From the NCBI GenBank assembly GCA_021731085.1, contig JAKFYB010000001.1, positions 1 to 64,000 of the forward strand: 64,000 nucleotides of DNA, given 5' to 3'. The position numbers and the translations under genes were made by a program. The notes beneath the pieces are model-generated. The model searched no databases, was not told the DNA's origin, and saw only the letters and a program-made list of their open reading frames with translations. Positions 1 to 64,000 of this stretch are shown piece after piece (position 1 is the stretch's first letter; every line of letters begins with the position of its first letter). This DNA is from Dehalococcoidia bacterium (GTDB lineage Bacteria; Chloroflexota; Dehalococcoidia; DSTF01; JACRBR01).

Positions 1-585
1 GGGGCGGACTATGTCGAGGCGGATGTCTGGTTGCGGAAGGGGCGGCTGGAGGTGCGGCACGCGCGGACGCTCGGGCCGGTGCCGGTGTTGTGGGATCGCT
101 GGTGGGTCGGGCGGCGGCCGCCGAAGCAACTGGAGTTAGGTGAGATTCTGCGGGCGCTACCGGACGGCATGGGGATCATGATCGATGTGAAGGGCAGCGC
201 GCGCGGGATGCCGGCGGCGCTGCTGGACGCGCTGCATCGCGACGGCGGCGAGCATCCGGTCATGATCAGTTCGCGGTTCTGGGATCACCTGCGGTCGTTG
301 CGGGCATACCCGAACATCATGCTGTTTCACTCTGTCGGGCGTCCGTGGGAGTTGTGGAAGGTGCGGCCGCTGCTGAAGGAGCGCGAGAACGACGCGATCT
401 GCATTTCCTACCGGATGTTGAGCGCCGAACTCGCGCGCGAACTGCGAGAGGATGTGCACTGGGTCTCAACGTGGGGGATCAACGACGAAGAGCGGCTCGA
501 ACGCGTGCTCGAGTGGGGGCTGGATGTGGTGATCACTGATGAGGTGTCAATCATGCGGCGGATTCGGGCGCTGAGTTCGGACTGA
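1..585 (+). CDS. Glycerophosphodiester phosphodiesterase family protein, C-terminal part (5' end outside window)
   Basis: The reading frame is open from the first base, so the gene begins upstream of the window. The first residues (GADYVEADVW) resemble the GDPD-family segment in which a Glu-x-Asp pair binds the catalytic metal. Further on come an IMIDVKG strand with an acidic residue, a basic patch and a late VSTWGINDEE segment typical of the final strands of a GDPD TIM barrel. Family members cleave glycerophosphodiesters to glycerol-3-phosphate and an alcohol. The barrel starts before the window, so the first catalytic His cannot be checked. The internal TTG at 31 is not a real start because the conserved motif lies upstream of it. 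Confidence 0.75.
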   Translation, partial: GADYVEADVWLRKGRLEVRHARTLGPVPVLWDRWWVGRRPPKQLELGEILRALPDGMGIMIDVKGSARGMPAALLDALHRDGGEHPVMISSRFWDHLRSLRAYPNIMLFHSVGRPWELWKVRPLLKERENDAICISYRMLSAELARELREDVHWVSTWGINDEERLERVLEWGLDVVITDEVSIMRRIRALSSD

Positions 586-667
586 TCGATCCAGCGACCT
601 TGACAGCCTGTCTATCGATTTGCGTCAGAAGGGCTAACATTCGGGCATCACGTTGTGGAGGTGTTCG

Positions 668-1282
668 ATGAGATTTCGGGAGAAGCTGGCCTGGTCGATT
701 GTCGGCGTGCTGAGTATCCTCGTGCTCGTTTCCGGCGCGAGCATCGTGAGTGGTGGATCGCTCGACCCGCCGGGTGTGCCCGGATCGACGATGAAGTCGC
801 TGGATGACATTGGGGGTACCTGGCACCGGCTGCTGACGGCCGAGGCCGACTGTGAAAGTGGGCGCTTCATATGCGTGATGAACGGCGCCGGCGTCCTGGA
901 CAACGAGACCGGTCTTGTGTGGCAGCGGGATGTTCCGCAAGGCGGTGCAACATGGGCTGCCGCTACCGACGCATGTCAACGGACGGCGACCGGCGGACGT
1001 TACGGCTGGCGCCTTCCGTCGATCGCGGAATTCTCGTCACTAATCGACGGTTCGAAGCCGGGCGCGCAACTCCCGACCAATCATCCTTTTACCGGTTTGC
1101 CGACAGGCACGCAATATCTGTGGGCAACCTGGACGTCGAACGTGCGCGGGGACGGCATTTCGGCGTGGTACGTGTGGGTCGCGGACGAAGTTCCGCTTGA
1201 CCCCAGTTCGATCGGCTCAGGATCGAACGCGCACTACTGGTGCGTCAGGGGACCAGGGCAGGATCCCAGCCTGACGCCCTGA
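668..1282 (+). CDS. Exported DUF1566 (Lcl-type C-terminal) domain protein
   Basis: The start is the ATG at 668, preceded by GGAGG about 6 bases upstream; the TTG at 653 lacks this. The N-terminus (MRFREKLAWSIVGVLSILVL) is a signal peptide or membrane anchor. The rest carries the DUF1566 pattern: VLDNETGLVWQRD, then TWAAATDAC, GWRLPSIAEFSSLID, LWATWTSN and a closing YWCVRG. In other bacteria this domain is found in surface and adhesin-like proteins; its biochemical role is not established. It stands alone, converging on the GNAT gene with only 2 bases between the stops. Of about 204 residues, roughly residues 70 to 200 form the domain. Confidence 0.75.
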   Translation: MRFREKLAWSIVGVLSILVLVSGASIVSGGSLDPPGVPGSTMKSLDDIGGTWHRLLTAEADCESGRFICVMNGAGVLDNETGLVWQRDVPQGGATWAAATDACQRTATGGRYGWRLPSIAEFSSLIDGSKPGAQLPTNHPFTGLPTGTQYLWATWTSNVRGDGISAWYVWVADEVPLDPSSIGSGSNAHYWCVRGPGQDPSLTP

Positions 1283-1284
1283 GA

Positions 1285-1809
1285 CTACACCGGGCACTCG
1301 AGGTGGATGTCCTCCGGCTCGAGGGCGAACAGTGTTGGGTCGGGTTCGGCCAGCACCTTCGCGCCGCGACTCTGGTAGAAGTGAATTGTGTTCTCCGAAG
1401 GCGTTGCTGAGATGTAGAGGCCGCGGGCGCCGCGTTCGCGTGCCGCACTCGCCGCCTGCTCGAACAACGTCTTACCCAGGCCCTTGCCTCGATAATCGCG
1501 CCCGACGTGCATGAACTCAAGCTGGAGGAGATCGCGGTTCGGCCCGAGCCAGACGGTGTCGAGCACGGAGAGGCCGGCCAGCTGCTCGCCGTCGAATGCC
1601 GCGAAGAAGCCGCCGCCGCGCTGAAATGTTTCGATGAGGAGCGGCGTGTAGGTGGGCTCAGTATCGGCAGGCCAGCCGGGAGCATCGATGGGTTGTGCTT
1701 CGAGGTGCAACTCGCCTTCGACGACGCGGTAGACGTTGTCGATGTGCTCGCTGCGGTCGATCGTCCAGATGCGGTCGATCTCGTCGCGCGCGAGGGTGCG
1801 GTATTCCAT
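1285..1809 (-). CDS. GNAT family N-acetyltransferase
   Basis: This 174-residue protein has the acetyl-CoA-binding signature RDYRGKGLGKTL (R-x-x-G-x-G/A), an upstream LLQLEFMHV strand and a late LYISATPSENTIHFYQSRGAK segment, which is the usual GNAT end. It should transfer an acetyl group from acetyl-CoA to an amine; the acceptor cannot be told. It begins with ATG and lies 31 bases downstream of glnA on the same strand, so it may be cotranscribed with glutamine synthetase. That is position only and does not prove a functional link. Confidence 0.85.
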   Translation of the reverse strand: MEYRTLARDEIDRIWTIDRSEHIDNVYRVVEGELHLEAQPIDAPGWPADTEPTYTPLLIETFQRGGGFFAAFDGEQLAGLSVLDTVWLGPNRDLLQLEFMHVGRDYRGKGLGKTLFEQAASAARERGARGLYISATPSENTIHFYQSRGAKVLAEPDPTLFALEPEDIHLECPV

Positions 1810-1840
1810 CGCGGCAGTGTAGTCCCTGCCGCGAGGTGAG

Positions 1841-3169
1841 CTACAGCACGGCCAGGTAGCGGTCCATTTCGTAGTCGGTGACGTGGCGGCGGTACTGGTC
1901 GTACTCGATCGTTTTGTTCTTCAGCAGCGATTCGTAGACGTGGTCGCCGAGGGCGCGGCGGGCGAAGTCGCTGTTCGAGAAGGCTTCGATCGCTTCTTTC
2001 AGACTGCCGGGGAGGACTTCGATGCCGCGCGCTTTGCGGTCGTCCTGCGATAGCTCGAAGACGTTCTCCTCCGTCGGCGCGCCGAGCGGGTACTCCTTCT
2101 CGATGCCTTCGAGGCCGGCCGCGAGCATGACGGCGAACACGAGGTAGGGGTTGCAGGCGCCGTCTGGCGCGCGGTACTCGATGCGCGTCGACATCTCCTT
2201 GCCTTTGCGGTACTCGGGCACGCGGATGAGGTCGCTGCGGTTGCGGCGCGCCCACGTGAGGTAGACGGGCGCTTCGTAGCCGGGGACGAGGCGCTTGTAG
2301 CTGTTCACCCACTGGTTCGTGACGAGCGTGAACTCGGGCGCGTGCTTGAGCATGCCAGCCATGTACGACTTCGCGATCGGCGACAGGTGGTACTCATCGT
2401 TCTCGTCGAAGAAGGCGTTCTCGTCGCCCTTGAACAGCGACTGGTGCGTGTGCATGCCGCTGCCGTTCTCGTTCGCGAGCGGCTTCGGCATGAAGGTGGC
2501 GTAGACGTTGTTGGCGAGCGCAACCTCCTTCACGACGAGGCGGTAGGTCATTGCGTTGTCGGCCATCGTGAGCGCGTCCGTGTAGCGGAGATCGATCTCA
2601 TGCTGGCTGGGCGCGACTTCGTGGTGCGAGTACTCGACGCCGATGCCCATCTCTTCGAGCAGCATGATGGTCTCGCGGCGGAGGTCGCTGGCGACGTCGA
2701 GCGGCGTGAGGTCGAAGTAGCCGCCCTTGTCGAGCGTCTCTGGCGCCTCTGACGACTTGAAGTAGAAGAACTCGAGCTCGGGTCCGACGTAGAAGGTGTA
2801 GCCGAGATCGGTCGCACGCTTGAGCTGGCGCTTGAGGACGTAGCGGGGGTCGCCCTCGAACGGCGTGCCGTCGGGATGCTGGATGTCGCAGAACATCCGC
2901 GCGACGCCGCGTTCGCGCGGGCGCCACGGGAGGAGGGCGAACGTCGAGGGGTCGGGGAAGGCGACCATGTCGGACTCGTCGACGCGCGCGAAGCCCTCGA
3001 TGGCGCTGCCGTCGAAGCCCTGGCCCTCCTCGAGCGCCTGCTCGAGCTCTTCGACCGTGATGGCGAAGCTCTTGAGGAAGCCGAGGATATCGGTGAACCA
3101 GAGCCGAATGAACTTGATGTCGTTGTCGCGACAAGATTGGAGCACGAACTCGCGCTGGTCGTCCATCAT
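1841..3169 (-). CDS. glnA: Glutamine synthetase, type I (GSI-alpha-like)
   Basis: This enzyme makes glutamine from glutamate, ammonia and ATP in the cytoplasm and assembles as a dodecamer. The 442-residue length matches GSI. Visible motifs include GFDGSAIEGFA, the ATP-site segment NGSGMHTHQSLF, the active-site segment GYEAPVYLTWARRNRS and EYRAPDGACNPYLVFA. The region around ENVFELSQDDRKARG looks like GSI-alpha, without an evident adenylylation-tyrosine segment, so control is more likely by feedback or transcription (inference). I place the start at the ATG at 3169, downstream of GGGGAG. A 36-codon extension of the open frame upstream (to 3277) has no conserved sequence. The gene diverges from the dienelactone hydrolase gene. 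Confidence 0.96.
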   Translation of the reverse strand: MMDDQREFVLQSCRDNDIKFIRLWFTDILGFLKSFAITVEELEQALEEGQGFDGSAIEGFARVDESDMVAFPDPSTFALLPWRPRERGVARMFCDIQHPDGTPFEGDPRYVLKRQLKRATDLGYTFYVGPELEFFYFKSSEAPETLDKGGYFDLTPLDVASDLRRETIMLLEEMGIGVEYSHHEVAPSQHEIDLRYTDALTMADNAMTYRLVVKEVALANNVYATFMPKPLANENGSGMHTHQSLFKGDENAFFDENDEYHLSPIAKSYMAGMLKHAPEFTLVTNQWVNSYKRLVPGYEAPVYLTWARRNRSDLIRVPEYRKGKEMSTRIEYRAPDGACNPYLVFAVMLAAGLEGIEKEYPLGAPTEENVFELSQDDRKARGIEVLPGSLKEAIEAFSNSDFARRALGDHVYESLLKNKTIEYDQYRRHVTDYEMDRYLAVL

Positions 3170-3369
3170 GATGCTGTTGTCTCCCCTGACTGATACTGCA
3201 TCTATTGTAGGGCGCGGTGCGGCGCGATCTCCTTGTCGGAGAGCGTGGTTCGAAGCTACGGCGGCCGTGCGTAACACAGACTTAATCGCTCGAATGCGCG
3301 CCCTAGAGCCTAGAAGCAGGCGGTCGTATGATCAGCCCCTAATACCAACACTAATAAGGAGAGTGCGAG

Positions 3370-4044
3370 ATGGGCGAGATCGTGACGTTCGCGAGCAACG
3401 GCGGGACGGCGGAGGGGTACCTGGCGATGCCGGCCGGAGGTGGCAAGGGGCCGAGCGTGATCGTGATCCAGGAGTGGTGGGGGCTGAACGACAACATCAA
3501 AGGCATCGCGGACCGGTTCGCGGCGGAGGGGTATCTCGCGCTGGCGCCGGACCTCTATCACGGCAAGGTAACGGCCGAGCCGGACGAGGCGGGCAAGATC
3601 ATGATGGAGCTGAAGATGGAGGAGGCCGCGAAGGACCTCTCCGGCGCCTATGAGTTTCTGAAGGATCACGAGAACGGCACGGGCAAGGTGGGTAGCGTCG
3701 GGTTCTGCATGGGTGGGCGGCTGTCGCTGTTCATCTCGACGCTGAAGCCGATCGATGCGACGGTGATCTACTACGGCGTGATGATGGGCGAGCACCCGGA
3801 TCTCACGAAGCTCAAGGGTCCGGTGCTGGGGCACTACGCCGGCAACGACGGCTGGATCAAAGAAGAGATGGTGCACGGGCTCGAGCAGAAGCTCAAGGAC
3901 GCGGGGAAGTCGGCGGAGATGCACATCTATCCGGGGACGGAGCACGGGTTCTTCAACGACACGCGGCCTGAAGCGCACGCTCCGGCAGAGTCGAAGGTGA
4001 CGTGGGAGCGGACGCTGGCGTTCTATCGGGAGCATCTCAGCTAG
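3370..4044 (+). CDS. Dienelactone hydrolase family protein
   Basis: An alpha/beta-hydrolase of 224 residues. The nucleophile elbow is GFCMGG, with cysteine as in true dienelactone hydrolases; the acid is in HYAGNDGW and the histidine in GTEHGFFND. The early VIVIQEWWGLNDNIKGIADRF is characteristic of the family, its Glu being the residue that activates the Cys. Family members open cyclic enol-lactones in chlorocatechol and related aromatic degradation, but many homologues act on other esters, so the substrate is open. AAGGAGAG precedes the ATG with good spacing. No catechol-pathway genes are nearby. Confidence 0.9.
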   Translation: MGEIVTFASNGGTAEGYLAMPAGGGKGPSVIVIQEWWGLNDNIKGIADRFAAEGYLALAPDLYHGKVTAEPDEAGKIMMELKMEEAAKDLSGAYEFLKDHENGTGKVGSVGFCMGGRLSLFISTLKPIDATVIYYGVMMGEHPDLTKLKGPVLGHYAGNDGWIKEEMVHGLEQKLKDAGKSAEMHIYPGTEHGFFNDTRPEAHAPAESKVTWERTLAFYREHLS

Positions 4045-4056
4045 TCAGCGACTGAC

Positions 4057-4087
4057 GATCCACAGAGGACACAGAAAGCACAGAAGG
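4057..4087. repeat. Dispersed CACAGAG-type intergenic repeat, copy 1
   Basis: The 20-base core GATCCACAGAGGACACAGAA is followed by a further CACAGA unit. The same 20-base core occurs at 4719–4738 and, on the other strand, at 24796–24815. A related, more diverged stretch (CACCGCAGAGGCGCAGAGGCC) lies nearby at about 4157–4177. All copies lie between genes. Confidence 0.75.
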
Positions 4088-4263
4088 CTTCTGGATCTAC
4101 AGGAGGTTTTGTTGGCGCTGCGCAAGAGGCCGTTGGATACGTTCGGACACTTCTTTCACCGCAGAGGCGCAGAGGCCGCGGAGGATTCAGGGTCTTTCAA
4201 CCGATGACACAGATGGAACGGATGGGTTTGTGTCGGGATTTCCGCTGGGGATGAGGGTTTGGT

Positions 4264-4713
4264 TTGAGTGATACGTGGACGCGGGGGGAGTTTGTTGTTT
4301 GCGATGAGCGGGCGCGGGTGGATGTTGTGTTCGTGCATGCATTTCTTCGGCGGTCGTACTGGGCGGAGGGTGTGCCGCTTGAGGTCGTCGAGCGCGCGAT
4401 CGAGAACTCGCTGTGCTTCGGCGTCTACGTGCCGGACGGACAGGTCGGATTCGCCCGCGTCGTGACGGATTACGCGACGTTCGCGTACCTGGCGGACGTG
4501 TTTGTGATCGAGGAGTATCGTGGGCGCGGACTTTCGGTGTGGTTGATGGAGTGCGTGTCGGCGCATCCACGGCTACAGGGGCTGCGGCGGTGGATGCTCG
4601 GGACTCGCGACGCGCATACCTTATATGAGAAGTCTGGATGGACGCGGATCGCGGTGGATGACGGACGGTGGATGGAGAAGGCGGATCCGGACGTCTATAA
4701 GCGGATGCGCTGA
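4264..4713 (+). CDS. GNAT family N-acetyltransferase
   Basis: This 149-residue protein has the central GNAT signature IEEYRGRGLSVWLMECV preceded by the strand TFAYLADVFV, and ends with HTLYEKSGWTRI, the usual last helix and strand. It resembles small single-domain GNAT proteins of the YjgM/ElaA kind; the acceptor substrate is unknown. The frame starts with TTG at 4264. No ATG fits before the conserved FVVCDERARVDVVFVHAFLRRSYWA start, whose 'HAFLRRSYWA' motif is typical of these proteins. Dispersed repeats lie on both sides, so it is probably a single-gene unit. Confidence 0.85.
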   Translation: MSDTWTRGEFVVCDERARVDVVFVHAFLRRSYWAEGVPLEVVERAIENSLCFGVYVPDGQVGFARVVTDYATFAYLADVFVIEEYRGRGLSVWLMECVSAHPRLQGLRRWMLGTRDAHTLYEKSGWTRIAVDDGRWMEKADPDVYKRMR

Positions 4714-4718
4714 GGATC

Positions 4719-4748
4719 GATCCACAGAGGACACAGAAGGTCACAGAA
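4719..4748. repeat. Dispersed CACAGAG-type intergenic repeat, copy 2
   Basis: It repeats the 20-base core of copy 1 exactly, then AGGTCACAGAA. It fills the gap between the GNAT gene and the ribosome-binding site of the oxidoreductase gene, so it would lie in the 5' untranslated region of the latter if transcribed. Confidence 0.75.
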
Positions 4749-4775
4749 TAGGTTCAGGCTGGAAGGAGAAATGAC

Positions 4776-5744
4776 ATGAAAGCTGCTGTGTATTACGAGA
4801 CGGGCGCGGCGAGCGTGTTCAAGTACGAGGATGTGCCGGATCCGGAGCTGCACCCAAAGGGCGTGCTGATCGACGTGAAGGCGATTGCCATCGAGGGCGG
4901 GGATGTGCTGAATCGCGCGGGCGGCGACCTGGTGCGGAAGCCGCACATCGTCGGCTACAACTGCGCGGGCGTCGTGCGCGAGGTCGGGGCGGAGGTCACG
5001 GATCGCAAAGTTGGCGATCGCGTCACGGCGCTGATGGCGAACGGCTCGCACGCGGCGATGGCGTCGGTGCCGGTGACGTCGACGTGGCTGGTGCCGGACG
5101 GCGTGACGTTCGAGCAGGCGGCGGCGGTGCCGGTGGCGTTCGGGACGGCGCACGACTGTGTACACGAGTTCGGTCGCCTGCAGAAGGGCGAGACGGCGCT
5201 GATCCAGGCGGGGACGTCGGGCGTGGGGATCGCGGCGGTGCAGTTCGCGAAGCGCGCGGGCGCGACGGTGATCGCGACGTCGTCGTCGGACGAGAAGCTG
5301 GAGCGGCTACGCGAGTACGGCATGGACCACGGCGTGAACTACCGAGAAGGCGGATTCGTCGAGCAGGTGCGCAAGCTGACAAACGGCGCCGGAGTCGACC
5401 TGGTGGTGGACTCTGTCGGCGGGAAGACGCTGGAGGGGAGTATTCTCTGCGCGGCGTATCGCGGGCGCGTGATCACGGTCGGCAACGTGAGCCGCGAGGG
5501 CAAGGGCATCGACGTCGGCCCGCTGTCCGGCGCAAACGCGTCGCTGACGGGCGTGTTCTTCGGCCTGGAGACGTTCCGCTCGGCCGCGCGCGTGGTGCCG
5601 ATGATGAACAAGATTCTCGCCGACATCGAAAAGGGCGAGCTGAAGGTAGCGATCGACAAGACGTTCCCGCTGTCGGAAGCGGCAGCGGCGCACGCGTACA
5701 TCGAATCGCGCGCGGCGTTTGGGCGCGTGTGTTTGGTTCCGTAG
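4776..5744 (+). CDS. Zinc-independent quinone oxidoreductase-like MDR family protein
   Basis: A 322-residue medium-chain dehydrogenase/reductase. The N-terminal GroES-like part has GYNCAGVVREVG and VGDRVTAL. The Rossmann part has the dinucleotide motif QAGTSGVGIAAVQFAK (the NADPH-type A-x-x-G-V-G pattern), followed by ATVIATSSSDEK and GVDLVVDSVGG. The structural and catalytic zinc ligands of alcohol dehydrogenases are absent, as in the QOR subfamily. It probably reduces quinones or enones with NADPH. GGAAGGAG lies just before the ATG. No operon partner is evident. Confidence 0.88.
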   Translation: MKAAVYYETGAASVFKYEDVPDPELHPKGVLIDVKAIAIEGGDVLNRAGGDLVRKPHIVGYNCAGVVREVGAEVTDRKVGDRVTALMANGSHAAMASVPVTSTWLVPDGVTFEQAAAVPVAFGTAHDCVHEFGRLQKGETALIQAGTSGVGIAAVQFAKRAGATVIATSSSDEKLERLREYGMDHGVNYREGGFVEQVRKLTNGAGVDLVVDSVGGKTLEGSILCAAYRGRVITVGNVSREGKGIDVGPLSGANASLTGVFFGLETFRSAARVVPMMNKILADIEKGELKVAIDKTFPLSEAAAAHAYIESRAAFGRVCLVP

Positions 5745-5759
5745 TCGAGCACGCTGGGC

Positions 5760-6110
5760 TTAAGTGCGCTCCTTGAACAAGCCAATCATGTGGCCCTCGG
5801 GATCGGCGAACATGGCGAACATGCCCCCGCCGGGGATCTCCCTCGGTTGCACGACGGGCGTGCCGCCGAGGCTCTGCGCCTGCGCGAGCATCGCGTCGAG
5901 GTCCTCGACGGACACGTAGATCGCGACGTACGGTGGCATATCGCCCTCGGTCTGCATGATTCCGCCGCCGATGCCTGGCGGGTCACCAGCAACCAGCCCG
6001 TATCCCGGCATCGCCGAATCTATCTGCCAACCGAAAAGGTCGTGATAGAAGCTGTTGAGCTTGGCCGCGTCCTTCGCTGCGATCTCCCAATGGACGACAG
6101 GGTGTGCCAT
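5760..6110 (-). CDS. VOC superfamily (glyoxalase/bleomycin-resistance-like) protein
   Basis: This 116-residue single VOC domain shows HWEIAAKDAAKLNSFYHDLFGW at the start, VAIYVSVEDLDAMLAQAQSLGG in the middle and FAMFADPEGHMIGLF at the end, which is the usual order of conserved turns. Metal-ligand positions include the first His and the late DPEGH region. Function in this superfamily cannot be set by sequence alone. I chose the ATG at 6110 because GAAGGAG lies 7 bases upstream; the 12-codon extension to 6146 has no such site. It diverges from the ileS promoter region. Confidence 0.85.
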   Translation of the reverse strand: MAHPVVHWEIAAKDAAKLNSFYHDLFGWQIDSAMPGYGLVAGDPPGIGGGIMQTEGDMPPYVAIYVSVEDLDAMLAQAQSLGGTPVVQPREIPGGGMFAMFADPEGHMIGLFKERT

Positions 6111-6196
6111 GGTGAATCTCCTTCGCAGCCACTGTATGTCGCACATGCATCCACGCGCTGGGGCCTAATGGCACGTTTGTGCCACGCGCTTGGCCG

Positions 6197-6225
6197 TTGT
6201 CGGATCAGAAGGCCACGCCTATACT
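6197..6225 (+). promoter_or_regulatory. Sigma-70-type promoter of the T-box–ileS unit
   Basis: TTGTCG at 6197–6202 and TATACT at 6220–6225 are separated by 17 bases, a near-consensus vegetative promoter. Transcription would start near 6232, just before the first conserved bases of the T-box leader. Confidence 0.65.
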
Positions 6226-6438
6226 GGCGCCAACGGCATTGATGGAGACGAGTACGCCCGACACCATCGCTGAGCGAGCCCGGGACGGTGAGAGCTGGGT
6301 GCGATGTGCGGGCCGAAGATCACTCTTGAGCCGGTCTGGCGAGGCGCTTCGCGTGGAAGCTGGTAGCTGGATTCGGAGGCCCACCGTTATTGGGGCGGGG
6401 CGTGTTGGCGCCCGAAAATTGAGTGCTCGGAATCGACG

Positions 6439-6464
6439 CACGCGGGCTGAAAGCCCGCGCTCCG
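6439..6464. repeat. 26-bp palindromic element inside the T-box leader
   Basis: A perfect 8-bp stem (CGCGGGCT / AGCCCGCG) encloses a GAA loop. The whole 26-base unit is identical, in the opposite orientation, to 8926–8951 inside the ileS coding sequence. Confidence 0.85.
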
Positions 6465-6512
6465 GACTGGAGGCGCGATCCGGGAACGAGGGTGGTACCG
6501 CGAGCTCTTTCG

Positions 6513-6545
6513 AGCCCGTCCCTTTGTTGGGGACGGGCGTTTTGT
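6513..6545 (+). terminator. Intrinsic terminator of the T-box leader
   Basis: A perfect 9-bp stem GCCCGTCCC (6513–6521) / GGGACGGGC (6529–6537) with a 7-base loop is followed by five T residues at 6539–6543. Its 5' arm overlaps the region that must pair differently in the antiterminator. Confidence 0.9.
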
Positions 6546-6574
6546 TGTGCGCGAGTGGGTGAGGGAGCAAGAGC

Positions 6575-9500
6575 ATGGAACCGGTTAGCACGCGGCCTTC
6601 GTTTGTGGAGATGGAGAAGCGCATTCTTCAGTGGTGGCACGACGAGGGGATGATCGAGAAGTACCTGCATCGCAACGACGCGTCGGAGCGGCGGTGGTCG
6701 TTTATCGACGGGCCGATCACGGCGAACAATCCGATGGGCGTGCACCACGCGTGGGGCCGCAGCTACAAGGACGCGTACCAGCGCTTCCACGCGATGCTCG
6801 GCGAGAAGCAGCGGTACCAGAACGGCTTCGACTGCCAGGGGTTATGGATCGAGGTGGAGGTCGAGAAGGAGCACGGCTTTACGTCGAAGAAGGACATCGT
6901 CGAGTACGGCGTCGACAAGTTCGTCGACGAGTGCAAGGCGCGCGTGCAGCGCTTCGCCGACCGCATCACCGAACAGTCGATCCGGCTCGGCTACTGGATG
7001 GACTGGGACAACAGCTACTACACGAACAGCGACGAGAACAACTACACGATCTGGGGCTTTCTGAAGACGTGCTTCGACAAGGGCTACATCTACAAGGGCC
7101 ACGACGTGATGCCGTGGTGTCCGCGCTGTGGCACCGGCATCTCGGAGCACGAGATCGTCACCGACGGGTATCGCGAAGTCACGCACCAGAGCGTGTACGT
7201 GAAGTTCCCGCTGCTCGAGCGGCCGGGCGAGTACCTGCTCGTCTGGACGACGACGCCGTGGACGCTGCCGGGGAACATCGCGGCGGCGGTGCATCCCGAC
7301 CTCACGTACCAGCGCGTGCAGCAGGACAACAACGGCATCGCCGAAGTGCTGTACGTCTCGAAGGGCGCGGCGAAGGTCGCGCTGAAGCCGGGGTACGAAG
7401 AGCTTGGCGAAGTGAAGGGCTCTGATCTTGTCGGGCTGATGTATCGGGGGCCGTTCGACGAGCTGCCGGTCGCGCAGGGCATCGAGCATCGCGTGATCGA
7501 GTGGAAGGACGTGTCGGACGATGAGGGCACGGGCATCGTCCACATCGCGCCGGGCTGCGGTAAGGAGGACTTCGGGCTGAGCAAGCAGTTCGGCCTGCCG
7601 GTGATCGCGCCGGTCAACGACGAAGGCGTGTATCTCGATGGGTTCGGCGCGCTCAGCAGTGCGAACGTCGGCGACACGGCGACGCGCGACGCGATCTTCG
7701 AACAGCTACGCGACAAGCGCTTCATGTATCGCACGCAGCAGTACCCGCACCGCTATCCGCACTGCTGGCGCTGCGGCACAGAGCTGATCTTCCGCCTGGT
7801 CGACGAGTGGTTCATCAGCATGGACGAACTGCGCGAGCAGATCGCCGAGGTCACGAAGCAGATCCGGTGGATCCCGGAGTTCGGTCTGGCGCGGGAGCTG
7901 GACTGGCTCAAGAACATGGACGACTGGATGATCTCGAAGAAGCGCTACTACGGCCTCGCTCTGCCGATCTACAACTGCGAGTGCGGTCACTTCGAGGTCA
8001 TCGGCAGCGAGACGGAACTCAAGGAACGCGCCGTCGAGGGCTGGGACGTCTTCGAGGGACACTCGCCGCACAAGCCGTTCATCGACGCCGTGAAGATCGC
8101 CTGCGCGAAGTGTGGGGCTGTTGTCTCGCGCATTCCGGATGTTGGGAACCCGTGGCTGGATGCGGGCATCGTGCCGTACGCGACGCTGCATTATCGCGAC
8201 GATAAGTCGTACTGGGAGGAGTGGTTTCCGGCAGCGTTCATCACCGAGGCGTTTCCGGGGCAGTTCCGCAACTGGTTCTACAGCCTGCTGACGATGTCGA
8301 CGGCGCTCGAGAACCGCCCTCCGTTCGAGACGGTGCTCGGCCACGCGATGGTGCGCGACGAGCACGGCGCGGAGATGCACAAGAGCGCCGGTAACGCGAT
8401 CTGGTTTGAGGATGCGGCCGACAATATGGGCGTCGACGTGATGCGCTGGTTGTTCCTGCGGCACAATCCGGCGAACAACATCAACTTCGGCTATGCGCAG
8501 GCAGACGAAGTGCGGCGGTCGTTCTTCCTGACGCTGTGGAACACCTACGCGTTCTTTGTCACGTATGCGTCGCTGGATGGATGGTCGCCGGCTGCGACAG
8601 CAAAGGACGAAGAGCAAAGGGCAGAGTCTGAACTTGATCGGTGGGTGCTGTCGGAACTTCACCAACTGATTGAGACGGTGACGGAGCGGCTTGCAGACTT
8701 CGATATCGCGGCGGCGGGGAAGGCGATCGAGGCGTTCGTCGACGATCTGTCGAACTGGTACGTGCGGCGGTCGCGGCGGCGGTTCTGGAAGTCGGAGTCG
8801 GACGCGGATAAGGGCGCGGCGTACGCGACGTTGTACGAGTGTTTGGTGACGGTGGCGAAGCTGATGGCGCCGTTTACGCCGTTCTTAAGTGAGGAGATGT
8901 ATCAGAACCTGGTGGTCGCGGCCGACGGAGCGCGGGCTTTCAGCCCGCGTGGTGGGGGCACCTCCGAGTTCGTCGAGAGCGTACACCTCACCGACTGGCC
9001 CGTCGCGGATCCCGCCCGCATCGACCGCACCCTCTCAGAAGAAACCCGCCTCGTGATGCGCGTAGCCTCCCTCGGACGCGCCGCGCGGTCGAAGGCGGCG
9101 ATCAAGGTGCGGCAGCCGGTGGCGGAACTGTTCGTGAAGCTGCCGACGGCGGCGGAGGAGGCGGCGCTCGAACGGTTGGCGCCGCAGTTGCTGGAGGAAC
9201 TGAACGTGCGCGAGCTGCGCATCGTGCGGGATGAGTCGGACTTCCTGCGCTTCGAGGTGAAGCCGAACCTGAAGCTGCTGGGGCAGAAGTACGGCAAGGA
9301 CGTGCAGGTGATCTCGCGCGAGCTGGGTGCGATCTCGGACGAACGTCGCAGCGAGATCGCGAGGGCCGTGGGCGCGAGGCAGACGGTGGAGATCGCGGGC
9401 AAGACGCTGGCGCCCGACGAGCTGTTGGTGAACGGCCGCGAGAAGGAGGGCTTCGCGTCGGCCGGGGAGAACGGCGCGGTCGTGATCGTGTCGGCGGAGC

Positions 9501-9775
9501 TGACGCCGGAGCTGGTACGCGAGGGTCTCGCGCGGGAGATCGTGCATCGGGTCCAGAATCTGCGTAAGGACGCGGGGTTCGAGATCGCGGACCGGATCAG
9601 GGTGCACTTTACGGGCGATGATGAGGTGCGGGCTGTGATGTCGGAGTTCGGGGAGTACGTGCGTCAGGAGACGCTTGCGGTGGAGGTCGTGGAGGGCAAT
9701 GCGCCTGCGGGAGCGCAGGTGGAGTCGGCGGATGTCGATGGGCACGCGGTGACGTTGGGTGTTCTACGGGTGTAG
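6575..9775 (+). CDS. ileS: Isoleucyl-tRNA synthetase
   Basis: It charges tRNA-Ile with isoleucine. Of the class I signatures, the HIGH motif is represented by HHAWG near residue 55 and the KMSKS loop by HKSAGN near residue 602. The CP1 editing domain is marked by VWTTTPWTLPGN near residue 225, and zinc-binding-type PWCPRCG near residue 183 and CWRCG near residue 396 are visible. The tRNA-binding C-terminal part is long (1066 residues in all), as in the eukaryote-like IleRS type. GAGGGAG lies 7 bases before the ATG. Residues about 785–797 (GARAFSPRGGG region) are encoded by a palindromic repeat and are not expected in the family; they lie in a linker after EEMYQNLV and before the VHLTDWP motif. 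Expression is under the T-box upstream. Confidence 0.96.
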   Translation: MEPVSTRPSFVEMEKRILQWWHDEGMIEKYLHRNDASERRWSFIDGPITANNPMGVHHAWGRSYKDAYQRFHAMLGEKQRYQNGFDCQGLWIEVEVEKEHGFTSKKDIVEYGVDKFVDECKARVQRFADRITEQSIRLGYWMDWDNSYYTNSDENNYTIWGFLKTCFDKGYIYKGHDVMPWCPRCGTGISEHEIVTDGYREVTHQSVYVKFPLLERPGEYLLVWTTTPWTLPGNIAAAVHPDLTYQRVQQDNNGIAEVLYVSKGAAKVALKPGYEELGEVKGSDLVGLMYRGPFDELPVAQGIEHRVIEWKDVSDDEGTGIVHIAPGCGKEDFGLSKQFGLPVIAPVNDEGVYLDGFGALSSANVGDTATRDAIFEQLRDKRFMYRTQQYPHRYPHCWRCGTELIFRLVDEWFISMDELREQIAEVTKQIRWIPEFGLARELDWLKNMDDWMISKKRYYGLALPIYNCECGHFEVIGSETELKERAVEGWDVFEGHSPHKPFIDAVKIACAKCGAVVSRIPDVGNPWLDAGIVPYATLHYRDDKSYWEEWFPAAFITEAFPGQFRNWFYSLLTMSTALENRPPFETVLGHAMVRDEHGAEMHKSAGNAIWFEDAADNMGVDVMRWLFLRHNPANNINFGYAQADEVRRSFFLTLWNTYAFFVTYASLDGWSPAATAKDEEQRAESELDRWVLSELHQLIETVTERLADFDIAAAGKAIEAFVDDLSNWYVRRSRRRFWKSESDADKGAAYATLYECLVTVAKLMAPFTPFLSEEMYQNLVVAADGARAFSPRGGGTSEFVESVHLTDWPVADPARIDRTLSEETRLVMRVASLGRAARSKAAIKVRQPVAELFVKLPTAAEEAALERLAPQLLEELNVRELRIVRDESDFLRFEVKPNLKLLGQKYGKDVQVISRELGAISDERRSEIARAVGARQTVEIAGKTLAPDELLVNGREKEGFASAGENGAVVIVSAELTPELVREGLAREIVHRVQNLRKDAGFEIADRIRVHFTGDDEVRAVMSEFGEYVRQETLAVEVVEGNAPAGAQVESADVDGHAVTLGVLRV
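8926..8951. repeat. 26-bp palindromic element inserted in frame in ileS
   Basis: CGCGGGCT, loop TTC, AGCCCGCG at 8931–8949, with flanks that extend identity to 26 bases with 6439–6464 (inverted). The reading frame passes through it without a stop, adding a short R/F/S/P/G-rich peptide. Confidence 0.85.
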
Positions 9776-9783
9776 ATCGACTC

Positions 9784-10296
9784 ATGAAATTGCCTTTCAC
9801 CATTCTCTGTATGTCCGTCGCACTGACTGTTGCGTGCTCGATCGGCGTCAGTGTCGACAAGACAGAATCCTGGGTGAATGACGGGATCGGCATGGTGCCA
9901 GCACTGTGTCCGGGAGACGTGGTGGAACCGGAGGCGGCGACGGGCGAAATCTTACGGTGGCAAGTAATCGTGTTCGACTTCCCACTTGACCCGTCGCGCT
10001 ACTTCATCAAGCGAGTGGTCGGTCTGCCCGGAGAGACCATTGAGATCGCCAATGGCACCGTCCTTATTGATGGAGAGGCCGTCGATGGCGACGTTTACGC
10101 GCAAGACCCTCCCAACTACGCGTTTGAACCAGCGACCATTCCAGACGGCACATTCTTCGTTCTTGGCGACAACCGCAACAACAGCTACGACTCGCATGCT
10201 TGGGGATCCGGAGGTGGACCGTTCACGGTCCCAGCGGATGCGATTCATGGCGTGTTGGCGAGCGATGTGCGCGGTTCAGACACCTGCGGCTCATGA
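9784..10296 (+). CDS. Signal peptidase I-like (S26) protein lacking the catalytic serine
   Basis: This 170-residue protein has the S26 framework: an N-terminal hydrophobic anchor; box B as GIGMVPALCPGD; box D as YFIKRVVGLPGETIEI with the general-base Lys; and box E as VLGDNRNNSYDSHAWG. In active type I signal peptidases box B reads S-M-x-P, with Ser as nucleophile; here that residue is Gly (I-G-M-V-P). The protein is therefore probably not a normal leader peptidase, although the rest of the fold is well kept. An alternative reading is a lipoprotein signal (TVAC). It starts 8 bases after ileS, and its stop overlaps the next start (ATGA). Confidence 0.75.
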   Translation: MKLPFTILCMSVALTVACSIGVSVDKTESWVNDGIGMVPALCPGDVVEPEAATGEILRWQVIVFDFPLDPSRYFIKRVVGLPGETIEIANGTVLIDGEAVDGDVYAQDPPNYAFEPATIPDGTFFVLGDNRNNSYDSHAWGSGGGPFTVPADAIHGVLASDVRGSDTCGS

Positions 10297-10790
10297 CAAT
10301 CCGATCTGCATACAGCACATGGCCCACATACAACCGCCGCCTGCGCGACGTGGTCGCTGCGATGACGGACGCGCAGTTGGCGATTGTGCCGGTGCCCGGC
10401 CGCTGGCCGTTGTGGGCGACGGTGGGGCACCTGGCGTGCCAGCGGGTGTCGGGGTTGTGCGGGCTTGCGGGTGAGCCGGGGGCGGAGACCACGCCGTTCC
10501 CGAACGCGCTCTACAACTGTCCCGGCGACGAAGACCTCGAGCATGTGTGGGGGCCGGCCGCGCTTGCCGATGCGCTCGACTCGACGTTCCGGATCGTCGA
10601 GGGCGCGCTCGATGGGTGGACGCTGGAGATGCTCGATGAAGAGCTGCGGCGGTCGTTTCCGACGGAGGAGTGGGTGGGCACGCGTGGCGCCATCATCCAG
10701 CGGTCGTTCGCGCACGACGTGTATCACATCGCCGAGTTGAATGAGGCGCTGTCGACGGCGGGGCTGCCGTTGGTTGCGTTGTGGGACTAG
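10293..10790 (+). CDS. DinB family protein
   Basis: This 165-residue four-helix protein of the DinB/YfiT type has potential metal-ligand histidines in ATVGHLACQ and in HDVYHIAELNEAL, and a start (YNRRLRDVVAAMTDAQL) typical of the first DinB helix. Family members are thiol- or metal-dependent transferases and damage-inducible proteins of mostly unknown role. The ATG at 10293 overlaps the preceding stop (ATGA), so it is translationally coupled to the signal-peptidase-like gene; an upstream start at 10200 in the same frame would lie inside that gene and is unlikely. Confidence 0.8.
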   Translation: MTIRSAYSTWPTYNRRLRDVVAAMTDAQLAIVPVPGRWPLWATVGHLACQRVSGLCGLAGEPGAETTPFPNALYNCPGDEDLEHVWGPAALADALDSTFRIVEGALDGWTLEMLDEELRRSFPTEEWVGTRGAIIQRSFAHDVYHIAELNEALSTAGLPLVALWD

Positions 10791-10804
10791 CACCGGAGGC
10801 GGGA

Positions 10805-11338
10805 ATGAGACTGATCTTTATCTACGGGCCGCCCGCCGTCGGGAAGCTGACGGTGGCGCGCGAGTTGGGGCGGCTGACGGGGCTGGCGGTGTTCGACAAT
10901 CACCTGAGCTTCGACTGCGTGCGCGCGGTGTTCCCGATCGGATCACCGACGCTGAACCCGCTGGTCGAGCAGGTGCGGCGGCTGGTTATCGGCGAGGCTG
11001 CGCGGCAGGGCACCAGTCTCATCTTCACGTTCGTGTATGCGCACCCGCACGACGACGCGTACGTCGGGCGGATCTGCGATCTCATCGAAGGGCACGGCGG
11101 GTCGGTCGACTTCGTGCTTCTCACGTGCGAGGCGGCCGTCCAGGAAGAGCGCGTCGTCGCGGAACATCGCATCGGACGGAAGGTTGACTCGGTCGCGGGG
11201 CTGCGGGCGTTTTCCTCCGGGCATGACTTTTCGTCGCCGATCTCTGGTCGACGCAGTTTGGAGTTGAATACGACGTCGGTTCCTGCTGAGGAGACGGCGC
11301 TGCGGATTGCGGAGGAGTTTGGGTTGGCGGTGGTGTGA
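10805..11338 (+). CDS. P-loop NTPase, small-molecule kinase-like
   Basis: The 177-residue protein starts MRLIFIYGPPAVGKLTVAREL, a Walker A motif (GPPAVGKL) directly at the N-terminus as in shikimate-, gluconate- and adenylylsulfate-kinase-like proteins. A DNHLSFDCVR segment follows, where such enzymes bind substrate, and VDFVLLTCE is a typical fourth strand. The residue after the Walker Lys is Leu instead of Ser/Thr, so magnesium coordination may differ. The substrate is unknown. It begins with ATG after GGAGGCGGG, 14 bases past the DinB gene; the three genes probably form one unit. Confidence 0.75.
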   Translation: MRLIFIYGPPAVGKLTVARELGRLTGLAVFDNHLSFDCVRAVFPIGSPTLNPLVEQVRRLVIGEAARQGTSLIFTFVYAHPHDDAYVGRICDLIEGHGGSVDFVLLTCEAAVQEERVVAEHRIGRKVDSVAGLRAFSSGHDFSSPISGRRSLELNTTSVPAEETALRIAEEFGLAVV

Positions 11339-11369
11339 CGTGCGTGATGGCGCTTTCGCATCGGAGTCC

Positions 11370-11484
11370 TTCGCTTGTACGAACAGGGCGCGGCAAGCGG
11401 CGCCCCTACTGCATGATTAGTGGCGCTGTCGCATGTGGTCGCGGTGGTGCTTAGCGAAGATCCTTCGCTTCGCTCAGGATGACT
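11370..11484. repeat. Cluster of dispersed intergenic repeat units
   Basis: The gap between the kinase-like gene and the membrane protein gene contains GGGCGCGGCAAGCGGCGCCC and then AGCGAA...TTCGCT followed by CGCTCAGGATGAC (11453–11484). These look like degraded dispersed palindromes. The second unit supplies the stop codon and the last residues of the convergent gene. Confidence 0.4.
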
Positions 11485-12853
11485 CGTCCGGAGTCGGTCG
11501 GATTCTTCGCACGAGAACACCGACTATCACGGCGGCCCAGATGCACATCAGCGGCAAGATGGGCGCATGAAACCGCTGGTCGCCGAAGAACGCTACGTGC
11601 ACGATGGTCCAGTAGGCGACGACCGATAAAAGCAGGACGCCGGTTGCGTCGGTGCGCCATGAGCGCGCGCGGAGCCAGAGTGCGATGCCGACGACCGCCA
11701 TCGCCATGATGATGAAGTAGTAGCCGCTTGAGATGGCGGCGAGGGCGTTGCGGGTGCGTTCGGCCATGAAGGGACGCTCGCCGTGGCCGTCGGTCCAGGC
11801 GAGCGCTTCGTGGTCGCCGTTGTAGAGATACCAGACCTTCTTCACTGAGAGTTCGACCTCGCGCACGGGATTCTTGATCGCGAACTCGATGCCTTCGCGG
11901 AAGCCTTCGCGGTTGATACGCGCCTCCGCTTCTGGCTGCGGCAGTTCGGGATAGCGGAAGACGAGTTCATCCACGATGCGTCCGCGGCCTGTGGCGTCCT
12001 CGGAGTGCCCGATGTAGAAGTCGACGCCGGCGTTGGAGGAGAGCGCGACGAAGCTGTCGGACTCGATGTAGTTGCGGATCGTCCACGGAAGGACGACGGC
12101 GGCGGCGAGCGCGGTTGCTGCAGCGATCTTCAGGAGGAGGGAGCGGTGGCTGGACGGCACCTCACCCCCCGACCCCCTCTCCACGCCGTGGAGAGGGGGA
12201 GCTTGTTTCGCGGCTGTGAGCCAGAACGGGATCGCGACGAGCGGGAGCAGCATCGCTTGGCCGCGGACGAGGGCGGCGTAGCCGATGAGGAGCGCTGTCG
12301 CGATGCGGATGGGCCATGAGTTGTGTTCCTCGCCGAGCACGAGGAGGTAGAGCGCCGTCGTAAGCAGGAATGTGAACCATGTCTCGGTGAGGGTGACGCC
12401 GCTGAAGAAGATCATGCTCGGGAAGAACGCGAACAACGCGGCGGCGGCAAGAGGGGCGACCCTCACCCCCAACCCCTCTCCCTCAAGGGGCGAGGGGAGT
12501 CTCAGCCGGATGCGTGACGCGAGGGCATAGATGGGAATGCACGTCGCGGCGCCGATAACGGCGTTGAAGACGAGGGCGACGGTCACTTCGTGCGCGCTCG
12601 GCGTGATGCGATAGAGCGTCGAGAGGAGGAAGGGATAGCCGGGCGGCCAGAACATCGTCGTCGTGCCGTTGGGGTTGATGAAGCCGCCGCCCGCCGCGAG
12701 CGACTGGCCGAGAAAGTCGTAGCGTCCGGCGTCGTCGCTGAGGGTGGGCGTGAAGTCGGCATAGCCGATCCAGAGCAGGCGGATCACGACCGCGATGAGG
12801 ACGATGGCGCCGAGCGCGACGCGGTTCTTACCCACAGAGTTCACGGATGACAC
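11474..12853 (-). CDS. Polytopic membrane protein, ArnT/PMT-like glycosyltransferase family 39 type
   Basis: About 460 residues with some 10 hydrophobic segments. The first outer loop holds TLSDDAGRYDFLGQSLAAGGGF, which matches the DxDxxxY-type acidic loop of lipid-linked-sugar transferases such as ArnT/PMT, followed by MFWPPGYPFLLS. It probably moves a sugar from a polyprenyl carrier to an acceptor outside the membrane. The N-terminus is uncertain: GTG codons at 12853, 12844 and 12835 are all possible and a dispersed repeat covers this region. Two stretches, near residues 117–130 (PSPLEGEGLGVRV) and 218–231 (PPLHGVERGSGGEV), are encoded by copies of a palindromic repeat and interrupt loops between membrane helices. 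Confidence 0.75.
   Translation of the reverse strand: MSSVNSVGKNRVALGAIVLIAVVIRLLWIGYADFTPTLSDDAGRYDFLGQSLAAGGGFINPNGTTTMFWPPGYPFLLSTLYRITPSAHEVTVALVFNAVIGAATCIPIYALASRIRLRLPSPLEGEGLGVRVAPLAAAALFAFFPSMIFFSGVTLTETWFTFLLTTALYLLVLGEEHNSWPIRIATALLIGYAALVRGQAMLLPLVAIPFWLTAAKQAPPLHGVERGSGGEVPSSHRSLLLKIAAATALAAAVVLPWTIRNYIESDSFVALSSNAGVDFYIGHSEDATGRGRIVDELVFRYPELPQPEAEARINREGFREGIEFAIKNPVREVELSVKKVWYLYNGDHEALAWTDGHGERPFMAERTRNALAAISSGYYFIIMAMAVVGIALWLRARSWRTDATGVLLLSVVAYWTIVHVAFFGDQRFHAPILPLMCIWAAVIVGVLVRRIRPTPDESS
12160..12201. repeat. CCCCTCTCC palindromic repeat in frame in a membrane protein gene, copy A
   Basis: A perfect 12-bp inverted repeat, CCCCCTCTCCAC (12173–12184) / GTGGAGAGGGGG (12188–12199), preceded by CCTCACCCCCCGA. 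It is translated on the minus strand as a Gly/Pro/Arg-rich insert. Confidence 0.8.
12460..12503. repeat. CCCCTCTCC palindromic repeat in frame in the same gene, copy B
   Basis: CCTCACCCCCAACCCCTCTC is followed by an imperfect inverted GGGGCGAGGGGAG. The layout matches copy A (same CCTCACCCCC lead), but the loop differs. It is translated on the minus strand as PSPLEGEGLGVRV. Confidence 0.8.
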
Positions 12854-12856
12854 AGG
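12831..12856. repeat. Diverged CACAGAG-type repeat at the start of the membrane protein gene
   Basis: CCCACAGAG followed by TTCACGGATGACACAGG resembles the CACAGAG repeats elsewhere in the window. It overlaps the candidate start codons of the membrane protein gene. Confidence 0.45.
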
Positions 12857-12948
12857 TGGCGTGGGCAATGATCTGGTTCGAGAAGCGGCCAGGGTCGGGA
12901 CGGCGGGTGTGGTCGTTCGGCACGAACAGATTGTACTTGGCCTATGAC

Positions 12949-12984
12949 GGAAGAAATGAAGAAGAGGCGCCCTTTCGGACGCCT
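12949..12984 (-). terminator. Intrinsic terminator after the cupredoxin-like lipoprotein gene
   Basis: On the minus strand AGGCGTCC, loop GAAA, GGGCGCCT (stem 12984–12977 / 12972–12965, one G-T pair) is followed by a T-rich CTTCTTCATTTC tract. It lies 36 bases after the stop of the lipoprotein gene. Confidence 0.75.
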
Positions 12985-13019
12985 CCCCGTTCGGCGTGGC
13001 CACCGCCCCGCGTTAGCGG

Positions 13020-14252
13020 CTATTCAACCGTGATGTCCGCGACCATGCCCTGGAACGCATGCGGTGTCTCTTCCGGGTCGGTCGTGTCAGGCAAGAAGCA
13101 AACGAGCGCATAGCGACCCGGCTCTAGCGGCTCAGCGATAACGAGCGTCTGGCTCTCGCCGGGCGGGAAGGGCTCGCCGCCGCCGATGTTCTCGACGCCG
13201 GCCGGATCGTCACTCGCGAGGATCTCCTCGATCACGGCGTCCTCCGGAATCTTCGCAAAGACCATGTGGTGGAGTTGTGTCCCGACGTTGCTCCCCTGGA
13301 GCACGATCGGGCTAGCCGACGTGATCTGGCTCGCGTCCAGCCCGAAGGCGAACTCATTGAGGTCGACGTTCACGACGGTCGCGCCGGCGGGCGCTTCTAC
13401 CTCGAGTGTCTCCTGACCGTCGATCTTCCAAGTCCCGCCATCGTCGATGAGCGAGAAGCGAAGGCTCTCGAGCACCTTGCCTGACACCCAGAGCACCGTC
13501 ACGTCCGCGCCGGTGTCCGTCGACTCCGACGAGATCTCGCGTATGGCGAGGGCGCCGTCACCGACGACCTCGGGCAGGAAGGCCACGATGTCAGCGCGTG
13601 GCGCATCTTCGCCCTCGCCGAACACTGCGACGAGCCCTGCATCCGTGAACAGCGCCGCGAACGCATCGGCGTCGCTCGCGTTCCACGCCGTCACGACGTC
13701 TTGGATCGCCTGCTCTGCGGCTGCTGAGCCTTCCTCCGGGTCTGTGCAACCCAGATCGGCCGTGACACCGTTGTCAGCGGCGTAGTTCTGGAGGTCAAGG
13801 CACGCAGTCTCGAACGCGGTCTCCGCCGCCGTGAACTCTTCGGACTCGGTCAGCGCAAAGAACGCCTCAACAGTCGTAGCGTCGGCGGCGTTTTCGATCA
13901 CGTCGTCCGCAGCAGCCGCATAGTCGCGCAACGCGCCGACTAGCGCTTCCTGTTGATCCTCCAGTTCTTCAGGCGGGCTGAGTTGCTCCAGTTCGTCCGC
14001 GGCTTCTTCCAGTTGCGTCGGAATGTTGCCGAACCCCTCGCGCACGTCGTCGATCGTCGGCTCTTCGGGCATACCCTCGAATCCGGCATCGATCGACGCT
14101 GTCGTCTCGTTGTCGATCTCGTCTACCGCCGCGATGTACGCCTCAAGCGTCATCGGGTCGCTGTCATCGTCCGAGCAGGCAACCACGCCCACCGCTGCGC
14201 CGAGCATCAGCCCGGCCATCGCCATTCTGGTTATCCATCGATTCACGTACAT
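13020..14252 (-). CDS. Lipoprotein with helical, NTF2/SnoaL-like and cupredoxin-like regions
   Basis: The 410-residue product starts at the ATG at 14252 after AAGGAG. The N-terminus (MYVNRWITRMAMAGLMLGAA then VGVVACSDDD) is a lipoprotein signal with the modified Cys in VVAC. Residues about 30–140 are acidic and helical; about 150–260 read as an NTF2-like fold (AIQDVVTAWNASDADAFAAL); and about 290–410 look like a cupredoxin. In the last, LHHM, then the Cys of YALVCFLPD, the His of TPHAFQ and the Met of GMVAD stand in the order His–Cys–His–Met of type 1 copper sites. Copper binding is inference. It is probably anchored on the outer face of the membrane. It has its own terminator. Confidence 0.7.
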   Translation of the reverse strand: MYVNRWITRMAMAGLMLGAAVGVVACSDDDSDPMTLEAYIAAVDEIDNETTASIDAGFEGMPEEPTIDDVREGFGNIPTQLEEAADELEQLSPPEELEDQQEALVGALRDYAAAADDVIENAADATTVEAFFALTESEEFTAAETAFETACLDLQNYAADNGVTADLGCTDPEEGSAAAEQAIQDVVTAWNASDADAFAALFTDAGLVAVFGEGEDAPRADIVAFLPEVVGDGALAIREISSESTDTGADVTVLWVSGKVLESLRFSLIDDGGTWKIDGQETLEVEAPAGATVVNVDLNEFAFGLDASQITSASPIVLQGSNVGTQLHHMVFAKIPEDAVIEEILASDDPAGVENIGGGEPFPPGESQTLVIAEPLEPGRYALVCFLPDTTDPEETPHAFQGMVADITVE

Positions 14253-14494
14253 GTGCTCCTTCTGGTCCCTCCCGATTGCCGTCCGCCGCCTGTTCCGCCC
14301 TCCCAGGAGCGGGCCCGGACGTTTGCGGGCCGGTGCGAGCCGCCGCTCTTTGGGAGGGAAACGGTTGCTCGCACCTCGCCCGACGGCCGGAGAATAGAGC
14401 CCCGAACCTTCCAAAAACCTTCCAGCTGCATCTCATATCCTTACGAGCGATGGCCGTGGAGGGCGGCTGTCACACCTGAGGGCGCAGATTCCCC

Positions 14495-16768
14495 ATGACA
14501 GTCTCCATCCGGCTGCTTGGCGGCTTCGAGGTGCGTCACGGCGACGCCACCGTGATCGACGGCGCCTGGAAGCCCGCCAAGGCCGCCGCCATCGTCAAGA
14601 TCCTAGCCCTCCAGCCCCGCCGGACGATGCACCGCGACCAGCTCATCGACCTGCTCTGGCCCGAAGCCGACGCCGAAGCGGGCAGCAGCAGCTTCTACAA
14701 GAACATCCACCACCTCCGCACGGCCGCGCGCAAGGCCGGCGTGGAGGACCTGATCGTGCTCAGTCGCGGTGCCGTCACGCTCGATCCAGACGCGGTGCTC
14801 GACATCGACACAATGCGCGAGGATGCGCGGCTCGCCTTCGCCAGCCGCGAACTGCCTGCGTTCGAGCGCGCGATCGCGTCATGCGGTGGTGAATTGCTCC
14901 CCGCTGACCTCTACGAGCCGTGGACAGAGGGTCATCGCGGGGAGTTTCGCACGCTCCAGCAACGGCTGCGGTTCGAGCTGGCCGAGCGATACATCCAGCG
15001 CCGCCGCTTCGACGACTCTGTCGCGCAATACCACGCAGTGCTCGCCATCAACCCGCTCTCCGAAGAGGCGCACCGTGGTCTCATGCGCGCATACGGCATG
15101 GAAGGCCAGCGTGACCTCGCGCTGCGCCAGTACGATCGCCTTTGCGAGCTCCTCGCCTCGGAACTGAGCGCGACACCCGCCACCGAAACGGAAACGCTCG
15201 CAGCCGAGATCCGCAGCGTCGAGCGCCTGACGAACGCTGTCGAGGCGGCGATCGCGGAGCCGCTGCTCGCGGCCGATGGTGCGATGCGACGGCGCGACTA
15301 CGCAGAGGCGATCGCTGGATACCGGGACGCGATCGACCGCCTGCACGCCGCCGGCCCGGATGACGAGCGCGAGGCCGACCTCTGGCTGAAGCTCGCCTCC
15401 GCGACGAGCGCAGGCCACGGTTCTAAGGACGTCGCTGAGTATGCGCGCCGGGCCGCTATGCTCGCCGGACGCGCGGGTGCGATGGATCTCGAAGCCCGCG
15501 CGCTCGTGCACTTCCAGGCGGCCGCGGACAGCGTCCCGAACAACAACGCGGGCCAACGCGAAGCAGTGGAATTGATCACCGATGCGCTCAGGCGTACGCC
15601 GCCCGGTCCCAGCGCGAGACGCGCGCGGCTGCTCGCTGCGAGCGCGCGACCGATGGCCGCTGCGGCGCGCCCGGACGACGAACAGCATGTCACCGGCCGC
15701 GTCTCCGTCGCCGGCAACATCGACGCCGATATCGAGGGTCGCCTACGCGAGGCCGTGGCCATCGCGCGCGTTGTCGGCGAGCCGGAGGTGCTGTCGTACA
15801 CGCTCTCGCGCCTGCGGTTGTACATCACATCGCCCGACACGCTCGACGAGCGCGTTGAGTTGACCTGCGACCTCATCAGCCTGCAGGAGCGCGTGCGCAC
15901 GCCGATCGCCGAGTACGAGGCGCACCTGTTGCGGCACGAGGACCTGCTCGAAAGTGGAGATGTCGACGGTGCGCGTATCGAAGCGCGCGCGATCCGTCGT
16001 GTCGGCGAGATGGTCGATGCGGCCGGCATCATGGCCGCCGGGCTGAGCTGCCTCGCGACGCACGCTACGGCTGACGGCGATCTTCGAGACGCACTCGGGC
16101 TGCTGATGGAGTCACGCAAGCTCGACGAGAGTTACGGCGGCAATTCGAACAGCAGCTACCGCTTCGGGATCCAGTTTCTATTGATCCGCTGGCACCAGGG
16201 CCGCATCGAAGAGCTGTACGAGCCCTACCGCCGCGTCGTCGATCTTGCGCCGCGCCAGAACGCCCCGCGCGCATCGCTCGCGCTGATCTGCGCGGAGACG
16301 GGGCGGCTCGACGAGGCGCGCGCGCATCTCGAACAGCTGGCGGGGTCGTCGATCCGCGACATTCCGAAGGACTACCTGTGGTGGATGGCGACGATCTTCA
16401 TGTCGCACGCCGCTATCGCGACGGACGCGCGAGAGGTCGCTGCCGGGCTTTACGCGCTGCTTTCGCCGTATGCGGCGCGCAATGCCTCGACGGCCGGCGC
16501 GATCTCGTTCGGCTCGGCATCACTCATCCTCGGCCAGCTTGCGGCGTACCTGGGCGAGATGATGGAAGCGGCGACGCACTTCGAACACGCGCTCGCGCAC
16601 AACATCCGCACACGCCAGCGTACCTGGACCGCCCATACCCGCCACCATTACGCGACGCTGCTCGCTGCGACGGGCGAAGCCTCGCGCGCGGCGGAGTTGT
16701 CGCGCATCGCAGCGGCGGACGCCCAGGAACTAGGCATCCCAACAATCGCCCGCGCCTTGGCGACGTAG
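14495..16768 (+). CDS. SARP/BTAD-type transcriptional regulator with TPR region
   Basis: A 757-residue regulator. Residues 1–95 form an OmpR-like winged helix (VSIRLLGGFEVRHGD, then KPAKAAAIVKILAL and HRDQLIDLLWPEAD). Residues 100–245 are a bacterial transcriptional activation (BTAD) domain (FAERYIQRR-like helices, LAINPLSEEAHRGLMRAYG, RDLALRQYDRLCELLASEL). The remainder is helical and TPR-like without a recognisable ATPase motif, unlike larger SARP/AfsR proteins. It probably activates nearby or unlinked operons in response to an unknown signal. It diverges from the cupredoxin lipoprotein gene, with about 240 bases between the starts, so that gene is a candidate target. Confidence 0.85.
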   Translation: MTVSIRLLGGFEVRHGDATVIDGAWKPAKAAAIVKILALQPRRTMHRDQLIDLLWPEADAEAGSSSFYKNIHHLRTAARKAGVEDLIVLSRGAVTLDPDAVLDIDTMREDARLAFASRELPAFERAIASCGGELLPADLYEPWTEGHRGEFRTLQQRLRFELAERYIQRRRFDDSVAQYHAVLAINPLSEEAHRGLMRAYGMEGQRDLALRQYDRLCELLASELSATPATETETLAAEIRSVERLTNAVEAAIAEPLLAADGAMRRRDYAEAIAGYRDAIDRLHAAGPDDEREADLWLKLASATSAGHGSKDVAEYARRAAMLAGRAGAMDLEARALVHFQAAADSVPNNNAGQREAVELITDALRRTPPGPSARRARLLAASARPMAAAARPDDEQHVTGRVSVAGNIDADIEGRLREAVAIARVVGEPEVLSYTLSRLRLYITSPDTLDERVELTCDLISLQERVRTPIAEYEAHLLRHEDLLESGDVDGARIEARAIRRVGEMVDAAGIMAAGLSCLATHATADGDLRDALGLLMESRKLDESYGGNSNSSYRFGIQFLLIRWHQGRIEELYEPYRRVVDLAPRQNAPRASLALICAETGRLDEARAHLEQLAGSSIRDIPKDYLWWMATIFMSHAAIATDAREVAAGLYALLSPYAARNASTAGAISFGSASLILGQLAAYLGEMMEAATHFEHALAHNIRTRQRTWTAHTRHHYATLLAATGEASRAAELSRIAAADAQELGIPTIARALAT

Positions 16769-16834
16769 GGGCGCTCGCTTTCCAGCGACCTCTGCCGCGC
16801 CCTCTCCGGTCAGCACGATGCGCGTCTATGCAAG

Positions 16835-16858
16835 AGGAGCGCCCAAACGAGCGCCCCT
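16835..16858 (-). terminator. Hairpin after the LamG protein gene
   Basis: On the minus strand AGGGGCGC / GCGCTCCT form an 8-bp stem with one G-T pair, followed by CTTGC. The same arrangement (hairpin, short repeat, then stop codon) stands after the Kelch paralogue at 20062–20083. Confidence 0.5.
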
Positions 16859-16888
16859 CCAACATCCAACCCCTAACATCCAACATCT
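16858..16888. repeat. CCAACAT-type short repeat next to the LamG gene
   Basis: Units of CCAACATCCAAC and CTAACATCCAACATC stand between the terminator hairpin and the stop codon. The same units occur inside the purL coding sequence at 57635–57668. Confidence 0.65.
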
Positions 16889-16894
16889 GAGGCG

Positions 16895-18646
16895 TCAGCC
16901 AGGGCACTGCCCCGAAGGCGAAATAAACGACGCCACCAACCCCTGGTCGGCCGGATTCCAGGCACCGTCCTTGTTCACATCCACGCTCACGACGCGGAAC
17001 GCCGGATTCGTGATTGCGGTCGCCAGCATCCCCATATCGGCGACGTTTACGATGCGGTCGCCGTTGAGGGACGCCGCCTCGCACCCATCCTTCGCCCCAT
17101 CAAGCGCTTTGTCGCCGTCCGTATCGCTGTTGCTCGGATCGGTGCCGTAGAAACAGATCTCGATGCGTTCCGTGAGCTTGTCGCCGTCCGCGTCTGTCGT
17201 CCCACCGCACATCGTCACCGGCGGTTTGCTCGCGAATGACGTCGGGTCCGTGCCGAGCGCGCACTCCACGCCATCGAGGAAGCGGTCGCCGTCGGTGTCG
17301 CGCCGGAGGCGATCTGTGATGGCCGCGCACCCTGTTCCGCCGTCGGCCTCGTCTAGATCCGTGATTCCGTCGTTGTCGTCGTCGGTGTCGCACGCGTCGC
17401 CCGCGGCGTCCGTGTCCGGCCACGTCTCGTCGTCGACGCCGGACATGTACGGCGGGCTGTGGTCTATGTAGTTGCCATCGTTGTTTTCCTGGATCGTGTT
17501 GTATAGGCCCGGGCAGTTGTCCTCGTGGACATTGAAGTTGAATGGCCCAAGGTGCAGCGTCGCGGCAAAGTCCTCATAGCGGTCGCAGTCAACGTCGAGG
17601 CCGCATGTCGTAGGCGTTGCAGTCGGCGTGTCGGTGGGCGTGTCCGTTGGTGTGGGCGTGTCCGTCGGCGTCTCGGTGGGTGTTGGCGTCGGGGTATCCG
17701 TTGGGGTGTCGGTCGCCGTGGGTGTATCGGTGGGTGTGTCCGTCGGCGGCGGGGTCCCTGTCGGGGTCTCGGTATCGGTCGGAGTCGCAGTCGGCGTATC
17801 CGTCGGTGGTTCAGGCGTGTTTGTTGGCGTCGGTGTAGCGCAAGGTGTACCGCCTGCAAGGACATTGATCTCGCAAGGTGCCAGCGCACGGTTGTAGACG
17901 CGCACGTCGTCCATCTTGCCGCGGAGTGAGTTGAATCCGGAGGACTCCGAGCCGATGGTCAGCGGCAACGGGTTGTCCGCCAGCGTCGGACTCGCCGCCA
18001 GGCTGCCATCCGCGACGCCGTTGACGTACAGGATCATGGTCGTACCGTCGTAGGTCGCTGCTACGTGCAACCAGATCGGAGTTCCATACAACGTCGTCGA
18101 ATCCACACGAAAGGTGTCGCCGGATGTCTGCTGGTTGATGCGAAAGAAGACCTGTCGCGTGCCAGTCAGGCCGATCTCATAGCCATCGTGTACTGATCCA
18201 CCACCTGTCGTGATGGCCTTGGAAATGAGGGTCTGCGGCGAGACTGCTTCCGGCTGCACCCATGCCGCCACTGTGATCGAGTTACCCGGGTCGAGGCATG
18301 GCTCGTCGGGTGTTGCGAAGTGGGGGAAGCCGAAGAAGTGGTTCGCCTGAGCGGGTGACGCGCCCAGGGGAGCGCCGGGCGGCATTCTGAATGCTGCCCC
18401 TGGAACATTGATCACGGCGTCGTGTGCTAGCGTGCCACCTGCGGTGTCGAGCGCAATGTCGTCATGGGGATTGGACTCTTCGAACGCCCACCGCGCAACT
18501 TCGCCGTCCCCGTTGTCGCAGGGCTGGGCCGCGGTTCCCGTCTGGGAACGAGACATCGCAAGGGGCACCAGGAGTGCGGCGGCGGCCACTGCCACGAATG
18601 CTGTGATACGGAACCCGGAGGCCAGATGGAGTCGTTTCGAGAACAT
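16895..18646 (-). CDS. Secreted LamG – PT-rich linker – thrombospondin type 3 – dockerin-like protein
   Basis: A 583-residue exported protein; the ATG at 18646 follows AGGAG. A signal peptide ([20 protein letters not shown]) is followed by a concanavalin/LamG domain at about residues 45–260 ([44 protein letters not shown]). A linker of about 75 residues built of PTDTPT-type repeats comes next. Then come thrombospondin-type-3 calcium motifs ([50 protein letters not shown]) and a C-terminal pair of EF-like loops ([13 protein letters not shown] and [14 protein letters not shown]) resembling dockerin type I. It probably sits on or outside the cell envelope and binds a carbohydrate or another protein. 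The C-terminus is almost identical to that of the Kelch protein. Confidence 0.8.
17610..17835. repeat. Tandem low-complexity repeat coding for the PT-rich linker
   Basis: Imperfect 6- to 18-base units of GTCGGTGTG/GTGGGCGTG type encode Pro-Thr-Asp-Thr repeats on the minus strand. Units vary and have no spacers, so this is a coding microsatellite and not a CRISPR array. Confidence 0.85.
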
Positions 18647-18752
18647 GCCGTCTCCTATCCTTCGGAATGTGCGCCGAAGGGCGCGCAATAGCTGCCGCCC
18701 CTTGGTGCCCAATTTGATTGATTGGACAGGATGTAAACATCGCTGAAAGTAA

Positions 18753-18790
18753 CCAGATCCGCGATCTGGATGTGGTTAGTTCTGACCACA
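18753..18790. promoter_or_regulatory. Two adjacent inverted repeats between a LuxR-type regulator and the LamG gene
   Basis: CCAGATC-CGC-GATCTGG (18753–18769) is followed directly by TGTGGT-N8-ACCACA (18771–18790). They lie just after the regulator's stop and about 110 bases before the LamG start. They may be an operator for the LamG gene or a terminator hairpin pair; the sequence does not decide. Confidence 0.4.
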
Positions 18791-18812
18791 TTCGATTGCG
18801 AAGAGGCCTGGA

Positions 18813-19877
18813 TCAGGCGATGCCGTACCGGCGAGCGTATTCGGCCGCTGCGACCCGCCCGTGCGTGTCAGTCTTGCGATAGATGTTCGCGATGTGGCGG
18901 GCGATCGTGTGTTCGCTGAGTATGAGGGTGCGCGCCATCTCCTGCGTGGTGTCGCCCTTCGCGATCAGCTTGAGGACTTCAAGTTCCCTCGATGTGAGAC
19001 CAGCGTGCTCCACCTTTGTCCGGATGGAGATCGGTTCGTTCTCGCCAACCGCGGTAGCGCACGGTATGGCCAGAAACTCCTCGATCGCTCGCGTCTCTTC
19101 GTCGCGCCAACCTTGAAACGGCGGCTCGTGCGCGTCTACCGTCACGAGATGCACGTTTCTGATGCTACGGGCGACGTCGAGATCCCTGGACGGCAACAGT
19201 TCTGATTCGCGGCGGATGATGAGCGTCGGGGCAGTGATTGCAGCCGCGGCCTCGGTCAGGTCGATCGTGCGGCGCCACTCAAGGAAGGTCATGTAGGCCT
19301 CGGGCGTCATCGCGTCGCGATAAATCTGTGCCAGCTTCTGACTCGCTGGCGTCACGCCCGCGCCCAGTGCGTGCATCGCGACGGTGTCCGTAAATCCCTG
19401 CCACTGCCGGTCGTTCATGTCGGCGGCCGGCTGAATGCCGAAGTGCTCCGAAAGCGCGAGGTGCGTTCGGCCGATGAGCCAGGGGCTGACGAGCACGAGC
19501 GCCTCAACGCGTTCGGGGAACGCCGCCGCATACTCCATCGCCGCGATGCAGCCGTTCAGGTGCCCGAACAACACGAAACGCTCGAAGCCGACTGCCTCAC
19601 GCACTGCCTCGATGTCCAGCAGCAGGCACTCACGCGCGAACGCGTCCGGCACGCGTTCCGACAGGCCCACGCCGCGAGCGTCGTACCGCACGACTTCCAT
19701 GCCGCGCCCGACGCCGCGCCCGCTGTTACTGCGGTGATACTCCCGCAATCCATGCGTGCTGCGCAGGTGACTCCAGATGATCTCAGACGTCACGAGAAAC
19801 GGCACGCCGTCGCCCATGCGGTAGTAGGCGATCCGCACTTCGTCGTCAGTGAGTGCGTATTGGATGTGTGGCTGCAT
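18813..19877 (-). CDS. Alpha/beta-hydrolase-fold sensor fused to LuxR-type HTH (paralogue 1)
   Basis: Residues about 1–270 are an alpha/beta-hydrolase fold (VRYDARGVGLSE, FERFVLFGHLNGCIAAMEYA, FPERVEALVLVSPW, APTLIIRRESE). Residues 290–354 are a GerE/LuxR helix-turn-helix (LTSRELEVLKLIAKGD, then SEHTIARHIANIYRK). The nucleophile elbow reads G-H-L-N-G, with Leu in place of Ser, so it cannot be an ordinary serine hydrolase; a His is still present in DAHEPPF. I read it as a ligand-binding one-component regulator. It stands upstream of the LamG gene on the same strand and may control it. A good promoter lies upstream. Confidence 0.85.
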   Translation of the reverse strand: MQPHIQYALTDDEVRIAYYRMGDGVPFLVTSEIIWSHLRSTHGLREYHRSNSGRGVGRGMEVVRYDARGVGLSERVPDAFARECLLLDIEAVREAVGFERFVLFGHLNGCIAAMEYAAAFPERVEALVLVSPWLIGRTHLALSEHFGIQPAADMNDRQWQGFTDTVAMHALGAGVTPASQKLAQIYRDAMTPEAYMTFLEWRRTIDLTEAAAAITAPTLIIRRESELLPSRDLDVARSIRNVHLVTVDAHEPPFQGWRDEETRAIEEFLAIPCATAVGENEPISIRTKVEHAGLTSRELEVLKLIAKGDTTQEMARTLILSEHTIARHIANIYRKTDTHGRVAAAEYARRYGIA

Positions 19878-19920
19878 GTGTTGAGCAGATTCGGGGGAGT
19901 CGTTCGGGGGTGGCGCCCAT

Positions 19921-19949
19921 ATTGTCCGATAGGCCTGTCACGATGTCAA
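19921..19949 (-). promoter_or_regulatory. Promoter of LuxR paralogue 1
   Basis: On the minus strand TTGACA (19949–19944) and GACAAT (19926–19921) are separated by 17 bases, giving a transcript start about 35–40 bases before the ATG at 19877. Confidence 0.6.
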
Positions 19950-20061
19950 CGAATATATGGCCTTTTTTATCAGTCTCTATGGTGAATCCGTATGACGGCA
20001 TGGCCCTGGAGCGCGCTTGTCAACGCACCTGATCGCCACCACCATGCGCCGACAAGCAAGA

Positions 20062-20083
20062 AGGGCGCCCAACCGAGCGCCCT
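20062..20083 (-). terminator. Hairpin terminator after the Kelch protein gene
   Basis: On the minus strand AGGGCGC, an 8-base loop and GCGCCCT form a perfect 7-bp stem followed by TCTTGCTT. Between it and the stop codon lie CTAG-rich short repeats (20089–20120). Confidence 0.6.
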
Positions 20084-20117
20084 CCTGACCTAGTCCCTAG
20101 CCCCCAACACCTAGCAC

Positions 20118-21932
20118 CTAGCCGGGGCATTGCCCCGAAGGCGAAATAAACGACGCCACCAACCCCTGGTCGGCCGGATTCCAGACGCCGTCCTTGTTCA
20201 CATCCACGCTCACAACCCGGAACGCCGGGTTGGTGATCGCCGTCGCCAGCATCCCCATATCGGCGACATTCACGATCCGGTCGCCATTAAACGACGCCGC
20301 CTCGCACCCGTCCTTCGCGCCATCAAGCGCCTTATCGCCGTCAGTGTCGCTATTGTTGGGGTCGGTGCCGTAGAAGCAAATCTCGACGCGCTCCGTGAGC
20401 TTGTCGCCGTCCACATCCGTCGTCGACCCGCACGCAGTCACGAGCGGCTTACTCGCAGAAGAAGTCGGGTTCGTCCCGAGCGCGCATTCCGCGCCGTCGA
20501 GGAAGCGATCGGCGTCGGTGTCCCGCAGCAGCGGGTTCGTCGCAACAGCAGGCGTGCACGCCGCACCAGAAGCCTCATCCGCGTCCGAAATCCCATCATT
20601 GTCGTCGTCGCTGTCGCACGCATCGCCCGCGGCGTCGGAGTTGGGCCACGTCTTGTCGTCGACGTTCGCGTTGAACGGCGGGCTGTGGTCGATGTAGTTT
20701 CCGCTCGTGTTGGTCTGTATCGGATTGGGCGTGTCTGGACAGTTATCGAAAGCAGCATCGGGGTTTGCAGGACCTTGATGGGCAACTGCCGGCGGGTCCA
20801 TATAATAATCGCAGTCAATGTCGCCTTCGCAGGGCGGTGGCCCGTCATAAATCTCGGCGGTGGAAAGACTATTTCCACCGTTAAGTGCACCTGCGGCCAA
20901 GACATCGCCGTTGGGCAGTAGCGTCGTTGTGTGCAACCACCGAGATTCCGTCATGTCACCCGTTGTAGACCAAGTACCGGTCACAGGGTCGAAGACTTGT
21001 GCTGAAGAGAGCGCGCCGAAACGATCGCCGCCACTGACGAGCACCCTGCCCCCAAGTAGTAGCGTGGAAGCGTGGTGACGGCGCGGGATCGTCATACTGC
21101 CGGTCGCTGACCATGTTCCCCCGAGCGGGTCGTATAGTTCCGCCGTGTCGAGAAACGACGGTGAGTCACTGGCTCCGCCAACTACTAACACCTCGCCACT
21201 CTCCAGTAGCGTCGCCGTGTGCTCTGTGCGTCCGCCGGACATGCTCGCGGTCGCTGACCATGTGCCCGCGGCCGGGTCGTAGAGCTCTGCACTAGCAGCG
21301 ATGCCCGACGCGTTACGCCCGCCGGTTACCAGCACCTTGCCTGTTGGCAGCAGAGTGGCGGTCGCGTATTGCCGTGCGATGGACATGCTGGCAGTCGCTG
21401 ACCACGTGTTCGTACCGGGGTCGTAGACAGCCGAGCTGCTTTGATAGTACATACCGTTGAAACTGCCACCTGTGACCAGGACCTTGCCGTCTGGGAGGAG
21501 CGTGGCCACATGACGAAACCGTGCTTCCCCAATGTCGCCAGCCGCCGACCACGTGCCCGTGGTTGGATCGTAGAGTTCTGCGGAGGAGAGCACGCCTCCG
21601 TCGTAGCCGCCGGCCACAAGCACCTTGCCATTCTGCAAGAGCGTGGCCGTATGACTGCTACGGCGAGTAGACATCGGGCCAGTCGCCGACCAGGTGCCCG
21701 TGCCGGGGTCATAGATCTCGGCCTCGGTATGCCCCGCCTGTCCGGCCCCACGTCCACCAGTCACCAGCACCGTACCATTCGGCAGCAGCGTGGCTGTGTG
21801 CTCGCCTCGTACGATAGCCATGCTGTCAGTCGCAGCCCACGTGCCTGCCGCGTACGCGCGCGTTGGCGTGTCAACAGTCAGCAGTGCGCCGCCTACCGCC
21901 AGTGTGGCCAAGACCATGAGAAGCATCTTCAT
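20118..21932 (-). CDS. Secreted Kelch-repeat propeller – thrombospondin type 3 – dockerin-like protein
   Basis: A 604-residue exported protein. The ATG at 21932 follows GGGAG; an in-frame ATG at 21959 is also possible. After the signal peptide (MKMLLMVLATLAVGG) come seven Kelch-type units, each with the pattern GTWSATGxM...HTATLLxxGxVLVxGG...AELYDP, enough for one seven-bladed propeller. Then follow thrombospondin-3 calcium motifs ([50 protein letters not shown]) and a two-loop dockerin-like end. The last about 85 residues differ from the LamG protein at only three positions that I can see. It is likely a calcium-stabilised surface protein; the ligand is unknown. Confidence 0.82.
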   Translation of the reverse strand: MKMLLMVLATLAVGGALLTVDTPTRAYAAGTWAATDSMAIVRGEHTATLLPNGTVLVTGGRGAGQAGHTEAEIYDPGTGTWSATGPMSTRRSSHTATLLQNGKVLVAGGYDGGVLSSAELYDPTTGTWSAAGDIGEARFRHVATLLPDGKVLVTGGSFNGMYYQSSSAVYDPGTNTWSATASMSIARQYATATLLPTGKVLVTGGRNASGIAASAELYDPAAGTWSATASMSGGRTEHTATLLESGEVLVVGGASDSPSFLDTAELYDPLGGTWSATGSMTIPRRHHASTLLLGGRVLVSGGDRFGALSSAQVFDPVTGTWSTTGDMTESRWLHTTTLLPNGDVLAAGALNGGNSLSTAEIYDGPPPCEGDIDCDYYMDPPAVAHQGPANPDAAFDNCPDTPNPIQTNTSGNYIDHSPPFNANVDDKTWPNSDAAGDACDSDDDNDGISDADEASGAACTPAVATNPLLRDTDADRFLDGAECALGTNPTSSASKPLVTACGSTTDVDGDKLTERVEICFYGTDPNNSDTDGDKALDGAKDGCEAASFNGDRIVNVADMGMLATAITNPAFRVVSVDVNKDGVWNPADQGLVASFISPSGQCPG

Positions 21933-21988
21933 TGCGGTGGTACTCCCTTGTCGTTTCATTTGTCCGTTTGTGTCGTGATGGTTGCTGG

Positions 21989-22264
21989 TCAGTCTTCGGC
22001 GATGGTGGGGTCGATGACGGCATGGATGGCAACGACTCGATCCGCCGGAAAGCCCGCTCGGCGGGCGTGCTCCCGGATAATCTCCTCATTGGGCGCTATG
22101 TATGTGCAGAAGATCCTGTCGCCAGTCACGAAGCTCTGAACCCACTGGATCGCGGGGCCAAGGTCATTAAGGACGCCGCAAGATTTGCGGGACATCGCCG
22201 CGAGTTCGTCCTGGGTCATCCGGTTGGCGCCCGCGACGCCGCGTTCGATCAGGAATCTGGGCAT
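21989..22264 (-). CDS. DUF4242 family small protein
   Basis: This 91-residue protein starts MPRFLIERGVAG, continues ELAAMSRKSCGVLNDLGPAIQWVQSFVTGDRIFCTYIAPNEE and ends REHARRAGFPADRVVAIHAVIDP. This is the pattern of DUF4242 (SCO4226-like ferredoxin-fold proteins, one of which binds nickel). The start at 22264 follows GAGG; the longer frame to 22333 has no conserved residues. It lies just upstream of the Kelch gene on the same strand and back-to-back with LuxR paralogue 2. Confidence 0.8.
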   Translation of the reverse strand: MPRFLIERGVAGANRMTQDELAAMSRKSCGVLNDLGPAIQWVQSFVTGDRIFCTYIAPNEEIIREHARRAGFPADRVVAIHAVIDPTIAED

Positions 22265-22473
22265 AGGGCCTCGTTTCAAACTGTTAGAACAACCGTCATG
22301 GGTGAGTTTGCCTGCGCGCAGGCCGCGCAGCATCGCTCAAAAGGTGGAAAGAGTCTGTGGCACGGCGGACGGCGGCGTACACCAATTGGTGTATCGAGCG
22401 ATGTGGCTACTGCCGAGAGGCTCCCTCTGCGCGCGTGGGATGTCATTACCGCGAGAGCTTGCGAGGTGCCCGG

Positions 22474-22479
22474 TACAAT
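22474..22479 (+). promoter_or_regulatory. Possible -10 element for a leaderless transcript of LuxR paralogue 2
   Basis: TACAAT ends 8 bases before the ATG at 22488. No ribosome-binding site is visible, and the position would place the transcript start at or next to the start codon. No convincing -35 was found. Confidence 0.4.
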
Positions 22480-22487
22480 GGCCCACC

Positions 22488-23597
22488 ATGGCGCATCCTG
22501 TCCGTTACGCGCGCACGACTGATCGGGTCAATATCGCCTTCACTGAGCTCGGCGAGGGCGAGCCCATCATCTACATCATGGCGCTGCCGTGGAGTAATTT
22601 CTCGGTCGGCCTTGGCAACCCATGTACGGCTCGGCACCCGGAGGAGATCGGCGCATTCGCCCGCCTCTTAATCGTCGACCCGCGCGGATGTGGGCTTTCT
22701 GACCACAACGTCGAAGATCTAAGCCTTGACGCCTTCGCACTCGACATTGACGCCGTGGCAGACGCCGCGAACCTGAAGCGGTTTTCTGTCTACGGCAGCG
22801 CGGAGGCATCACGCATCATGATTCGCTATGCGGCAACGCGCCCAAACCGCGTCGACCGCCTAATCTTGTGGTTGCCGTCGGTGAGCGCGGGACGCCTGCG
22901 AGCGGATCCGGTCCTTCGCGCGATCGCGCCACTTGCCTATCGCGATTGGGAGGTGTTCGTGCGGACACTCTCTCATGCGATAGTTGGAGGGTGGGACATG
23001 GAGCGCGCGCCATACGCCGAGGCATTCGCTGACCTCATGCGCGGCGGTATCCGCTCGAATGAATACTCACAATTCGTGAAAGGCGTGGCCACGCATGATG
23101 TGTCTGCGGACCTAACGAACGTCCGGGCCAAGACACTCGTGCTCACAAGGGAACAGGCTGCCGCCTACACTCCCGCGGTGGTCGGCGAGGTCGCGGCCGG
23201 CATACCCAATGCCGAGTTTGTATATACGCCGGGCAATTGGCTGATGCCCTGCACGGGTGACGACATCACGCGAGAGATCGCCCGGTTCATGAATGTCAGC
23301 GACCCACAACATCTGGGTCCGGGCCAGTCTGACCTTGCGCGCGCGCTGGCGGGTCGCTCGGACGACGGTCACGCGAGCAAACTGTCGCAGCGTGAGCGCG
23401 AAGTACTCGAACTCGTAGCTCAAGGAATGACCAACTCTGAGATTGCGCAAGAACTCGTCGTCGCGCATGCCACAGCGTCGCGACACGTGCACAACATTCT
23501 CAACAAGCTAGGCATGAGCCGTCGAGCTGAGTTGGCAGCTTACGCCGCGGTCAGTGGGCTCTTGGCCAAGGGCCGTAACGACTACGGACAGCCTTGA
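22488..23597 (+). CDS. Alpha/beta-hydrolase-fold sensor fused to LuxR-type HTH (paralogue 2)
   Basis: A 369-residue relative of the gene at 18813. The hydrolase-like part shows RYARTTDRVNIAFTELGEG, LIVDPRGCGLSD, FSVYGSAEASRIMIRYAA and RPNRVDRLILWLPS. The elbow is G-S-A-E-A, with Ala at the nucleophile position, and the usual late Gly-His is replaced by PGNWLMPC, so both nucleophile and catalytic His are lost. The C-terminus is a LuxR HTH (LSQREREVLELVAQGMTNSE, ASRHVHNILNKLGM). Probably a ligand-sensing regulator. It diverges from the DUF4242–Kelch pair, its likely neighbours in regulation. The open frame upstream of 22488 is unlikely to be coding. Confidence 0.83.
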   Translation: MAHPVRYARTTDRVNIAFTELGEGEPIIYIMALPWSNFSVGLGNPCTARHPEEIGAFARLLIVDPRGCGLSDHNVEDLSLDAFALDIDAVADAANLKRFSVYGSAEASRIMIRYAATRPNRVDRLILWLPSVSAGRLRADPVLRAIAPLAYRDWEVFVRTLSHAIVGGWDMERAPYAEAFADLMRGGIRSNEYSQFVKGVATHDVSADLTNVRAKTLVLTREQAAAYTPAVVGEVAAGIPNAEFVYTPGNWLMPCTGDDITREIARFMNVSDPQHLGPGQSDLARALAGRSDDGHASKLSQREREVLELVAQGMTNSEIAQELVVAHATASRHVHNILNKLGMSRRAELAAYAAVSGLLAKGRNDYGQP

Positions 23598-23967
23598 CAT
23601 TTTCGTTGACTTGGGAGAACATTAGTTCTACCACCGATTGAAGAACATCGTACGGAACCCTGACCTAATTGATCACTTGACGACTTGTTATTCGGAAACT
23701 TTTTTTGAACACACTTTTCCGGAGCGGACGGACACGAACTGCGGACAGCCAACGACCCGAAACACAAACCCCACCACCGTGGGAAGACAAGCGCGATTTC
23801 GCGCACGGGGGTTGACCTGTTACTCTTCACTCCGGCGCTACTGCGACCATAGGATGAGCAGCGACGGCGCCCGGCCCCTGCATCCTCGGCCACAATCAGA
23901 ACGAAGTGCAGACTCGTCGGGCACCGTCCTTTTGTTAGCGCTTCGGGCGCCATAAGAAAGTAGAGAC
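23598..23967. other. Gene-free spacer before rplI
   Basis: No credible gene is present. It is more AT-rich than its surroundings in its first half. It holds a palindrome AGAAC-ATTA-GTTCT at 23616–23629, which has the GAAC-N4-GTTC form of Gram-positive-type LexA boxes, and TTGACA/TTGACT-like hexamers at 23594 and 23606 that could belong to a promoter. A second TTGACC at 23812 has no good -10 partner. No riboswitch or ribosomal-protein leader was recognised. Confidence 0.4.
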
Positions 23968-24567
23968 ATGAAAGTCGTATTCATCGAGGAAGTTCCCGGG
24001 ACCGCCAAGATCGGCGACATCAAGGACGTGAAGCCCGGCTTCGCTCGCAACTACCTACTGCCCCGCCGCCTCGCCATGCCGGCCACCACCCACATCGTGA
24101 AGTCGGCCGAGATCCGCGCCGCTCGCGAGGAGCGCCTCCAGGACGCCCGCGACAACGAAGCGCGCACGCTCGCGGAGAAGCTCGAGGGCATCAGCTACAC
24201 CATCAACGCCAAGGCGGGCTCGACGGGCAAGCTGTTCGGGTCGGTGGGAGCGGGCGATGTCGCGCTGAAGGTCGGCGAGACGCTGGGGTCGGAGTTCGAC
24301 CGCCACAACATCCCCCTCGACCCGATCAAGGATCTCGGTGACTACCCCGTCGTCGTGAAGCTCACGAAGAACGTCACCGCCACCGTGAACATCAGCGTCG
24401 TCGGCGAAGACGGAACGACGGCAGCGGACATCCAGGCGAAAGCGTCGGGCGGCAAGCCCAAGGCCGAAGCCTCGACCGACGACGAAGACGCAGAGACGGG
24501 CGATGTCGAAGCATCCGTCGAGGATGCCGCGGAAGCGGAAGCGGAAACGGCAGACGACGAAGCGTAA
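23968..24567 (+). CDS. rplI: 50S ribosomal protein bL9 with acidic C-terminal tail
   Basis: It binds 23S rRNA near the L1 stalk base. The N-domain begins MKVVFIEEVPGTAKIGDIKD and has the signature VKPGFARNYLLPRRLA; a connecting helix and the C-domain follow (GKLFGSVGAGDVA, FDRHNIPLDPIKDLGDYPVVVKL). The normal protein ends near residue 149. Here another 50 residues follow, rich in Glu, Asp and Ala. dnaB downstream is the usual neighbour, but the usual upstream rpsF–ssb–rpsR genes are absent and dnaB is separated by 282 bases. Confidence 0.96.
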   Translation: MKVVFIEEVPGTAKIGDIKDVKPGFARNYLLPRRLAMPATTHIVKSAEIRAAREERLQDARDNEARTLAEKLEGISYTINAKAGSTGKLFGSVGAGDVALKVGETLGSEFDRHNIPLDPIKDLGDYPVVVKLTKNVTATVNISVVGEDGTTAADIQAKASGGKPKAEASTDDEDAETGDVEASVEDAAEAEAETADDEA

Positions 24568-24617
24568 AGCGCGCTTCTTCTCGATCCAGTGGCAGGACTT
24601 TCGAGACGACGACCGCG

Positions 24618-24636
24618 GCGGAGCTTAAGGCTCCGC
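24618..24636. repeat. GCGGAGC palindrome after rplI
   Basis: GCGGAGC, loop TTAAG, GCTCCGC forms a 7-bp stem without a T tract. A degraded version (GGCGGAGCTGAAGCTTTTCTGG followed by TACAGG) lies after dnaB near 26286, so it may be a dispersed element instead of a terminator. Confidence 0.45.
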
Positions 24637-24783
24637 TAGTGCTGGTGTAGCCGGTACAGGTTGCCGTCGCGCAGGAGTCCAGCCATGCTCGACCCATGTC
24701 ACACCCACAACCGTGGGAAACGGCCGGCACTGACCCCCCACAAATCTCTTCCAGAACCACGCCGCGCATGACAACCTGATTAG

Positions 24784-24815
24784 ACCTCTCTGTGCCGTTC
24801 TGTGTCCTCTGTGGA
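24784..24815. repeat. Dispersed CACAGAG-type repeat, copy 3 (inverted)
   Basis: Read on the minus strand it begins with the same 20-base core as the copies at 4057 and 4719, then CGGCACAGAGAG. It lies just upstream of the dnaB ribosome-binding site. Confidence 0.75.
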
Positions 24816-24849
24816 TCGGCCCATCTGTGAATCTGGATAGGAACGCCTG

Positions 24850-26232
24850 ATGGTCTCCGTAGACAAGCTGCCGCCGTTCGATATCAAGGCCGAGGAGGCC
24901 TGCATTGCCGCGATCCTGATCGACCAGACGGCGATCGCGGATGTGGCGAAGATCCTCCAGCCGCAGGACTTCTACCGCGATCAGCACCGCTGGGCGTACG
25001 AGGCGTGCGTGCGGCTGTGGGAGCGCGACGAACACATCAACGAAGTCACGCTGGCGCACGAGCTTGGCCGCAAGGAGAAGCTCGACGACGTCGGCGGGCT
25101 GGCGTTCTTCGCGCGCATCACGACGGAATTGCCTACCGCCGTCGGTATCGAGCACTACGCTGAGATCGTCAGGCGCGACTCCGTGTACCGGCAGATGATC
25201 ACGGCGGGCTCGCAGATCGTGCAACTCGCGTACGAAGGCGGCGCCGACCTCGACGGGGCGATGCGCCGCGCCGAAGACATGCTGCTCGGCCTGAACGGCA
25301 AGCGGCGAGCGAGCGACCTGCTGCCGCTGCAGCACTACCTCGAAGAATTCTGGTCGACGCCGGGCGCGTTCGAGCCGGGCTCGTCGCCGGAAGCGATGGG
25401 GCCGGTGCGGTCGGGGTTCATGGACCTCGACACGCTGCTCGGCGGCTTTCACGCGAAGGACCTCGTCGTACTGGCGGCGCGGCCCAGCGTCGGGAAGTCT
25501 GCCCTGCTGCTGAACATCGCGCGTAACGCCGCCGTGAGCTCGCACGCTTGTGTCGCCGTGTTCTCGCTCGAAATGTCGGGCGAGTCGCTGGCGCAACGGC
25601 TGTTGGCCTCGGAGAGCGGCGTCGATGGCTCGCGGCTGCGGCTGGGGCAGATGAACGACCTCGAACAGCGTCGCGCGTTCAACGCATCGCAGGAGTTGGC
25701 CGACCTCGACATCTTCATCGACAACACGTCGATGACGACGGTGCCGCAGATGCAGGCGAAGTTGCGGCGGCTGGAGCAACTGCACCGGAAGCCGGATCTC
25801 GTCATCATCGACTACCTGCAGCTCATGACGGCGGGCGGCAAATATCGCGACAACCGCGTGCAGGAGGTCAGCGAGATCTCGCGCGGACTGAAGATGCTCG
25901 CTGTCGAGAACGACATTCCGGTGATCGCGGCCGCGCAGCTCTCGCGTGCGCCGGAGCAGCGGTCGCCGCACATCCCGATGCTGAGCGACCTTCGCGAGTC
26001 GGGCAGCATCGAGCAGGACGCGGACATCGTGATGTTCATCTACCGCGAAGACATCTACGTCACGCGCGAGGACTGGGAGATGCGCAACTTCGACCAGCCG
26101 TACCCGGAGGGCATCACGAAACTCATCGTCGGCAAGCATCGCAACGGGCCGACGGGCGTCGTGCACTTGCGGTTCCGCAACAATCTGTCGCGGTTTGAGG
26201 ACCTGATGGTGCTCGAGGAAGAGATCGCGTAG
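24850..26232 (+). CDS. dnaB: Replicative DNA helicase DnaB
   Basis: A hexameric 5'-3' helicase of the replication fork, 460 residues long. The N-terminal domain shows the family start PPFDIKAEEACIAAILID. The RecA-like C-terminal domain begins near residue 180 (SGFMDLDTLLGGFHAKDLVV) with Walker A ARPSVGKSA near residue 211, then FSLEMSGESLAQRLLASESG, Walker B DLVIIDYLQLM, AAAQLSRAPEQRSPHIPMLSDLRESGSIEQDAD and the final IVGKHRNGPTGVVHLRF. No intein is present. Start with AGGA 8 bases before ATG. Its loader may be the DnaD/DnaC-like pair at 51221–53339. Confidence 0.97.
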   Translation: MVSVDKLPPFDIKAEEACIAAILIDQTAIADVAKILQPQDFYRDQHRWAYEACVRLWERDEHINEVTLAHELGRKEKLDDVGGLAFFARITTELPTAVGIEHYAEIVRRDSVYRQMITAGSQIVQLAYEGGADLDGAMRRAEDMLLGLNGKRRASDLLPLQHYLEEFWSTPGAFEPGSSPEAMGPVRSGFMDLDTLLGGFHAKDLVVLAARPSVGKSALLLNIARNAAVSSHACVAVFSLEMSGESLAQRLLASESGVDGSRLRLGQMNDLEQRRAFNASQELADLDIFIDNTSMTTVPQMQAKLRRLEQLHRKPDLVIIDYLQLMTAGGKYRDNRVQEVSEISRGLKMLAVENDIPVIAAAQLSRAPEQRSPHIPMLSDLRESGSIEQDADIVMFIYREDIYVTREDWEMRNFDQPYPEGITKLIVGKHRNGPTGVVHLRFRNNLSRFEDLMVLEEEIA

Positions 26233-26356
26233 CGCGGTCGATTTCCCGCTGGTATCCCACGAACGTCGCTTGCAGCGAGAGTGCGGCGGAGCTGAAGCTT
26301 TTCTGGTACAGGTGTCGGGGCGGGTCTGCAGGCCAACGCTTCGCTCTCAACAAGGC

Positions 26357-26382
26357 AGGGGCGGCCACACAGGGCCGCCCCT
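26357..26382. terminator. GC-rich hairpin between dnaB and the convergent lipoprotein gene
   Basis: AGGGGCGGCC, loop ACACAG, GGCCGCCCCT: a perfect 10-bp stem between two converging genes. Only weak T tracts follow on either side, so it is either a bidirectional terminator or another dispersed palindrome. Confidence 0.5.
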
Positions 26383-26407
26383 ACGATCTCTCTTGCTCTG
26401 GTCTCTC

Positions 26408-27364
26408 TTACTGGGCCACGCCTGTGGTTACCTGGAGGACGCCCTCGTAGTAGCCGTCGTAGCTGCTCGACTCGACTAAGGACAGCACGATCACATTGCC
26501 GGTTCCATCGTCGCTTTCCGTGTACGCGGCATAGACGCCGGTGCCGTCCGACGTTCGGAGCGTCTCCGTGTAGCCCTTGCCCGTCATCTCGGATGCAAAG
26601 GCGTCGGCCACGTCGTCAGGGCTCTCCTGGGTAATGAAGCCGACCATGTACGTATCCTGGCCGTTCGATGAGTACGACTGGGCGCTCGTGATGCGACCGT
26701 CGGGGAGGCTCACGAGGTCGGACGGGAAGTCGTCAGGGAGTTCGACCTCGTCGGGGAGGTCGGCGCTGCCTGAGGAATCGCCGGATCCGTCGTCCGAACT
26801 GCTGCTGCCGTCGTCGGAACTACCGTCCGAGCCGTCATCCGACGAAGAGTCGCCATCGTCGGATGAGGAGTCGCCATCTGACGATGAGCCATCGTCGCTG
26901 CTGCCATCGTCTCCGGAGCCACTGGCGTCGTCAGGGTTGTCGCCCACGGTCGCTGAGATCAGGACGTCGTCGCCATCAGCAATAGCGACGTAGCCGGCCT
27001 TGCTGCCGTCGGTGTTGCCGACAGCCCAGTACGTGCTGCCACCGGCACTGCCCGTCAGCGTTACCGTCCACTCTCCGGACTCGAAGGCATCGTTGTAGAA
27101 CGCGACGACGTCGTCAAAGCTGTCGCCCGTCGTCCACGTCGCGACGATGCCCGTGATGCCATCTTGCTCACCTGTGGTCGCGCCCTGCAGGTCGGCGCCG
27201 TCGTAGATTGGGAAGCTATCCGGGAAGTCGTCGGGCAGATCTTCGCCCACCGTGATCTCATTTCCGTCGCCGAGATCGATCGTCTTCTCGTCTCCTCCGC
27301 CACCACATGCGGCCGCGGCAAGCATCGCCGTGGACGCCGCCATCATTGCGATCCACTTCAACAT
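26408..27364 (-). CDS. Lipoprotein with duplicated domain and Ser/Asp-rich linker
   Basis: A 318-residue product with a clear lipoprotein signal (MLKWIAMMAASTAMLAAAAC then GGGGDE). Two related domains follow: about residues 42–140 (DLPDDFPDSFPIYDG, then TWTTGDSFDDVVAFYND, ESGEWTVTLT) and about 215–318 (ELPDDFPSDLVSLPDG, then FITQESPDDVADAFASEM, GKGYTETLR). Both share the pattern LPDDFP...D...G...F..D. Between them is a linker of about 60 residues made of SSDDG-type units. The function is unknown; it probably faces the outside of the membrane. AGGAGGAG precedes the ATG. It stands downstream of LuxR paralogue 3 on the same strand. Confidence 0.8.
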   Translation of the reverse strand: MLKWIAMMAASTAMLAAAACGGGGDEKTIDLGDGNEITVGEDLPDDFPDSFPIYDGADLQGATTGEQDGITGIVATWTTGDSFDDVVAFYNDAFESGEWTVTLTGSAGGSTYWAVGNTDGSKAGYVAIADGDDVLISATVGDNPDDASGSGDDGSSDDGSSSDGDSSSDDGDSSSDDGSDGSSDDGSSSSDDGSGDSSGSADLPDEVELPDDFPSDLVSLPDGRITSAQSYSSNGQDTYMVGFITQESPDDVADAFASEMTGKGYTETLRTSDGTGVYAAYTESDDGTGNVIVLSLVESSSYDGYYEGVLQVTTGVAQ

Positions 27365-27595
27365 GTCTCCTCCTTAGTGTTGCGTTCGGCGCCCGCGCGC
27401 CGACACGCTCGTGAGAACCGGGGATCGCCAAGCGGCGGATGGCCCGCCGTCCGGCGATCCCCAGCGCTGTAAGCATGCGGGTTGCGGCAGGCGGATGGCA
27501 TCGAACAAAGGGCGTAGGTTTGCGGCGGATGTTGGGCTGAAAAGAGGAGCACGCGCGACTAGCCCGGGCTGATTTGGCGTAAACCGCGTACGCGC

Positions 27596-28639
27596 TCAGG
27601 CGAGGTCGTGGCGGATGGCGTATGCCGTCGCTTCCGACCGGTTCTGAGCTCCAATCTTGGAGTAGATGTTCGTGATGTGGCGCGCGACCGTGCGGATGCT
27701 GAGCACGAGTTCGTTGCTGATCTGTGTATTGCTCAAGCCGCGCGCCAAGAGGCCAAGGACTTCGATCTCGCGACGGGTCAGGCCGTCCGGCGCGCTTTCG
27801 GACGCTGACCCGAGAAAGTCGCAGATCTCCGCGACGAACTGCTCCATGACGTCGGGGAAGGGGATGACGCCGGTGCCATCGAGCAGCGCCATGCGGGCAT
27901 TGGGGATCGAGGCGGTGAGGTTGCGTGCAACCTCTACGGGCAGCACCTCGCTCGCGCGGCGGGCGATCACGAGTGTTGGCGCTTCGATCTGCGCGAGAAG
28001 ATCCGAAACATCCACGTCGCTGATCGACTGGTATGCGGCGCTCAAGCCCGCAGGCGTCACGGACTCGCGCACGTACTCGGCGTACCAGTGCGCCATGTCG
28101 CCGCCGGCCCAACGTGACACGCGGTAACCCTCGAGTTCGGTGTACACCTTCCAGTCGCGCTCGATGAGCGATCGCGCTGCTTCGATGCGGCTAAGGTTTG
28201 TGACATCAGTTGTTCGCGCGTACGAATGCCAGAGGATGAGGTGCGAGACGCGTTCCGGATGGAGGGCGGCATAGGCGGCGGACGCGGAGCCGATGTGCCC
28301 GAATCCGAGCAGCGCGAACTTCTCGAGCCCCAACGCCTCGACGACGGCCTCGAGATCACGATGCTTTGCTTCCTGCGAGTAGTCATCGACTTCGCGTTCG
28401 GACAGGCCCGCGCCGCGACCGTCATAGCGGATGATCGTGTGCGTCTCGGCGAGCTTCTCGTAGTACGCGCGGTTCGCGCGGTTCTGCCACTCGACGAGGA
28501 GGTGGCCGAGCGGAAACGGCGGTGTGTGAACGAGCGGCGTGCCACGGCCGATCGTCCAGAACGCGATGGCGACGCCGTCCGTTGTTCGGGCGTACCTGAC
28601 TCGCGGCGCCGGATTGTCCTTCGTCTGGTCTGCTGGCAT
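27596..28639 (-). CDS. Alpha/beta-hydrolase-fold sensor fused to LuxR-type HTH (paralogue 3)
   Basis: This 347-residue relative of the genes at 18813 and 22488 shows VRYARTTDGVAIAFWTIGRG, IIRYDGRGAGLSE, FALLGFGHIGSASAAYAAL and HPERVSHLILWHSY. The nucleophile elbow reads G-H-I-G-S, with Ile in place of Ser, and the late His is missing (LLDGTGVIPFPD). The C-terminus is a LuxR HTH (LTRREIEVLGLLARGLSNTQ, TVARHITNIYSKIGAQ). I place the start at the ATG at 28639, after a GAGGCGGG stretch; an in-frame start at 28693 is possible. The duplicated-domain lipoprotein follows 231 bases downstream and may be its target. Confidence 0.83.
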   Translation of the reverse strand: MPADQTKDNPAPRVRYARTTDGVAIAFWTIGRGTPLVHTPPFPLGHLLVEWQNRANRAYYEKLAETHTIIRYDGRGAGLSEREVDDYSQEAKHRDLEAVVEALGLEKFALLGFGHIGSASAAYAALHPERVSHLILWHSYARTTDVTNLSRIEAARSLIERDWKVYTELEGYRVSRWAGGDMAHWYAEYVRESVTPAGLSAAYQSISDVDVSDLLAQIEAPTLVIARRASEVLPVEVARNLTASIPNARMALLDGTGVIPFPDVMEQFVAEICDFLGSASESAPDGLTRREIEVLGLLARGLSNTQISNELVLSIRTVARHITNIYSKIGAQNRSEATAYAIRHDLA

Positions 28640-28902
28640 TGCCAGCCCGCCTCGCTCTGGAGCTGAATTCCCCGATGCTCGGTCGTCCCCCACCCGTCCA
28701 GAGCGTCATTATCAACGATCGGCGGTAGCGGTCACCCATTCGCTGTTGAAGGACGACCGATGCCTCGAATGAGCATCCTCCCGCTCTGAGCACACCGCCC
28801 AAGGCGCGCTCCTCGGGCGCCGCTCGGTGTTGAGCGGCGTCAATTGCCACAGAAGGCCCGTTCGCGGATGATCTCTCCGCTAGTGCAGCGAACGGGGAGC
28901 AC

Positions 28903-31900
28903 ATGCCGAGCGAACGTGTCCAGCGCCAGATCGACCGGCTTCTCGATGAGGCTGAGGCCGCGCTCAGCCAGCGCGAGTGGACGCGCGTCCATGAACTCTC
29001 GCAAGACGTGCTCGCCCTCGACCCTGAGAATGGCGATGCGCGGACGTTCTTGGACGCGGCCGTGCGGGCGGGGGCCGGGGCTTCCAGCGTTCCCACGTCC
29101 ACCTCTCAATCTCAACCTGAGACACGTCCCGAGCTGGCGCCGCAGGCCGCGCCGCTACCCGGGTCGTTCGCCAGCGGACGCTATGTCGTACGAAGCTTCC
29201 TCGGCGAGGGTGGGCGCAAGAGGGTGTACCTAGCGCACGACGAGCGGTTGAAGCGCGATGTCGCCGTCGCCGTCATCAAGACCGAGGGCCTCGACGCGCA
29301 GGGACTTTCGCGCGTGCAGCGCGAGGCCGAAGCGATGGCGAAGCTCGGTGACCACGCCAACATCGTTACGATCCACGACGTCGGCGAAGAAACTGGCGCG
29401 GATGGGCAGCGGCAGCCCTATATCGTTAGCCAGTACATGTCCGGCGGCGCCGTCGATACGCTCGACCTGCCGCTCGACACTGAACGCACACTCGAGATCG
29501 CAAAGGGCGTCTGCAGAGGTCTCGCGCACGCGCACAAGCACGGCGTCGTCCACCGCGACCTCAAGCCCGGCAACGTCTGGCTCGCCGCGGACGGCACGGC
29601 GGAGATCGGTGACTTCGGGCTGGCAGTGGGGTTCGAGCAGTCGCGGCTGACGATGCACGGGATGCTCGTGGGCACCGTCGCCTACATGCCGCCGGAGCAG
29701 GCGCTCGGTCGCGAGACGACGCCGCGCGCGGACCTCTACTCGCTGGGCTGCATGCTGTACGAGATGGTGACGGGCCGTCCGCCGTTCGTGAGCGACAACC
29801 CGACGGCTGTGATCAGCCAGCACATCAACACGCCGCCGGTCGCGCCGTCGTGGCACTCCGACACATGCCCGCAGGACCTCGAAGAGATCATCCTGCGGTT
29901 GCTCGCGAAGGACGCCGCCGAACGGCCGGCTTCCGCGGACGACGTGCTGGCGATGCTCGAGCGCGTCGACGCGACGCAGCGGTCGGCGTCACACTCCGAC
30001 TCCAATGTCCTCGACCGGCTCGCGCTCGGCGTGTTCGTCGGCCGCGAATCGGAGTTGGAAAGACTGCGAAAGGCCTTCGACAACACCGTCGCCGGACATG
30101 GCGGGCTGGTGATGCTCGTCGGTGAGCCCGGCATCGGCAAGACGCGCACGACGCAGGAGCTGGAGACGTACGCGAAGATGCGCGGCGCCACTGTTCTCTG
30201 GGGCCGCACGCACGAATCCGCGGGTGCGCCACCGTACTGGCCGTGGATCCAGGCCGGAAATCAGTACGCGCTGGCGCACCAGGATGAGCTGCCGACCATC
30301 ATCGGGCCACAGATGACCCCCGAGGCGATCAACGAACTCGTCCGCATCTTTCCGTGGCTGTTGACCGGCGTTAACGTAACGGCGCCGCCGGAGATCTCCG
30401 ATCCGGAGGTGGCGCAGTTCCGGCTGTTCGACGCCTACACGCAGTACCTGAAGGCGATCGCGGAACAGGGGCCGCTCGTCGTCGCGCTGGACGACCTGCA
30501 CTGGGCAGACAAGCCGACGCTGTTGCTGCTCCAGCACGTCGCGCGGGAACTGTCCCGCTCGCGCATCCTGATCGTCGGAAACTACCGCGACACCGATATC
30601 ACGCGACAGAGCGCGCTCTCGGAGACGCTCGCATCGCTCAATCGCGAGAGCGGGTTCGACCGCATCGTCCTGCGCGGACTCACACGAGATGAAGTCGCCG
30701 CCTACATCAAGGCGCGAGCGAACGTCGAACCGCGCAAGGAGGTGCTGGACCGCATCTTCGAGGAGACGGAGGGCAACGCCTTCTTCCTGAGCGAAGTCGT
30801 GAATCTGATGGCGCAGGAGGGCACGCTCACCAGGAACTCGATCTCCGATATTGCGATCCCGGACGGCGTGCGCGAGGCGCTAGGCCGACGGCTTAACCGG
30901 CTGTCAGAAGATACGAACGAACTGCTGCAGGTGGCGGCCATCATCGGCCGCGACTTCACGTACGACACGCTGACGCTGCTCGGTGACCGCGACGAGGACG
31001 CGCTGTTGAAGATGGTCGAGGAAGCGCTCGAAGCGCGTGTGATCGAGGAGACGGACACGCCCGGCCGCTATCGCTTCACGCACGCGCAGATGCAGGAGAC
31101 GCTGCTCGCCGAACTATCGACGACGCGTCGCGTGCGCCTCCACGGTCAGGTCGGCGATGCGCTGGAAAAGCGTTACGGCGCGCACGCCGAGGAACGCGCT
31201 GGCCGCCTCGCTATGCACTTCAGCGAGGCCGCGACGCTCTCGCCCCGCTACGGTGAGAAGGCGGCGAAGTACTCGGCCATCGCCGGCCAGCAGGCCGTGG
31301 CCCAGGCGGCATATCCCGAAGCCGCTCGTCACTTCCGCGTCGCTCTCTCCGCCCGCGAAGGTCAGGAGATGGACGGCGAGATGGCGGGGCTGCTCTTCGA
31401 CCTCGGAAAGACAGCGCTGAGCAACAATGACACGTCCGAAGCGTGGCGCAGTTTGCGCCAGGCGTTCGAGTATTACGCCAGTTCAGGCGAACACGAGCGT
31501 GCTGTTGACGTCGCATACATGGCGGGCACCAACCTGATTCTCATCCGGCCCACCACTGTGCAGATGCTGCGGCGCGCGCTGGCGTTTGTGGAGGAAGAAA
31601 GCGAAAGCTACGGGAAACTTCAGGCGGCGATCGGGCAGTGCCTTGGCTTGATGGGTGACATCGACGGCGCAAAGGAAGCATTTGCTCGGGCAGAAGCCGT
31701 TGCGGTCGAACGAAAGCTCCCGCGACTCGAACTCGACGTGCTCCGTTTCAGCCAGTATGTGATTGGTTTCAATCTCGAACTTGAAGAAGCCATCAAGATT
31801 GGCGATCGCACGATTGCGCTCGCACAGGAACTCAACGAGCCACAGTTCGAGGCCATTGCCCATTTCTTCAACGCGGGGCAGTGGTGGCTAGGTCGCTTGG

Positions 31901-33318
31901 CCCGGGCTGAAGGACACGCGTCGAAGCTCCATGCTCTGGCAGAACGGCTGCGGACGCCGATCATAATCACAAACGCCGCTTTCGTAGATTGCCAGCTCGC
32001 CTATGCGAAGGGCGATTGGGATGCCGCTGGACGAGCGTTGGAATGGGGATTAGAAGCAGGCTCGCAGGATCCCCGGCTCGTGGGATATCTGGCGCGAATC
32101 GCCTACGTGCTTGGTGAGTTGGAAGTCGGTCGTGGCCACCAGCAGCGACTCGTCGATCTGGTTGCGAATATCCCACCCGGGCCGAGCCTGGAGTTCGTAG
32201 AGCTGGGGACGACAGCGGTGCGTGCTGCACAACTCGAGATCCGGACATCCGACATTGAACTTGCGCGGCGCTCGGCGGAGGCGGTTATCTCATCGCAGGT
32301 TGTTGGCGCGAAGCTGTTCCTCAGAAGCGCAGATACCGTGCTCGGTGCGCTCGCGCATCTCACGGGTGACAAGGAGATGGCGGAGAGGGTGCTGCTCGAG
32401 ATTCCCGAAACGAACAGCTATGCCATTGGATACGGGCAGACAACGGACCACGTTCGCGGACTCGTACTCGAAACGCTCGGTCGGATTGATGAGGCGGTCG
32501 ATTCAATCGAAGTCGGTCTGGCGTTCTTGCCGTTGGCGTATCGACCATTTCGCGCTGAGGCGGCCTACGATTGCGCGCGCATCCGCCTGCTGCGTGACGC
32601 GCCCGGCGACCGCGAGCGCGCGCGCGAACTGATCGACGAGGCGCTGGCGACAGCGCAGGATCTGAAGATGAAGCCGCTGGTCGAGAAGATCCTCGCGATC
32701 AAGCTGAAGGATCAGGGCATCACGACCGAGACCGACATCTACACCTCGATCGTCGCCGTCGCCGACAGCGTCCAGCGAGAGCGACCAGACATCGCCGCGC
32801 ACGCCGCGCCGGACGGCACCGTCACAATCATGTTCAGCGACATCGAGGACTCGACGGTGCTCACCGAGCGGCTCGGCGACCAGGCGTGGCAGGACCTTCT
32901 CCGCAAGCACAACGCCCTCATCCGCGAGCAACTGCGCGCGTATGGCGGGTACGAAGTGAAGACGATGGGCGACGGATTCATGGTCGCCTTCCAGTCCGCA
33001 AAGAAGGGCCTCGACTGCGCGATCGCCATCCAGAAGGCGTTCGACGGCCACAATGCAGTCAACGGAGAACACGTGAAAGTCCGCATCGGTCTCCACGCCG
33101 GTGAAGCGATCAAGGACGGCGACGACTTCTACGGCAAGAACGTCATCCTCGCGTCGCGCGTCGCGGGCAAGGCGATGGGCGGCGAGATCCTCGTGTCGTC
33201 GCTCGTGCGCGCGCTCGTCGAGAGCAGCGTCGAGCCGGGGACGTTCAGCGAGGGGCGAGAGGTGGAACTGAAGGGGTTGTCCGGCATGCACTCCGTATAC
33301 GCCATTAGCTGGAGTTGA
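28903..33318 (+). CDS. Ser/Thr protein kinase – AAA ATPase – TPR – class III nucleotide cyclase fusion
   Basis: A 1471-residue signalling protein. Residues 1–50 form a helical TPR-like start. A protein kinase domain covers about 88–350, with HRDLKPGNVW near 217, DFGLA, and PPEQ for APE. The usual VAIK lysine position is Ala (DVAVAVIK), with Lys three residues later, and the glycine loop is GEGGRKRVY. An ATPase region starts near 385 (FVGRESELERLRKAF, Walker A GEPGIGKTR near 408, LVVALDDLHWADKPTL as Walker B). TPR-like helices cover about 740–1290. A class III cyclase lies near 1304–1460 (TIMFSDIEDSTVLTERLGD, KTMGDGFMVAF), with both metal Asp residues. It probably makes cAMP or cGMP under control of the other domains. 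Confidence 0.88.
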   Translation: MPSERVQRQIDRLLDEAEAALSQREWTRVHELSQDVLALDPENGDARTFLDAAVRAGAGASSVPTSTSQSQPETRPELAPQAAPLPGSFASGRYVVRSFLGEGGRKRVYLAHDERLKRDVAVAVIKTEGLDAQGLSRVQREAEAMAKLGDHANIVTIHDVGEETGADGQRQPYIVSQYMSGGAVDTLDLPLDTERTLEIAKGVCRGLAHAHKHGVVHRDLKPGNVWLAADGTAEIGDFGLAVGFEQSRLTMHGMLVGTVAYMPPEQALGRETTPRADLYSLGCMLYEMVTGRPPFVSDNPTAVISQHINTPPVAPSWHSDTCPQDLEEIILRLLAKDAAERPASADDVLAMLERVDATQRSASHSDSNVLDRLALGVFVGRESELERLRKAFDNTVAGHGGLVMLVGEPGIGKTRTTQELETYAKMRGATVLWGRTHESAGAPPYWPWIQAGNQYALAHQDELPTIIGPQMTPEAINELVRIFPWLLTGVNVTAPPEISDPEVAQFRLFDAYTQYLKAIAEQGPLVVALDDLHWADKPTLLLLQHVARELSRSRILIVGNYRDTDITRQSALSETLASLNRESGFDRIVLRGLTRDEVAAYIKARANVEPRKEVLDRIFEETEGNAFFLSEVVNLMAQEGTLTRNSISDIAIPDGVREALGRRLNRLSEDTNELLQVAAIIGRDFTYDTLTLLGDRDEDALLKMVEEALEARVIEETDTPGRYRFTHAQMQETLLAELSTTRRVRLHGQVGDALEKRYGAHAEERAGRLAMHFSEAATLSPRYGEKAAKYSAIAGQQAVAQAAYPEAARHFRVALSAREGQEMDGEMAGLLFDLGKTALSNNDTSEAWRSLRQAFEYYASSGEHERAVDVAYMAGTNLILIRPTTVQMLRRALAFVEEESESYGKLQAAIGQCLGLMGDIDGAKEAFARAEAVAVERKLPRLELDVLRFSQYVIGFNLELEEAIKIGDRTIALAQELNEPQFEAIAHFFNAGQWWLGRLARAEGHASKLHALAERLRTPIIITNAAFVDCQLAYAKGDWDAAGRALEWGLEAGSQDPRLVGYLARIAYVLGELEVGRGHQQRLVDLVANIPPGPSLEFVELGTTAVRAAQLEIRTSDIELARRSAEAVISSQVVGAKLFLRSADTVLGALAHLTGDKEMAERVLLEIPETNSYAIGYGQTTDHVRGLVLETLGRIDEAVDSIEVGLAFLPLAYRPFRAEAAYDCARIRLLRDAPGDRERARELIDEALATAQDLKMKPLVEKILAIKLKDQGITTETDIYTSIVAVADSVQRERPDIAAHAAPDGTVTIMFSDIEDSTVLTERLGDQAWQDLLRKHNALIREQLRAYGGYEVKTMGDGFMVAFQSAKKGLDCAIAIQKAFDGHNAVNGEHVKVRIGLHAGEAIKDGDDFYGKNVILASRVAGKAMGGEILVSSLVRALVESSVEPGTFSEGREVELKGLSGMHSVYAISWS

Positions 33319-33362
33319 CTATCCTAACCCACACGTTCAACCGCTAACGAAGGAACTGCTCA

Positions 33363-35795
33363 ATGCTTAGTCCCTATCGCGTTCTCGATCTGACCGACGA
33401 AGGCTCGTTGATCTGTGGGCAGATCCTCGGTGACCTCGGCGCTGATGTGATTGTCATCGAGCCGCCGGATGGTGCGCGTGCGCGAAGGCAAGGGCCGTTC
33501 CGCAACGATGAGCGGCATCCCGACCGCAGCCTCAACTGGTGGGCGCTAAACCGCAACAAGCGCGGCGTCACGCTCGACCTGCGATCGGATGCCGGGCGCG
33601 AGCGCTTTCGCGACCTTGTTCGCGGTGCTGACTTTGTGCTTGAGTCGTTTGCGCCGGGATATCTCGATGGGCTCGGGTTGGGCTATGCGGAACTGAGCGC
33701 CATCAACCCGCGGCTGGTGATGGTGTCGATTACGCCGTTCGGGCAGGTGGGTCCGAAGTCCGGGTGGGCGGCGAGTGATCTGACGGTGTGGGCGGCGTCC
33801 GCCGCCAACATCATGAGCGGTGACGCAGACCGGCCGCCTGTCTCAATAGCAGTGCCGCAGGCGTACTTGCACGCAGGCGCGGAGGCAGCCGTTGGCGCTC
33901 TGATCGCCCACGCGGCGCGCGAGCGTGACGGCGTCGGCCAGCACGTGGATGTCTCCGCGCAGACGGCGGCGATGATGTCGACGCAGGCGACGGTGCTCGC
34001 GCATGGCTGGGCAGATTCGGAGACGAAGCGACTTTCCGGTGGCGTGAACTTCGGGGGATTGCCGCTCAAGTTCGTCAATCCCGCGAAGGATGGTTTCGTG
34101 TCCGTGACATTCCTGTTCGGCAGCGCCATCGGCCCGTTCTCTCGCCGCCTCATGGAGGTGATGTGCGAAGAGGGCGTGGTCGATGAAGCGACGCGGGACA
34201 AGGACTGGATTAACTACACGACGCTGATCCTTTCCGGGCAGGAGCCGCCGAGCGAGCTGCTGCGCTGCCTCGACGCGGTCGCCCAGTTCACAAGCACGCA
34301 CACCAAGAACGAGCTGTTCAAGATGAGCATGGAACGCGGGCTGCTGATTGTGCCCGTCGCCTCTATCGAAGATGTCGTGAATTCGGAGCAGCTTGCAGGC
34401 CGCGACTTCTGGCAGAGGGTCGAACATCCGGAACTTGGCGAGACGTATACGTATCCCGGCGTCCACGCGAAGCTTGGCGGAACGCCGCTAACGACTCGCC
34501 GACGCGCGCCGCTGCTCGGCGAGCACAGCGATGAGATCGCGGGAGAAAGCCTACGCACCGCTGTGGCATCCGTCGCCGCGCCCTCGTCACGCGCCCTGCC
34601 GCTTGCCGGCGTAAAGGTGCTGGAGTTCACATGGGTGATCGCCGGGCCGTGGGGCACGCGTTACTTCGCTGACTACGGGGCAACGGTCATCAAGGTCGAG
34701 AGCACGACGAAGGTCGACACGCTGCGCACGATTGCACCGTATAAGGATCACGTCCCCGGGCCGGAGCGGTCGGCAGCGTACGCCACGGTCAACGCCGGCA
34801 AGCTCGGGTTGACGCTGAACCTCACGCACCCCAAGGGGCATGAAGTCGCGATGAAGCTTGCGGCGTGGGCAGACGTCGTGACCGAGAGCTTCGCGCCTGG
34901 CGCCATGACGAAGTTCGGCTTCGACTACGAGTCGCTGCGCAAGGTGAATCCGTCGCTCATCATGCTGAGCTCTTGCCTGAATGGACAGAGTGGCCCCCAC
35001 CGCGATCTTGCGGGATTCGGGACGATGGGCCAGCAAATCGCCGGGTTCGGTGCGATCGTCGGGTGGCCCGACCGCCCGCCAGCGGGAGCGCCGGGCGCGT
35101 ACACGGACTACATCGCGCCGAAGTTCACTGCTGCGACGATCCTCGCCGCGCTCGACCATCGACGGCGCACCGGCGAGGGGCAGTACATCGACTTCTCGCA
35201 GGGCGAGGCATCGACGCATTTTCTCGCCCCAGCGATCCTCGACTACACCGTCAACGGCAACGTGCTCAACCGGCGTGGCAATGCATCCCCAGACTATGCG
35301 CCGCATGGTGTGTTCCCGGCGGCGGGTGACGACTGCTGGATCGCGATAGCGGTCACGACGGACGACGAGTGGGCCGGGCTCTGCCGTGTCATCACTGCGC
35401 TCGGCGGCGACGCGCGGTTTTCGACGATGGAGTCGCGGCTCGCCAACCAGGAGCCGCTCGAAACTGCGATCGCCGACTGGACGCGGACACGTGACGTCGA
35501 GGAGATCGAGAGCGTGCTGCAGGCGGAGCGCGTACCGGTGCACCGCCTGACGACGACGATCGACGCGTTCAGCGACCCACAGCTCGCCGCGCGCGAGCAT
35601 CTCATCACTGTCGACCACGGCGAGTTCGGGCCGGTGCCGGTGGAGAACAGCCGCATGCGATTCTCGGAGACGCCCGCCCACGTCACGTCCGCCGGCCCGA
35701 CGTTCGGCCAGCACAACCAGCAGGTACTGACGGAGATCCTCGGCCTTGACGAGGAGGAGTTCATCGAGCTGCTGGCGGAAGGTGTCCTCGCCTAA
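33363..35795 (+). CDS. Tandem CaiB/BaiF (family III) CoA-transferase
   Basis: An 810-residue fusion of two family III CoA-transferase units, about residues 1–400 and 410–810. Unit 1: YRVLDLTDEGSLICGQILGD, RNKRGVTLDLRS, ADFVLESFAPG, INPRLVMVSITPFGQ. Unit 2: VKVLEFTWVIAGPWGTRYFADYG, NAGKLGLTLNL, ADVVTESFAPGAM, NPSLIMLSSCLNGQ. The catalytic Asp expected before the G/A-rich helix is visible in unit 2 (AYTDYIAPKFTA), but the matching place in unit 1 (VPQAYLHAGAEA) has no Asp, so unit 1 may be only structural. It moves CoA between carboxylic acids; the acids are unknown. It starts 44 bases after the cyclase gene. Confidence 0.85.
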   Translation: MLSPYRVLDLTDEGSLICGQILGDLGADVIVIEPPDGARARRQGPFRNDERHPDRSLNWWALNRNKRGVTLDLRSDAGRERFRDLVRGADFVLESFAPGYLDGLGLGYAELSAINPRLVMVSITPFGQVGPKSGWAASDLTVWAASAANIMSGDADRPPVSIAVPQAYLHAGAEAAVGALIAHAARERDGVGQHVDVSAQTAAMMSTQATVLAHGWADSETKRLSGGVNFGGLPLKFVNPAKDGFVSVTFLFGSAIGPFSRRLMEVMCEEGVVDEATRDKDWINYTTLILSGQEPPSELLRCLDAVAQFTSTHTKNELFKMSMERGLLIVPVASIEDVVNSEQLAGRDFWQRVEHPELGETYTYPGVHAKLGGTPLTTRRRAPLLGEHSDEIAGESLRTAVASVAAPSSRALPLAGVKVLEFTWVIAGPWGTRYFADYGATVIKVESTTKVDTLRTIAPYKDHVPGPERSAAYATVNAGKLGLTLNLTHPKGHEVAMKLAAWADVVTESFAPGAMTKFGFDYESLRKVNPSLIMLSSCLNGQSGPHRDLAGFGTMGQQIAGFGAIVGWPDRPPAGAPGAYTDYIAPKFTAATILAALDHRRRTGEGQYIDFSQGEASTHFLAPAILDYTVNGNVLNRRGNASPDYAPHGVFPAAGDDCWIAIAVTTDDEWAGLCRVITALGGDARFSTMESRLANQEPLETAIADWTRTRDVEEIESVLQAERVPVHRLTTTIDAFSDPQLAAREHLITVDHGEFGPVPVENSRMRFSETPAHVTSAGPTFGQHNQQVLTEILGLDEEEFIELLAEGVLA

Positions 35796-35846
35796 GGCGA
35801 GGCGTCGTTCAGGGCAACGGGCGGCGCACACGGCTACACTTCTACT

Positions 35847-37430
35847 ATGAAGCTGCCGCCATGGTTTCGTAGGCGCCGGGTCGGCGTCGCCGCGACGCTC
35901 GTGTCCGTCGCCGCGCTCACGGCTGTCATGGCGCCGCTGCAGGACGACATCGGGCTTCTCAACGAGGGCCTGCTGCTCCTTCTGCTGACACTGGTGATCT
36001 CCGGCACGTGGGGCCGTGAGGTCGGCATCTTCGCCGCTGTGACGAGCAATCTCGCGCTCAACTTCTTCTTCGTCGAGCCGCTGCACACGCTCACGGTTCA
36101 GAGCCCCGAGAACGTGCTGGCGTTGTTCGTGTTTCTTGGCGTGTCGATCATCGGCAGCTCGCTGCTCGCGGCGGCGCGGGCGTCGGCCGAAGAGGCACGG
36201 CGTCGGGAGGCCGAGACGCAGGTGCTGCTGTCGCTGAGCCGCGCGATGATCGGGCAGACGGAACCCGCGGAAGCGCTCGCGTCGCTGTGCCGCGAGGTCG
36301 TCGCCGCATTCGATGCACCGGGTGCGAGCGTGCTAACCGCTGCGGCGGGCGGATGGGGTGTGCTCGCCCATGCCGGATCAGCCGACGCCGGCCGTCCCGC
36401 GGACGCACAGGAGCGGACGATGGCCGAGCAGGCAGCGTCCAGCGGTCAGATCACGCGGATTGGGCACACGGGCCTCGGCAATTCGCGCCGCCCCCGGATC
36501 GTGGCGCCATCGGGTACGCAGCGCATTCGCGAGGCCGACGTGGGGTCGGCGTTCGTGCCGCTGCTCTTCGGCGATCGCACGCTGGGCGTCTTGCGGCTCG
36601 ATGGGCCAATCGGGGCGACGCCTTTCGCCCAGCACCCGGACAGCCTGCTCGCGGCGTTTGCGGGTGAGGCGGCGCTCGGCGTGCAGCGCGCCGAACTGGC
36701 GCAGGCGGCGTCGCATGCCGATGCGTTGCGGCAGGCCGACGAGATGAAGACGGCGCTCATGACATCGATCTCGCACGACCTCAAGACGCCGCTCGCCGGC
36801 ATCAAGACCGCTGTTTCGAGCCTGATCGACACGAGCGTCGAATGGTCGGATGAGGATCGCGAGGCCTTTCTCGCCACGATCGATTCGCAGGCCGACCGGC
36901 TTAACCGCGTGATCAGCGACATTCTGGATCTCAATCGAATCGAGTCGGGAGTCATCGCGCCTGCTCGCCGTTCCGTGCACGTCGCATCGCTGCTCGATGA
37001 CGTGCGGGAACGGACGGCGCTCGTGACAAAGCCGAGAGTGGTTACGCTCGACGCTGGCGCTGACATCTACGCGCAGGCCGACGAGACTCTGATGGCACAG
37101 GCGCTCGTGAATCTCATCGAGAACGCGGCAAAGTATTCAGCCGCAGGAGCGCCGATCCACCTTGCCGCTAGTGCTGCCGGAGCATCGGTCGAGATCGTCG
37201 TGTCGGATGAGGGTCCGGGAATCGCCGCGCGCGATCTGCCGCATGTGTTCGAGCGCTTCTATCGCGCGCAGGAGGGGAGCCGGCGCGTGAAGGGCAGCGG
37301 CCTCGGGCTGGCGATCGTGAAGGGGTTCGTGACCCTTTCTGGCGGTTCTGTGCGGGTCGAGAGTGCGCCCAGTGGCACGCGCTTTGTGATCCAACTACCG
37401 GTTGCCGAGCAGGCAAAGGCGTCCGCATGA
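35847..37430 (+). CDS. kdpD: KdpD-type sensor histidine kinase, C-terminal half as separate protein
   Basis: A 527-residue kinase corresponding to the second half of KdpD. Four membrane segments lie in residues 10–100 (DUF4118: GLLLLLLTLVISGTWGREVG, NFFFVEPLHTLTV), a GAF-like region at about 120–290, an H-box SISHDLKTPLAGIK near 307, and an ATPase domain with NLIENAAKYS, DEGPGI and GSGLGLAIVKGF. It senses potassium limitation or turgor with its partner and phosphorylates KdpE. The N-terminal KdpD domain and Usp domain are missing here and are encoded at 43889–45022. Its stop overlaps the kdpE start (ATGA). A TACACT ends 6 bases before the ATG and may be a -10 of a leaderless transcript. Confidence 0.88.
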   Translation: MKLPPWFRRRRVGVAATLVSVAALTAVMAPLQDDIGLLNEGLLLLLLTLVISGTWGREVGIFAAVTSNLALNFFFVEPLHTLTVQSPENVLALFVFLGVSIIGSSLLAAARASAEEARRREAETQVLLSLSRAMIGQTEPAEALASLCREVVAAFDAPGASVLTAAAGGWGVLAHAGSADAGRPADAQERTMAEQAASSGQITRIGHTGLGNSRRPRIVAPSGTQRIREADVGSAFVPLLFGDRTLGVLRLDGPIGATPFAQHPDSLLAAFAGEAALGVQRAELAQAASHADALRQADEMKTALMTSISHDLKTPLAGIKTAVSSLIDTSVEWSDEDREAFLATIDSQADRLNRVISDILDLNRIESGVIAPARRSVHVASLLDDVRERTALVTKPRVVTLDAGADIYAQADETLMAQALVNLIENAAKYSAAGAPIHLAASAAGASVEIVVSDEGPGIAARDLPHVFERFYRAQEGSRRVKGSGLGLAIVKGFVTLSGGSVRVESAPSGTRFVIQLPVAEQAKASA

Positions 37431-38119
37431 GCAACCCGCGCATTCTCGTCGTCGATGACGAGGCCCAGTTGCGCCGCGCGTTGCGCCGCTCGCTGGAAGG
37501 CCACGCATACGACGTACGAGAGGCGGATGACGGCGCGTCGGGCCTGCGTGAGTTCGACGCGTTCAAGCCGGATGTCGTGCTGCTGGACCTGATGCTGCCC
37601 GACATGAGCGGCGTCGACGTTTGCCGCGAGCTGCGGCGCAAGCACGAGACACCCATCATCGTGCTCTCGGTGGCGGACGACGAGAAGACGAAGGTCGCGG
37701 CGTTGGACGAGGGCGCCGACGACTACCTGACGAAGCCCTTCGGGATGGACGAACTGTTGGCGCGCATCCGCGTCGCGCTCCGTCGCGGCAGCACGAATCG
37801 CGCGCAGGGGTCGGAGATCTCGATGGGCGACCTCGTGATCGACATCGAGAAGCGCACGGTGCGGCTGGGCGGTGACGAACTACACCTGACGCCTACGGAA
37901 TACACGCTGTTGAAGTACCTGGCGACGAACGCGGGCAAGGTGCTCACGCATCCCATGATCTTGCGCGCCGTCTGGGGCGCCGAGTACACGGACGACACCC
38001 ACGTCTTGCGCACGTACATCAATCAATTGCGCGCGAAGCTTGGCGACGACTCGGGTTCGCCGCGCTACATCCGCACCGACACGGGAATTGGATACCGATT
38101 CTTGGATCCGGAATCCTGA
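37427..38119 (+). CDS. kdpE: KdpE-type response regulator (OmpR family)
   Basis: A 230-residue regulator. The receiver domain starts PRILVVDDEAQLRRAL, with acidic pair DD, phospho-acceptor Asp in DVVLLDLMLPDMSG near residue 53 and Lys in YLTKPFGMDELLARI. The winged helix follows (LHLTPTEYTLLKYLATNAGK, MILRAVWG, HVLRTYINQLRAKLGDD, IRTDTGIGYRF). It is translationally coupled to the kinase gene by a 4-base overlap and should activate the kdpFABC genes downstream. Confidence 0.93.
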   Translation: MSNPRILVVDDEAQLRRALRRSLEGHAYDVREADDGASGLREFDAFKPDVVLLDLMLPDMSGVDVCRELRRKHETPIIVLSVADDEKTKVAALDEGADDYLTKPFGMDELLARIRVALRRGSTNRAQGSEISMGDLVIDIEKRTVRLGGDELHLTPTEYTLLKYLATNAGKVLTHPMILRAVWGAEYTDDTHVLRTYINQLRAKLGDDSGSPRYIRTDTGIGYRFLDPES

Positions 38120-38187
38120 CAACTCCCGTATGCTTTGGTGCCATCTGGCACACGCGACCCTGACGGCGTGCGCCTTACAGTGCCAGC

Positions 38188-38571
38188 ATGAAGATCCTGC
38201 TGGTCGAGGATGAAGCGGCACTGGCAGACGTAATCGCACGCAACCTGCGGGCGCGCGCCCACGACGCGACCGTCGCGGGCACCGCTGAGGCCGCTATTCT
38301 CGCGATGGCTTCAGCGTGGCCGGATGTGCTTGTGCTCGACGTCAACCTTCCCGACTACACCGGCTGGGAGATCTTGCGGCGGCTCACGCCGGCGGACCGC
38401 GCGCGCGTTGGCGTCGTGGTGATCTCGGCAGCGCCATTGTCCCAGAAACGCATCGATGAGTTTCAGCCGCTCAAGTGGCTGCAGAAGCCGTTTCCGATGG
38501 ACGCGCTCATCCGGCTCATCGCCGAGGTCGCGCCAAAGACTCTGGGTGACGGACAGGGAGGGGCGGAGTGA
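38188..38571 (+). CDS. Single-domain response regulator
   Basis: A 127-residue CheY-like receiver with no output domain: MKILLVEDEAALADVIARNL, acceptor Asp in DVLVLDVNLPDYTGWE, switch Ser in VVVISAAP, and the conserved Lys in WLQKPFPMDALI. Set between kdpE and the small membrane genes, it may take phosphate from the Kdp kinase or link another signal to it. Its stop shares a base with the start of the next small gene (TGATG). Confidence 0.85.
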   Translation: MKILLVEDEAALADVIARNLRARAHDATVAGTAEAAILAMASAWPDVLVLDVNLPDYTGWEILRRLTPADRARVGVVVISAAPLSQKRIDEFQPLKWLQKPFPMDALIRLIAEVAPKTLGDGQGGAE

Positions 38572-38753
38572 TGGAAGAGATGCTGGTCCGGGTGGCAGTG
38601 CTCGTGACGATGGTAGTTCTCGTGGGCCTGAGCTGGCAGACCGAAGCAGTAAGGTTGGCTCTCGGGCGTCCCCGCAAGGTGGAGCCCGTACGCAGGCGCA
38701 AGCAGGCAATCACGACGTACAGGGTCGCCCGCTCAAGGCGGCAGCAAGGATGA
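38571..38753 (+). CDS. Small membrane protein in the kdp operon (60 aa)
   Basis: Starts at the ATG at 38571, overlapping the preceding stop, with GGAGGGG just upstream. One hydrophobic segment (MLVRVAVLVTMVVLVGLSW) is followed by a basic tail (RPRKVEPVRRRKQ), giving an expected N-out, C-in topology. No family recognised. Its place in the tightly packed operon supports it being real. Confidence 0.6.
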   Translation: MEEMLVRVAVLVTMVVLVGLSWQTEAVRLALGRPRKVEPVRRRKQAITTYRVARSRRQQG

Positions 38754-38786
38754 CGTCGTGCAGTAGAAGGAGCCGGAGGAGTGGCA

Positions 38787-38873
38787 ATGGAATCGGTCAT
38801 TGTCGGTCTGGTGTTTGGGGCAGTCGCCCTGTGGGTGTTGGTTTCCAACTGGTCGGATGAGGTCGGCTCATGA
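38787..38873 (+). CDS. Membrane microprotein in the kdp operon (28 aa)
   Basis: The ATG at 38787 follows GGAGGAG. The product, about 28 residues, is one hydrophobic helix (VIVGLVFGAVALWVLVSNW) and a short acidic end. It resembles KdpF in size and type but lacks the RPEKF ending. Its stop overlaps the next start (ATGA), which argues for coupled translation. Confidence 0.5.
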   Translation: MESVIVGLVFGAVALWVLVSNWSDEVGS

Positions 38874-38956
38874 ATAGCGATGTCGTGTTCCTCCTTGTGA
38901 GTGCGTTGCTATTCGCGATCTTCGCTGGCGCAGTCTGGTTCTTTCAGGAGGTGTGA
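38870..38956 (+). CDS. Membrane microprotein in the kdp operon (28 aa)
   Basis: The ATG at 38870 lies within the ATGA overlap. The product is about 28 residues with one hydrophobic helix (VVFLLVSALLFAIFAGAVWF) ending FQEV. The ribosome-binding site for kdpF (CAGGAGGTG) lies at its end. The family is unknown. Confidence 0.5.
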   Translation: MNSDVVFLLVSALLFAIFAGAVWFFQEV

Positions 38957-38961
38957 CGAGC

Positions 38962-39045
38962 ATGGAAAACGTGATTCTCTCGATCGGCGCGATTTGCGTG
39001 ATGGTCTATCTGCTTGTCGCGCTCATTCGCCCGGAGAAGTTCTGA
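38962..39045 (+). CDS. kdpF: Potassium-transporting ATPase subunit KdpF
   Basis: A 27-residue single-helix peptide, MENVILSIGAICVMVYLLVA then LIRPEKF. The Y-L-x-x-A-L-x-R-P-E-K-F ending is the hallmark of KdpF, which stabilises the KdpABC complex. AGGAGGTG lies upstream of the ATG and kdpA starts one base after the stop. Confidence 0.92.
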   Translation: MENVILSIGAICVMVYLLVALIRPEKF

Positions 39046-39046
39046 C

Positions 39047-40783
39047 ATGACGATCTTTGGTGTGCTTCACATTCTTCTGTTTTTCTTTGTCGTCCTCGCG
39101 CTCACCAAGCCGCTGGGGGCGTACATGCACGCCGTCTTCGAAGGCGAGGGAATACTCTCGAAGAAGGTGTTCGGTCCCGTCGAGCGCGTCATTTTCCGCG
39201 TGTTCTTCGTGGATGCGAAGGTTGAGATGGACTGGAAGCGCTACGCGCTGAGCATGATCATGTTCAGCGCTGTCAGCATGCTGGCCGTCTACACCATTCT
39301 TCGCGCCCAGGGGGACCTCCCCCTCAACCCGCAGGACTTGCCCGGGACGACGCCCCATCTTGCCTTCAACACGGCGGCCAGCTTCACGTCTAACACGAAC
39401 TGGCAGTCGTACGGCGGCGAAACGACGATGAGCTACTTCTCACAGATGGTGGCTTTGACGGTTCAGAACTTTGTATCCGCTGCCGTTGGTATTGCCGTCG
39501 TGCTGGTCCTTATTCGCGGCTTCACGAGGAAGTCAACGTCCGACCTCGGCAACTTCTGGGTCGACCTGACGCGCTGCACGCTCTGGATCCTTCTACCTAT
39601 GTCTTCGATCTTGGCGCTGCTGCTTGTTTCGCAGGGCGTCATCCAGAACTTCGACTCGTATAAGGAGATCACGACAGTCGAGGGTGCGAAGCAGATCTTC
39701 GCCATGGGACCCGCCGCGTCGCAGATCGCCATCAAGCAGCTCGGGACGAACGGCGGCGGCTTCTTCAACGCGAACTCCGCGGTGCCCTTCGAGAACCCGA
39801 CACCGTTCTCTAACTTCCTCGAGGCAGTTAGCATCATCCTCATCCCTGCTGGTTTGACCTACACGTTCGGCAAGATGGTCGGCAGCACCCGCCAGGGCTG
39901 GGCCGTGTTCGCTGCCATGTCGGTCATCTTTCTCGCAGGGACATTCTTCGTCTACAACGCTGAGCAGACGGGCAACCCGACGCTCGATGACCTCGGCGTC
40001 AGCCAGTCGTACGAAACGGGCGACCTCGCTTCCTCCGGCGGCAACATGGAGGGCAAGGAGATCCGCTTCGGTATCGCCGACTCGGCGATTTGGGCGGTCT
40101 CAACGACGGGTGCGTCGAACGGCTCGGTGAACTCGATGCACGATAGCTACACGCCGCTCGGGGGTCTCATTCCGATGTTCAACATGCACCTCGGGGAGGT
40201 CGTGTTTGGAGGTGTCGGCTCGGGACTCTACGGCATGCTCGTCTTCGCGATCATCTCTGTGTTTATCGCGGGTCTCATGATCGGCCGCACGCCGGAATAC
40301 CTAGGGAAGAAGATCGGGCCGAAGGAAATGAAGCTTGCGGGCATCTACTTCCTGACTACGTCGGCGATGATGCTTCTTCTCACCGCCGTCGCGGTTTCAG
40401 TCGATCAGGGCAAGGTCGGCCCTCTGAATGCGGGGGCTCATGGGTACTCAGAGATCCTTTACGCCTTCACATCGGCCGGCGCGAACAACGGGTCCGCGTT
40501 TGGTGGCCTGACGGCGAACACGGAGTTCTACAACACGGCGCTAGGTATCTCGATGCTCGTCTGCCGGTTTGTCCCGATGATTGCGATCCTGGCGCTGGCC
40601 GGGGCGCTCGCTAACAAGCAGAAGGTGCCTACGACGGCGGGCACGCTGCCTACCGACTCGCCGCTGTTCGTCGGGTTTCTCGTGGGCGTCGTGATCATCG
40701 TCGGTGGCCTGACGTTCTTCCCCGCGCTCACGCTAGGCCCGATCGTCGAACACTTCCTCGTCAACGCCGGCATCCTGTCGTAG
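39047..40783 (+). CDS. kdpA: Potassium-transporting ATPase potassium-binding subunit KdpA
   Basis: The channel-like subunit, which binds and passes K+. It has 578 residues and about ten membrane helices. Selectivity-filter-type loops include [52 protein letters not shown] and [14 protein letters not shown] use the ATG at 39047 directly after kdpF; the longer frame beginning at 39014 overlaps kdpF in another frame. Twelve bases separate it from kdpB. Confidence 0.96.
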
Positions 40784-40794
40784 GAGATACGCAC

Positions 40795-42876
40795 ATGTCT
40801 GTACAAATGCCAAATGCGCCTGAGTACCGTGAAGGTCGCTCCGAAATCGCGAAGCAGCGCCAGGCGCGCGCCTCGATCTGGAACTGGCCGATCATCCTTC
40901 AGGCCACAATCGACTCGGTCAAGAAGCTGAACCCGCTCCACCTCCTTGGGAACCCCGTCATGCTCGTCGTCGAGATTGGCGCCCTCGTCACGACGGTGCT
41001 CTGGCTCGATATCGCCTTCGGCGACCGGGCTGAAGGCGGGTTCTTCACCGCCGCCGTCTCAGTCTGGCTCTGGTTCACCGTGCTTTTTGCGAACTTCGCC
41101 GAAGCGATGGCCGAAGGCCGAGGCAAGGCGCAGGCCAACACCCTGCGGGCGATGAAACGTGACACGATGGCCCGTCGCGACCGGGATGGCCGCATCGAAG
41201 AGGTCCCATCATCCGAACTGCGCATCGGCGACATCGTCCGTGTGGAGGCAGGCGAGATCATCCCCGGAGATGGTGACGTCATCGAAGGCGTGGCCTACGT
41301 GAGCGAGGCCGCCATAACGGGCGAGTCGGCACCCGTCATCAAGGAACCTGGCACGGATATCAGGACGTCCGTAACCGGCGGCACGACCGTCACCAGCGAC
41401 TGGCTGCGCGTCCGTATATCGGCCAACCCAGGCGAAACGTTCCTCGACCGGATGATTGCACTTGTCGAGGGTGCACAGCGCCAGAAGACGCCGAATGAAA
41501 TCGCTCTCAACATCCTGCTAGCGACGTTCACCATCATCTTCCTGCTTGCTGTGGGAACCGTGCGGCCGTTCGCGCAATACGTCGGCGGCGATGTGACTAC
41601 CACGGCGCTGGTTGCCCTGCTCGTTTGTCTGATTCCGACAACTATCGGCGGGCTGCTCTCTGCGATCGGAATCGCGGGGATGGACCGCATGGTGCAGCGC
41701 AACGTGCTGGCGATGTCCGGGAAAGCCGTCGAGACGGCCGGCGACATCGACACACTGCTGCTCGACAAGACCGGCACGATCACGTTTGGAAACAGGCTTG
41801 CCGCTGAGTTCATCCCCGTCGGCGACCACTCCGAGAAGGAGATTGCAACCGCGGCGCTACAATCATCGCTCGCGGATGAGACGCCGGAGGGCAAGTCTAT
41901 CGTCGATCTGGCGCACCGTCTCGGCTACAACGGCGTCGGCGCAGATCCGCGCGCCGAGTTGATTCCGTTCACCGCGGAAACCCGCATGAGCGGTATGGCA
42001 CTCGATGGCCATCGGATCATGAAGGGTGCGGTCGATGCGGTGAGCAAGCTTGCGACGAACATCCCGGCCGATCTGGAGACCGTTTCTACTCGCATCGCGA
42101 TGGCGGGCGGCACGCCTCTTGCCGTCGTCGACAACGCCGAGGTCCTGGGCGTCATCTACTTGAAGGACACCGTCAAGCCGGGTATCAAGGCAAAGTTCGA
42201 GGAGATGCGCCGCGCCGGCATTCGCACGGTCATGATCACCGGCGATAACAAGCTGACAGCTGCGACCATCGCCGCCGAGGCGGGTGTCGATGACTTCGTC
42301 GCCGAGGCGAAGCCCGAAGACAAGATGCAGCTTATCCGCGACGAACAGGCGCTCGGCCGTCTCGTTGCGATGACGGGTGACGGCACTAACGACGCCCCCG
42401 CCCTCGCCCAGGCCGACGTCGGAGTCGCCATGAACTCCGGCACAGCCGCGGCGAAAGAGGCCGCCAACATGGTTGACCTCGATTCCGACCCCACCAAGCT
42501 CATGGACGTCGTCGCTGTGGGCAAGCAGATGTTGATGACGCGTGGGTCACTCACGACGTTCAGTATCGCTAACGATGTCTCGAAGTACTTTGCGATCATC
42601 CCCGCAATGTTCATTGGCATCTACCCTCAACTCGACAAGATGAACGTCATGCGGCTGTCCACACCGGAGAGTGCGATCCTCTCCGCCGTGATCTTCAACG
42701 CGCTGATCATCATCCTGCTTGTGCCGCTTGCTCTGCGTGGCGTTGCATACCGGGCTGCGCCGGCCGCTGACATCCTGCGCGGCAACCTGTTGATTTACGG
42801 CGTCGGGGGCCTCATTGCCCCATTCATCGGCATCAAGCTCATCGACATGCTGCTCGTGCTGCTTCAGCTCGACTAG
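40795..42876 (+). CDS. kdpB: Potassium-transporting ATPase ATP-binding subunit KdpB
   Basis: A P-type ATPase of 693 residues that powers K+ uptake. The actuator motif TGES is near residue 174, the phosphorylated Asp is in DKTGTIT near residue 322, and the hinge motif [20 protein letters not shown] is near residue 526. Membrane helices lie at both ends. An extra N-terminal tail ([20 protein letters not shown]) precedes the first helix. Confidence 0.97.
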
Positions 42877-42886
42877 AAGAAGGAAG

Positions 42887-43477
42887 ATGGACATGCTTCA
42901 GAACACATTCAAGGACCTTCGCACAACGATCATCGCCTTCGCGGCGTTCACGGTGCTGCTCGGCCTAGCCTATCCGGCGGCAATCACAGGCATCGCCCAG
43001 GTCGTCTTCCCCGGCCATGCGGACGGCAGCCTGGTAACTCGTGACGGTGAAGTAGTAGGCTCGGCTCTTGTCGGGCAGAACTTCTCGGGCGCGCAGTACT
43101 TCCACCCGCGCCCATCCGCCGCCGGAGCCGATGGCTACGATGCCGGTGCCTCGTCAGGCTCCAACCTCGGCCCATCCAGCCAGGCGCTTGCCGACCGCGT
43201 CGCTGCGGACGTTGCGCGCATTCGCGAAGAGGAGGGCTTGCCGGCAGACGCCGAGATTCCCGTGGACGCCGTGACGGCGTCGGCGAGCGGGCTCGACCCG
43301 CACATCTCTCCCGCGTACGCGGATCTCCAGGTCGCTCGTGTTGCCCGCGAGCGTGGGCTGTCAGAAGATGTCGTCCGCGATCTGGTGCAGAAGTACACCG
43401 ACGGTTCGACGCTGTGGCTGCTCGGAGAGCCGCGCGTCAATGTGCTGAAGCTGAACCTTGCGCTTGACGAGATGTAG
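42887..43477 (+). CDS. kdpC: Potassium-transporting ATPase subunit KdpC
   Basis: A 196-residue subunit with one N-terminal helix ([20 protein letters not shown]) and the KdpC pattern [53 protein letters not shown] and [15 protein letters not shown]. It links KdpA and KdpB. The ATG at 42887 follows GAAGAAGGAAG 10 bases after kdpB. It has the usual length for KdpC. Confidence 0.95.
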
Positions 43478-43502
43478 GTTCCGAGTGAAGGGAGGTCGTG
43501 AC

Positions 43503-43892
43503 ATGAAGCCAGTCGCTGTCGACACGAAGGATTTGCTTATCGTCAGCAATGACACCGGTTTCGGCATGGCGCTGGTCGTCGTCCTCAAGAGCGCGCACTT
43601 CCGCATCATGGTCGACAGCTGGCCGCTCTCGACGCTCGCGGACGCGGCTCCGCCTGATGCCGCCATCGTCGATCTCCACGGCGATGAGACCGTCGTCGGA
43701 CTTCGGGAGTTGCTCGATCGATGGCCCACGGCTCGATTCCTCTTCGCCGTACGTGAGATGCCCCTGCGCGCGACGCTGGCTCGCATCATCCGCGATCATG
43801 GCGGCGTGACACTTGCCAAGGACGAATCGCCCATGGTGTTTGCGTCGTCGCTCGTCGCGATGCTGGCGTCCGAGGATGGAGCAGGCCCATGA
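43503..43892 (+). CDS. Receiver-like protein between kdpC and the KdpD N-terminal gene
   Basis: A 129-residue protein beginning DLLIVSNDTGFGMALVVVLK, with a central strand PDAAIVDLHGDETVVGL, then ARFLFAVREM and GGVTLAKDESPMVFASSL. The order of strands, an Asp after the third strand and a late Lys suggest a degenerate response-regulator receiver fold. The N-terminal acidic pair is reduced to one Asp (SND), so phosphorylation is doubtful. GGGAGG precedes the ATG and the stop overlaps the next start (ATGA). Confidence 0.6.
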   Translation: MKPVAVDTKDLLIVSNDTGFGMALVVVLKSAHFRIMVDSWPLSTLADAAPPDAAIVDLHGDETVVGLRELLDRWPTARFLFAVREMPLRATLARIIRDHGGVTLAKDESPMVFASSLVAMLASEDGAGP

Positions 43893-45022
43893 CCGACACG
43901 ACGCGGCCAGATCCAGACGCGATCCTTCGCAAGGTACAGCGCGAAGAGCGCGCCCATGATCGCTCGCGTGGGTCGCTCCGTATCTATCTCGGCGCGTTTG
44001 CCGGCATCGGCAAGACCTACGCGATGCTGAACGAAGCGCAACGGCGGCGCAAGTACGGCGAGGACGTCGTCGTCGGCTTCGTCGAGACGCACCGGCGTCC
44101 CCAGACGGTGGCCGTTCTCGATGGACTCGAGGTCATCTCGCGCAAGAAGGTCGAATACCGCGGTGTCATCGTCGAAGAGATGGACGTGGAGGCGATCATT
44201 CGCCGCCATCCTGCTGTGTGCCTGATCGATGAGCTCGCGCACACAAACGCGCCAGGCTCCGAGCGCGAGAAGCGCTATGAGGATGTGGAACTGATTCTCG
44301 ATGCGGGGATCAACGTCGTCTCGACGCTCAATGTCCAGCACATCGAGAGCCTGAACGACACCGTCGAATCGATCACGGGCGTCAAAGTGCGCGAGACCAT
44401 CCCAGACCGCATCATCGACGAGGCGGACGAGGTTATCCTCATCGATCTATCGCCCGAGGCCGCCCGCGCGCGCATGGAGCACGGCAACATCTATCCGCCG
44501 GAGCAGGCGAAGGCGGCGCTACAGAGCTTCTTCCGTCCACAGAATCTCGCTGCGCTCCGCGAGATCGCGCTCCGACGCACGGCGCAGGATGTTGATGAAG
44601 ACCTCGATGAATACATGCGAGAGGCAGCCCGAGACGCCAAGGAGGTCGACGAGCACGTCCTCGTGTACGTCGATGCGACGCCGTTCTCGCGCACGTTGAT
44701 CCGCCGCGGGTGGCGGCTCGCGCAGGGTTTGCACGCTGACCTGTGTGTCGCGTATCTCGACCGCGAGGCTGGCGATGCGGCGCAGCGCGAACTTGCCCGG
44801 ACACTGGAACTGGCGGAGGACCTCAACGCGCGCGTTCAGAAGCTTGAGGGTTCGGACGAAGCGTCGACGCTTGTTGCGTACGTAAGGGCTACCGGCGTGA
44901 ATCACATCGTTCTTGCTCACCGCCCGCGTACGGGTATCCGCGCGGCGCTGAGCTCATCGTTCGCAGACCGCCTGATGGCGGCGGCGCCGACGGTTGATGT
45001 GCATCTCGTATCGCAAGGCTGA
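43889..45022 (+). CDS. KdpD N-terminal sensor half (KdpD domain plus Usp domain) as separate protein
   Basis: A 377-residue protein matching the first half of KdpD and nothing more. The KdpD domain has Walker A GAFAGIGKTYAML near residues 35–47, the motif VGFVETHRRPQT, Walker B CLIDELAHTNAPGS, and DAGINVVSTLNVQHIESLND. Residues about 250–377 are a universal-stress-like domain (HVLVYVDATPFSRTLIRRGW, NHIVLAHRPRTG). There are no membrane helices and no kinase domain; these are in the gene at 35847. The two must meet as separate chains if they work together (inference). It is the last gene of the operon. Confidence 0.88.
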   Translation: MTDTTRPDPDAILRKVQREERAHDRSRGSLRIYLGAFAGIGKTYAMLNEAQRRRKYGEDVVVGFVETHRRPQTVAVLDGLEVISRKKVEYRGVIVEEMDVEAIIRRHPAVCLIDELAHTNAPGSEREKRYEDVELILDAGINVVSTLNVQHIESLNDTVESITGVKVRETIPDRIIDEADEVILIDLSPEAARARMEHGNIYPPEQAKAALQSFFRPQNLAALREIALRRTAQDVDEDLDEYMREAARDAKEVDEHVLVYVDATPFSRTLIRRGWRLAQGLHADLCVAYLDREAGDAAQRELARTLELAEDLNARVQKLEGSDEASTLVAYVRATGVNHIVLAHRPRTGIRAALSSSFADRLMAAAPTVDVHLVSQG

Positions 45023-45049
45023 CGCACCACGAACCATGTCGGCCGCAGA

Positions 45050-46477
45050 TCAGATGGCTTCGGCGGTGGGCTCCCGTACAAGCGGTACGGCCTCGTTTGC
45101 AACGAACTTGTGGATGAACATCGATGCCACCACCGCGAGCGCGGCCGTCGTGATGACGGCGATCATCACCAGCCGAAACGTCGCCACATCGCCACCCGCA
45201 CTATCGCTGTTGAGAACGCCTGCGAGGATGCCGGCGCCGACGATGCTGCCGACGTAGCGCATCATCGAGCTTGTGCCGGCTGCTGAACCCGCGAGCGTGC
45301 GGGGAGCGGACTCGATGGCCGCCGTGCCCGCCGCGCCCACGCCCAACCCCAGACCCAGCCCGAGCAGCGCCAGGCAGGACGCGAGATACACCGGCGACAC
45401 GTCGGGCGTAAGGCCCCCAAGCAGCGCGACGGACGCGATGAGCATGAGGACGGATCCGATCTGCGCCGACGGGCGACGGCCCCATGCGTCGGACAGCCTG
45501 CCGCCGAACGGGGCCGTGATCGCGACAAGAACGGACATGGCGCCGAGCAGCAGCCCGGACAGCTCCGTGCTCTTGCCCTGCACTTCACGGATGAAGAACG
45601 GGATCATCAGCAGCGTCGTGTACATCGTCAGGTTCGACAGGAGCGCATACGCCGTCGCTGCCGCGAACGACGTCACGCGGAAGAGGCGCCACTCCGCCGC
45701 AGGTGAAGCCGTCGTGCGTTGGCGCCAGACGAACAGAGCCGCGATTAGCGCTGTGCCACCCCAGCGAAGGACGCTCTCGACGACGGTCGTTTCTTCGCGA
45801 AGGGACGCGAGTTGCAACGTGAGTGATACCAGCACGCCAACGAACAGTCCGGTGCCGATCCAGTCCATAGGCGTGCGAGGCACCTGCTCCGGATCGCGGA
45901 CGTTCAGGCGTTGCAGCAGGAGCAGTGCCAGCAGGATGAATGGCACGCTGATCGGGAACAGCCAGCGCCACGACGCGATAGCCAGTGTCGCCGCGCCGAT
46001 CAACGGTCCGACCGCCGCCGCGAACGAAAGGACGGCGCCGTTGATCCCGTTCAGCCGGCCAAGCTGTTCGGGCGGGGCGTGCGTGCGCAACATTGCCATG
46101 CCGTTGGGGATGAGCGTCGCACCGGCGGCGGCCTGCGCCACCCGCAAGATCACCAACGTCGGAAAGTTCGGAGAGAACGGCGTGATGACGGCGAGGACGA
46201 GGAAGACGAGCAGCCCGCCACGATACACCCGCGCACGCCCGATCTGGTCGCCCAACCGCCCGCCAATCGGTTGCGCGACGGCCATCGCAATCAGGTAGCC
46301 GGAGATCAGCCACGCGACGGCGCCGTGACTCAGCGAGAACTCATCGCGGATGTCGGGAAGAGCAACCGCCACCATCGTCGAGTTCAGCGGCGCCAGGATA
46401 GCGCCGAGCGACGATAGGGCGAGCAGTAGCGGGACGCTGGTAGTTGGAGTGGCGCTGGCGGGTGCTTGTCTAGCCAA
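45050..46477 (-). CDS. MFS drug/solute exporter (DHA2-like)
   Basis: About 475 residues with roughly 14 hydrophobic segments. Motif A variants appear as GGRLGDQIGRARVY after helix 2 and GGRLSDAWGRRPSA in the second half; LNSTMVAVALPDIRDEF after helix 1 is the DHA2 signature (motif D1). The probable role is proton-driven export of a drug or metabolite. No ATG fits; I use the TTG at 46477, which overlaps the end of the ATP-grasp gene by 8 bases, so the two are coupled. The open frame upstream of this point lies inside that gene and is not expected to be translated. Confidence 0.85.
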   Translation of the reverse strand: MARQAPASATPTTSVPLLLALSSLGAILAPLNSTMVAVALPDIRDEFSLSHGAVAWLISGYLIAMAVAQPIGGRLGDQIGRARVYRGGLLVFLVLAVITPFSPNFPTLVILRVAQAAAGATLIPNGMAMLRTHAPPEQLGRLNGINGAVLSFAAAVGPLIGAATLAIASWRWLFPISVPFILLALLLLQRLNVRDPEQVPRTPMDWIGTGLFVGVLVSLTLQLASLREETTVVESVLRWGGTALIAALFVWRQRTTASPAAEWRLFRVTSFAAATAYALLSNLTMYTTLLMIPFFIREVQGKSTELSGLLLGAMSVLVAITAPFGGRLSDAWGRRPSAQIGSVLMLIASVALLGGLTPDVSPVYLASCLALLGLGLGLGVGAAGTAAIESAPRTLAGSAAGTSSMMRYVGSIVGAGILAGVLNSDSAGGDVATFRLVMIAVITTAALAVVASMFIHKFVANEAVPLVREPTAEAI

Positions 46478-47312
46478 GGGTGGTGATCGGCCGGCATTGA
46501 AGGAGATACAGCGTGTTCCGCGCGATGGCGCACTCAACGTCGACCGCGTGACCGACGCCACGTTCGAGCACGATCGCCAATTGGGCAACTTCGAGAATTT
46601 CGGCGTCTGTGAGGCTGCAGGCGGATTGCAATGACTCAGGTACGGCTGTCTCCTCCGTGCCACAGTCTGTCATCACGGTCATGCGGTTCTTCAGCGCGAT
46701 GTCTCGCCACGATACGGTTATCGGTTCCTTTTGCACGACGAATGTGTCCGGCGTGGCGATGCCGCCGACGATGCTCTCGCCGAGGCCCCAGTTCGCGTTG
46801 ATCATCACCTCGTCGCGGCTGCCGGTGATCGGATTGGCGCTGAAGACGACGGCCGATACGTCCGACGGCACGAGCTGTTGTACGAGCACGGCCATGCGCA
46901 CATCGTCCACGGGCAGCCCGCGTTGGTGACGGTACGCGAGCGCTTCGGTGGACGAGGCGGAGAGGACGCAGCGCCGCACCGCATCGACGAGCGCGTCGGC
47001 ACCGCGGATGTTCAAGTACGTATCGTGTTGGCCCGCAAACGAAGCATCGCAGCCATCTTCGTCCAGCGCTGACGAACGAACGGCGACGGCGGGTTGCGTG
47101 GATCCGCAATGATCGCCGAGCCTGCGATACGCATGTTCGATTGTCTGGGCAAGGCTCGCGACCGCGTCGTCTCGTGTGGCGGGTACCGCAGCGATCGCGA
47201 AGCCGGGTGGGACCGTGTGTTGCGACGCGAGCCTGCTGAGGCTCGCGGCCTTGCCTCCGACGACGGTGTCATGGTGGCAGCCGTCTTCTCCGAGCCAGTG
47301 GATGTCGCTCAT
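46470..47312 (-). CDS. PEP/pyruvate-dikinase-type ATP-binding domain protein (stand-alone half)
   Basis: A 280-residue protein covering only the N-terminal ATP-grasp part of PEP synthase, pyruvate phosphate dikinase or rifampicin phosphotransferase: VVGGKAASLSRLAS, VPPGFAI, VAVRSSALDEDGCDASFAGQ, VLVQQLVPSDVSAVVFSANP, NANWGLGESIVGGIATPDTF and YLLQCRPIT at the end. The swivelling His domain is missing; it is found in the divergent gene at 47525. Together they would number about 805 residues, close to a whole rifampicin-phosphotransferase-like enzyme. The MFS gene follows in an overlap. Confidence 0.87.
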   Translation of the reverse strand: MSDIHWLGEDGCHHDTVVGGKAASLSRLASQHTVPPGFAIAAVPATRDDAVASLAQTIEHAYRRLGDHCGSTQPAVAVRSSALDEDGCDASFAGQHDTYLNIRGADALVDAVRRCVLSASSTEALAYRHQRGLPVDDVRMAVLVQQLVPSDVSAVVFSANPITGSRDEVMINANWGLGESIVGGIATPDTFVVQKEPITVSWRDIALKNRMTVMTDCGTEETAVPESLQSACSLTDAEILEVAQLAIVLERGVGHAVDVECAIARNTLYLLQCRPITTLG

Positions 47313-47413
47313 AGCGGGTCGCTCATGACTTGCTCCAGGTGGGCAGGAAGCCCCGGTTGGGCGTCAATCTGGCTTCCGGCCGGGTGTCGCGCAGTCGCGG
47401 ACATTCGGCTAAA

Positions 47414-47449
47414 TTAACGCGCATTAAGGAACGTTAACGCAGGTTAACG
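47414..47449. promoter_or_regulatory. Four TTAA motifs at exact 10-bp spacing in the divergent dikinase intergenic region
   Basis: TTAA begins at 47414, 47424, 47434 and 47444, three of them as TTAACG. The spacing equals about one helical turn, so all four would face the same side of the DNA. The position, 76 to 102 bases from the two divergent starts, suggests an operator shared by both genes. No known regulator motif is claimed. Confidence 0.5.
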
Positions 47450-47524
47450 GATGGCCGCCAGCCGAGCGACTCGCATGCGGGCTGGCGGAGGCGAGTTGTT
47501 GACAGGTTCCCGAGGAGCAAACAG

Positions 47525-49102
47525 ATGACGACCGCGTTGACTTCATCCGTTCGGTGCGCGGACGGCACGGAGATTCCGCACGAGTGGGTGTACGACGAAG
47601 CGCCGCAGTGCGAGTGGATGCGCGACCGTTCCCACTGGCCTGACCCGATGATGCCGATGGAGCTGTGGCTCTGGAACCGCGCGCCCGCCGGCGCCGACCG
47701 CGCCTGGGCGGAGATCGACATGGAGCCGCCGGTGATGTTCCAGCGGTTCCAGATGGTCGGACCGTTCCTGTATGTCCGCACGACGATGCCGCCGATGGAG
47801 CGCCTGGCGCAAATGGCTCCTCGCTACGTCGCCGTCAGCCAGGAGTACGGCGGCCCATCACGCTTCTGGAAGACGTACTGCGAACCGCGCATCCAACGAA
47901 CCTGTGACGAGATCGCCGCGATGCAGCCTGGGTCCGATCTGCAAGCGGCCGCCGAGGCCTGGTTCTACGGCTTCCACCAGACGTTCACGTCTCTCGCGCT
48001 GTTGTACATCCCGAACATGCGGCTCACGGCATTGCTCACGGAACACGTCGGCGCTGACGTGGAGCTGTTGGCCTTCGAGGTAACGCAGGGTGGTAACAAC
48101 GCGACGCAGGACATCGATACAGAAATCTGGGACCTGGCCGCACTTGCCCGCGCGACGCCAGCCGTCACGAAGATCATCGGCTCAAACACTGAGGATGCGC
48201 TCAACGAGCTGCGTCGAGAGCCAGCAGCCGCTCCATTCGTCGTGGCGTTTGACGCGCTCATCGCCCGCCATGGGCGCCGCTCGCAAGCATGGATGTTGAA
48301 CAAGCCAACCTGGGCCGAAGATCCGGCGTCCGCGCTCGCTCTCGTACGCGCGCAGCTGGGGGCGGAGGCTGTTTCGCCCGACGCGCTGCGCGAGCGCACG
48401 GCGAAACGCCGGCAGGAGTCGACGGAGCGCGTGCTCGCAGCGCTTCCGGCAGAGAAGCACGACGAGTTTCGCGAGATCGTCGGTGAACTCGACGGCTATG
48501 TGTCTGTGCGGGAGGGCCGGGCGTATTGGCAGCTCGTGATCTGTGGAGAGATGCGCGGACTGGCGCTGCGGATCGGCGATGAGCTGGTGCACGCGGGGCG
48601 CATCGATCGCGCGGACGACGTCCTCTTCCTCACGCCGGAGGACTTCCAGGCCGACGCGGATGCTGATCTGCGCGCGCTGGTAGCCAAGAACCGCGAACAA
48701 TGGACGCGCGACTGCGCACTGGAGCCACCGTTCACGATCGGTACACCCGGAGACGCTGCCACCCTAGCAGAAACCATGCGGGCCGAGCTGCGGGGCGCGC
48801 CAGCCAGCCGTGGTCAGGTCACGGGTACGGCTCGCGTGCTCAACAGCCCGGAAGAAGGACATCGCCTGCAGAAGGGCGACATCCTCGTCTGCGTGATGAC
48901 GACGCCGGCCTGGACGCCCCTGTTCGCGATCGCTGGTGGCATCGTGACGGAAACAGGTGGCGCGCTCTCGCACCCGGCGATCACGGCGCGCGAGTATGGC
49001 ATTCCGGCCGTCGTCGCGCTGCAGAAAGCAACGACGACGATCGCGGATGGCGCAACAGTCACGATCGACGGCGCGAAAGGCACGGTCACTGTCACGGGAT
49101 AG
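47525..49102 (+). CDS. Dikinase phosphohistidine-domain protein (rifampicin-phosphotransferase-like second half)
   Basis: A 525-residue protein with a long helical substrate-type region (about residues 1–430) and a C-terminal swivelling domain. The latter holds GIVTETGGALSHPAITAREY then GIPAVV, with the phospho-accepting His in LSHPAI. The order substrate region then His domain, with no C-terminal TIM barrel, matches rifampicin phosphotransferase and not PEP synthase. The ATP-grasp half lies in the divergent gene at 46470. The reaction would transfer phosphate from ATP through His to an unknown substrate, giving AMP. GAGGAG lies 8 bases before ATG. Confidence 0.82.
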   Translation: MTTALTSSVRCADGTEIPHEWVYDEAPQCEWMRDRSHWPDPMMPMELWLWNRAPAGADRAWAEIDMEPPVMFQRFQMVGPFLYVRTTMPPMERLAQMAPRYVAVSQEYGGPSRFWKTYCEPRIQRTCDEIAAMQPGSDLQAAAEAWFYGFHQTFTSLALLYIPNMRLTALLTEHVGADVELLAFEVTQGGNNATQDIDTEIWDLAALARATPAVTKIIGSNTEDALNELRREPAAAPFVVAFDALIARHGRRSQAWMLNKPTWAEDPASALALVRAQLGAEAVSPDALRERTAKRRQESTERVLAALPAEKHDEFREIVGELDGYVSVREGRAYWQLVICGEMRGLALRIGDELVHAGRIDRADDVLFLTPEDFQADADADLRALVAKNREQWTRDCALEPPFTIGTPGDAATLAETMRAELRGAPASRGQVTGTARVLNSPEEGHRLQKGDILVCVMTTPAWTPLFAIAGGIVTETGGALSHPAITAREYGIPAVVALQKATTTIADGATVTIDGAKGTVTVTG

Positions 49103-49108
49103 CGAGAG

Positions 49109-49843
49109 TCATCGCCCCCGGGCGAGGCGGTCGATGAGCTCCACTGGTAGATCCACGGCGCTCATCTTTTCCTGCACCGACGCGATGTCATACGGCACGC
49201 GATACCAGGTGAACGTCGCCGCTTCGCTGTCGTAGATCGCATAGCCGGCGCGCTTGTCACCGTCTCGCGGCTGGCCGACGCTGCCGGGATTCAGAATCAG
49301 GCGGTTGTTGCCCAGATCGAGTGTTTCGCCGTCCATCGCCAGCCCCATGCGTATGGCGCCGGGCGCAGTCTCCTCGAACCAGCACTGGACGTGCGTGTGT
49401 CCGACGATGCTCAGCTGCGTCGTCTGCAGTGCAAAGTGCGCCCTCGTGTCCTCCGGCTCGAACAGGTACTCGCGGTCGGGCTCGCGCAGGCTCCCATGGA
49501 CGAGCGTGACGCCGTGCTCGATGCGCACCTGCGGCAGGGCCGCAAGCAACGCCCGCTCGTCCGAGGAGATAGCGGTCGACGTCCACGCGACCGCCCGCGC
49601 GGCGAGATAGTTGAAGTTGTCTGTGTCGGAGAGACCACAAGCGGCGAGATCGTGGTTTCCCGCCACTGACACGGCGTTCCGACCATCGAGAAGCGCCAGC
49701 ACCTCGGACGGCTGCGGCCCGTAGCCGACGATGTCGCCGGCTGTCCATACGGCGTTGACGATCCCGCCTGCATCGGCATGCGCAAGCACGGCAGTCAACG
49801 CCTCAAGATTGCTGTGAATGTCCGACAGCACGGCGACGCGCAT
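49109..49843 (-). CDS. Metallophosphoesterase (YfcE-like)
   Basis: A 244-residue calcineurin-fold enzyme with all usual metal motifs: LSDIHSNLEAL, AGDIVGYGPQPSE, VAGNHD, VHGSLR, VGHTHVQ and ILNPGSVGQPRDGD. It probably hydrolyses phosphodiesters or phosphomonoesters with two metals; the substrate is unknown. It converges on the dikinase gene with 6 bases between stops. Confidence 0.92.
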   Translation of the reverse strand: MRVAVLSDIHSNLEALTAVLAHADAGGIVNAVWTAGDIVGYGPQPSEVLALLDGRNAVSVAGNHDLAACGLSDTDNFNYLAARAVAWTSTAISSDERALLAALPQVRIEHGVTLVHGSLREPDREYLFEPEDTRAHFALQTTQLSIVGHTHVQCWFEETAPGAIRMGLAMDGETLDLGNNRLILNPGSVGQPRDGDKRAGYAIYDSEAATFTWYRVPYDIASVQEKMSAVDLPVELIDRLARGR

Positions 49844-49876
49844 ATGTTGGACCTTGCTTGAACGCCAGATCGTCGC

Positions 49877-50326
49877 TTATGCCGTTCCCAGCGCCCTCGC
49901 CTTGATCTGATCGAACTCGGCCTGCGTGAGCGCGCCCTGCTGAAGGAGCGCGTGCGCCTTCGCGATGTCGTCGCTCGTCGTGATCGGCCCCGACGCAGAC
50001 GAGTGCGCCGACATGTGCATGTGCTGCAACTTCGCCTCGTGGATCTCCTCTACGGACGGCTTCGGCCGCGCGATCATATAGATGAGGGCGCCAAGGAACG
50101 GCACGATGAATATCAGGAAAATCCAGGCCGCCTTCCCAAATCCGCTGAGGTTACGCCGGTGGAAGATATCGGCGAACACCGCGATGAAGACCCAAATCGC
50201 CATCATCCAGAAGAACATTACGATGATCCACTCCACGACATGCCAGAATGTGATGTCATCCAGTAGTAGTGCAGGCACGACTTCCTCCAAGCTACTGAGC
50301 GCGCCGGGCGACCGGTCGCCCGTCAT
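49877..50326 (-). CDS. Membrane protein with PLD-nuclease-N-type segment and SHOCT domain
   Basis: A 149-residue protein. Two membrane helices (IIVMFFWMMAIWVFIAVFAD and AWIFLIFIVPFLGALIYMI, followed by ARPKP) have the layout of the PLDc_N family. A C-terminal SHOCT motif follows (DDIAKAHALLQQGALTQAEF then DQIKARAL), a short helical hairpin that often mediates oligomerisation. The role is unknown. The first ATG at 50326 lies before the first helix; a TACAAT box lies 18 bases upstream. Same strand as the phosphoesterase gene. Confidence 0.8.
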   Translation of the reverse strand: MTGDRSPGALSSLEEVVPALLLDDITFWHVVEWIIVMFFWMMAIWVFIAVFADIFHRRNLSGFGKAAWIFLIFIVPFLGALIYMIARPKPSVEEIHEAKLQHMHMSAHSSASGPITTSDDIAKAHALLQQGALTQAEFDQIKARALGTA

Positions 50327-50401
50327 GACGTCAGCAGCGCGTCTATTGTAGTCCTAGCCGCGGGTTCGCGTGCGATGGCCAGATCGAGGCGCCTCACGCG
50401 G

Positions 50402-50929
50402 CTACTTGCGTGCGTCCTTGACGTCCTGTGGATGGATCACAAGCACCGGAGCAACGCCGGACTGGATCACCTTCTCCGTGACACTGCCGACGAACCTCTT
50501 CGCGAGCCCAGTGCGGCCATGCGTGGACATCACGATCACGTCAGGGGCGAGCCGTTCGGCAGCCCGCATGATCGCAGCCGCGCCATCCTTGTCCACCTCA
50601 GGGTTGGTCGTGAACGACGACCCAGCCGGCAGTTGCCCACCAATGCCTCGAAGATAGGTTTCGATCTGGTCGAGGCGGGCGTCAATGGCCTGACTCTTGT
50701 TGGCGAGGAGCGAAGGTTCCTTCTGCTCGAACGCCCTGGGCTGGCTGCCCTGACCACTCAGGCCATACGCCTGATCGATCGGCTTCATGTTGCCTGCGCG
50801 TACCTCGTGCGCATCATCGGATGCACAGAACAGGATGAACTCGGCACCGGGCAACGCAGCGAGCCGACAGAGCAATGGGAGTGTCGACTCGGCGAACTCC
50901 GAGCCATCAAACGTCGCCATGATCTTCAT
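50402..50929 (-). CDS. Universal stress protein (UspA family)
   Basis: A 175-residue Usp domain: MKIMATFDGSEFAESTLPLL at the start, PEVDKDGAAAIMRAAERLA, then PDVIVMSTHGRTGLAKRFVG followed by SVTEKVI. This contains the G-x2-G-x9-G-S ATP-binding pattern, so nucleotide binding is likely. I chose the ATG at 50929 because AGGAGG stands 6 bases upstream. It is a single gene; the next 290 bases hold no gene. Confidence 0.92.
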   Translation of the reverse strand: MKIMATFDGSEFAESTLPLLCRLAALPGAEFILFCASDDAHEVRAGNMKPIDQAYGLSGQGSQPRAFEQKEPSLLANKSQAIDARLDQIETYLRGIGGQLPAGSSFTTNPEVDKDGAAAIMRAAERLAPDVIVMSTHGRTGLAKRFVGSVTEKVIQSGVAPVLVIHPQDVKDARK

Positions 50930-51220
50930 CGAGAGCCTCCTGTGGTACGCGCGCACGGTTCGTGTGGGGGGTCATGATTGCACGAAAGATCCATATCTGC
51001 ACAGCCTCCGTGCGCCTGCTCCAGGACGGCTATGGGTGGATCCCAGAGCTTGACACCACTGTCTCATGGCTGCGAACATACGTTCGACGGTCAATCCCAC
51101 GAACCGAAGCCACAAACCGACCGCGTGGGCACTCAGCCTGCGATTGACCTGACCGCTTGACCGGTTACCCATCCAGCGGCTCATAGAATAAGCGGCGGAC
51201 GGCCAACAGTACGGAGGCAC

Positions 51221-52003
51221 ATGACATTCACAGGCTTCCCCTCCGGTGGGAAGGCGACCGCCATCCCGAATGTGTTCTTCACGGATCTGCTGCCGCAGCT
51301 CACGGACCCGGGCGACCTGGCCGTGGTCTTGTGCGCTTTCCGTGCAATCGGGCACAAGCGAGGGTATCCACGCTACATAACGGCGAGCGATTTGGCTTCG
51401 GAGCCGGCACTGGTAGCCACCCAAAAGGTGCCAAACGAACTCCTCCGTTCCGAAAAGCAAAAATTACCGAACGAACTCGAGTCTGAATCTAAGGAAATTG
51501 GATATTCCGCCATTAACCGGGGTTTTCGACGAGCGACTGAACTCGGCATCCTGCTGCCTCTCACCGTGGAGCGGGACGGGGAGCGTATCGAGCTCTACTT
51601 CTTGAACGCGCCTGCCGACCGCCGCGGACTGGAGGCCGTCCGCTCGGGTTCCGTCGATATCGGCGCCATCCCCCGAGCGCAGCCGGCTGGGGCGCCCGCG
51701 CGTTCGAGCATCTTCGCGCTGTATGAGTCGCTCATCGGTACGATCTCGCCGCTGATCGCCGACGAGCTCGCCGAAGCCGAGCGCCTCTATCCCGCCGAGT
51801 GGCTCGAAGCGGCGTTCCGGGAGGCTGCGGCACAGAACGCGCGCTCCTGGCGCTACGTCTCACGCATTCTTGAACGATGGGCAATTGAAGGACCAGACCA
51901 TGCGACGATTGAGCGAAGTGCTACCGGAGTCTCTGCGCAAGGAGACGACCGCTACTTCCGCGGGAAGTACGGAAAGATCCTCAAGCAGCGCCTCAACCCC
52001 TGA
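51221..52003 (+). CDS. DnaD-domain primosome-type protein
   Basis: A 260-residue protein. The N-terminal part looks like a winged helix (VFFTDLLPQLTDPGDLAVVL, RYITASDLASEPAL, INRGFRRATELGILLPL). A C-terminal DnaD-type helical domain follows (IFALYESLIGTISPLIADEL, YPAEWLEAAFREAAAQN, WRYVSRILERWAIEG). In Firmicutes, DnaD helps load the replicative helicase. GGAGG precedes the ATG. Its last 104 bases overlap the following ATPase gene in another frame, so the two are tightly linked. Confidence 0.8.
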   Translation: MTFTGFPSGGKATAIPNVFFTDLLPQLTDPGDLAVVLCAFRAIGHKRGYPRYITASDLASEPALVATQKVPNELLRSEKQKLPNELESESKEIGYSAINRGFRRATELGILLPLTVERDGERIELYFLNAPADRRGLEAVRSGSVDIGAIPRAQPAGAPARSSIFALYESLIGTISPLIADELAEAERLYPAEWLEAAFREAAAQNARSWRYVSRILERWAIEGPDHATIERSATGVSAQGDDRYFRGKYGKILKQRLNP

Positions 52004-53339
52004 CACGGAGGATGGGCGCCCTCGCCCGTCTGCGGTGCCGCCGATCGCAGTAGCCGACATCGGCGCGTGTTCGCTGTGCCACGGCGCGCGTTTTGTGCGG
52101 GTGAGCGTGCCGCTCGGGCATCCCGACTTCGGCTCGGTCGTCGCTTGCACATGCGCAACGGAACAGACGGAGTCGCAGCGCGCCGACCGCCTGCAGCGCT
52201 ACTCGAACATCGGTGCGCTCTCGCGGCTCACGTTCACGAACCTGATCGCCCGCGGCCGCAGTCCGGACGCTCGCGCACAGGACACATATCGCCGCTGCGT
52301 GGAAGACGCGCGCGCGTTCGCGGAGGAAGCCGACGGCTGGATCGTACTGTCGGGCGCGAGCGGTTGTGGCAAGACGCATATCGCCGCGGCCGTAGTCAAT
52401 CGCATGCTCGAACGCGGCGAGCCCGCGCTGTTCATGGTCGTGCCGGATCTGCTCGACCACCTGCGCGCCGCATACGACCCGAACGCAGAGATGGGATACG
52501 ACGAACTGTTCGAGCGTGTCCGGAATGCGCCGCTGCTCGTACTCGACGACCTTGGCGCGCAGTCAGCGACGCCGTGGGCGCAGGAGAAGCTGTTCCAGAT
52601 CATCAACCATCGTTTCAACACGCGACTGCCGACGATCGTCACGACAAACCTCGCCCCGGATCAGATCGACGACCGCCTGCGGACCCGGCTTAGCGACGCC
52701 GGCATCGGCCGCATCTACGTGCTCGAACAACGGCGCAACAGCGAGCTGCGGTCGCTCGACGTGCTCGATCACCCCGTCATCCGCGACATGACGTTCGAGC
52801 GATTCGAGATCAACGCCGCGCATCTCGCTCCCGACGACCGGCGGCGCGTCGAGAACGCGTACCGCCAGGCGCTCGCGTTCGCCGAACACCCGGACGGATG
52901 GCTGCTGTTCATGGGGCCGCACGGCGCGGGCAAGACGCATCTCGCCGCTGCCATCGCGAACTACCGCCGTGCCCGCGGCGAGGCCGTGACCTTCATGAAA
53001 GTGCCGAAGCTGCTCGAGTTCCTGCGCCGCCGCTTCGGGGAGGACTCCGCCAGTTCGTACGAAGCGTTCGACGAGATGGAGAACACACCGCTTCTCATCC
53101 TCGACGACCTCGACTCGCAGACATCGATCGCCTGGGTGCGCGACCGTCTGTTCCAACTGCTCGACCACCGCCACACCTCACGCCTGCCGACAGTCATCAC
53201 GACAGCGCTCTCGCTGGACGATCTGGGCGAACGGCTGGCATCGCGCTTCGTCGACCACGCCGTCTGCAGCGTCATCGTGCTCGGCGAGCCACAGCGCGAA
53301 GAGACACGCCCGCGTCGCGGGCGAAAGAAGGCCACGTGA
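51900..53339 (+). CDS. Two-headed DnaC/DnaI-like AAA+ ATPase (helicase-loader type)
   Basis: A 479-residue protein. A zinc-type motif CSLCHGARF...VACTC (about residues 55–85) is followed by two complete DnaC/IstB-like AAA+ modules. Module 1: Walker A SGASGCGKTHIAAAV, Walker B PLLVLDDLGAQ, sensor region TIVTTNLAPDQIDDRLRTRL. Module 2: Walker A MGPHGAGKTHLAAAI, Walker B PLLILDDLDSQ, then TVITTALSLDDLGERLASRF. Loaders normally have one module. It likely helps place DnaB on DNA with the DnaD-like partner (inference). The ATG at 51900 gives a 104-base overlap with dnaD; a TTG at 51870 is in frame. The end overlaps the patatin start (GTGA). Confidence 0.85.
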   Translation: MRRLSEVLPESLRKETTATSAGSTERSSSSASTPDTEDGRPRPSAVPPIAVADIGACSLCHGARFVRVSVPLGHPDFGSVVACTCATEQTESQRADRLQRYSNIGALSRLTFTNLIARGRSPDARAQDTYRRCVEDARAFAEEADGWIVLSGASGCGKTHIAAAVVNRMLERGEPALFMVVPDLLDHLRAAYDPNAEMGYDELFERVRNAPLLVLDDLGAQSATPWAQEKLFQIINHRFNTRLPTIVTTNLAPDQIDDRLRTRLSDAGIGRIYVLEQRRNSELRSLDVLDHPVIRDMTFERFEINAAHLAPDDRRRVENAYRQALAFAEHPDGWLLFMGPHGAGKTHLAAAIANYRRARGEAVTFMKVPKLLEFLRRRFGEDSASSYEAFDEMENTPLLILDDLDSQTSIAWVRDRLFQLLDHRHTSRLPTVITTALSLDDLGERLASRFVDHAVCSVIVLGEPQREETRPRRGRKKAT

Positions 53340-54202
53340 GCACCGCCAAGCGTGCCCTCGTGCTGGGCGGTGGTGGCACCATCGGCGTTGCATGGGAGGT
53401 AGCCATGCTCGCCGGCCTGCTCGAACACGGCCTCGATGCGCGGGACGCGGATCTGGTCGTCGGTACATCAGCGGGTTCCGTCGTCGGAGCGTGGGTCGCC
53501 CACAAGCATGACCTCGCCGAGCGTGCGCGAGACCGCGGTGAGAAGCCAGTTGGGCGGGCGATTGCGACGCCCGCGGCACCGACGAGTGTCGCCGACGTCT
53601 TCCGACTATGGGGATCGTTCGACGAGATGACGCCCGACCGCTGCGCTCAGATCGGCGCCATGGCGCTGGCCGCCGACACCGCACCGCAGGAGGAGTGGTT
53701 GGCTGGTTTTATCGACGATGGATCCGGCTGGCCTGCGACATCGTTCTGGGTTTGCGCTGTTGACTGTGAGAGCGGTGAGCTGCGCATCTTCACTAAGAAC
53801 GACGGCGTGCCGATCAATGTGGCGATTGCCGCATCATGCGCCGTGCCCGGGCTGTTTCCACCCGTATCGATCGATGGGCGACGCTACACGGATGGCGGCG
53901 TTCGGTCATGGACATCCGCGGACATTGTCGCCGTCGAGACGCCGGAGCGTGTACTCATCGTGGCACCCGCGGGCATACCCGGCGCACCTGGGGTGCGGGG
54001 ATTGGCCGCGCGGCAACTCGCGGCGGAGATGCAGATGCTCCTCGAAGCCGGCATTGATGCGAAGCTGGTGACGATGGACGACGCGGCGCAGTCGTTGGCG
54101 CCGAACTGGATGGATCCCGCGGGCCGCCCTGCCGCCGTCGAGGCCGCCGCAGTCCACGCAGCCAGGATCGGCTCCGAGTTGAGCGCATGGTGGGCTGGCT
54201 GA
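53336..54202 (+). CDS. Patatin-like phospholipase family protein
   Basis: A 288-residue lipid hydrolase-type protein. The oxyanion-hole glycines are in ALVLGGGGTIGVAWEVAML, the nucleophile Ser in VVGTSAGSVVGAWVA and the dyad Asp in RYTDGGVRS, all as in active patatins. It probably cleaves acyl chains from phospholipids or other lipid esters. The GTG at 53336 overlaps the stop of the ATPase gene (GTGA), so it is coupled to it although there is no obvious functional link. Confidence 0.9.
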   Translation: MSTAKRALVLGGGGTIGVAWEVAMLAGLLEHGLDARDADLVVGTSAGSVVGAWVAHKHDLAERARDRGEKPVGRAIATPAAPTSVADVFRLWGSFDEMTPDRCAQIGAMALAADTAPQEEWLAGFIDDGSGWPATSFWVCAVDCESGELRIFTKNDGVPINVAIAASCAVPGLFPPVSIDGRRYTDGGVRSWTSADIVAVETPERVLIVAPAGIPGAPGVRGLAARQLAAEMQMLLEAGIDAKLVTMDDAAQSLAPNWMDPAGRPAAVEAAAVHAARIGSELSAWWAG

Positions 54203-54247
54203 TGGCATCCAAGGCTACGCGAACATCGCTCCGGTAAACTCGCACAT

Positions 54248-54871
54248 ATGACAGGTGAAACGGTACCCCACGGGAACGGCATGACGGAGGAGGTCCTCGT
54301 GGGCTTGCGCGTCGTTCTGCACGCCCTGGTGGAGCCGTTGTTCAAGGCGCAGCAGCCGTGGGCGCTGATGGGTAGCTCGGCGTCTGTCCTGCAGGGCATC
54401 CCCGACTACACGCCGCCCGACATCGACATCACGACAACGATGGAAGGTGCGTACATCATGGAGGGCGCGATCGCCCACTCCGGCGTGATGGTGAGACCGG
54501 TTGGCTACAGTGTGCGCGAGCCCTATGCGAGCTACTTCGGCGTGTTTGAGATCGCAGGCATGAAGACGGAAGTGATGGGTGACCTCGTCATCAAGTGCGG
54601 GGATGGCGCGATCGACGTGAAGGATCACTGGTCGCGGTGGAGCGACAAGGTGCGGCTGCTGCACTTCGAGGATCTGCATGTGCCCGTCATCCCGCTCGAA
54701 TGGCAGCTTGTCGCGAATACGCTGCTGCAGCGCCCGGAGCGTATCAACGGCATCGTCAGCTATCTGCACGAGCACGGATACGATGCACCGTACTTGCGCG
54801 GTCTGCTCGACGACAAAACGCTCGGTGAGCGGACGATCGCTGCGGTGCGGGAGGCGATGCATCTTGACTAG
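54248..54871 (+). CDS. Nucleotidyltransferase-fold protein
   Basis: A 207-residue protein with WALMGSSASVLQGIPDYTPP then DIDITTT, the G-S...D-I-D pattern of Pol-beta-type nucleotidyltransferases, followed by VMGDLVIKCGDGAIDVK and LHVPVIPLEWQLVANTLLQR, like the domain's later strands and helix. It resembles stand-alone minimal nucleotidyltransferases of the kind found in AbiEii or resistance proteins; the substrate is unknown. TAAACT ends 7 bases before the ATG, and no ribosome-binding site is seen. Confidence 0.65.
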   Translation: MTGETVPHGNGMTEEVLVGLRVVLHALVEPLFKAQQPWALMGSSASVLQGIPDYTPPDIDITTTMEGAYIMEGAIAHSGVMVRPVGYSVREPYASYFGVFEIAGMKTEVMGDLVIKCGDGAIDVKDHWSRWSDKVRLLHFEDLHVPVIPLEWQLVANTLLQRPERINGIVSYLHEHGYDAPYLRGLLDDKTLGERTIAAVREAMHLD

Positions 54872-55757
54872 CCCAAATGCAACGCCGGAACGCGTCGAAC
54901 CAGACGTCTACACCGACGACTACTACCTGACGAACTGCCACGGCTTCGAGGACTTCGTCATCAGCAACGGGCGCAAGGTCGGCCCGCGCTTCATCAAGGC
55001 ACTGTCGCTCGCGGGCGATCTCCGCGGCAAGCGCGTGCTCGATGTCGGTAGCGGGCGCGGCGAGCTGGTGATCCAGTCGGCGTTGCGCGGCGCGGAGGCG
55101 TGGGGTATCGACTACGCGCAGGCGGCCGTCGACATCGGGAACCGCGCGCTGTCGGCGCTCGATGTCGGTGTGCGCGAGCACACGCACATCCAACAGATGG
55201 ACGTGAAGGCGCTGCAGTTCGATGATGGCTTCTTCGACGTCGTGTTCATGATGGACGTCGTCGAGCACCTTTACCCGCATGAGCTTGCAGCAGCCTTCGA
55301 CGAGTTGCGCCGCACCATCAAGCCCGGCGGTCTTCTCGTCATGCATACGTCACCTAACAAGATCTTCGAAGGCGTCGTCTATCCATATTACAGCCGGCGC
55401 ATCAATCAGGCCGCGCTCAAGGTCAGCGGCTGGCTCGGCATGCGGGATGGGCTTTTCAACGAGACGATGCTGCCGACGGGGCGCGAGTTTCCGCACGACG
55501 AGTACGAGCGCGAGATGCACATCAACGAGCACACGGCGCCCAAGCTGAAGTCCGATGTGGAAACGCACGGGTTCGCCGTGCGCAGCACCGAGTTCTGGGA
55601 GCCGCCGTCGAAGAGCGGCTACTTCGAGTCACGGCGGCTAAACATCGAGCTTGGTGTGCTGGACTTCCTGCGGTTCCTGCGCCCGCTCAGCAAGTACGCA
55701 CCGCTGAACCGCCTGTTCTGCAACCACATCTGGATGACGGCGGAGCGATTGCCATGA
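54864..55757 (+). CDS. SAM-dependent class I methyltransferase
   Basis: A 297-residue methyltransferase with motif I RVLDVGSGRGELV, motif II AWGIDYAQAAVDIGN, the acidic MDVKAL, motif IV FFDVVFMMDVVEHLYPHELA and motif V TIKPGGLLVMHTSPNK. The acceptor is unknown. The frame starts with the TTG at 54864, which has GGGAGG upstream and overlaps the previous gene by 8 bases. Its end overlaps the next start by 4 bases (ATGA). Confidence 0.88.
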   Translation: MTSPNATPERVEPDVYTDDYYLTNCHGFEDFVISNGRKVGPRFIKALSLAGDLRGKRVLDVGSGRGELVIQSALRGAEAWGIDYAQAAVDIGNRALSALDVGVREHTHIQQMDVKALQFDDGFFDVVFMMDVVEHLYPHELAAAFDELRRTIKPGGLLVMHTSPNKIFEGVVYPYYSRRINQAALKVSGWLGMRDGLFNETMLPTGREFPHDEYEREMHINEHTAPKLKSDVETHGFAVRSTEFWEPPSKSGYFESRRLNIELGVLDFLRFLRPLSKYAPLNRLFCNHIWMTAERLP

Positions 55758-56338
55758 CGACCGAACTCGCAGGCCGAAACGCACTCGTGCTCGGTGTTGA
55801 GCGCGCTGCCGGGCGGAAGGCGGCAGTCGCGCTCGCGGAAGCAGGCGCCGATGTCGCGGTGGTGACGCTGTCAGACGAGACCAAGGCGGAGTTCGCGGCG
55901 AACAGCACCCTCAACGAGTTCTGGGCGCTCGGCCGCAAAGGCATCGCACTGACGAGCGACGGCCGCGAAGACGCCGTGAAACTGGCCATCCTTGCCGCGA
56001 GCGAACAGCTCGGCCCGATCAGCATTCTCGTCTGGCACGCCCCGCACTCAATCCCGAAGATCGCCGGCCTGCGCTCCGATCCGGCCATCGTCGTCCTCAT
56101 CGGCGACGACCAGGCGACCGATGGCGCGACGGCGCTGCTTGACTGGACAACGGATCTATCGGACGGCGGACTGCGCGCGAACGCGCTGATCGAGTCGCAG
56201 GAGACGGCGAACGCCATCGGCCCGACGATCAAACAGCATCACCCGGAGGCGGCGCCGAAACTCGCGGCGGCAATCGTGTACCTCGCCAGCGACGCCAGCG
56301 CCGCGATCGAGGGTGCGGTCGTCATCGCGGCGGGATGA
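55754..56338 (+). CDS. Degenerate short-chain dehydrogenase/reductase-like protein
   Basis: A 194-residue protein with an SDR-type start (LAGRNALVLGVERAAGRKAAVALAEAG, read as two pieces of a Rossmann fold) and an SDR-type end (AAAIVYLASDASAAIEGAVVIAAG). The glycine motif G-x3-G-x-G is altered, and neither the catalytic Ser nor the Tyr-x-x-x-Lys motif can be found in the middle. It may bind a nucleotide without catalysis. It is coupled to the methyltransferase gene by an ATGA overlap. Confidence 0.65.
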   Translation: MTTELAGRNALVLGVERAAGRKAAVALAEAGADVAVVTLSDETKAEFAANSTLNEFWALGRKGIALTSDGREDAVKLAILAASEQLGPISILVWHAPHSIPKIAGLRSDPAIVVLIGDDQATDGATALLDWTTDLSDGGLRANALIESQETANAIGPTIKQHHPEAAPKLAAAIVYLASDASAAIEGAVVIAAG

Positions 56339-56434
56339 CGCTCCGTCACGGCATTGCGATATCTAGAGGCGTCCACTGGCACGGCTACGACACGGCCAGG
56401 AGGCATGATGGCTTCAAGAAAAGGAGGCCACACC

Positions 56435-56554
56435 ATGCTTCAGCTATTGGCAAGTCTGTTCACAAGAGAAGACGGTCAGGCGTACGGCTACGTGAGCATC
56501 GGGACGATCCTGACGGTCGTATTGATCGTCGTCCTGCTCATGATCCTGCTGTAA
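56435..56554 (+). CDS. Small membrane protein, pilin (Flp/TadE)-like (39 aa)
   Basis: The ATG at 56435 follows AAGGAGG. The 39-residue product MLQLLASLFTREDGQAYGYV then SIGTILTVVLIVVLLMILL has an E-D-G-Q-A segment before a long hydrophobic helix, similar to Flp and TadE-type pilin precursors (G-Q-A-x-x-E-Y). No tad assembly genes are in the window. A longer in-frame start at 56354 lacks a good ribosome-binding site. Confidence 0.55.
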   Translation: MLQLLASLFTREDGQAYGYVSIGTILTVVLIVVLLMILL

Positions 56555-56557
56555 GGG

Positions 56558-58933
56558 TCAAGCGTTCGTAGTAGCGCCTTCCAGCGCATGCGCGAGGCCG
56601 TTTTCGTAGGCCTCGCGCATTTCGTCTATTGCGACGTCCAAGCTTCCAAGCACGAGTCGGCTCCCCCCTACGCCCCCCGTCAATATGGGCTGGAGGAGCG
56701 AGACACTCGCGAGGGCCAAGAGGTCGCCGAAATCATTGGACTTGCATGATATGACGACGCTCGACTGTATCTCCCCAAAGTATGCGAAGTCCTGATAGTC
56801 CTGCCCACCTACAGTAGTGCCAACATTTCCGGCGATGCAGCATTCGGCCAACGCTTTACTGATGCCGCCCGCGGAAATGTCATGCGCCGACTGGAGTAAA
56901 CCTCGCGCCGAGGCTTCGAGCAGAAAGTCGATAAGCGCCCGTTCGCTTTGGACCTCGGTCGACGGTTGGCCGACCACGATGCCGAACCCGCTCCTGAGCG
57001 CTTCAGAGCCCGCGTGGTCTGCCATGCGCGGCGTTCGATTTCGGAGCGTCGATGACGAACCGTGCTTGTCGGCATCACTCAGAAATGCAGCGACTATAAC
57101 AACCACGCGGTCACCTTCGTTCTGAAACCCCATCGGCACGACGCGGTCCACGTCATCGATCAGCCCGACGACGCCGACGACGGGCGTGGGCCAGATGGGC
57201 TCGCCTGACGATTCGTTGTACAAGCTGACATTGCCGCTGATCACGGGGATGCCGAGCGCCTTCGCTGCGTCCGACATGCCGCGGATGGCTTCGTGCAACT
57301 GGAAGTACGCGTCTGGCTTCTCCGGGTTGCCGAAGTTGAGGCAGTTGGTCATGCCGATCGGCCGCGCGCCGGTGCAAGCGACGTTGCGCGCAGCCTCGGC
57401 GACAGCGATCGCGCCGCCCATATACGGGTCGAGGTACGTGTAGGCGGCATTGCCGTCGGTCGAGATGGCGAGCGCCTTGTTCGTGCCCTTGATGCGAATG
57501 ACAGCGGCGTCGCTGCCTGGCCCGACGACGGTGTTCGTCCCCACTTGGTGGTCGTACTGCCGCCAGACGAGGCGCTTAGATGCGATCTCCGGCGAGGCGA
57601 GCAGTTGTAGCAAGACGTCGCTCGTGCTCTGGCCGATGTTGGATGTTGGATGTTGGAGGTTGGATGTGCCGATGTCAGGAAGCGTCGCGAAGTCGAACTC
57701 CTGTAGCTCAGTCAGCCACTGCGGCTTCACGACACCACGAACGTAGGTCGGCGCTTCGGTGAGCATCTTCGCGGGGATTGCGCCGACTTCGACACCGTTC
57801 TCATGGATGCGGACGACGCCGTCGTCGGTGACGATGCCGATCGTTGCGCAGTGCAGCTCCCAGCGCTCGAACAACTCGCGCACGTGCGGTTCGTTCTCCG
57901 GCGTGACGATGACGAGCATGCGCTCCTGTGACTCGCTGAGCATGACTTCGTACGGCGTCATGCCTTCCTCGCGTCGCGGCACCTTCGCGACGTCGATGAT
58001 CAGGCCTGTGCCAGCCTTCGCCGCGCACTCGACGGTGCTGCTCGTCAGGCCCGCAGCGCCGAGATCCTGGAGGCCAACGACCCACTCGTGATGCTCCTCC
58101 GTGAGTTCGAGGCAGGCCTCCATGAGCAGCTTTTCCATGAAGGGGTTGCCGACCTGCACGGCAGGACGCCGCTCTTCGGACGACTCGTCGAGCTGGACGC
58201 TGGCGAACGTCGCGCCGTGAATGCCGTCGCGCCCGGTGTCGGCGCCGACGAGGAGAAGCAAGTTGCCGGGGCCGTCCGCGCGGGCCTTCACGAGCTTGTC
58301 AGTGCGAGCGATGCCAACGCACATCGCGTTCACGAGCGGGTTGCCGCTGTACGACGGCGCGAAGGACACCTCGCCGCCAACGGTCGGTACGCCGATGCAG
58401 TTGCCATAGCCGCCGATGCCGGCGACGACGCCGTTGAACAGATAGCGATTTCGGGCCGCGACCTCCGGCGTCGTTTCGGGCAGATATGCCTGTGGTGGGA
58501 CGCCGGGCGCGGGTTCGGGCGGTGATGTCGGCTGCAACGGTCCGAAGCGCAGTGAGTCGAGCAGCGCGATCGGCCGCGCGCCCATCGCGAAGATGTCGCG
58601 CACGATGCCGCCGACGCCCGTTGCCGCGCCTTCGTACGGCTCGATAGCCGACGGGTGGTTGTGGGATTCGATCTTGAAGGCGACGCACCACCCGTCGCCG
58701 ATGTCGATGACGCCGGCATTCTCCTCGCCGACTTTCGTCAGGACGCCGGGGCCCTCGGATGGGAACATCTTGAGCAGCGGGCGGCTGTTCTGGTAGCCGC
58801 AGTGCTCCGACCACATGGCGCCGAACATGCCGAGTTCGACCTCATTCGGCTCACGGTCGAGCAGGTCGATGATGCGGTCGTACTCCTCCCGCGTGAGGGA
58901 GAGTTGGTCGAGGGTGCGTTGGTCGGGGGCCAC
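56558..58933 (-). CDS. purL: Phosphoribosylformylglycinamidine synthase II
   Basis: The large subunit of the fourth step of purine synthesis, turning FGAR into FGAM with ATP and glutamine-derived ammonia from PurQ. It has 791 residues. Motifs: EVELGMFGAMWSEHCGYQNS, EENAGVIDIGDGWCVAFKIE then SHNHPSAIEPY, GVGGIVRDIFAMGARPIALL, GGEVSFAPSYSGNPLVNAM, DLGAAGLTSSTVECA, YDHQVGTNTVVGPGSDAAVI and GKALAECC-type SAGGISKALAECC. Residues about 422–436 (TSNLQHPTSNIGQST) come from a short DNA repeat and lie in a linker before VLLQLLASPEIASK. purQ and purS are not adjacent. Confidence 0.96.
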   Translation of the reverse strand: MAPDQRTLDQLSLTREEYDRIIDLLDREPNEVELGMFGAMWSEHCGYQNSRPLLKMFPSEGPGVLTKVGEENAGVIDIGDGWCVAFKIESHNHPSAIEPYEGAATGVGGIVRDIFAMGARPIALLDSLRFGPLQPTSPPEPAPGVPPQAYLPETTPEVAARNRYLFNGVVAGIGGYGNCIGVPTVGGEVSFAPSYSGNPLVNAMCVGIARTDKLVKARADGPGNLLLLVGADTGRDGIHGATFASVQLDESSEERRPAVQVGNPFMEKLLMEACLELTEEHHEWVVGLQDLGAAGLTSSTVECAAKAGTGLIIDVAKVPRREEGMTPYEVMLSESQERMLVIVTPENEPHVRELFERWELHCATIGIVTDDGVVRIHENGVEVGAIPAKMLTEAPTYVRGVVKPQWLTELQEFDFATLPDIGTSNLQHPTSNIGQSTSDVLLQLLASPEIASKRLVWRQYDHQVGTNTVVGPGSDAAVIRIKGTNKALAISTDGNAAYTYLDPYMGGAIAVAEAARNVACTGARPIGMTNCLNFGNPEKPDAYFQLHEAIRGMSDAAKALGIPVISGNVSLYNESSGEPIWPTPVVGVVGLIDDVDRVVPMGFQNEGDRVVVIVAAFLSDADKHGSSSTLRNRTPRMADHAGSEALRSGFGIVVGQPSTEVQSERALIDFLLEASARGLLQSAHDISAGGISKALAECCIAGNVGTTVGGQDYQDFAYFGEIQSSVVISCKSNDFGDLLALASVSLLQPILTGGVGGSRLVLGSLDVAIDEMREAYENGLAHALEGATTNA
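57635..57668. repeat. CCAACAT-type repeat inserted in frame in purL
   Basis: On the minus strand three tandem units of CCAACATC/CCAACCTC occur, translated as TSNLQHPTSNI. The same unit is found between genes at 16858–16888. Confidence 0.8.
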
Positions 58934-58996
58934 GGACGCAGTCTAGCGGCCCCTGCCCAAAGGGGGTAGTGAGTGACGAACTCTCGAAGCGGTTAC

Positions 58997-59593
58997 CTAC
59001 TCCAGGCTGAAGGGTGGGTACTCGTCGCGCATGAAGTAGATGTAGGCGTTGATGCGCTGGTTCCAGCGCGAAGCGCCAACGGCGAAATTGAAGAGCCCAC
59101 GCGGGTACCTGCCCGTGAACAGAATCGCGAACCAGGCGATGATCTCGGTGATGTAGACGGCAATGAAGATGAAGACGATGACGAAGATTTGCGGGATGAT
59201 GAGAAGCCACTTGATGAGTACGAGCCAGCGGTTGAGGCTTTCCGGATAGGCGATATCAACCGTCACGGGATACAGGCCCGCGTCTAGCGAAAATGGCGGG
59301 TACTCATCCCGCATCAGGCCGACGTATGCCGTCACGTTGGCCGTCCAGCGGAAGTAGCCGACCATGAACTTGAACATGCCTTCCGGGAACTTGCCCGTGA
59401 AGAGGATGGCGAAGAACCCGATGAACCAGACGACACCGGCCGCGATTCCGAGGGCATAGAGGATGATGAAGTGCGGGATGGCAAGCAGCCACTTCACGAA
59501 GATGAGCAGGCGCGAAAGTGACTCGGGATACTGCACGTCGTAGGTGACGGGCGCCGAGCCATACGCTTGAACCGACGTCGAATCGATAGCCAT
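58997..59593 (-). CDS. Membrane protein with two DUF4389 domains
   Basis: A 198-residue protein made of two similar halves. Each has YPESLxRxLxxxKWLLxIPxxxI, a pair of membrane helices, W(F)xxxFAILFTGxxPxGxFxF, then a basic turn and ExPPFSL (repeat ends DEYPPFSLD and DEYPPFSLE). This is the DUF4389 pattern; the function is unknown. The ATG at 59593 follows AGGGAGG; the open frame upstream of it shows no conserved sequence. Confidence 0.85.
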   Translation of the reverse strand: MAIDSTSVQAYGSAPVTYDVQYPESLSRLLIFVKWLLAIPHFIILYALGIAAGVVWFIGFFAILFTGKFPEGMFKFMVGYFRWTANVTAYVGLMRDEYPPFSLDAGLYPVTVDIAYPESLNRWLVLIKWLLIIPQIFVIVFIFIAVYITEIIAWFAILFTGRYPRGLFNFAVGASRWNQRINAYIYFMRDEYPPFSLE

Positions 59594-59697
59594 CGTTGGA
59601 CCTCCCTTTCCTCTGTTAGCTCGCCGTACTCTGCCCTCTTCGCGGATCGTTGTCAATGCGCCGTTGCAATGAATTCGCCTTGTAAGATTGGATTCAG

Positions 59698-59928
59698 ATG
59701 CCGAAACTGCAGCGGATCGACATAATCCTCGTGCTCGTCGGGCTCGTGCTCGGCACGCTGATCGCGGCTGCGTATGGCGCGTGGAAGGCCGTGAGTCTTG
59801 ACGGCGCGACATCATCTGAGCGCTGGGCGGAGTTCGGCGAGGCGATGCTGTTTCCGGGGTGGCTGATCATCCTCGCGATCGTGGCGATGGTCTGGATGGG
59901 GTGGCGGGCGAACATCGACCAGTCGTAG
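59698..59928 (+). CDS. Small two-helix membrane protein (76 aa)
   Basis: Two hydrophobic segments (IILVLVGLVLGTLIAAAYGA and MLFPGWLIILAIVAMVWMGW) are joined by a polar loop. No family recognised. TAAGAT lies 9 bases before the ATG and no clear ribosome-binding site is seen, so the transcript may be leaderless. It is divergent from the DUF4389 gene. Confidence 0.55.
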   Translation: MPKLQRIDIILVLVGLVLGTLIAAAYGAWKAVSLDGATSSERWAEFGEAMLFPGWLIILAIVAMVWMGWRANIDQS

Positions 59929-59953
59929 TGCGTGCCGTCCTACTGTTCCAGCC

Positions 59954-61138
59954 TCAGATGATGACCAGCGGAACTCGCACTTCGTCCGGCATCAAGCCGC
60001 CGTGGAAGCCCAGCATCGGGCGCTCGAGCGGCAGCGAGACCATGTCGGCGTCGAGCGCGATACCGACGTAGTCGCCGAGGCGACGGCGCATCTCCGCCGA
60101 CAACGGCTGCGGGCCGAAGAAGCGCAGGTCGTCGGCCTCATCGATCGTTAGCAGCGCGAAACGGTCGCCGAAACGCGCCCTGAACACGTCCTCGAATTGA
60201 GAACTCATACCGGGCTTCACGTGGAATGCGGGAACGCGCGGCTCGCACGACGGGGCGACGCGCAGCATGTCGAGCATCGGATCGTCGTGTGCGAGGATCG
60301 TCTGGCGAGCGTCCTCGATCTCGATCTGGCCGTGGTCCGCGGTGAGCACGATACGCGAGCGGCCGCGTATTCCCTCAGCCAGCATCTCCAGCCGCGAGCG
60401 CACAAGCTTCATCGCGCGGCGCGTGCTCTTGGAGTCGATGCCGCGCTCGTGCTGAGCCGTATCGACGAACGGGATGTAGAGGTAGGTGTACGACGGCGCC
60501 TTCGCAGTCGCAATGGCATCGATCACGGCGTTGACTCCGGCCCGAAGCGAGCTGTAGCCGATGCTCGGTGCCCCGCTCGATGAGTAGAGCGAGTAGACGC
60601 TGCCGTTGATGTGCTTCGGCACGACCCGCAGGTGCGTCCGCGTCATGCGCGCGCCAAGGGCGGGTGTCGGGAAGGCGCCCTCGACGGTTAGGCCGTGCTT
60701 GCGTGCGTCCTCCTTCGAGAATCGCTCGACGAACGGCAGGATGGTGGCCGTGATCTTCGCGTCGGGGATGTAGGTGAACCAGCCGGGGATCGCATGCGTC
60801 GCAGGCCACTCGCCGGTCGCAATGCTGGTTAGAGAGGGTGCGGTTGATGTGGGAAAGACGGCGTGCAGCGTCGCCTTGTTGTTCGCGCGGATTACGCTGT
60901 CGCGTTCCTCCTGATCGACCAGATGCATGCCGAGACCGTCCACAAGCACGAACACGATGTGGTCGTGATCGCCGATGCCTTGGGCGAGGTCTCGGGCGGC
61001 GACATTGAGATCGAGATCCGTAGCACCACAGAGCGAGGCGACCGCTCGCGCGAGATCGACCGTGTTGGGCACGTCGGCCGACGGGCGAATCAGGCTGCCG
61101 TCGTCGAACGCGGCAAGCAGTCGCGGGACATCGCTCAC
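59954..61138 (-). CDS. Alkaline-phosphatase-superfamily phosphodiesterase (nucleotide pyrophosphatase type)
   Basis: A 394-residue enzyme. Metal and nucleophile motifs: FVLVDGLGMHLVD, then FPTSTAPSLTSIATGEWP with the Thr/Ser nucleophile, PFVDTAQHERG, LTADHGQIEI, and late MLGFHGGLMPDE. This order matches type I phosphodiesterase/nucleotide pyrophosphatase relatives; the substrate is unknown. Its start overlaps the end of the upstream DinB gene by 4 bases. Confidence 0.88.
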   Translation of the reverse strand: MSDVPRLLAAFDDGSLIRPSADVPNTVDLARAVASLCGATDLDLNVAARDLAQGIGDHDHIVFVLVDGLGMHLVDQEERDSVIRANNKATLHAVFPTSTAPSLTSIATGEWPATHAIPGWFTYIPDAKITATILPFVERFSKEDARKHGLTVEGAFPTPALGARMTRTHLRVVPKHINGSVYSLYSSSGAPSIGYSSLRAGVNAVIDAIATAKAPSYTYLYIPFVDTAQHERGIDSKSTRRAMKLVRSRLEMLAEGIRGRSRIVLTADHGQIEIEDARQTILAHDDPMLDMLRVAPSCEPRVPAFHVKPGMSSQFEDVFRARFGDRFALLTIDEADDLRFFGPQPLSAEMRRRLGDYVGIALDADMVSLPLERPMLGFHGGLMPDEVRVPLVII

Positions 61139-61683
61139 AACGGCGCGCCTTTGAGCCCCATCATGCCCTTGAGCATCTGAACTTCGCCGAGGTGTTCGGA
61201 TGTATGGCCGATCGCGAAGAAGGCGATTGTCTCGAGTTTCGACATCACATCGACATGCTCGTAGACGCCGGTGAAAAACGGCAGGCGTACTTCGGCATTT
61301 GCCTCGTCGTCGCTTATCGCCTCGACGTACGCGATCTCGCTTTCGCCGACGGCCCTCGCATAGGCGAGCACTTGATCGAGATCGAGATCGATGGCGGCGA
61401 TCTGTTCACGCGTCAGGCCGTTGCCGAATGGCGTCGTGCCAGTGGCCTGCACCGGAAGGCGGCCGGCCCAGTTCTGCGACGTGAACACACTCGGTGAGCC
61501 GATGACCATGCCGTGCACGAGTTCGTCTTCGGCGCGATAAGCGTGCCAGAGCGCGAAGATGATCGTGGTGTCGTGCGTGTCCGGTTGCCAACGAAGCTGG
61601 TCCGGAGTGAGATCGCGGACGATGCCTTCTGGATACGAGTGCCAGAACGCGAGATTCTTCGAGAGTCCACCAGCGATTCCCAT
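61135..61683 (-). CDS. DinB family protein
   Basis: A 182-residue four-helix protein. Candidate metal-ligand residues lie in IIFALWHAYRAEDELVHGMV and in FFAIGHTSEHLGEVQMLKGM, the H-x-x-x-H-type late motif of DinB proteins. A start with WHSYPEGIVRDLTPDQLRWQ is typical (first helix, then the 'LTPEQL' turn). It is coupled to the phosphodiesterase gene through an ATGA overlap. Confidence 0.82.
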   Translation of the reverse strand: MGIAGGLSKNLAFWHSYPEGIVRDLTPDQLRWQPDTHDTTIIFALWHAYRAEDELVHGMVIGSPSVFTSQNWAGRLPVQATGTTPFGNGLTREQIAAIDLDLDQVLAYARAVGESEIAYVEAISDDEANAEVRLPFFTGVYEHVDVMSKLETIAFFAIGHTSEHLGEVQMLKGMMGLKGAPL

Positions 61684-61684
61684 C

Positions 61685-62536
61685 TCAGCCCTCCAGAGTT
61701 GTTCGAGGCGCGTTCTTGTCGAGCGCGCCCATAATGAGACCGACCGCTGTCACGAGCGCTCCCGCGATAGCAAACCCCGCCCCGGTTCTGATGGCGACCA
61801 TCGCGTGATCCTTCGTGATGCCGAACAGTTCCACGCGTAGGTATTCGCCGACATCGACTTGTGAAGACGAGTAAGCAGACACGATCGCGGCCCCGACTGC
61901 GAGCGCTGCTCCTGCCAGAACTACGATCACGCCAGCGGTGATCAGGCGACCCCATGAGCGCGCGGCGAGCACAGCCGCAGCCATGAGACCGACAGCGATC
62001 GCCGTGAGCACGAGCGTCGCGATCGCGGCGAGTCTGTGCGTGTCCTGCGTCAGGAGCCCCAGCGCACGGTCCGTGAAGCCGGCGACGGAGAAGAGGCCGA
62101 GGTCGCCCGCATCCTCAGCTGACTCACGGAGGACACCCGTTCCGTCTTCGTACAGGCGGTCGGCCGAACGGTCGAGTATCAGGATGCGGAGCTCTTCCTG
62201 CGGCACGCCGAGTACCTCTTCACGCGTGAGTTCGATTGCGATGGGGTAGTCCGTGAACACGACGACGCTGCCGGGCGGGGCGGCCTCCGCCTGCGTCTGC
62301 ATGTCGTCGTAGTGGCGGGCGAGCGAGGCGTCGATTTCGGTGAGTGCTGCCGTCGCGCGCCGCAATGACTGCTTGGCCGGTGACTCTGCTGTGATCTGGA
62401 AGAGCACGAGCGCTGATAGCGCACCGAGAAGGGCCACCCACGCGAGGAAGCCGAGCATCCACTTGGCGACGCTGCGGCGTTCGTCCAGCGTCGCGGAAAC
62501 GTCGTAGGCCGGGCGGTATGGCTCGGCGTATGCCAT
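61685..62536 (-). CDS. Membrane protein of unknown function (283 aa)
   Basis: One helix near residues 28–48 (FLAWVALLGALSALVLFQI), an external or helical domain at about 55–165 (ALTEIDASLARHYDDMQTQA, DYPIAIELTREEVLGVPQEE), then four further helices. No family recognised. It lies between the RDD-family gene and the DinB gene on the same strand with 1–3 bases between genes, so all four or five genes here are probably cotranscribed. Confidence 0.65.
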   Translation of the reverse strand: MAYAEPYRPAYDVSATLDERRSVAKWMLGFLAWVALLGALSALVLFQITAESPAKQSLRRATAALTEIDASLARHYDDMQTQAEAAPPGSVVVFTDYPIAIELTREEVLGVPQEELRILILDRSADRLYEDGTGVLRESAEDAGDLGLFSVAGFTDRALGLLTQDTHRLAAIATLVLTAIAVGLMAAAVLAARSWGRLITAGVIVVLAGAALAVGAAIVSAYSSSQVDVGEYLRVELFGITKDHAMVAIRTGAGFAIAGALVTAVGLIMGALDKNAPRTTLEG

Positions 62537-62539
62537 CAG

Positions 62540-63139
62540 TTACTCCGCTGGAACCGCGACAACGCCGACGATGCGGTCGTGCAGGGCGCGACTCTCGGAA
62601 TCGACCGCCGCGGACACCAAAGCAATGATCGGGCAGGCAATACACAACGTGATCAGGATGCCCCAGACAACGACCATCAACTCCGCCCAGCCGACGATGA
62701 TGAAGACCGAAATTGGAAGGCCCGCCGCAGCCGCCATTGGCCAGCTAAAGAACAACGGGTTGAAGCAGAACCACCAGGCGATCTTGTCGCGCAGAGTCAG
62801 CGTCGATTCGCCTTCGCGCACTAGCTGCACTCCGGCGACGTACTGGCCGCCAGTCTGGTCGCGGGTGGCGAGCAGCGCGATGTTCAGCACGGACCAGATC
62901 AGGGGAAGGCCAATGCCGTTCATGCCGAGAAAGAGGTAGAGCTGCGCGTCGCTGACATCCTGCGTCGCCCAATCGCTGGAGGCGAGCAAGATGAAGCCGG
63001 CAAGCACGAGCATCAGCATCGCAATGGCGGCGAAAATGACCATATCGACCGCGTAGCCACCCGCGCGCATACGCAAGCTCGCCCGTGGCTCACGTGGGCT
63101 GGTCTTGGTGGCGCGCGCTAGTTCGTCCGTTGCGATCAC
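62540..63139 (-). CDS. RDD family membrane protein
   Basis: A protein of about 200 residues with the RDD pattern: R-A-G-G-Y-x-V-D at the first helix (RAGGYAVDMVIFAAIAMLML), a second helix, RDQTGGQYVAGVQLVREGE after it (the usual 'TPGK'-type turn), further helices and a closing RALHDRIVGVVAV. Some RDD proteins are Na+/H+ antiporters; most have no known role. I place the start at the GTG at 63139 after GAGG; the TTG at 63178 is an alternative. Confidence 0.8.
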   Translation of the reverse strand: MIATDELARATKTSPREPRASLRMRAGGYAVDMVIFAAIAMLMLVLAGFILLASSDWATQDVSDAQLYLFLGMNGIGLPLIWSVLNIALLATRDQTGGQYVAGVQLVREGESTLTLRDKIAWWFCFNPLFFSWPMAAAAGLPISVFIIVGWAELMVVVWGILITLCIACPIIALVSAAVDSESRALHDRIVGVVAVPAE

Positions 63140-63182
63140 ATGCCTCGAATCGGCTTCGATTTGGCGTGAGTATATCAACCCG

Positions 63183-64000
63183 TCATCGGCCGACCGCTGT
63201 AAGCGCGCGCGTGATCGCTCCGTACGTCGATGGCTGACGGTTACGCACGACGTCGGTCCCGGGCGCGCGCTCCTTCAAGTGCGCGAGGGCTCGATTGACT
63301 TCGGCGCCGACGGCCAACTCTTCACCCGCAAGCGCGATCGCGAGCAGGCGGCCGCCTGGGTCGGCGATGAGCGCGGCGCCGTTGGCCGTCGGGGCGCCCG
63401 CGCAGGCGACAAATACGCGGTTCTCTTCGGCTCGAGTGCGGGCGACGATGTCCATCGGGATGCCTGGGTCATCGCTGCACCAGAGGATGAACTCTGCGCC
63501 GCGCAGCATGAGCGAGCGCGCGACTTCAGGCACATAGCCATCCGCCGCGAGCATCATTCCGACGCGACCGATGGGTGTCTGCACGACGGCACAGATGTCG
63601 TCGCCCATCGGCATCGCGGCGAAGCGCTCTCCCGGCGGCTTGTGGGTCTGGCGGTGCTGCGCGATCACGCCCTTCGGCCCGACGAGGTGCATCGCCCGAC
63701 GACCGTCGCCGTCCGGCTCCCACGCGACGAACGCGATCATCACACCCGTGGCGCTCGCTAGCCGTTGCATGCTCGCGAGCAGCGATGCGCTGTCGTACGC
63801 ATGCCGGTAGCGAGAGGGCGTCGCCGGGAAGACGACAACGTCTGCATCCATCAGCGCCTGGCGCTCGACGTGTGTCGTTGCGAGCGGGAGAAACTCGTCG
63901 CCCGTCGGCGGCATCTTCATCTGTACGACGGCGATGCGACGCTCCTCGTCGGGGAGGACAATCGACTCAGTCAGCGTACGGAGTACGGGCAAGCTCTCGG
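63183..64000 (-). CDS. Carbon–nitrogen hydrolase (nitrilase) fold protein with altered active site, 5' end may lie outside
   Basis: The nitrilase fold is recognised by RRIAVVQMKMPP, ALMDADVVVFPA, GVMIAFVAWE, GPKGVIAQHRQTHKPPGERF, GRVGMMLAADGYVPEVARSL, GAEFILWCSD and RAEENRVFVACAGA. The catalytic triad is Glu–Lys–Cys in active members; here the Glu place reads VVFPATP (Ala) and the Cys place LAADGYVPE (Ala), while a Lys is seen in THKPPGE. It is therefore probably not an amidase. The frame stays open to the window edge (the TTG at 63992 is not a convincing start), so the protein may be longer. Confidence 0.7.
   Translation of the reverse strand, partial: ESLPVLRTLTESIVLPDEERRIAVVQMKMPPTGDEFLPLATTHVERQALMDADVVVFPATPSRYRHAYDSASLLASMQRLASATGVMIAFVAWEPDGDGRRAMHLVGPKGVIAQHRQTHKPPGERFAAMPMGDDICAVVQTPIGRVGMMLAADGYVPEVARSLMLRGAEFILWCSDDPGIPMDIVARTRAEENRVFVACAGAPTANGAALIADPGGRLLAIALAGEELAVGAEVNRALAHLKERAPGTDVVRNRQPSTYGAITRALTAVGR

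Follow-up and report, generated by a model that had tools for sequence, protein, structure and literature searches.

In-frame REP-like hairpins in a membrane-protein gene and their association with DUF559 nuclease genes

The host gene and its repeats

The window, the whole analysed stretch of 64,000 nucleotides from a Dehalococcoidia bacterium, carries a reading frame for a polytopic membrane protein that is interrupted by two palindromic inserts and flanked by further repeat-like stretches. The features of this locus are as follows.

11388–11409, minus strand: GTAG-type palindromic stretch GTAGGGGCGCC, downstream of the host gene
11463–11483, plus strand: second dispersed repeat family CTTCGCTTCGCTCAGGATGAC, containing the host-gene stop codon
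11474–13003, minus strand: host open reading frame, 509 amino acids, an ArnT/GT-C-like polytopic glycosyltransferase as judged from its layout and relatives
12160–12201, plus strand: copy A, with lead CCTCACCCCCC, a linker, and a 12-bp perfect stem; minus-strand translation APPLHGVERGSGGEV
12460–12503, plus strand: copy B, with lead CCTCACCCCC and an imperfect stem; minus-strand translation LPSPLEGEGLGVR
12832–12855, plus strand: low-copy repeat-like stretch CCACAGAGTTCACGGATGACACAG at the probable gene start

The host protein matches no Pfam family above threshold, gives weak matches to glycosyltransferase and STT3 models of NCBIfam, and has no relative in a plasmid search. Homology begins near residue 55, and the true start of the gene is therefore probably near 12840–12855.

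Both inserts belong to a hairpin family with a CCTCACCCC(C) lead. Folding of copy A (CCTCACCCCCCGACCCCCTCTCCACGCCGTGGAGAGGGGGAG) yields the perfect 12-bp stem that an earlier, sequence-only reading had described, closed by a 3-nt loop, with a DNA fold of −14.7 kcal/mol (z −4.4) that none of 200 shuffles equals. Copy B folds to −9.0 (z −1.6), which is not significant alone. The two copies are read through in frame by the minus-strand frame, and the inserted peptides, PPLHGVERGSGGEV and PSPLEGEGLGVR, correspond to two different frames of this one repeat. Of the six frames of the family consensus, five contain no stop codon.

A search of genome contigs with the whole host protein confirmed no orthologue. 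A separate genome search provided, from relatives of the same family and order, orthologues and close homologues that are 54 to 35% identical to the host protein and can be aligned through both insert sites. Copy B is absent from all of them, leaving a gap of ~13 codons; copy A is absent in L034–L041, and a variable loop occupies its site in L032 and L033. The alignment to homologues thus bears out the view that the insert peptides are additions to this protein. The reading frame is intact, and on present evidence the gene is accordingly not a pseudogene, the alternative that had been raised for it.

The repeats at the gene borders differ in standing. A repeat had been proposed to form the 3′ end of the gene, and the stop codon indeed lies within CTTCGCTTCGCTCAGGATGAC, which has 49 genomic copies at ≤3 mismatches and 0 in the control. 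A third repeat type had been placed over the start codon, which is a weak case: CCACAGAGTTCACGGATGACACAG is hardly repeated, and the genome holds one exact copy and two others with 3 mismatches.

A dispersed hairpin family

The 3.58-Mb genome contains 30 copies of the pattern CCTCACCCC-N2-8-CCTCTCC, and the reversed-pattern control gives 0, which secures the initial observation of two palindromic copies in frame in one membrane-protein gene. Clusters of the hairpin are common in the genome (four copies within 260 bp on C17, two within 120 bp on C1), so that two copies in one gene are not exceptional. The notion of this gene as a hot spot for repeat entry is accordingly a weak one, given that hairpin copies cluster elsewhere too and that the start-codon repeat is hardly repeated.

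Among the 28 copies classified for coding context (copies 29 and 30 left out), four lie in frame between coding flanks. They fall in three genes, namely the window gene (two), an FAD-dependent oxidoreductase-like gene (one), and a FolC-like gene (one), the latter two names and the in-frame placement of their inserts being a reading of the sequences rather than a database match. These two genes, at L011:985-2367 and L014:573-2105 respectively, carry the repeat in frame as PHPPAPSPRRGEGE.

The repeat consists of a lead CCTCA-C(n), a linker of ~3 nt, and a stem C(n)TCTCC…GGAGA-G(n). The C-run of the lead tracks that of the stem (Spearman 0.72, n = 418; 0.70, n = 243, with one copy per locus), a correlation to which common descent of sub-families adds, and equal C-runs are usually separated by 3 nt. 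Leads match the mirror of their own stem better than do leads swapped between hairpins (4.18 vs 3.87, sd 0.05, 0/500). As a mirror of the pyrimidine arm of the stem, the lead may fold along the hairpin as a parallel intramolecular triplex. Neither GTAG nor CGTC stands at the hairpin foot in any of the copies listed; the lead CCTCACCCC is present in all, as the search pattern required.

Beyond this genome, the pattern occurs in 42 of 60 class relatives with up to 153 copies (G041). The exact 21-mer CCTCACCCCCGGCCCCTCTCC is found in records labelled as Bacteroidetes, Cyanobacteria, Acidobacteria, Planctomycetes, Akkermansiaceae, Spirochaetia, Armatimonadetes, Gemmatimonadetes, several Proteobacteria, Chloroflexi, and others. 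G436 carries many inverted doublets of the hairpin ~88 bp apart, with two linkers (CGG vs TTTAT), which resemble REPINs. These doublets and a palindrome-only insert in a MetH gene (L362, described below) are gene-free inverted pairs of element ends.

If the inserts were retained for regulation, as functional RNA hairpins or terminators, their location in open reading frames would be incidental. The stability of copy A as a hairpin would suit such a role, as would the lack of an in-frame coding context for most copies. Yet no T-run follows copy A or copy B, the copies are almost equally divided between the strands (16 and 14), and orthologues do without them; a regulatory role would also leave both the cross-phylum identity of the repeat and its linkage to DUF559 unexplained. 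This explanation is scarcely credible.

Linkage to DUF559 nuclease genes

Repeats of this kind occur beside genes annotated as “endonuclease domain”, and DUF559 (PF04480) was chosen for testing on that ground. Within 400 bp of DUF559, an exact hairpin is present in 13 of 24 relatives with a strong DUF559 match, as against 0.12 expected from genome-wide density (P ~2e-22). In a phylum-wide sample of 119 domains at 114 loci, exact hairpins occur in 64 of 228 bands ≤400 bp from DUF559 and in 2 of 217 bands 1.0–1.4 kb away; fuzzy copies are found in 119 near bands vs 2 distal, and hairpins with a stem of at least 8 number 0.92 per 300 bp near DUF559 vs 0.12 distal. The per-genome figure is to be preferred, because the phylum-wide sample holds related loci, such as one MetH insertion in several genomes. 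The reversed fuzzy pattern is unusable as a control near DUF559, since the element is partly mirror-symmetric.

The association also appears from the opposite direction, with 117 loci picked solely for the 21-mer containing 11 DUF559 genes, 10 of which have a hairpin close by. These ten genes come from Cytophagales, Gastranaerophilales, Prolixibacteraceae, Akkermansiaceae, Prevotella, Victivallales, a spirochaete, and others, and most are flanked by two inverted hairpins whose leads point outward; the lead-inward orientation is also seen at DUF559. Among 30 DUF559 loci of Alphaproteobacteria, the class of the Methylobacterium genome, a hairpin lies near the gene in 26 and distally in 7; these hairpins are again C-rich, of the CCCTCTCCC and CCCTCCCCC types. 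DUF559 genes without the CCTC type often bear another C-rich palindrome, and some bear none. Two DUF559 genes (L239 and L240) sit within dense arrays of other C-rich palindromes (TCTCCCCCCGC and CTCCCCGACACGGGGAGG). One alphaproteobacterial genome, G448, has eight DUF559 genes.

The RAYT (Y1 tyrosine) transposases offer the most familiar source of such repeats, and the copies might be ordinary REP/REPIN elements moved by a RAYT in cis or in trans. The short unpaired lead and hairpin and the inverted doublets of G436 conform to that type, and REPs inside genes are known (PMC3733652). Against it, the window genome (G000) and the 153-copy genome G041 have 0 matches to Y1_Tnp (PF01797), none of 30 Y1_Tnp loci of relatives has an exact hairpin copy, and the GTAG tag is missing. 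The absence of Y1 in both genomes and the lack of an exact copy at Y1 loci lead to the rejection of Y1/RAYT as the driver, and the REP/RAYT explanation as a whole is highly improbable.

The linked gene matches Pfam PF04480. Its profile retrieves from the PDB an endonuclease-like protein (3hrl, E 3e-27) and a mobile intron protein (3r3p, E 4e-4), the latter a Vsr-like homing endonuclease. Caulobacter VsrA is a DUF559 protein of the Vsr-like PD-(D/E)XK type that is a proposed mismatch-repair endonuclease and causes DNA damage in cells without a methylase (PMC12907096).

DUF559 and its palindromes also enter genes. Palindrome-DUF559-palindrome cassettes lie in frame in LeuRS, HsdR, MmeI-type and ISP-type restriction enzymes/methylases, DUF1156 methylases, and MetH. 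In two different Bacteroidota-type genomes, LeuRS has an in-frame cassette before the editing domain (L120 and L236), and a type I restriction HsdR (L202:4017-7814) has three separate in-frame palindrome groups, one of them with a DUF559 domain. In a DNA methylase (L341:59-3301), DUF559 lies between intein-like (Hint) sequences, where it may serve as the homing nuclease of an intein.

The MetH linker was read in 30 species of one genus (L354–L383). About 20 have a short linker without an element, eight have a cassette, one has palindromes only, and one has a remnant, all of the inserts being in frame. The empty linkers are too divergent among congeners for target-site duplications to be read. 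DUF559 in the MetH inserts keeps its conserved residues, with a dN/dS of ~0.09 at a largely saturated dS. This series and the in-frame cassettes in conserved genes indicate that the cassette is present or absent as one unit, and the solo copies of the window look like its non-autonomous form. The idea that the loops of the host protein tolerate inserts fits these data, in that the inter-domain linker of MetH took such a palindrome, and the same position holds a GTAG-type repeat in relatives L367 and L379.

That second repeat type, together with the presence of other families (CTCAGGATGAC and GTAG types) in the same places, is what would be expected if several unrelated nucleases or transposases spread such hairpins, with DUF559 as one passenger favouring the same insertion-tolerant spots. 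A shared preference of this sort is quite improbable in view of the 64 vs 2 near and distal bands of the CCTC repeat at DUF559 and its absence from Y1 loci.

A further alternative is that the palindromes are older and dispersed independently, and that DUF559, as a free-standing homing nuclease, enters sites between or beside them without moving them. DUF559 is related in sequence to the mobile-intron nuclease and in L341 lies inside an apparent intein, and many palindrome-rich genomes are without DUF559. However, different DUF559 genes carry different C-rich hairpins, and in genomes with few copies the bracketing ones are a large share of the total, both in G429, where two of the four bracket its LeuRS cassette, and in G433, which has six. 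Moreover, whole cassettes occupy a MetH site that most congeners have palindrome-free. An independent homing nuclease is unlikely on this evidence, although it deserves the most weight among the alternatives.

The distribution of DUF559 among the nearest genomes is uneven. No canonical DUF559 occurs in the window genome, which is 96.6% complete; its one weak match is a 737-residue frame without repeats, and a profile built from the relatives' DUF559 reaches a best E of 9e-4, in a long frame. The family relatives G004, G006, and G007 have DUF559 genes bracketed by the hairpin. Since the window genome is without a recognisable DUF559 and the driver remains in these three relatives, the window copies look like orphans. 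Other copy-rich relatives without DUF559 are G044 (21 copies), G046 (18), and G054 (27), and DUF559 presence predicts copy number modestly (medians 6.5 with vs 1.5 without, P 0.007). The lack of a clear DUF559 in the window genome and this modest correlation are the main weakness of a DUF559-based explanation.

A possible mobile element and its relation to known systems

The two inserts of the window are probably solo copies of a REP-like mobile hairpin, the autonomous form of which is palindrome-DUF559-palindrome and which DUF559 would mobilise. DUF559, with its PD-(D/E)XK/Vsr fold, would recognise the lead-plus-hairpin DNA and cut there, and repair or a single-strand DNA intermediate would bring copies of the element to new sites. 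Gene-free hairpins would be carried along, and the driver would have been lost from the window genome or would never have been in it. Insertions with a net length that is a multiple of three would survive in genes, mainly in linkers and loops, because five of the six consensus frames are stop-free. The sequence-only reading was right as to the in-frame entry of a dispersed palindrome into variable regions and missed the association with DUF559 cassettes.

A broader formulation, with chances somewhat less than even, envisages a pan-bacterial class of mobile elements whose hairpins, possibly in a triplex with their lead, are spread by DUF559 as a Vsr-fold nuclease and not by a transposase. Autonomous cassettes would enter genes in frame, and solo hairpins would give rise to new peptide segments in proteins across phyla. 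That the hairpin brackets DUF559 suggests that a type of bacterial mobile element exists that had not been recognised before. A search of openly licensed papers returned none that links DUF559 to repeats or palindromes, and an earlier description elsewhere is possible.

How short palindromes spread where no mover is known has been raised as an open question: the CGTC-type REPs “apparently lack a dedicated transposase”, according to a 2013 survey of GTAG and CGTC palindromes (PMC3733652). The question of the mover becomes directly testable with a palindrome of many phyla that is tied to a specific, abundant, and little-studied nuclease family. If true, the proposal would give DUF559 a role and extend the REP-like world by an enzyme that is not a transposase. 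It would also explain the recurrence of the peptides LTPNPSPxGEG or PSPLEGEGxGVR in unrelated proteins, as well as the presence of entire nuclease domains within core enzymes, LeuRS and MetH among them.

Four known systems invite comparison. Caulobacter VsrA belongs to the same domain family, DUF559, but has been studied as a repair protein, in a paper that mentions no palindrome (PMC12907096). The Vsr-like (EDxHD) homing endonucleases (3r3p) share sequence homology with DUF559 and are likewise selfish nucleases in conserved genes; unlike them, DUF559 resides in cassettes that have no intron and are usually palindrome-bracketed, and non-autonomous palindromes are abundant. The CGTC-tagged REPs and the Rickettsia palindromic elements (RPE) are also palindromes inserted in coding sequence, and the RPE-like trait of an in-frame insertion that orthologues lack is seen in the window gene and in the MetH series; here, however, the sequence is another one and a candidate enzyme is linked to it. 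In REP/REPIN with RAYT (TnpA-REP), too, a short hairpin carries an unpaired 5′ tag and occurs as dispersed copies and inverted pairs; the repeat brackets an enzyme gene, is found elsewhere as solo copies, and is occasionally inserted in genes. In contrast to that system, the tag here is CCTCACCCC rather than GTAG, the enzyme is a PD-(D/E)XK/Vsr-fold DUF559 rather than an HUH Y1 transposase, and genes such as LeuRS and MetH harbour whole enzyme cassettes in frame.
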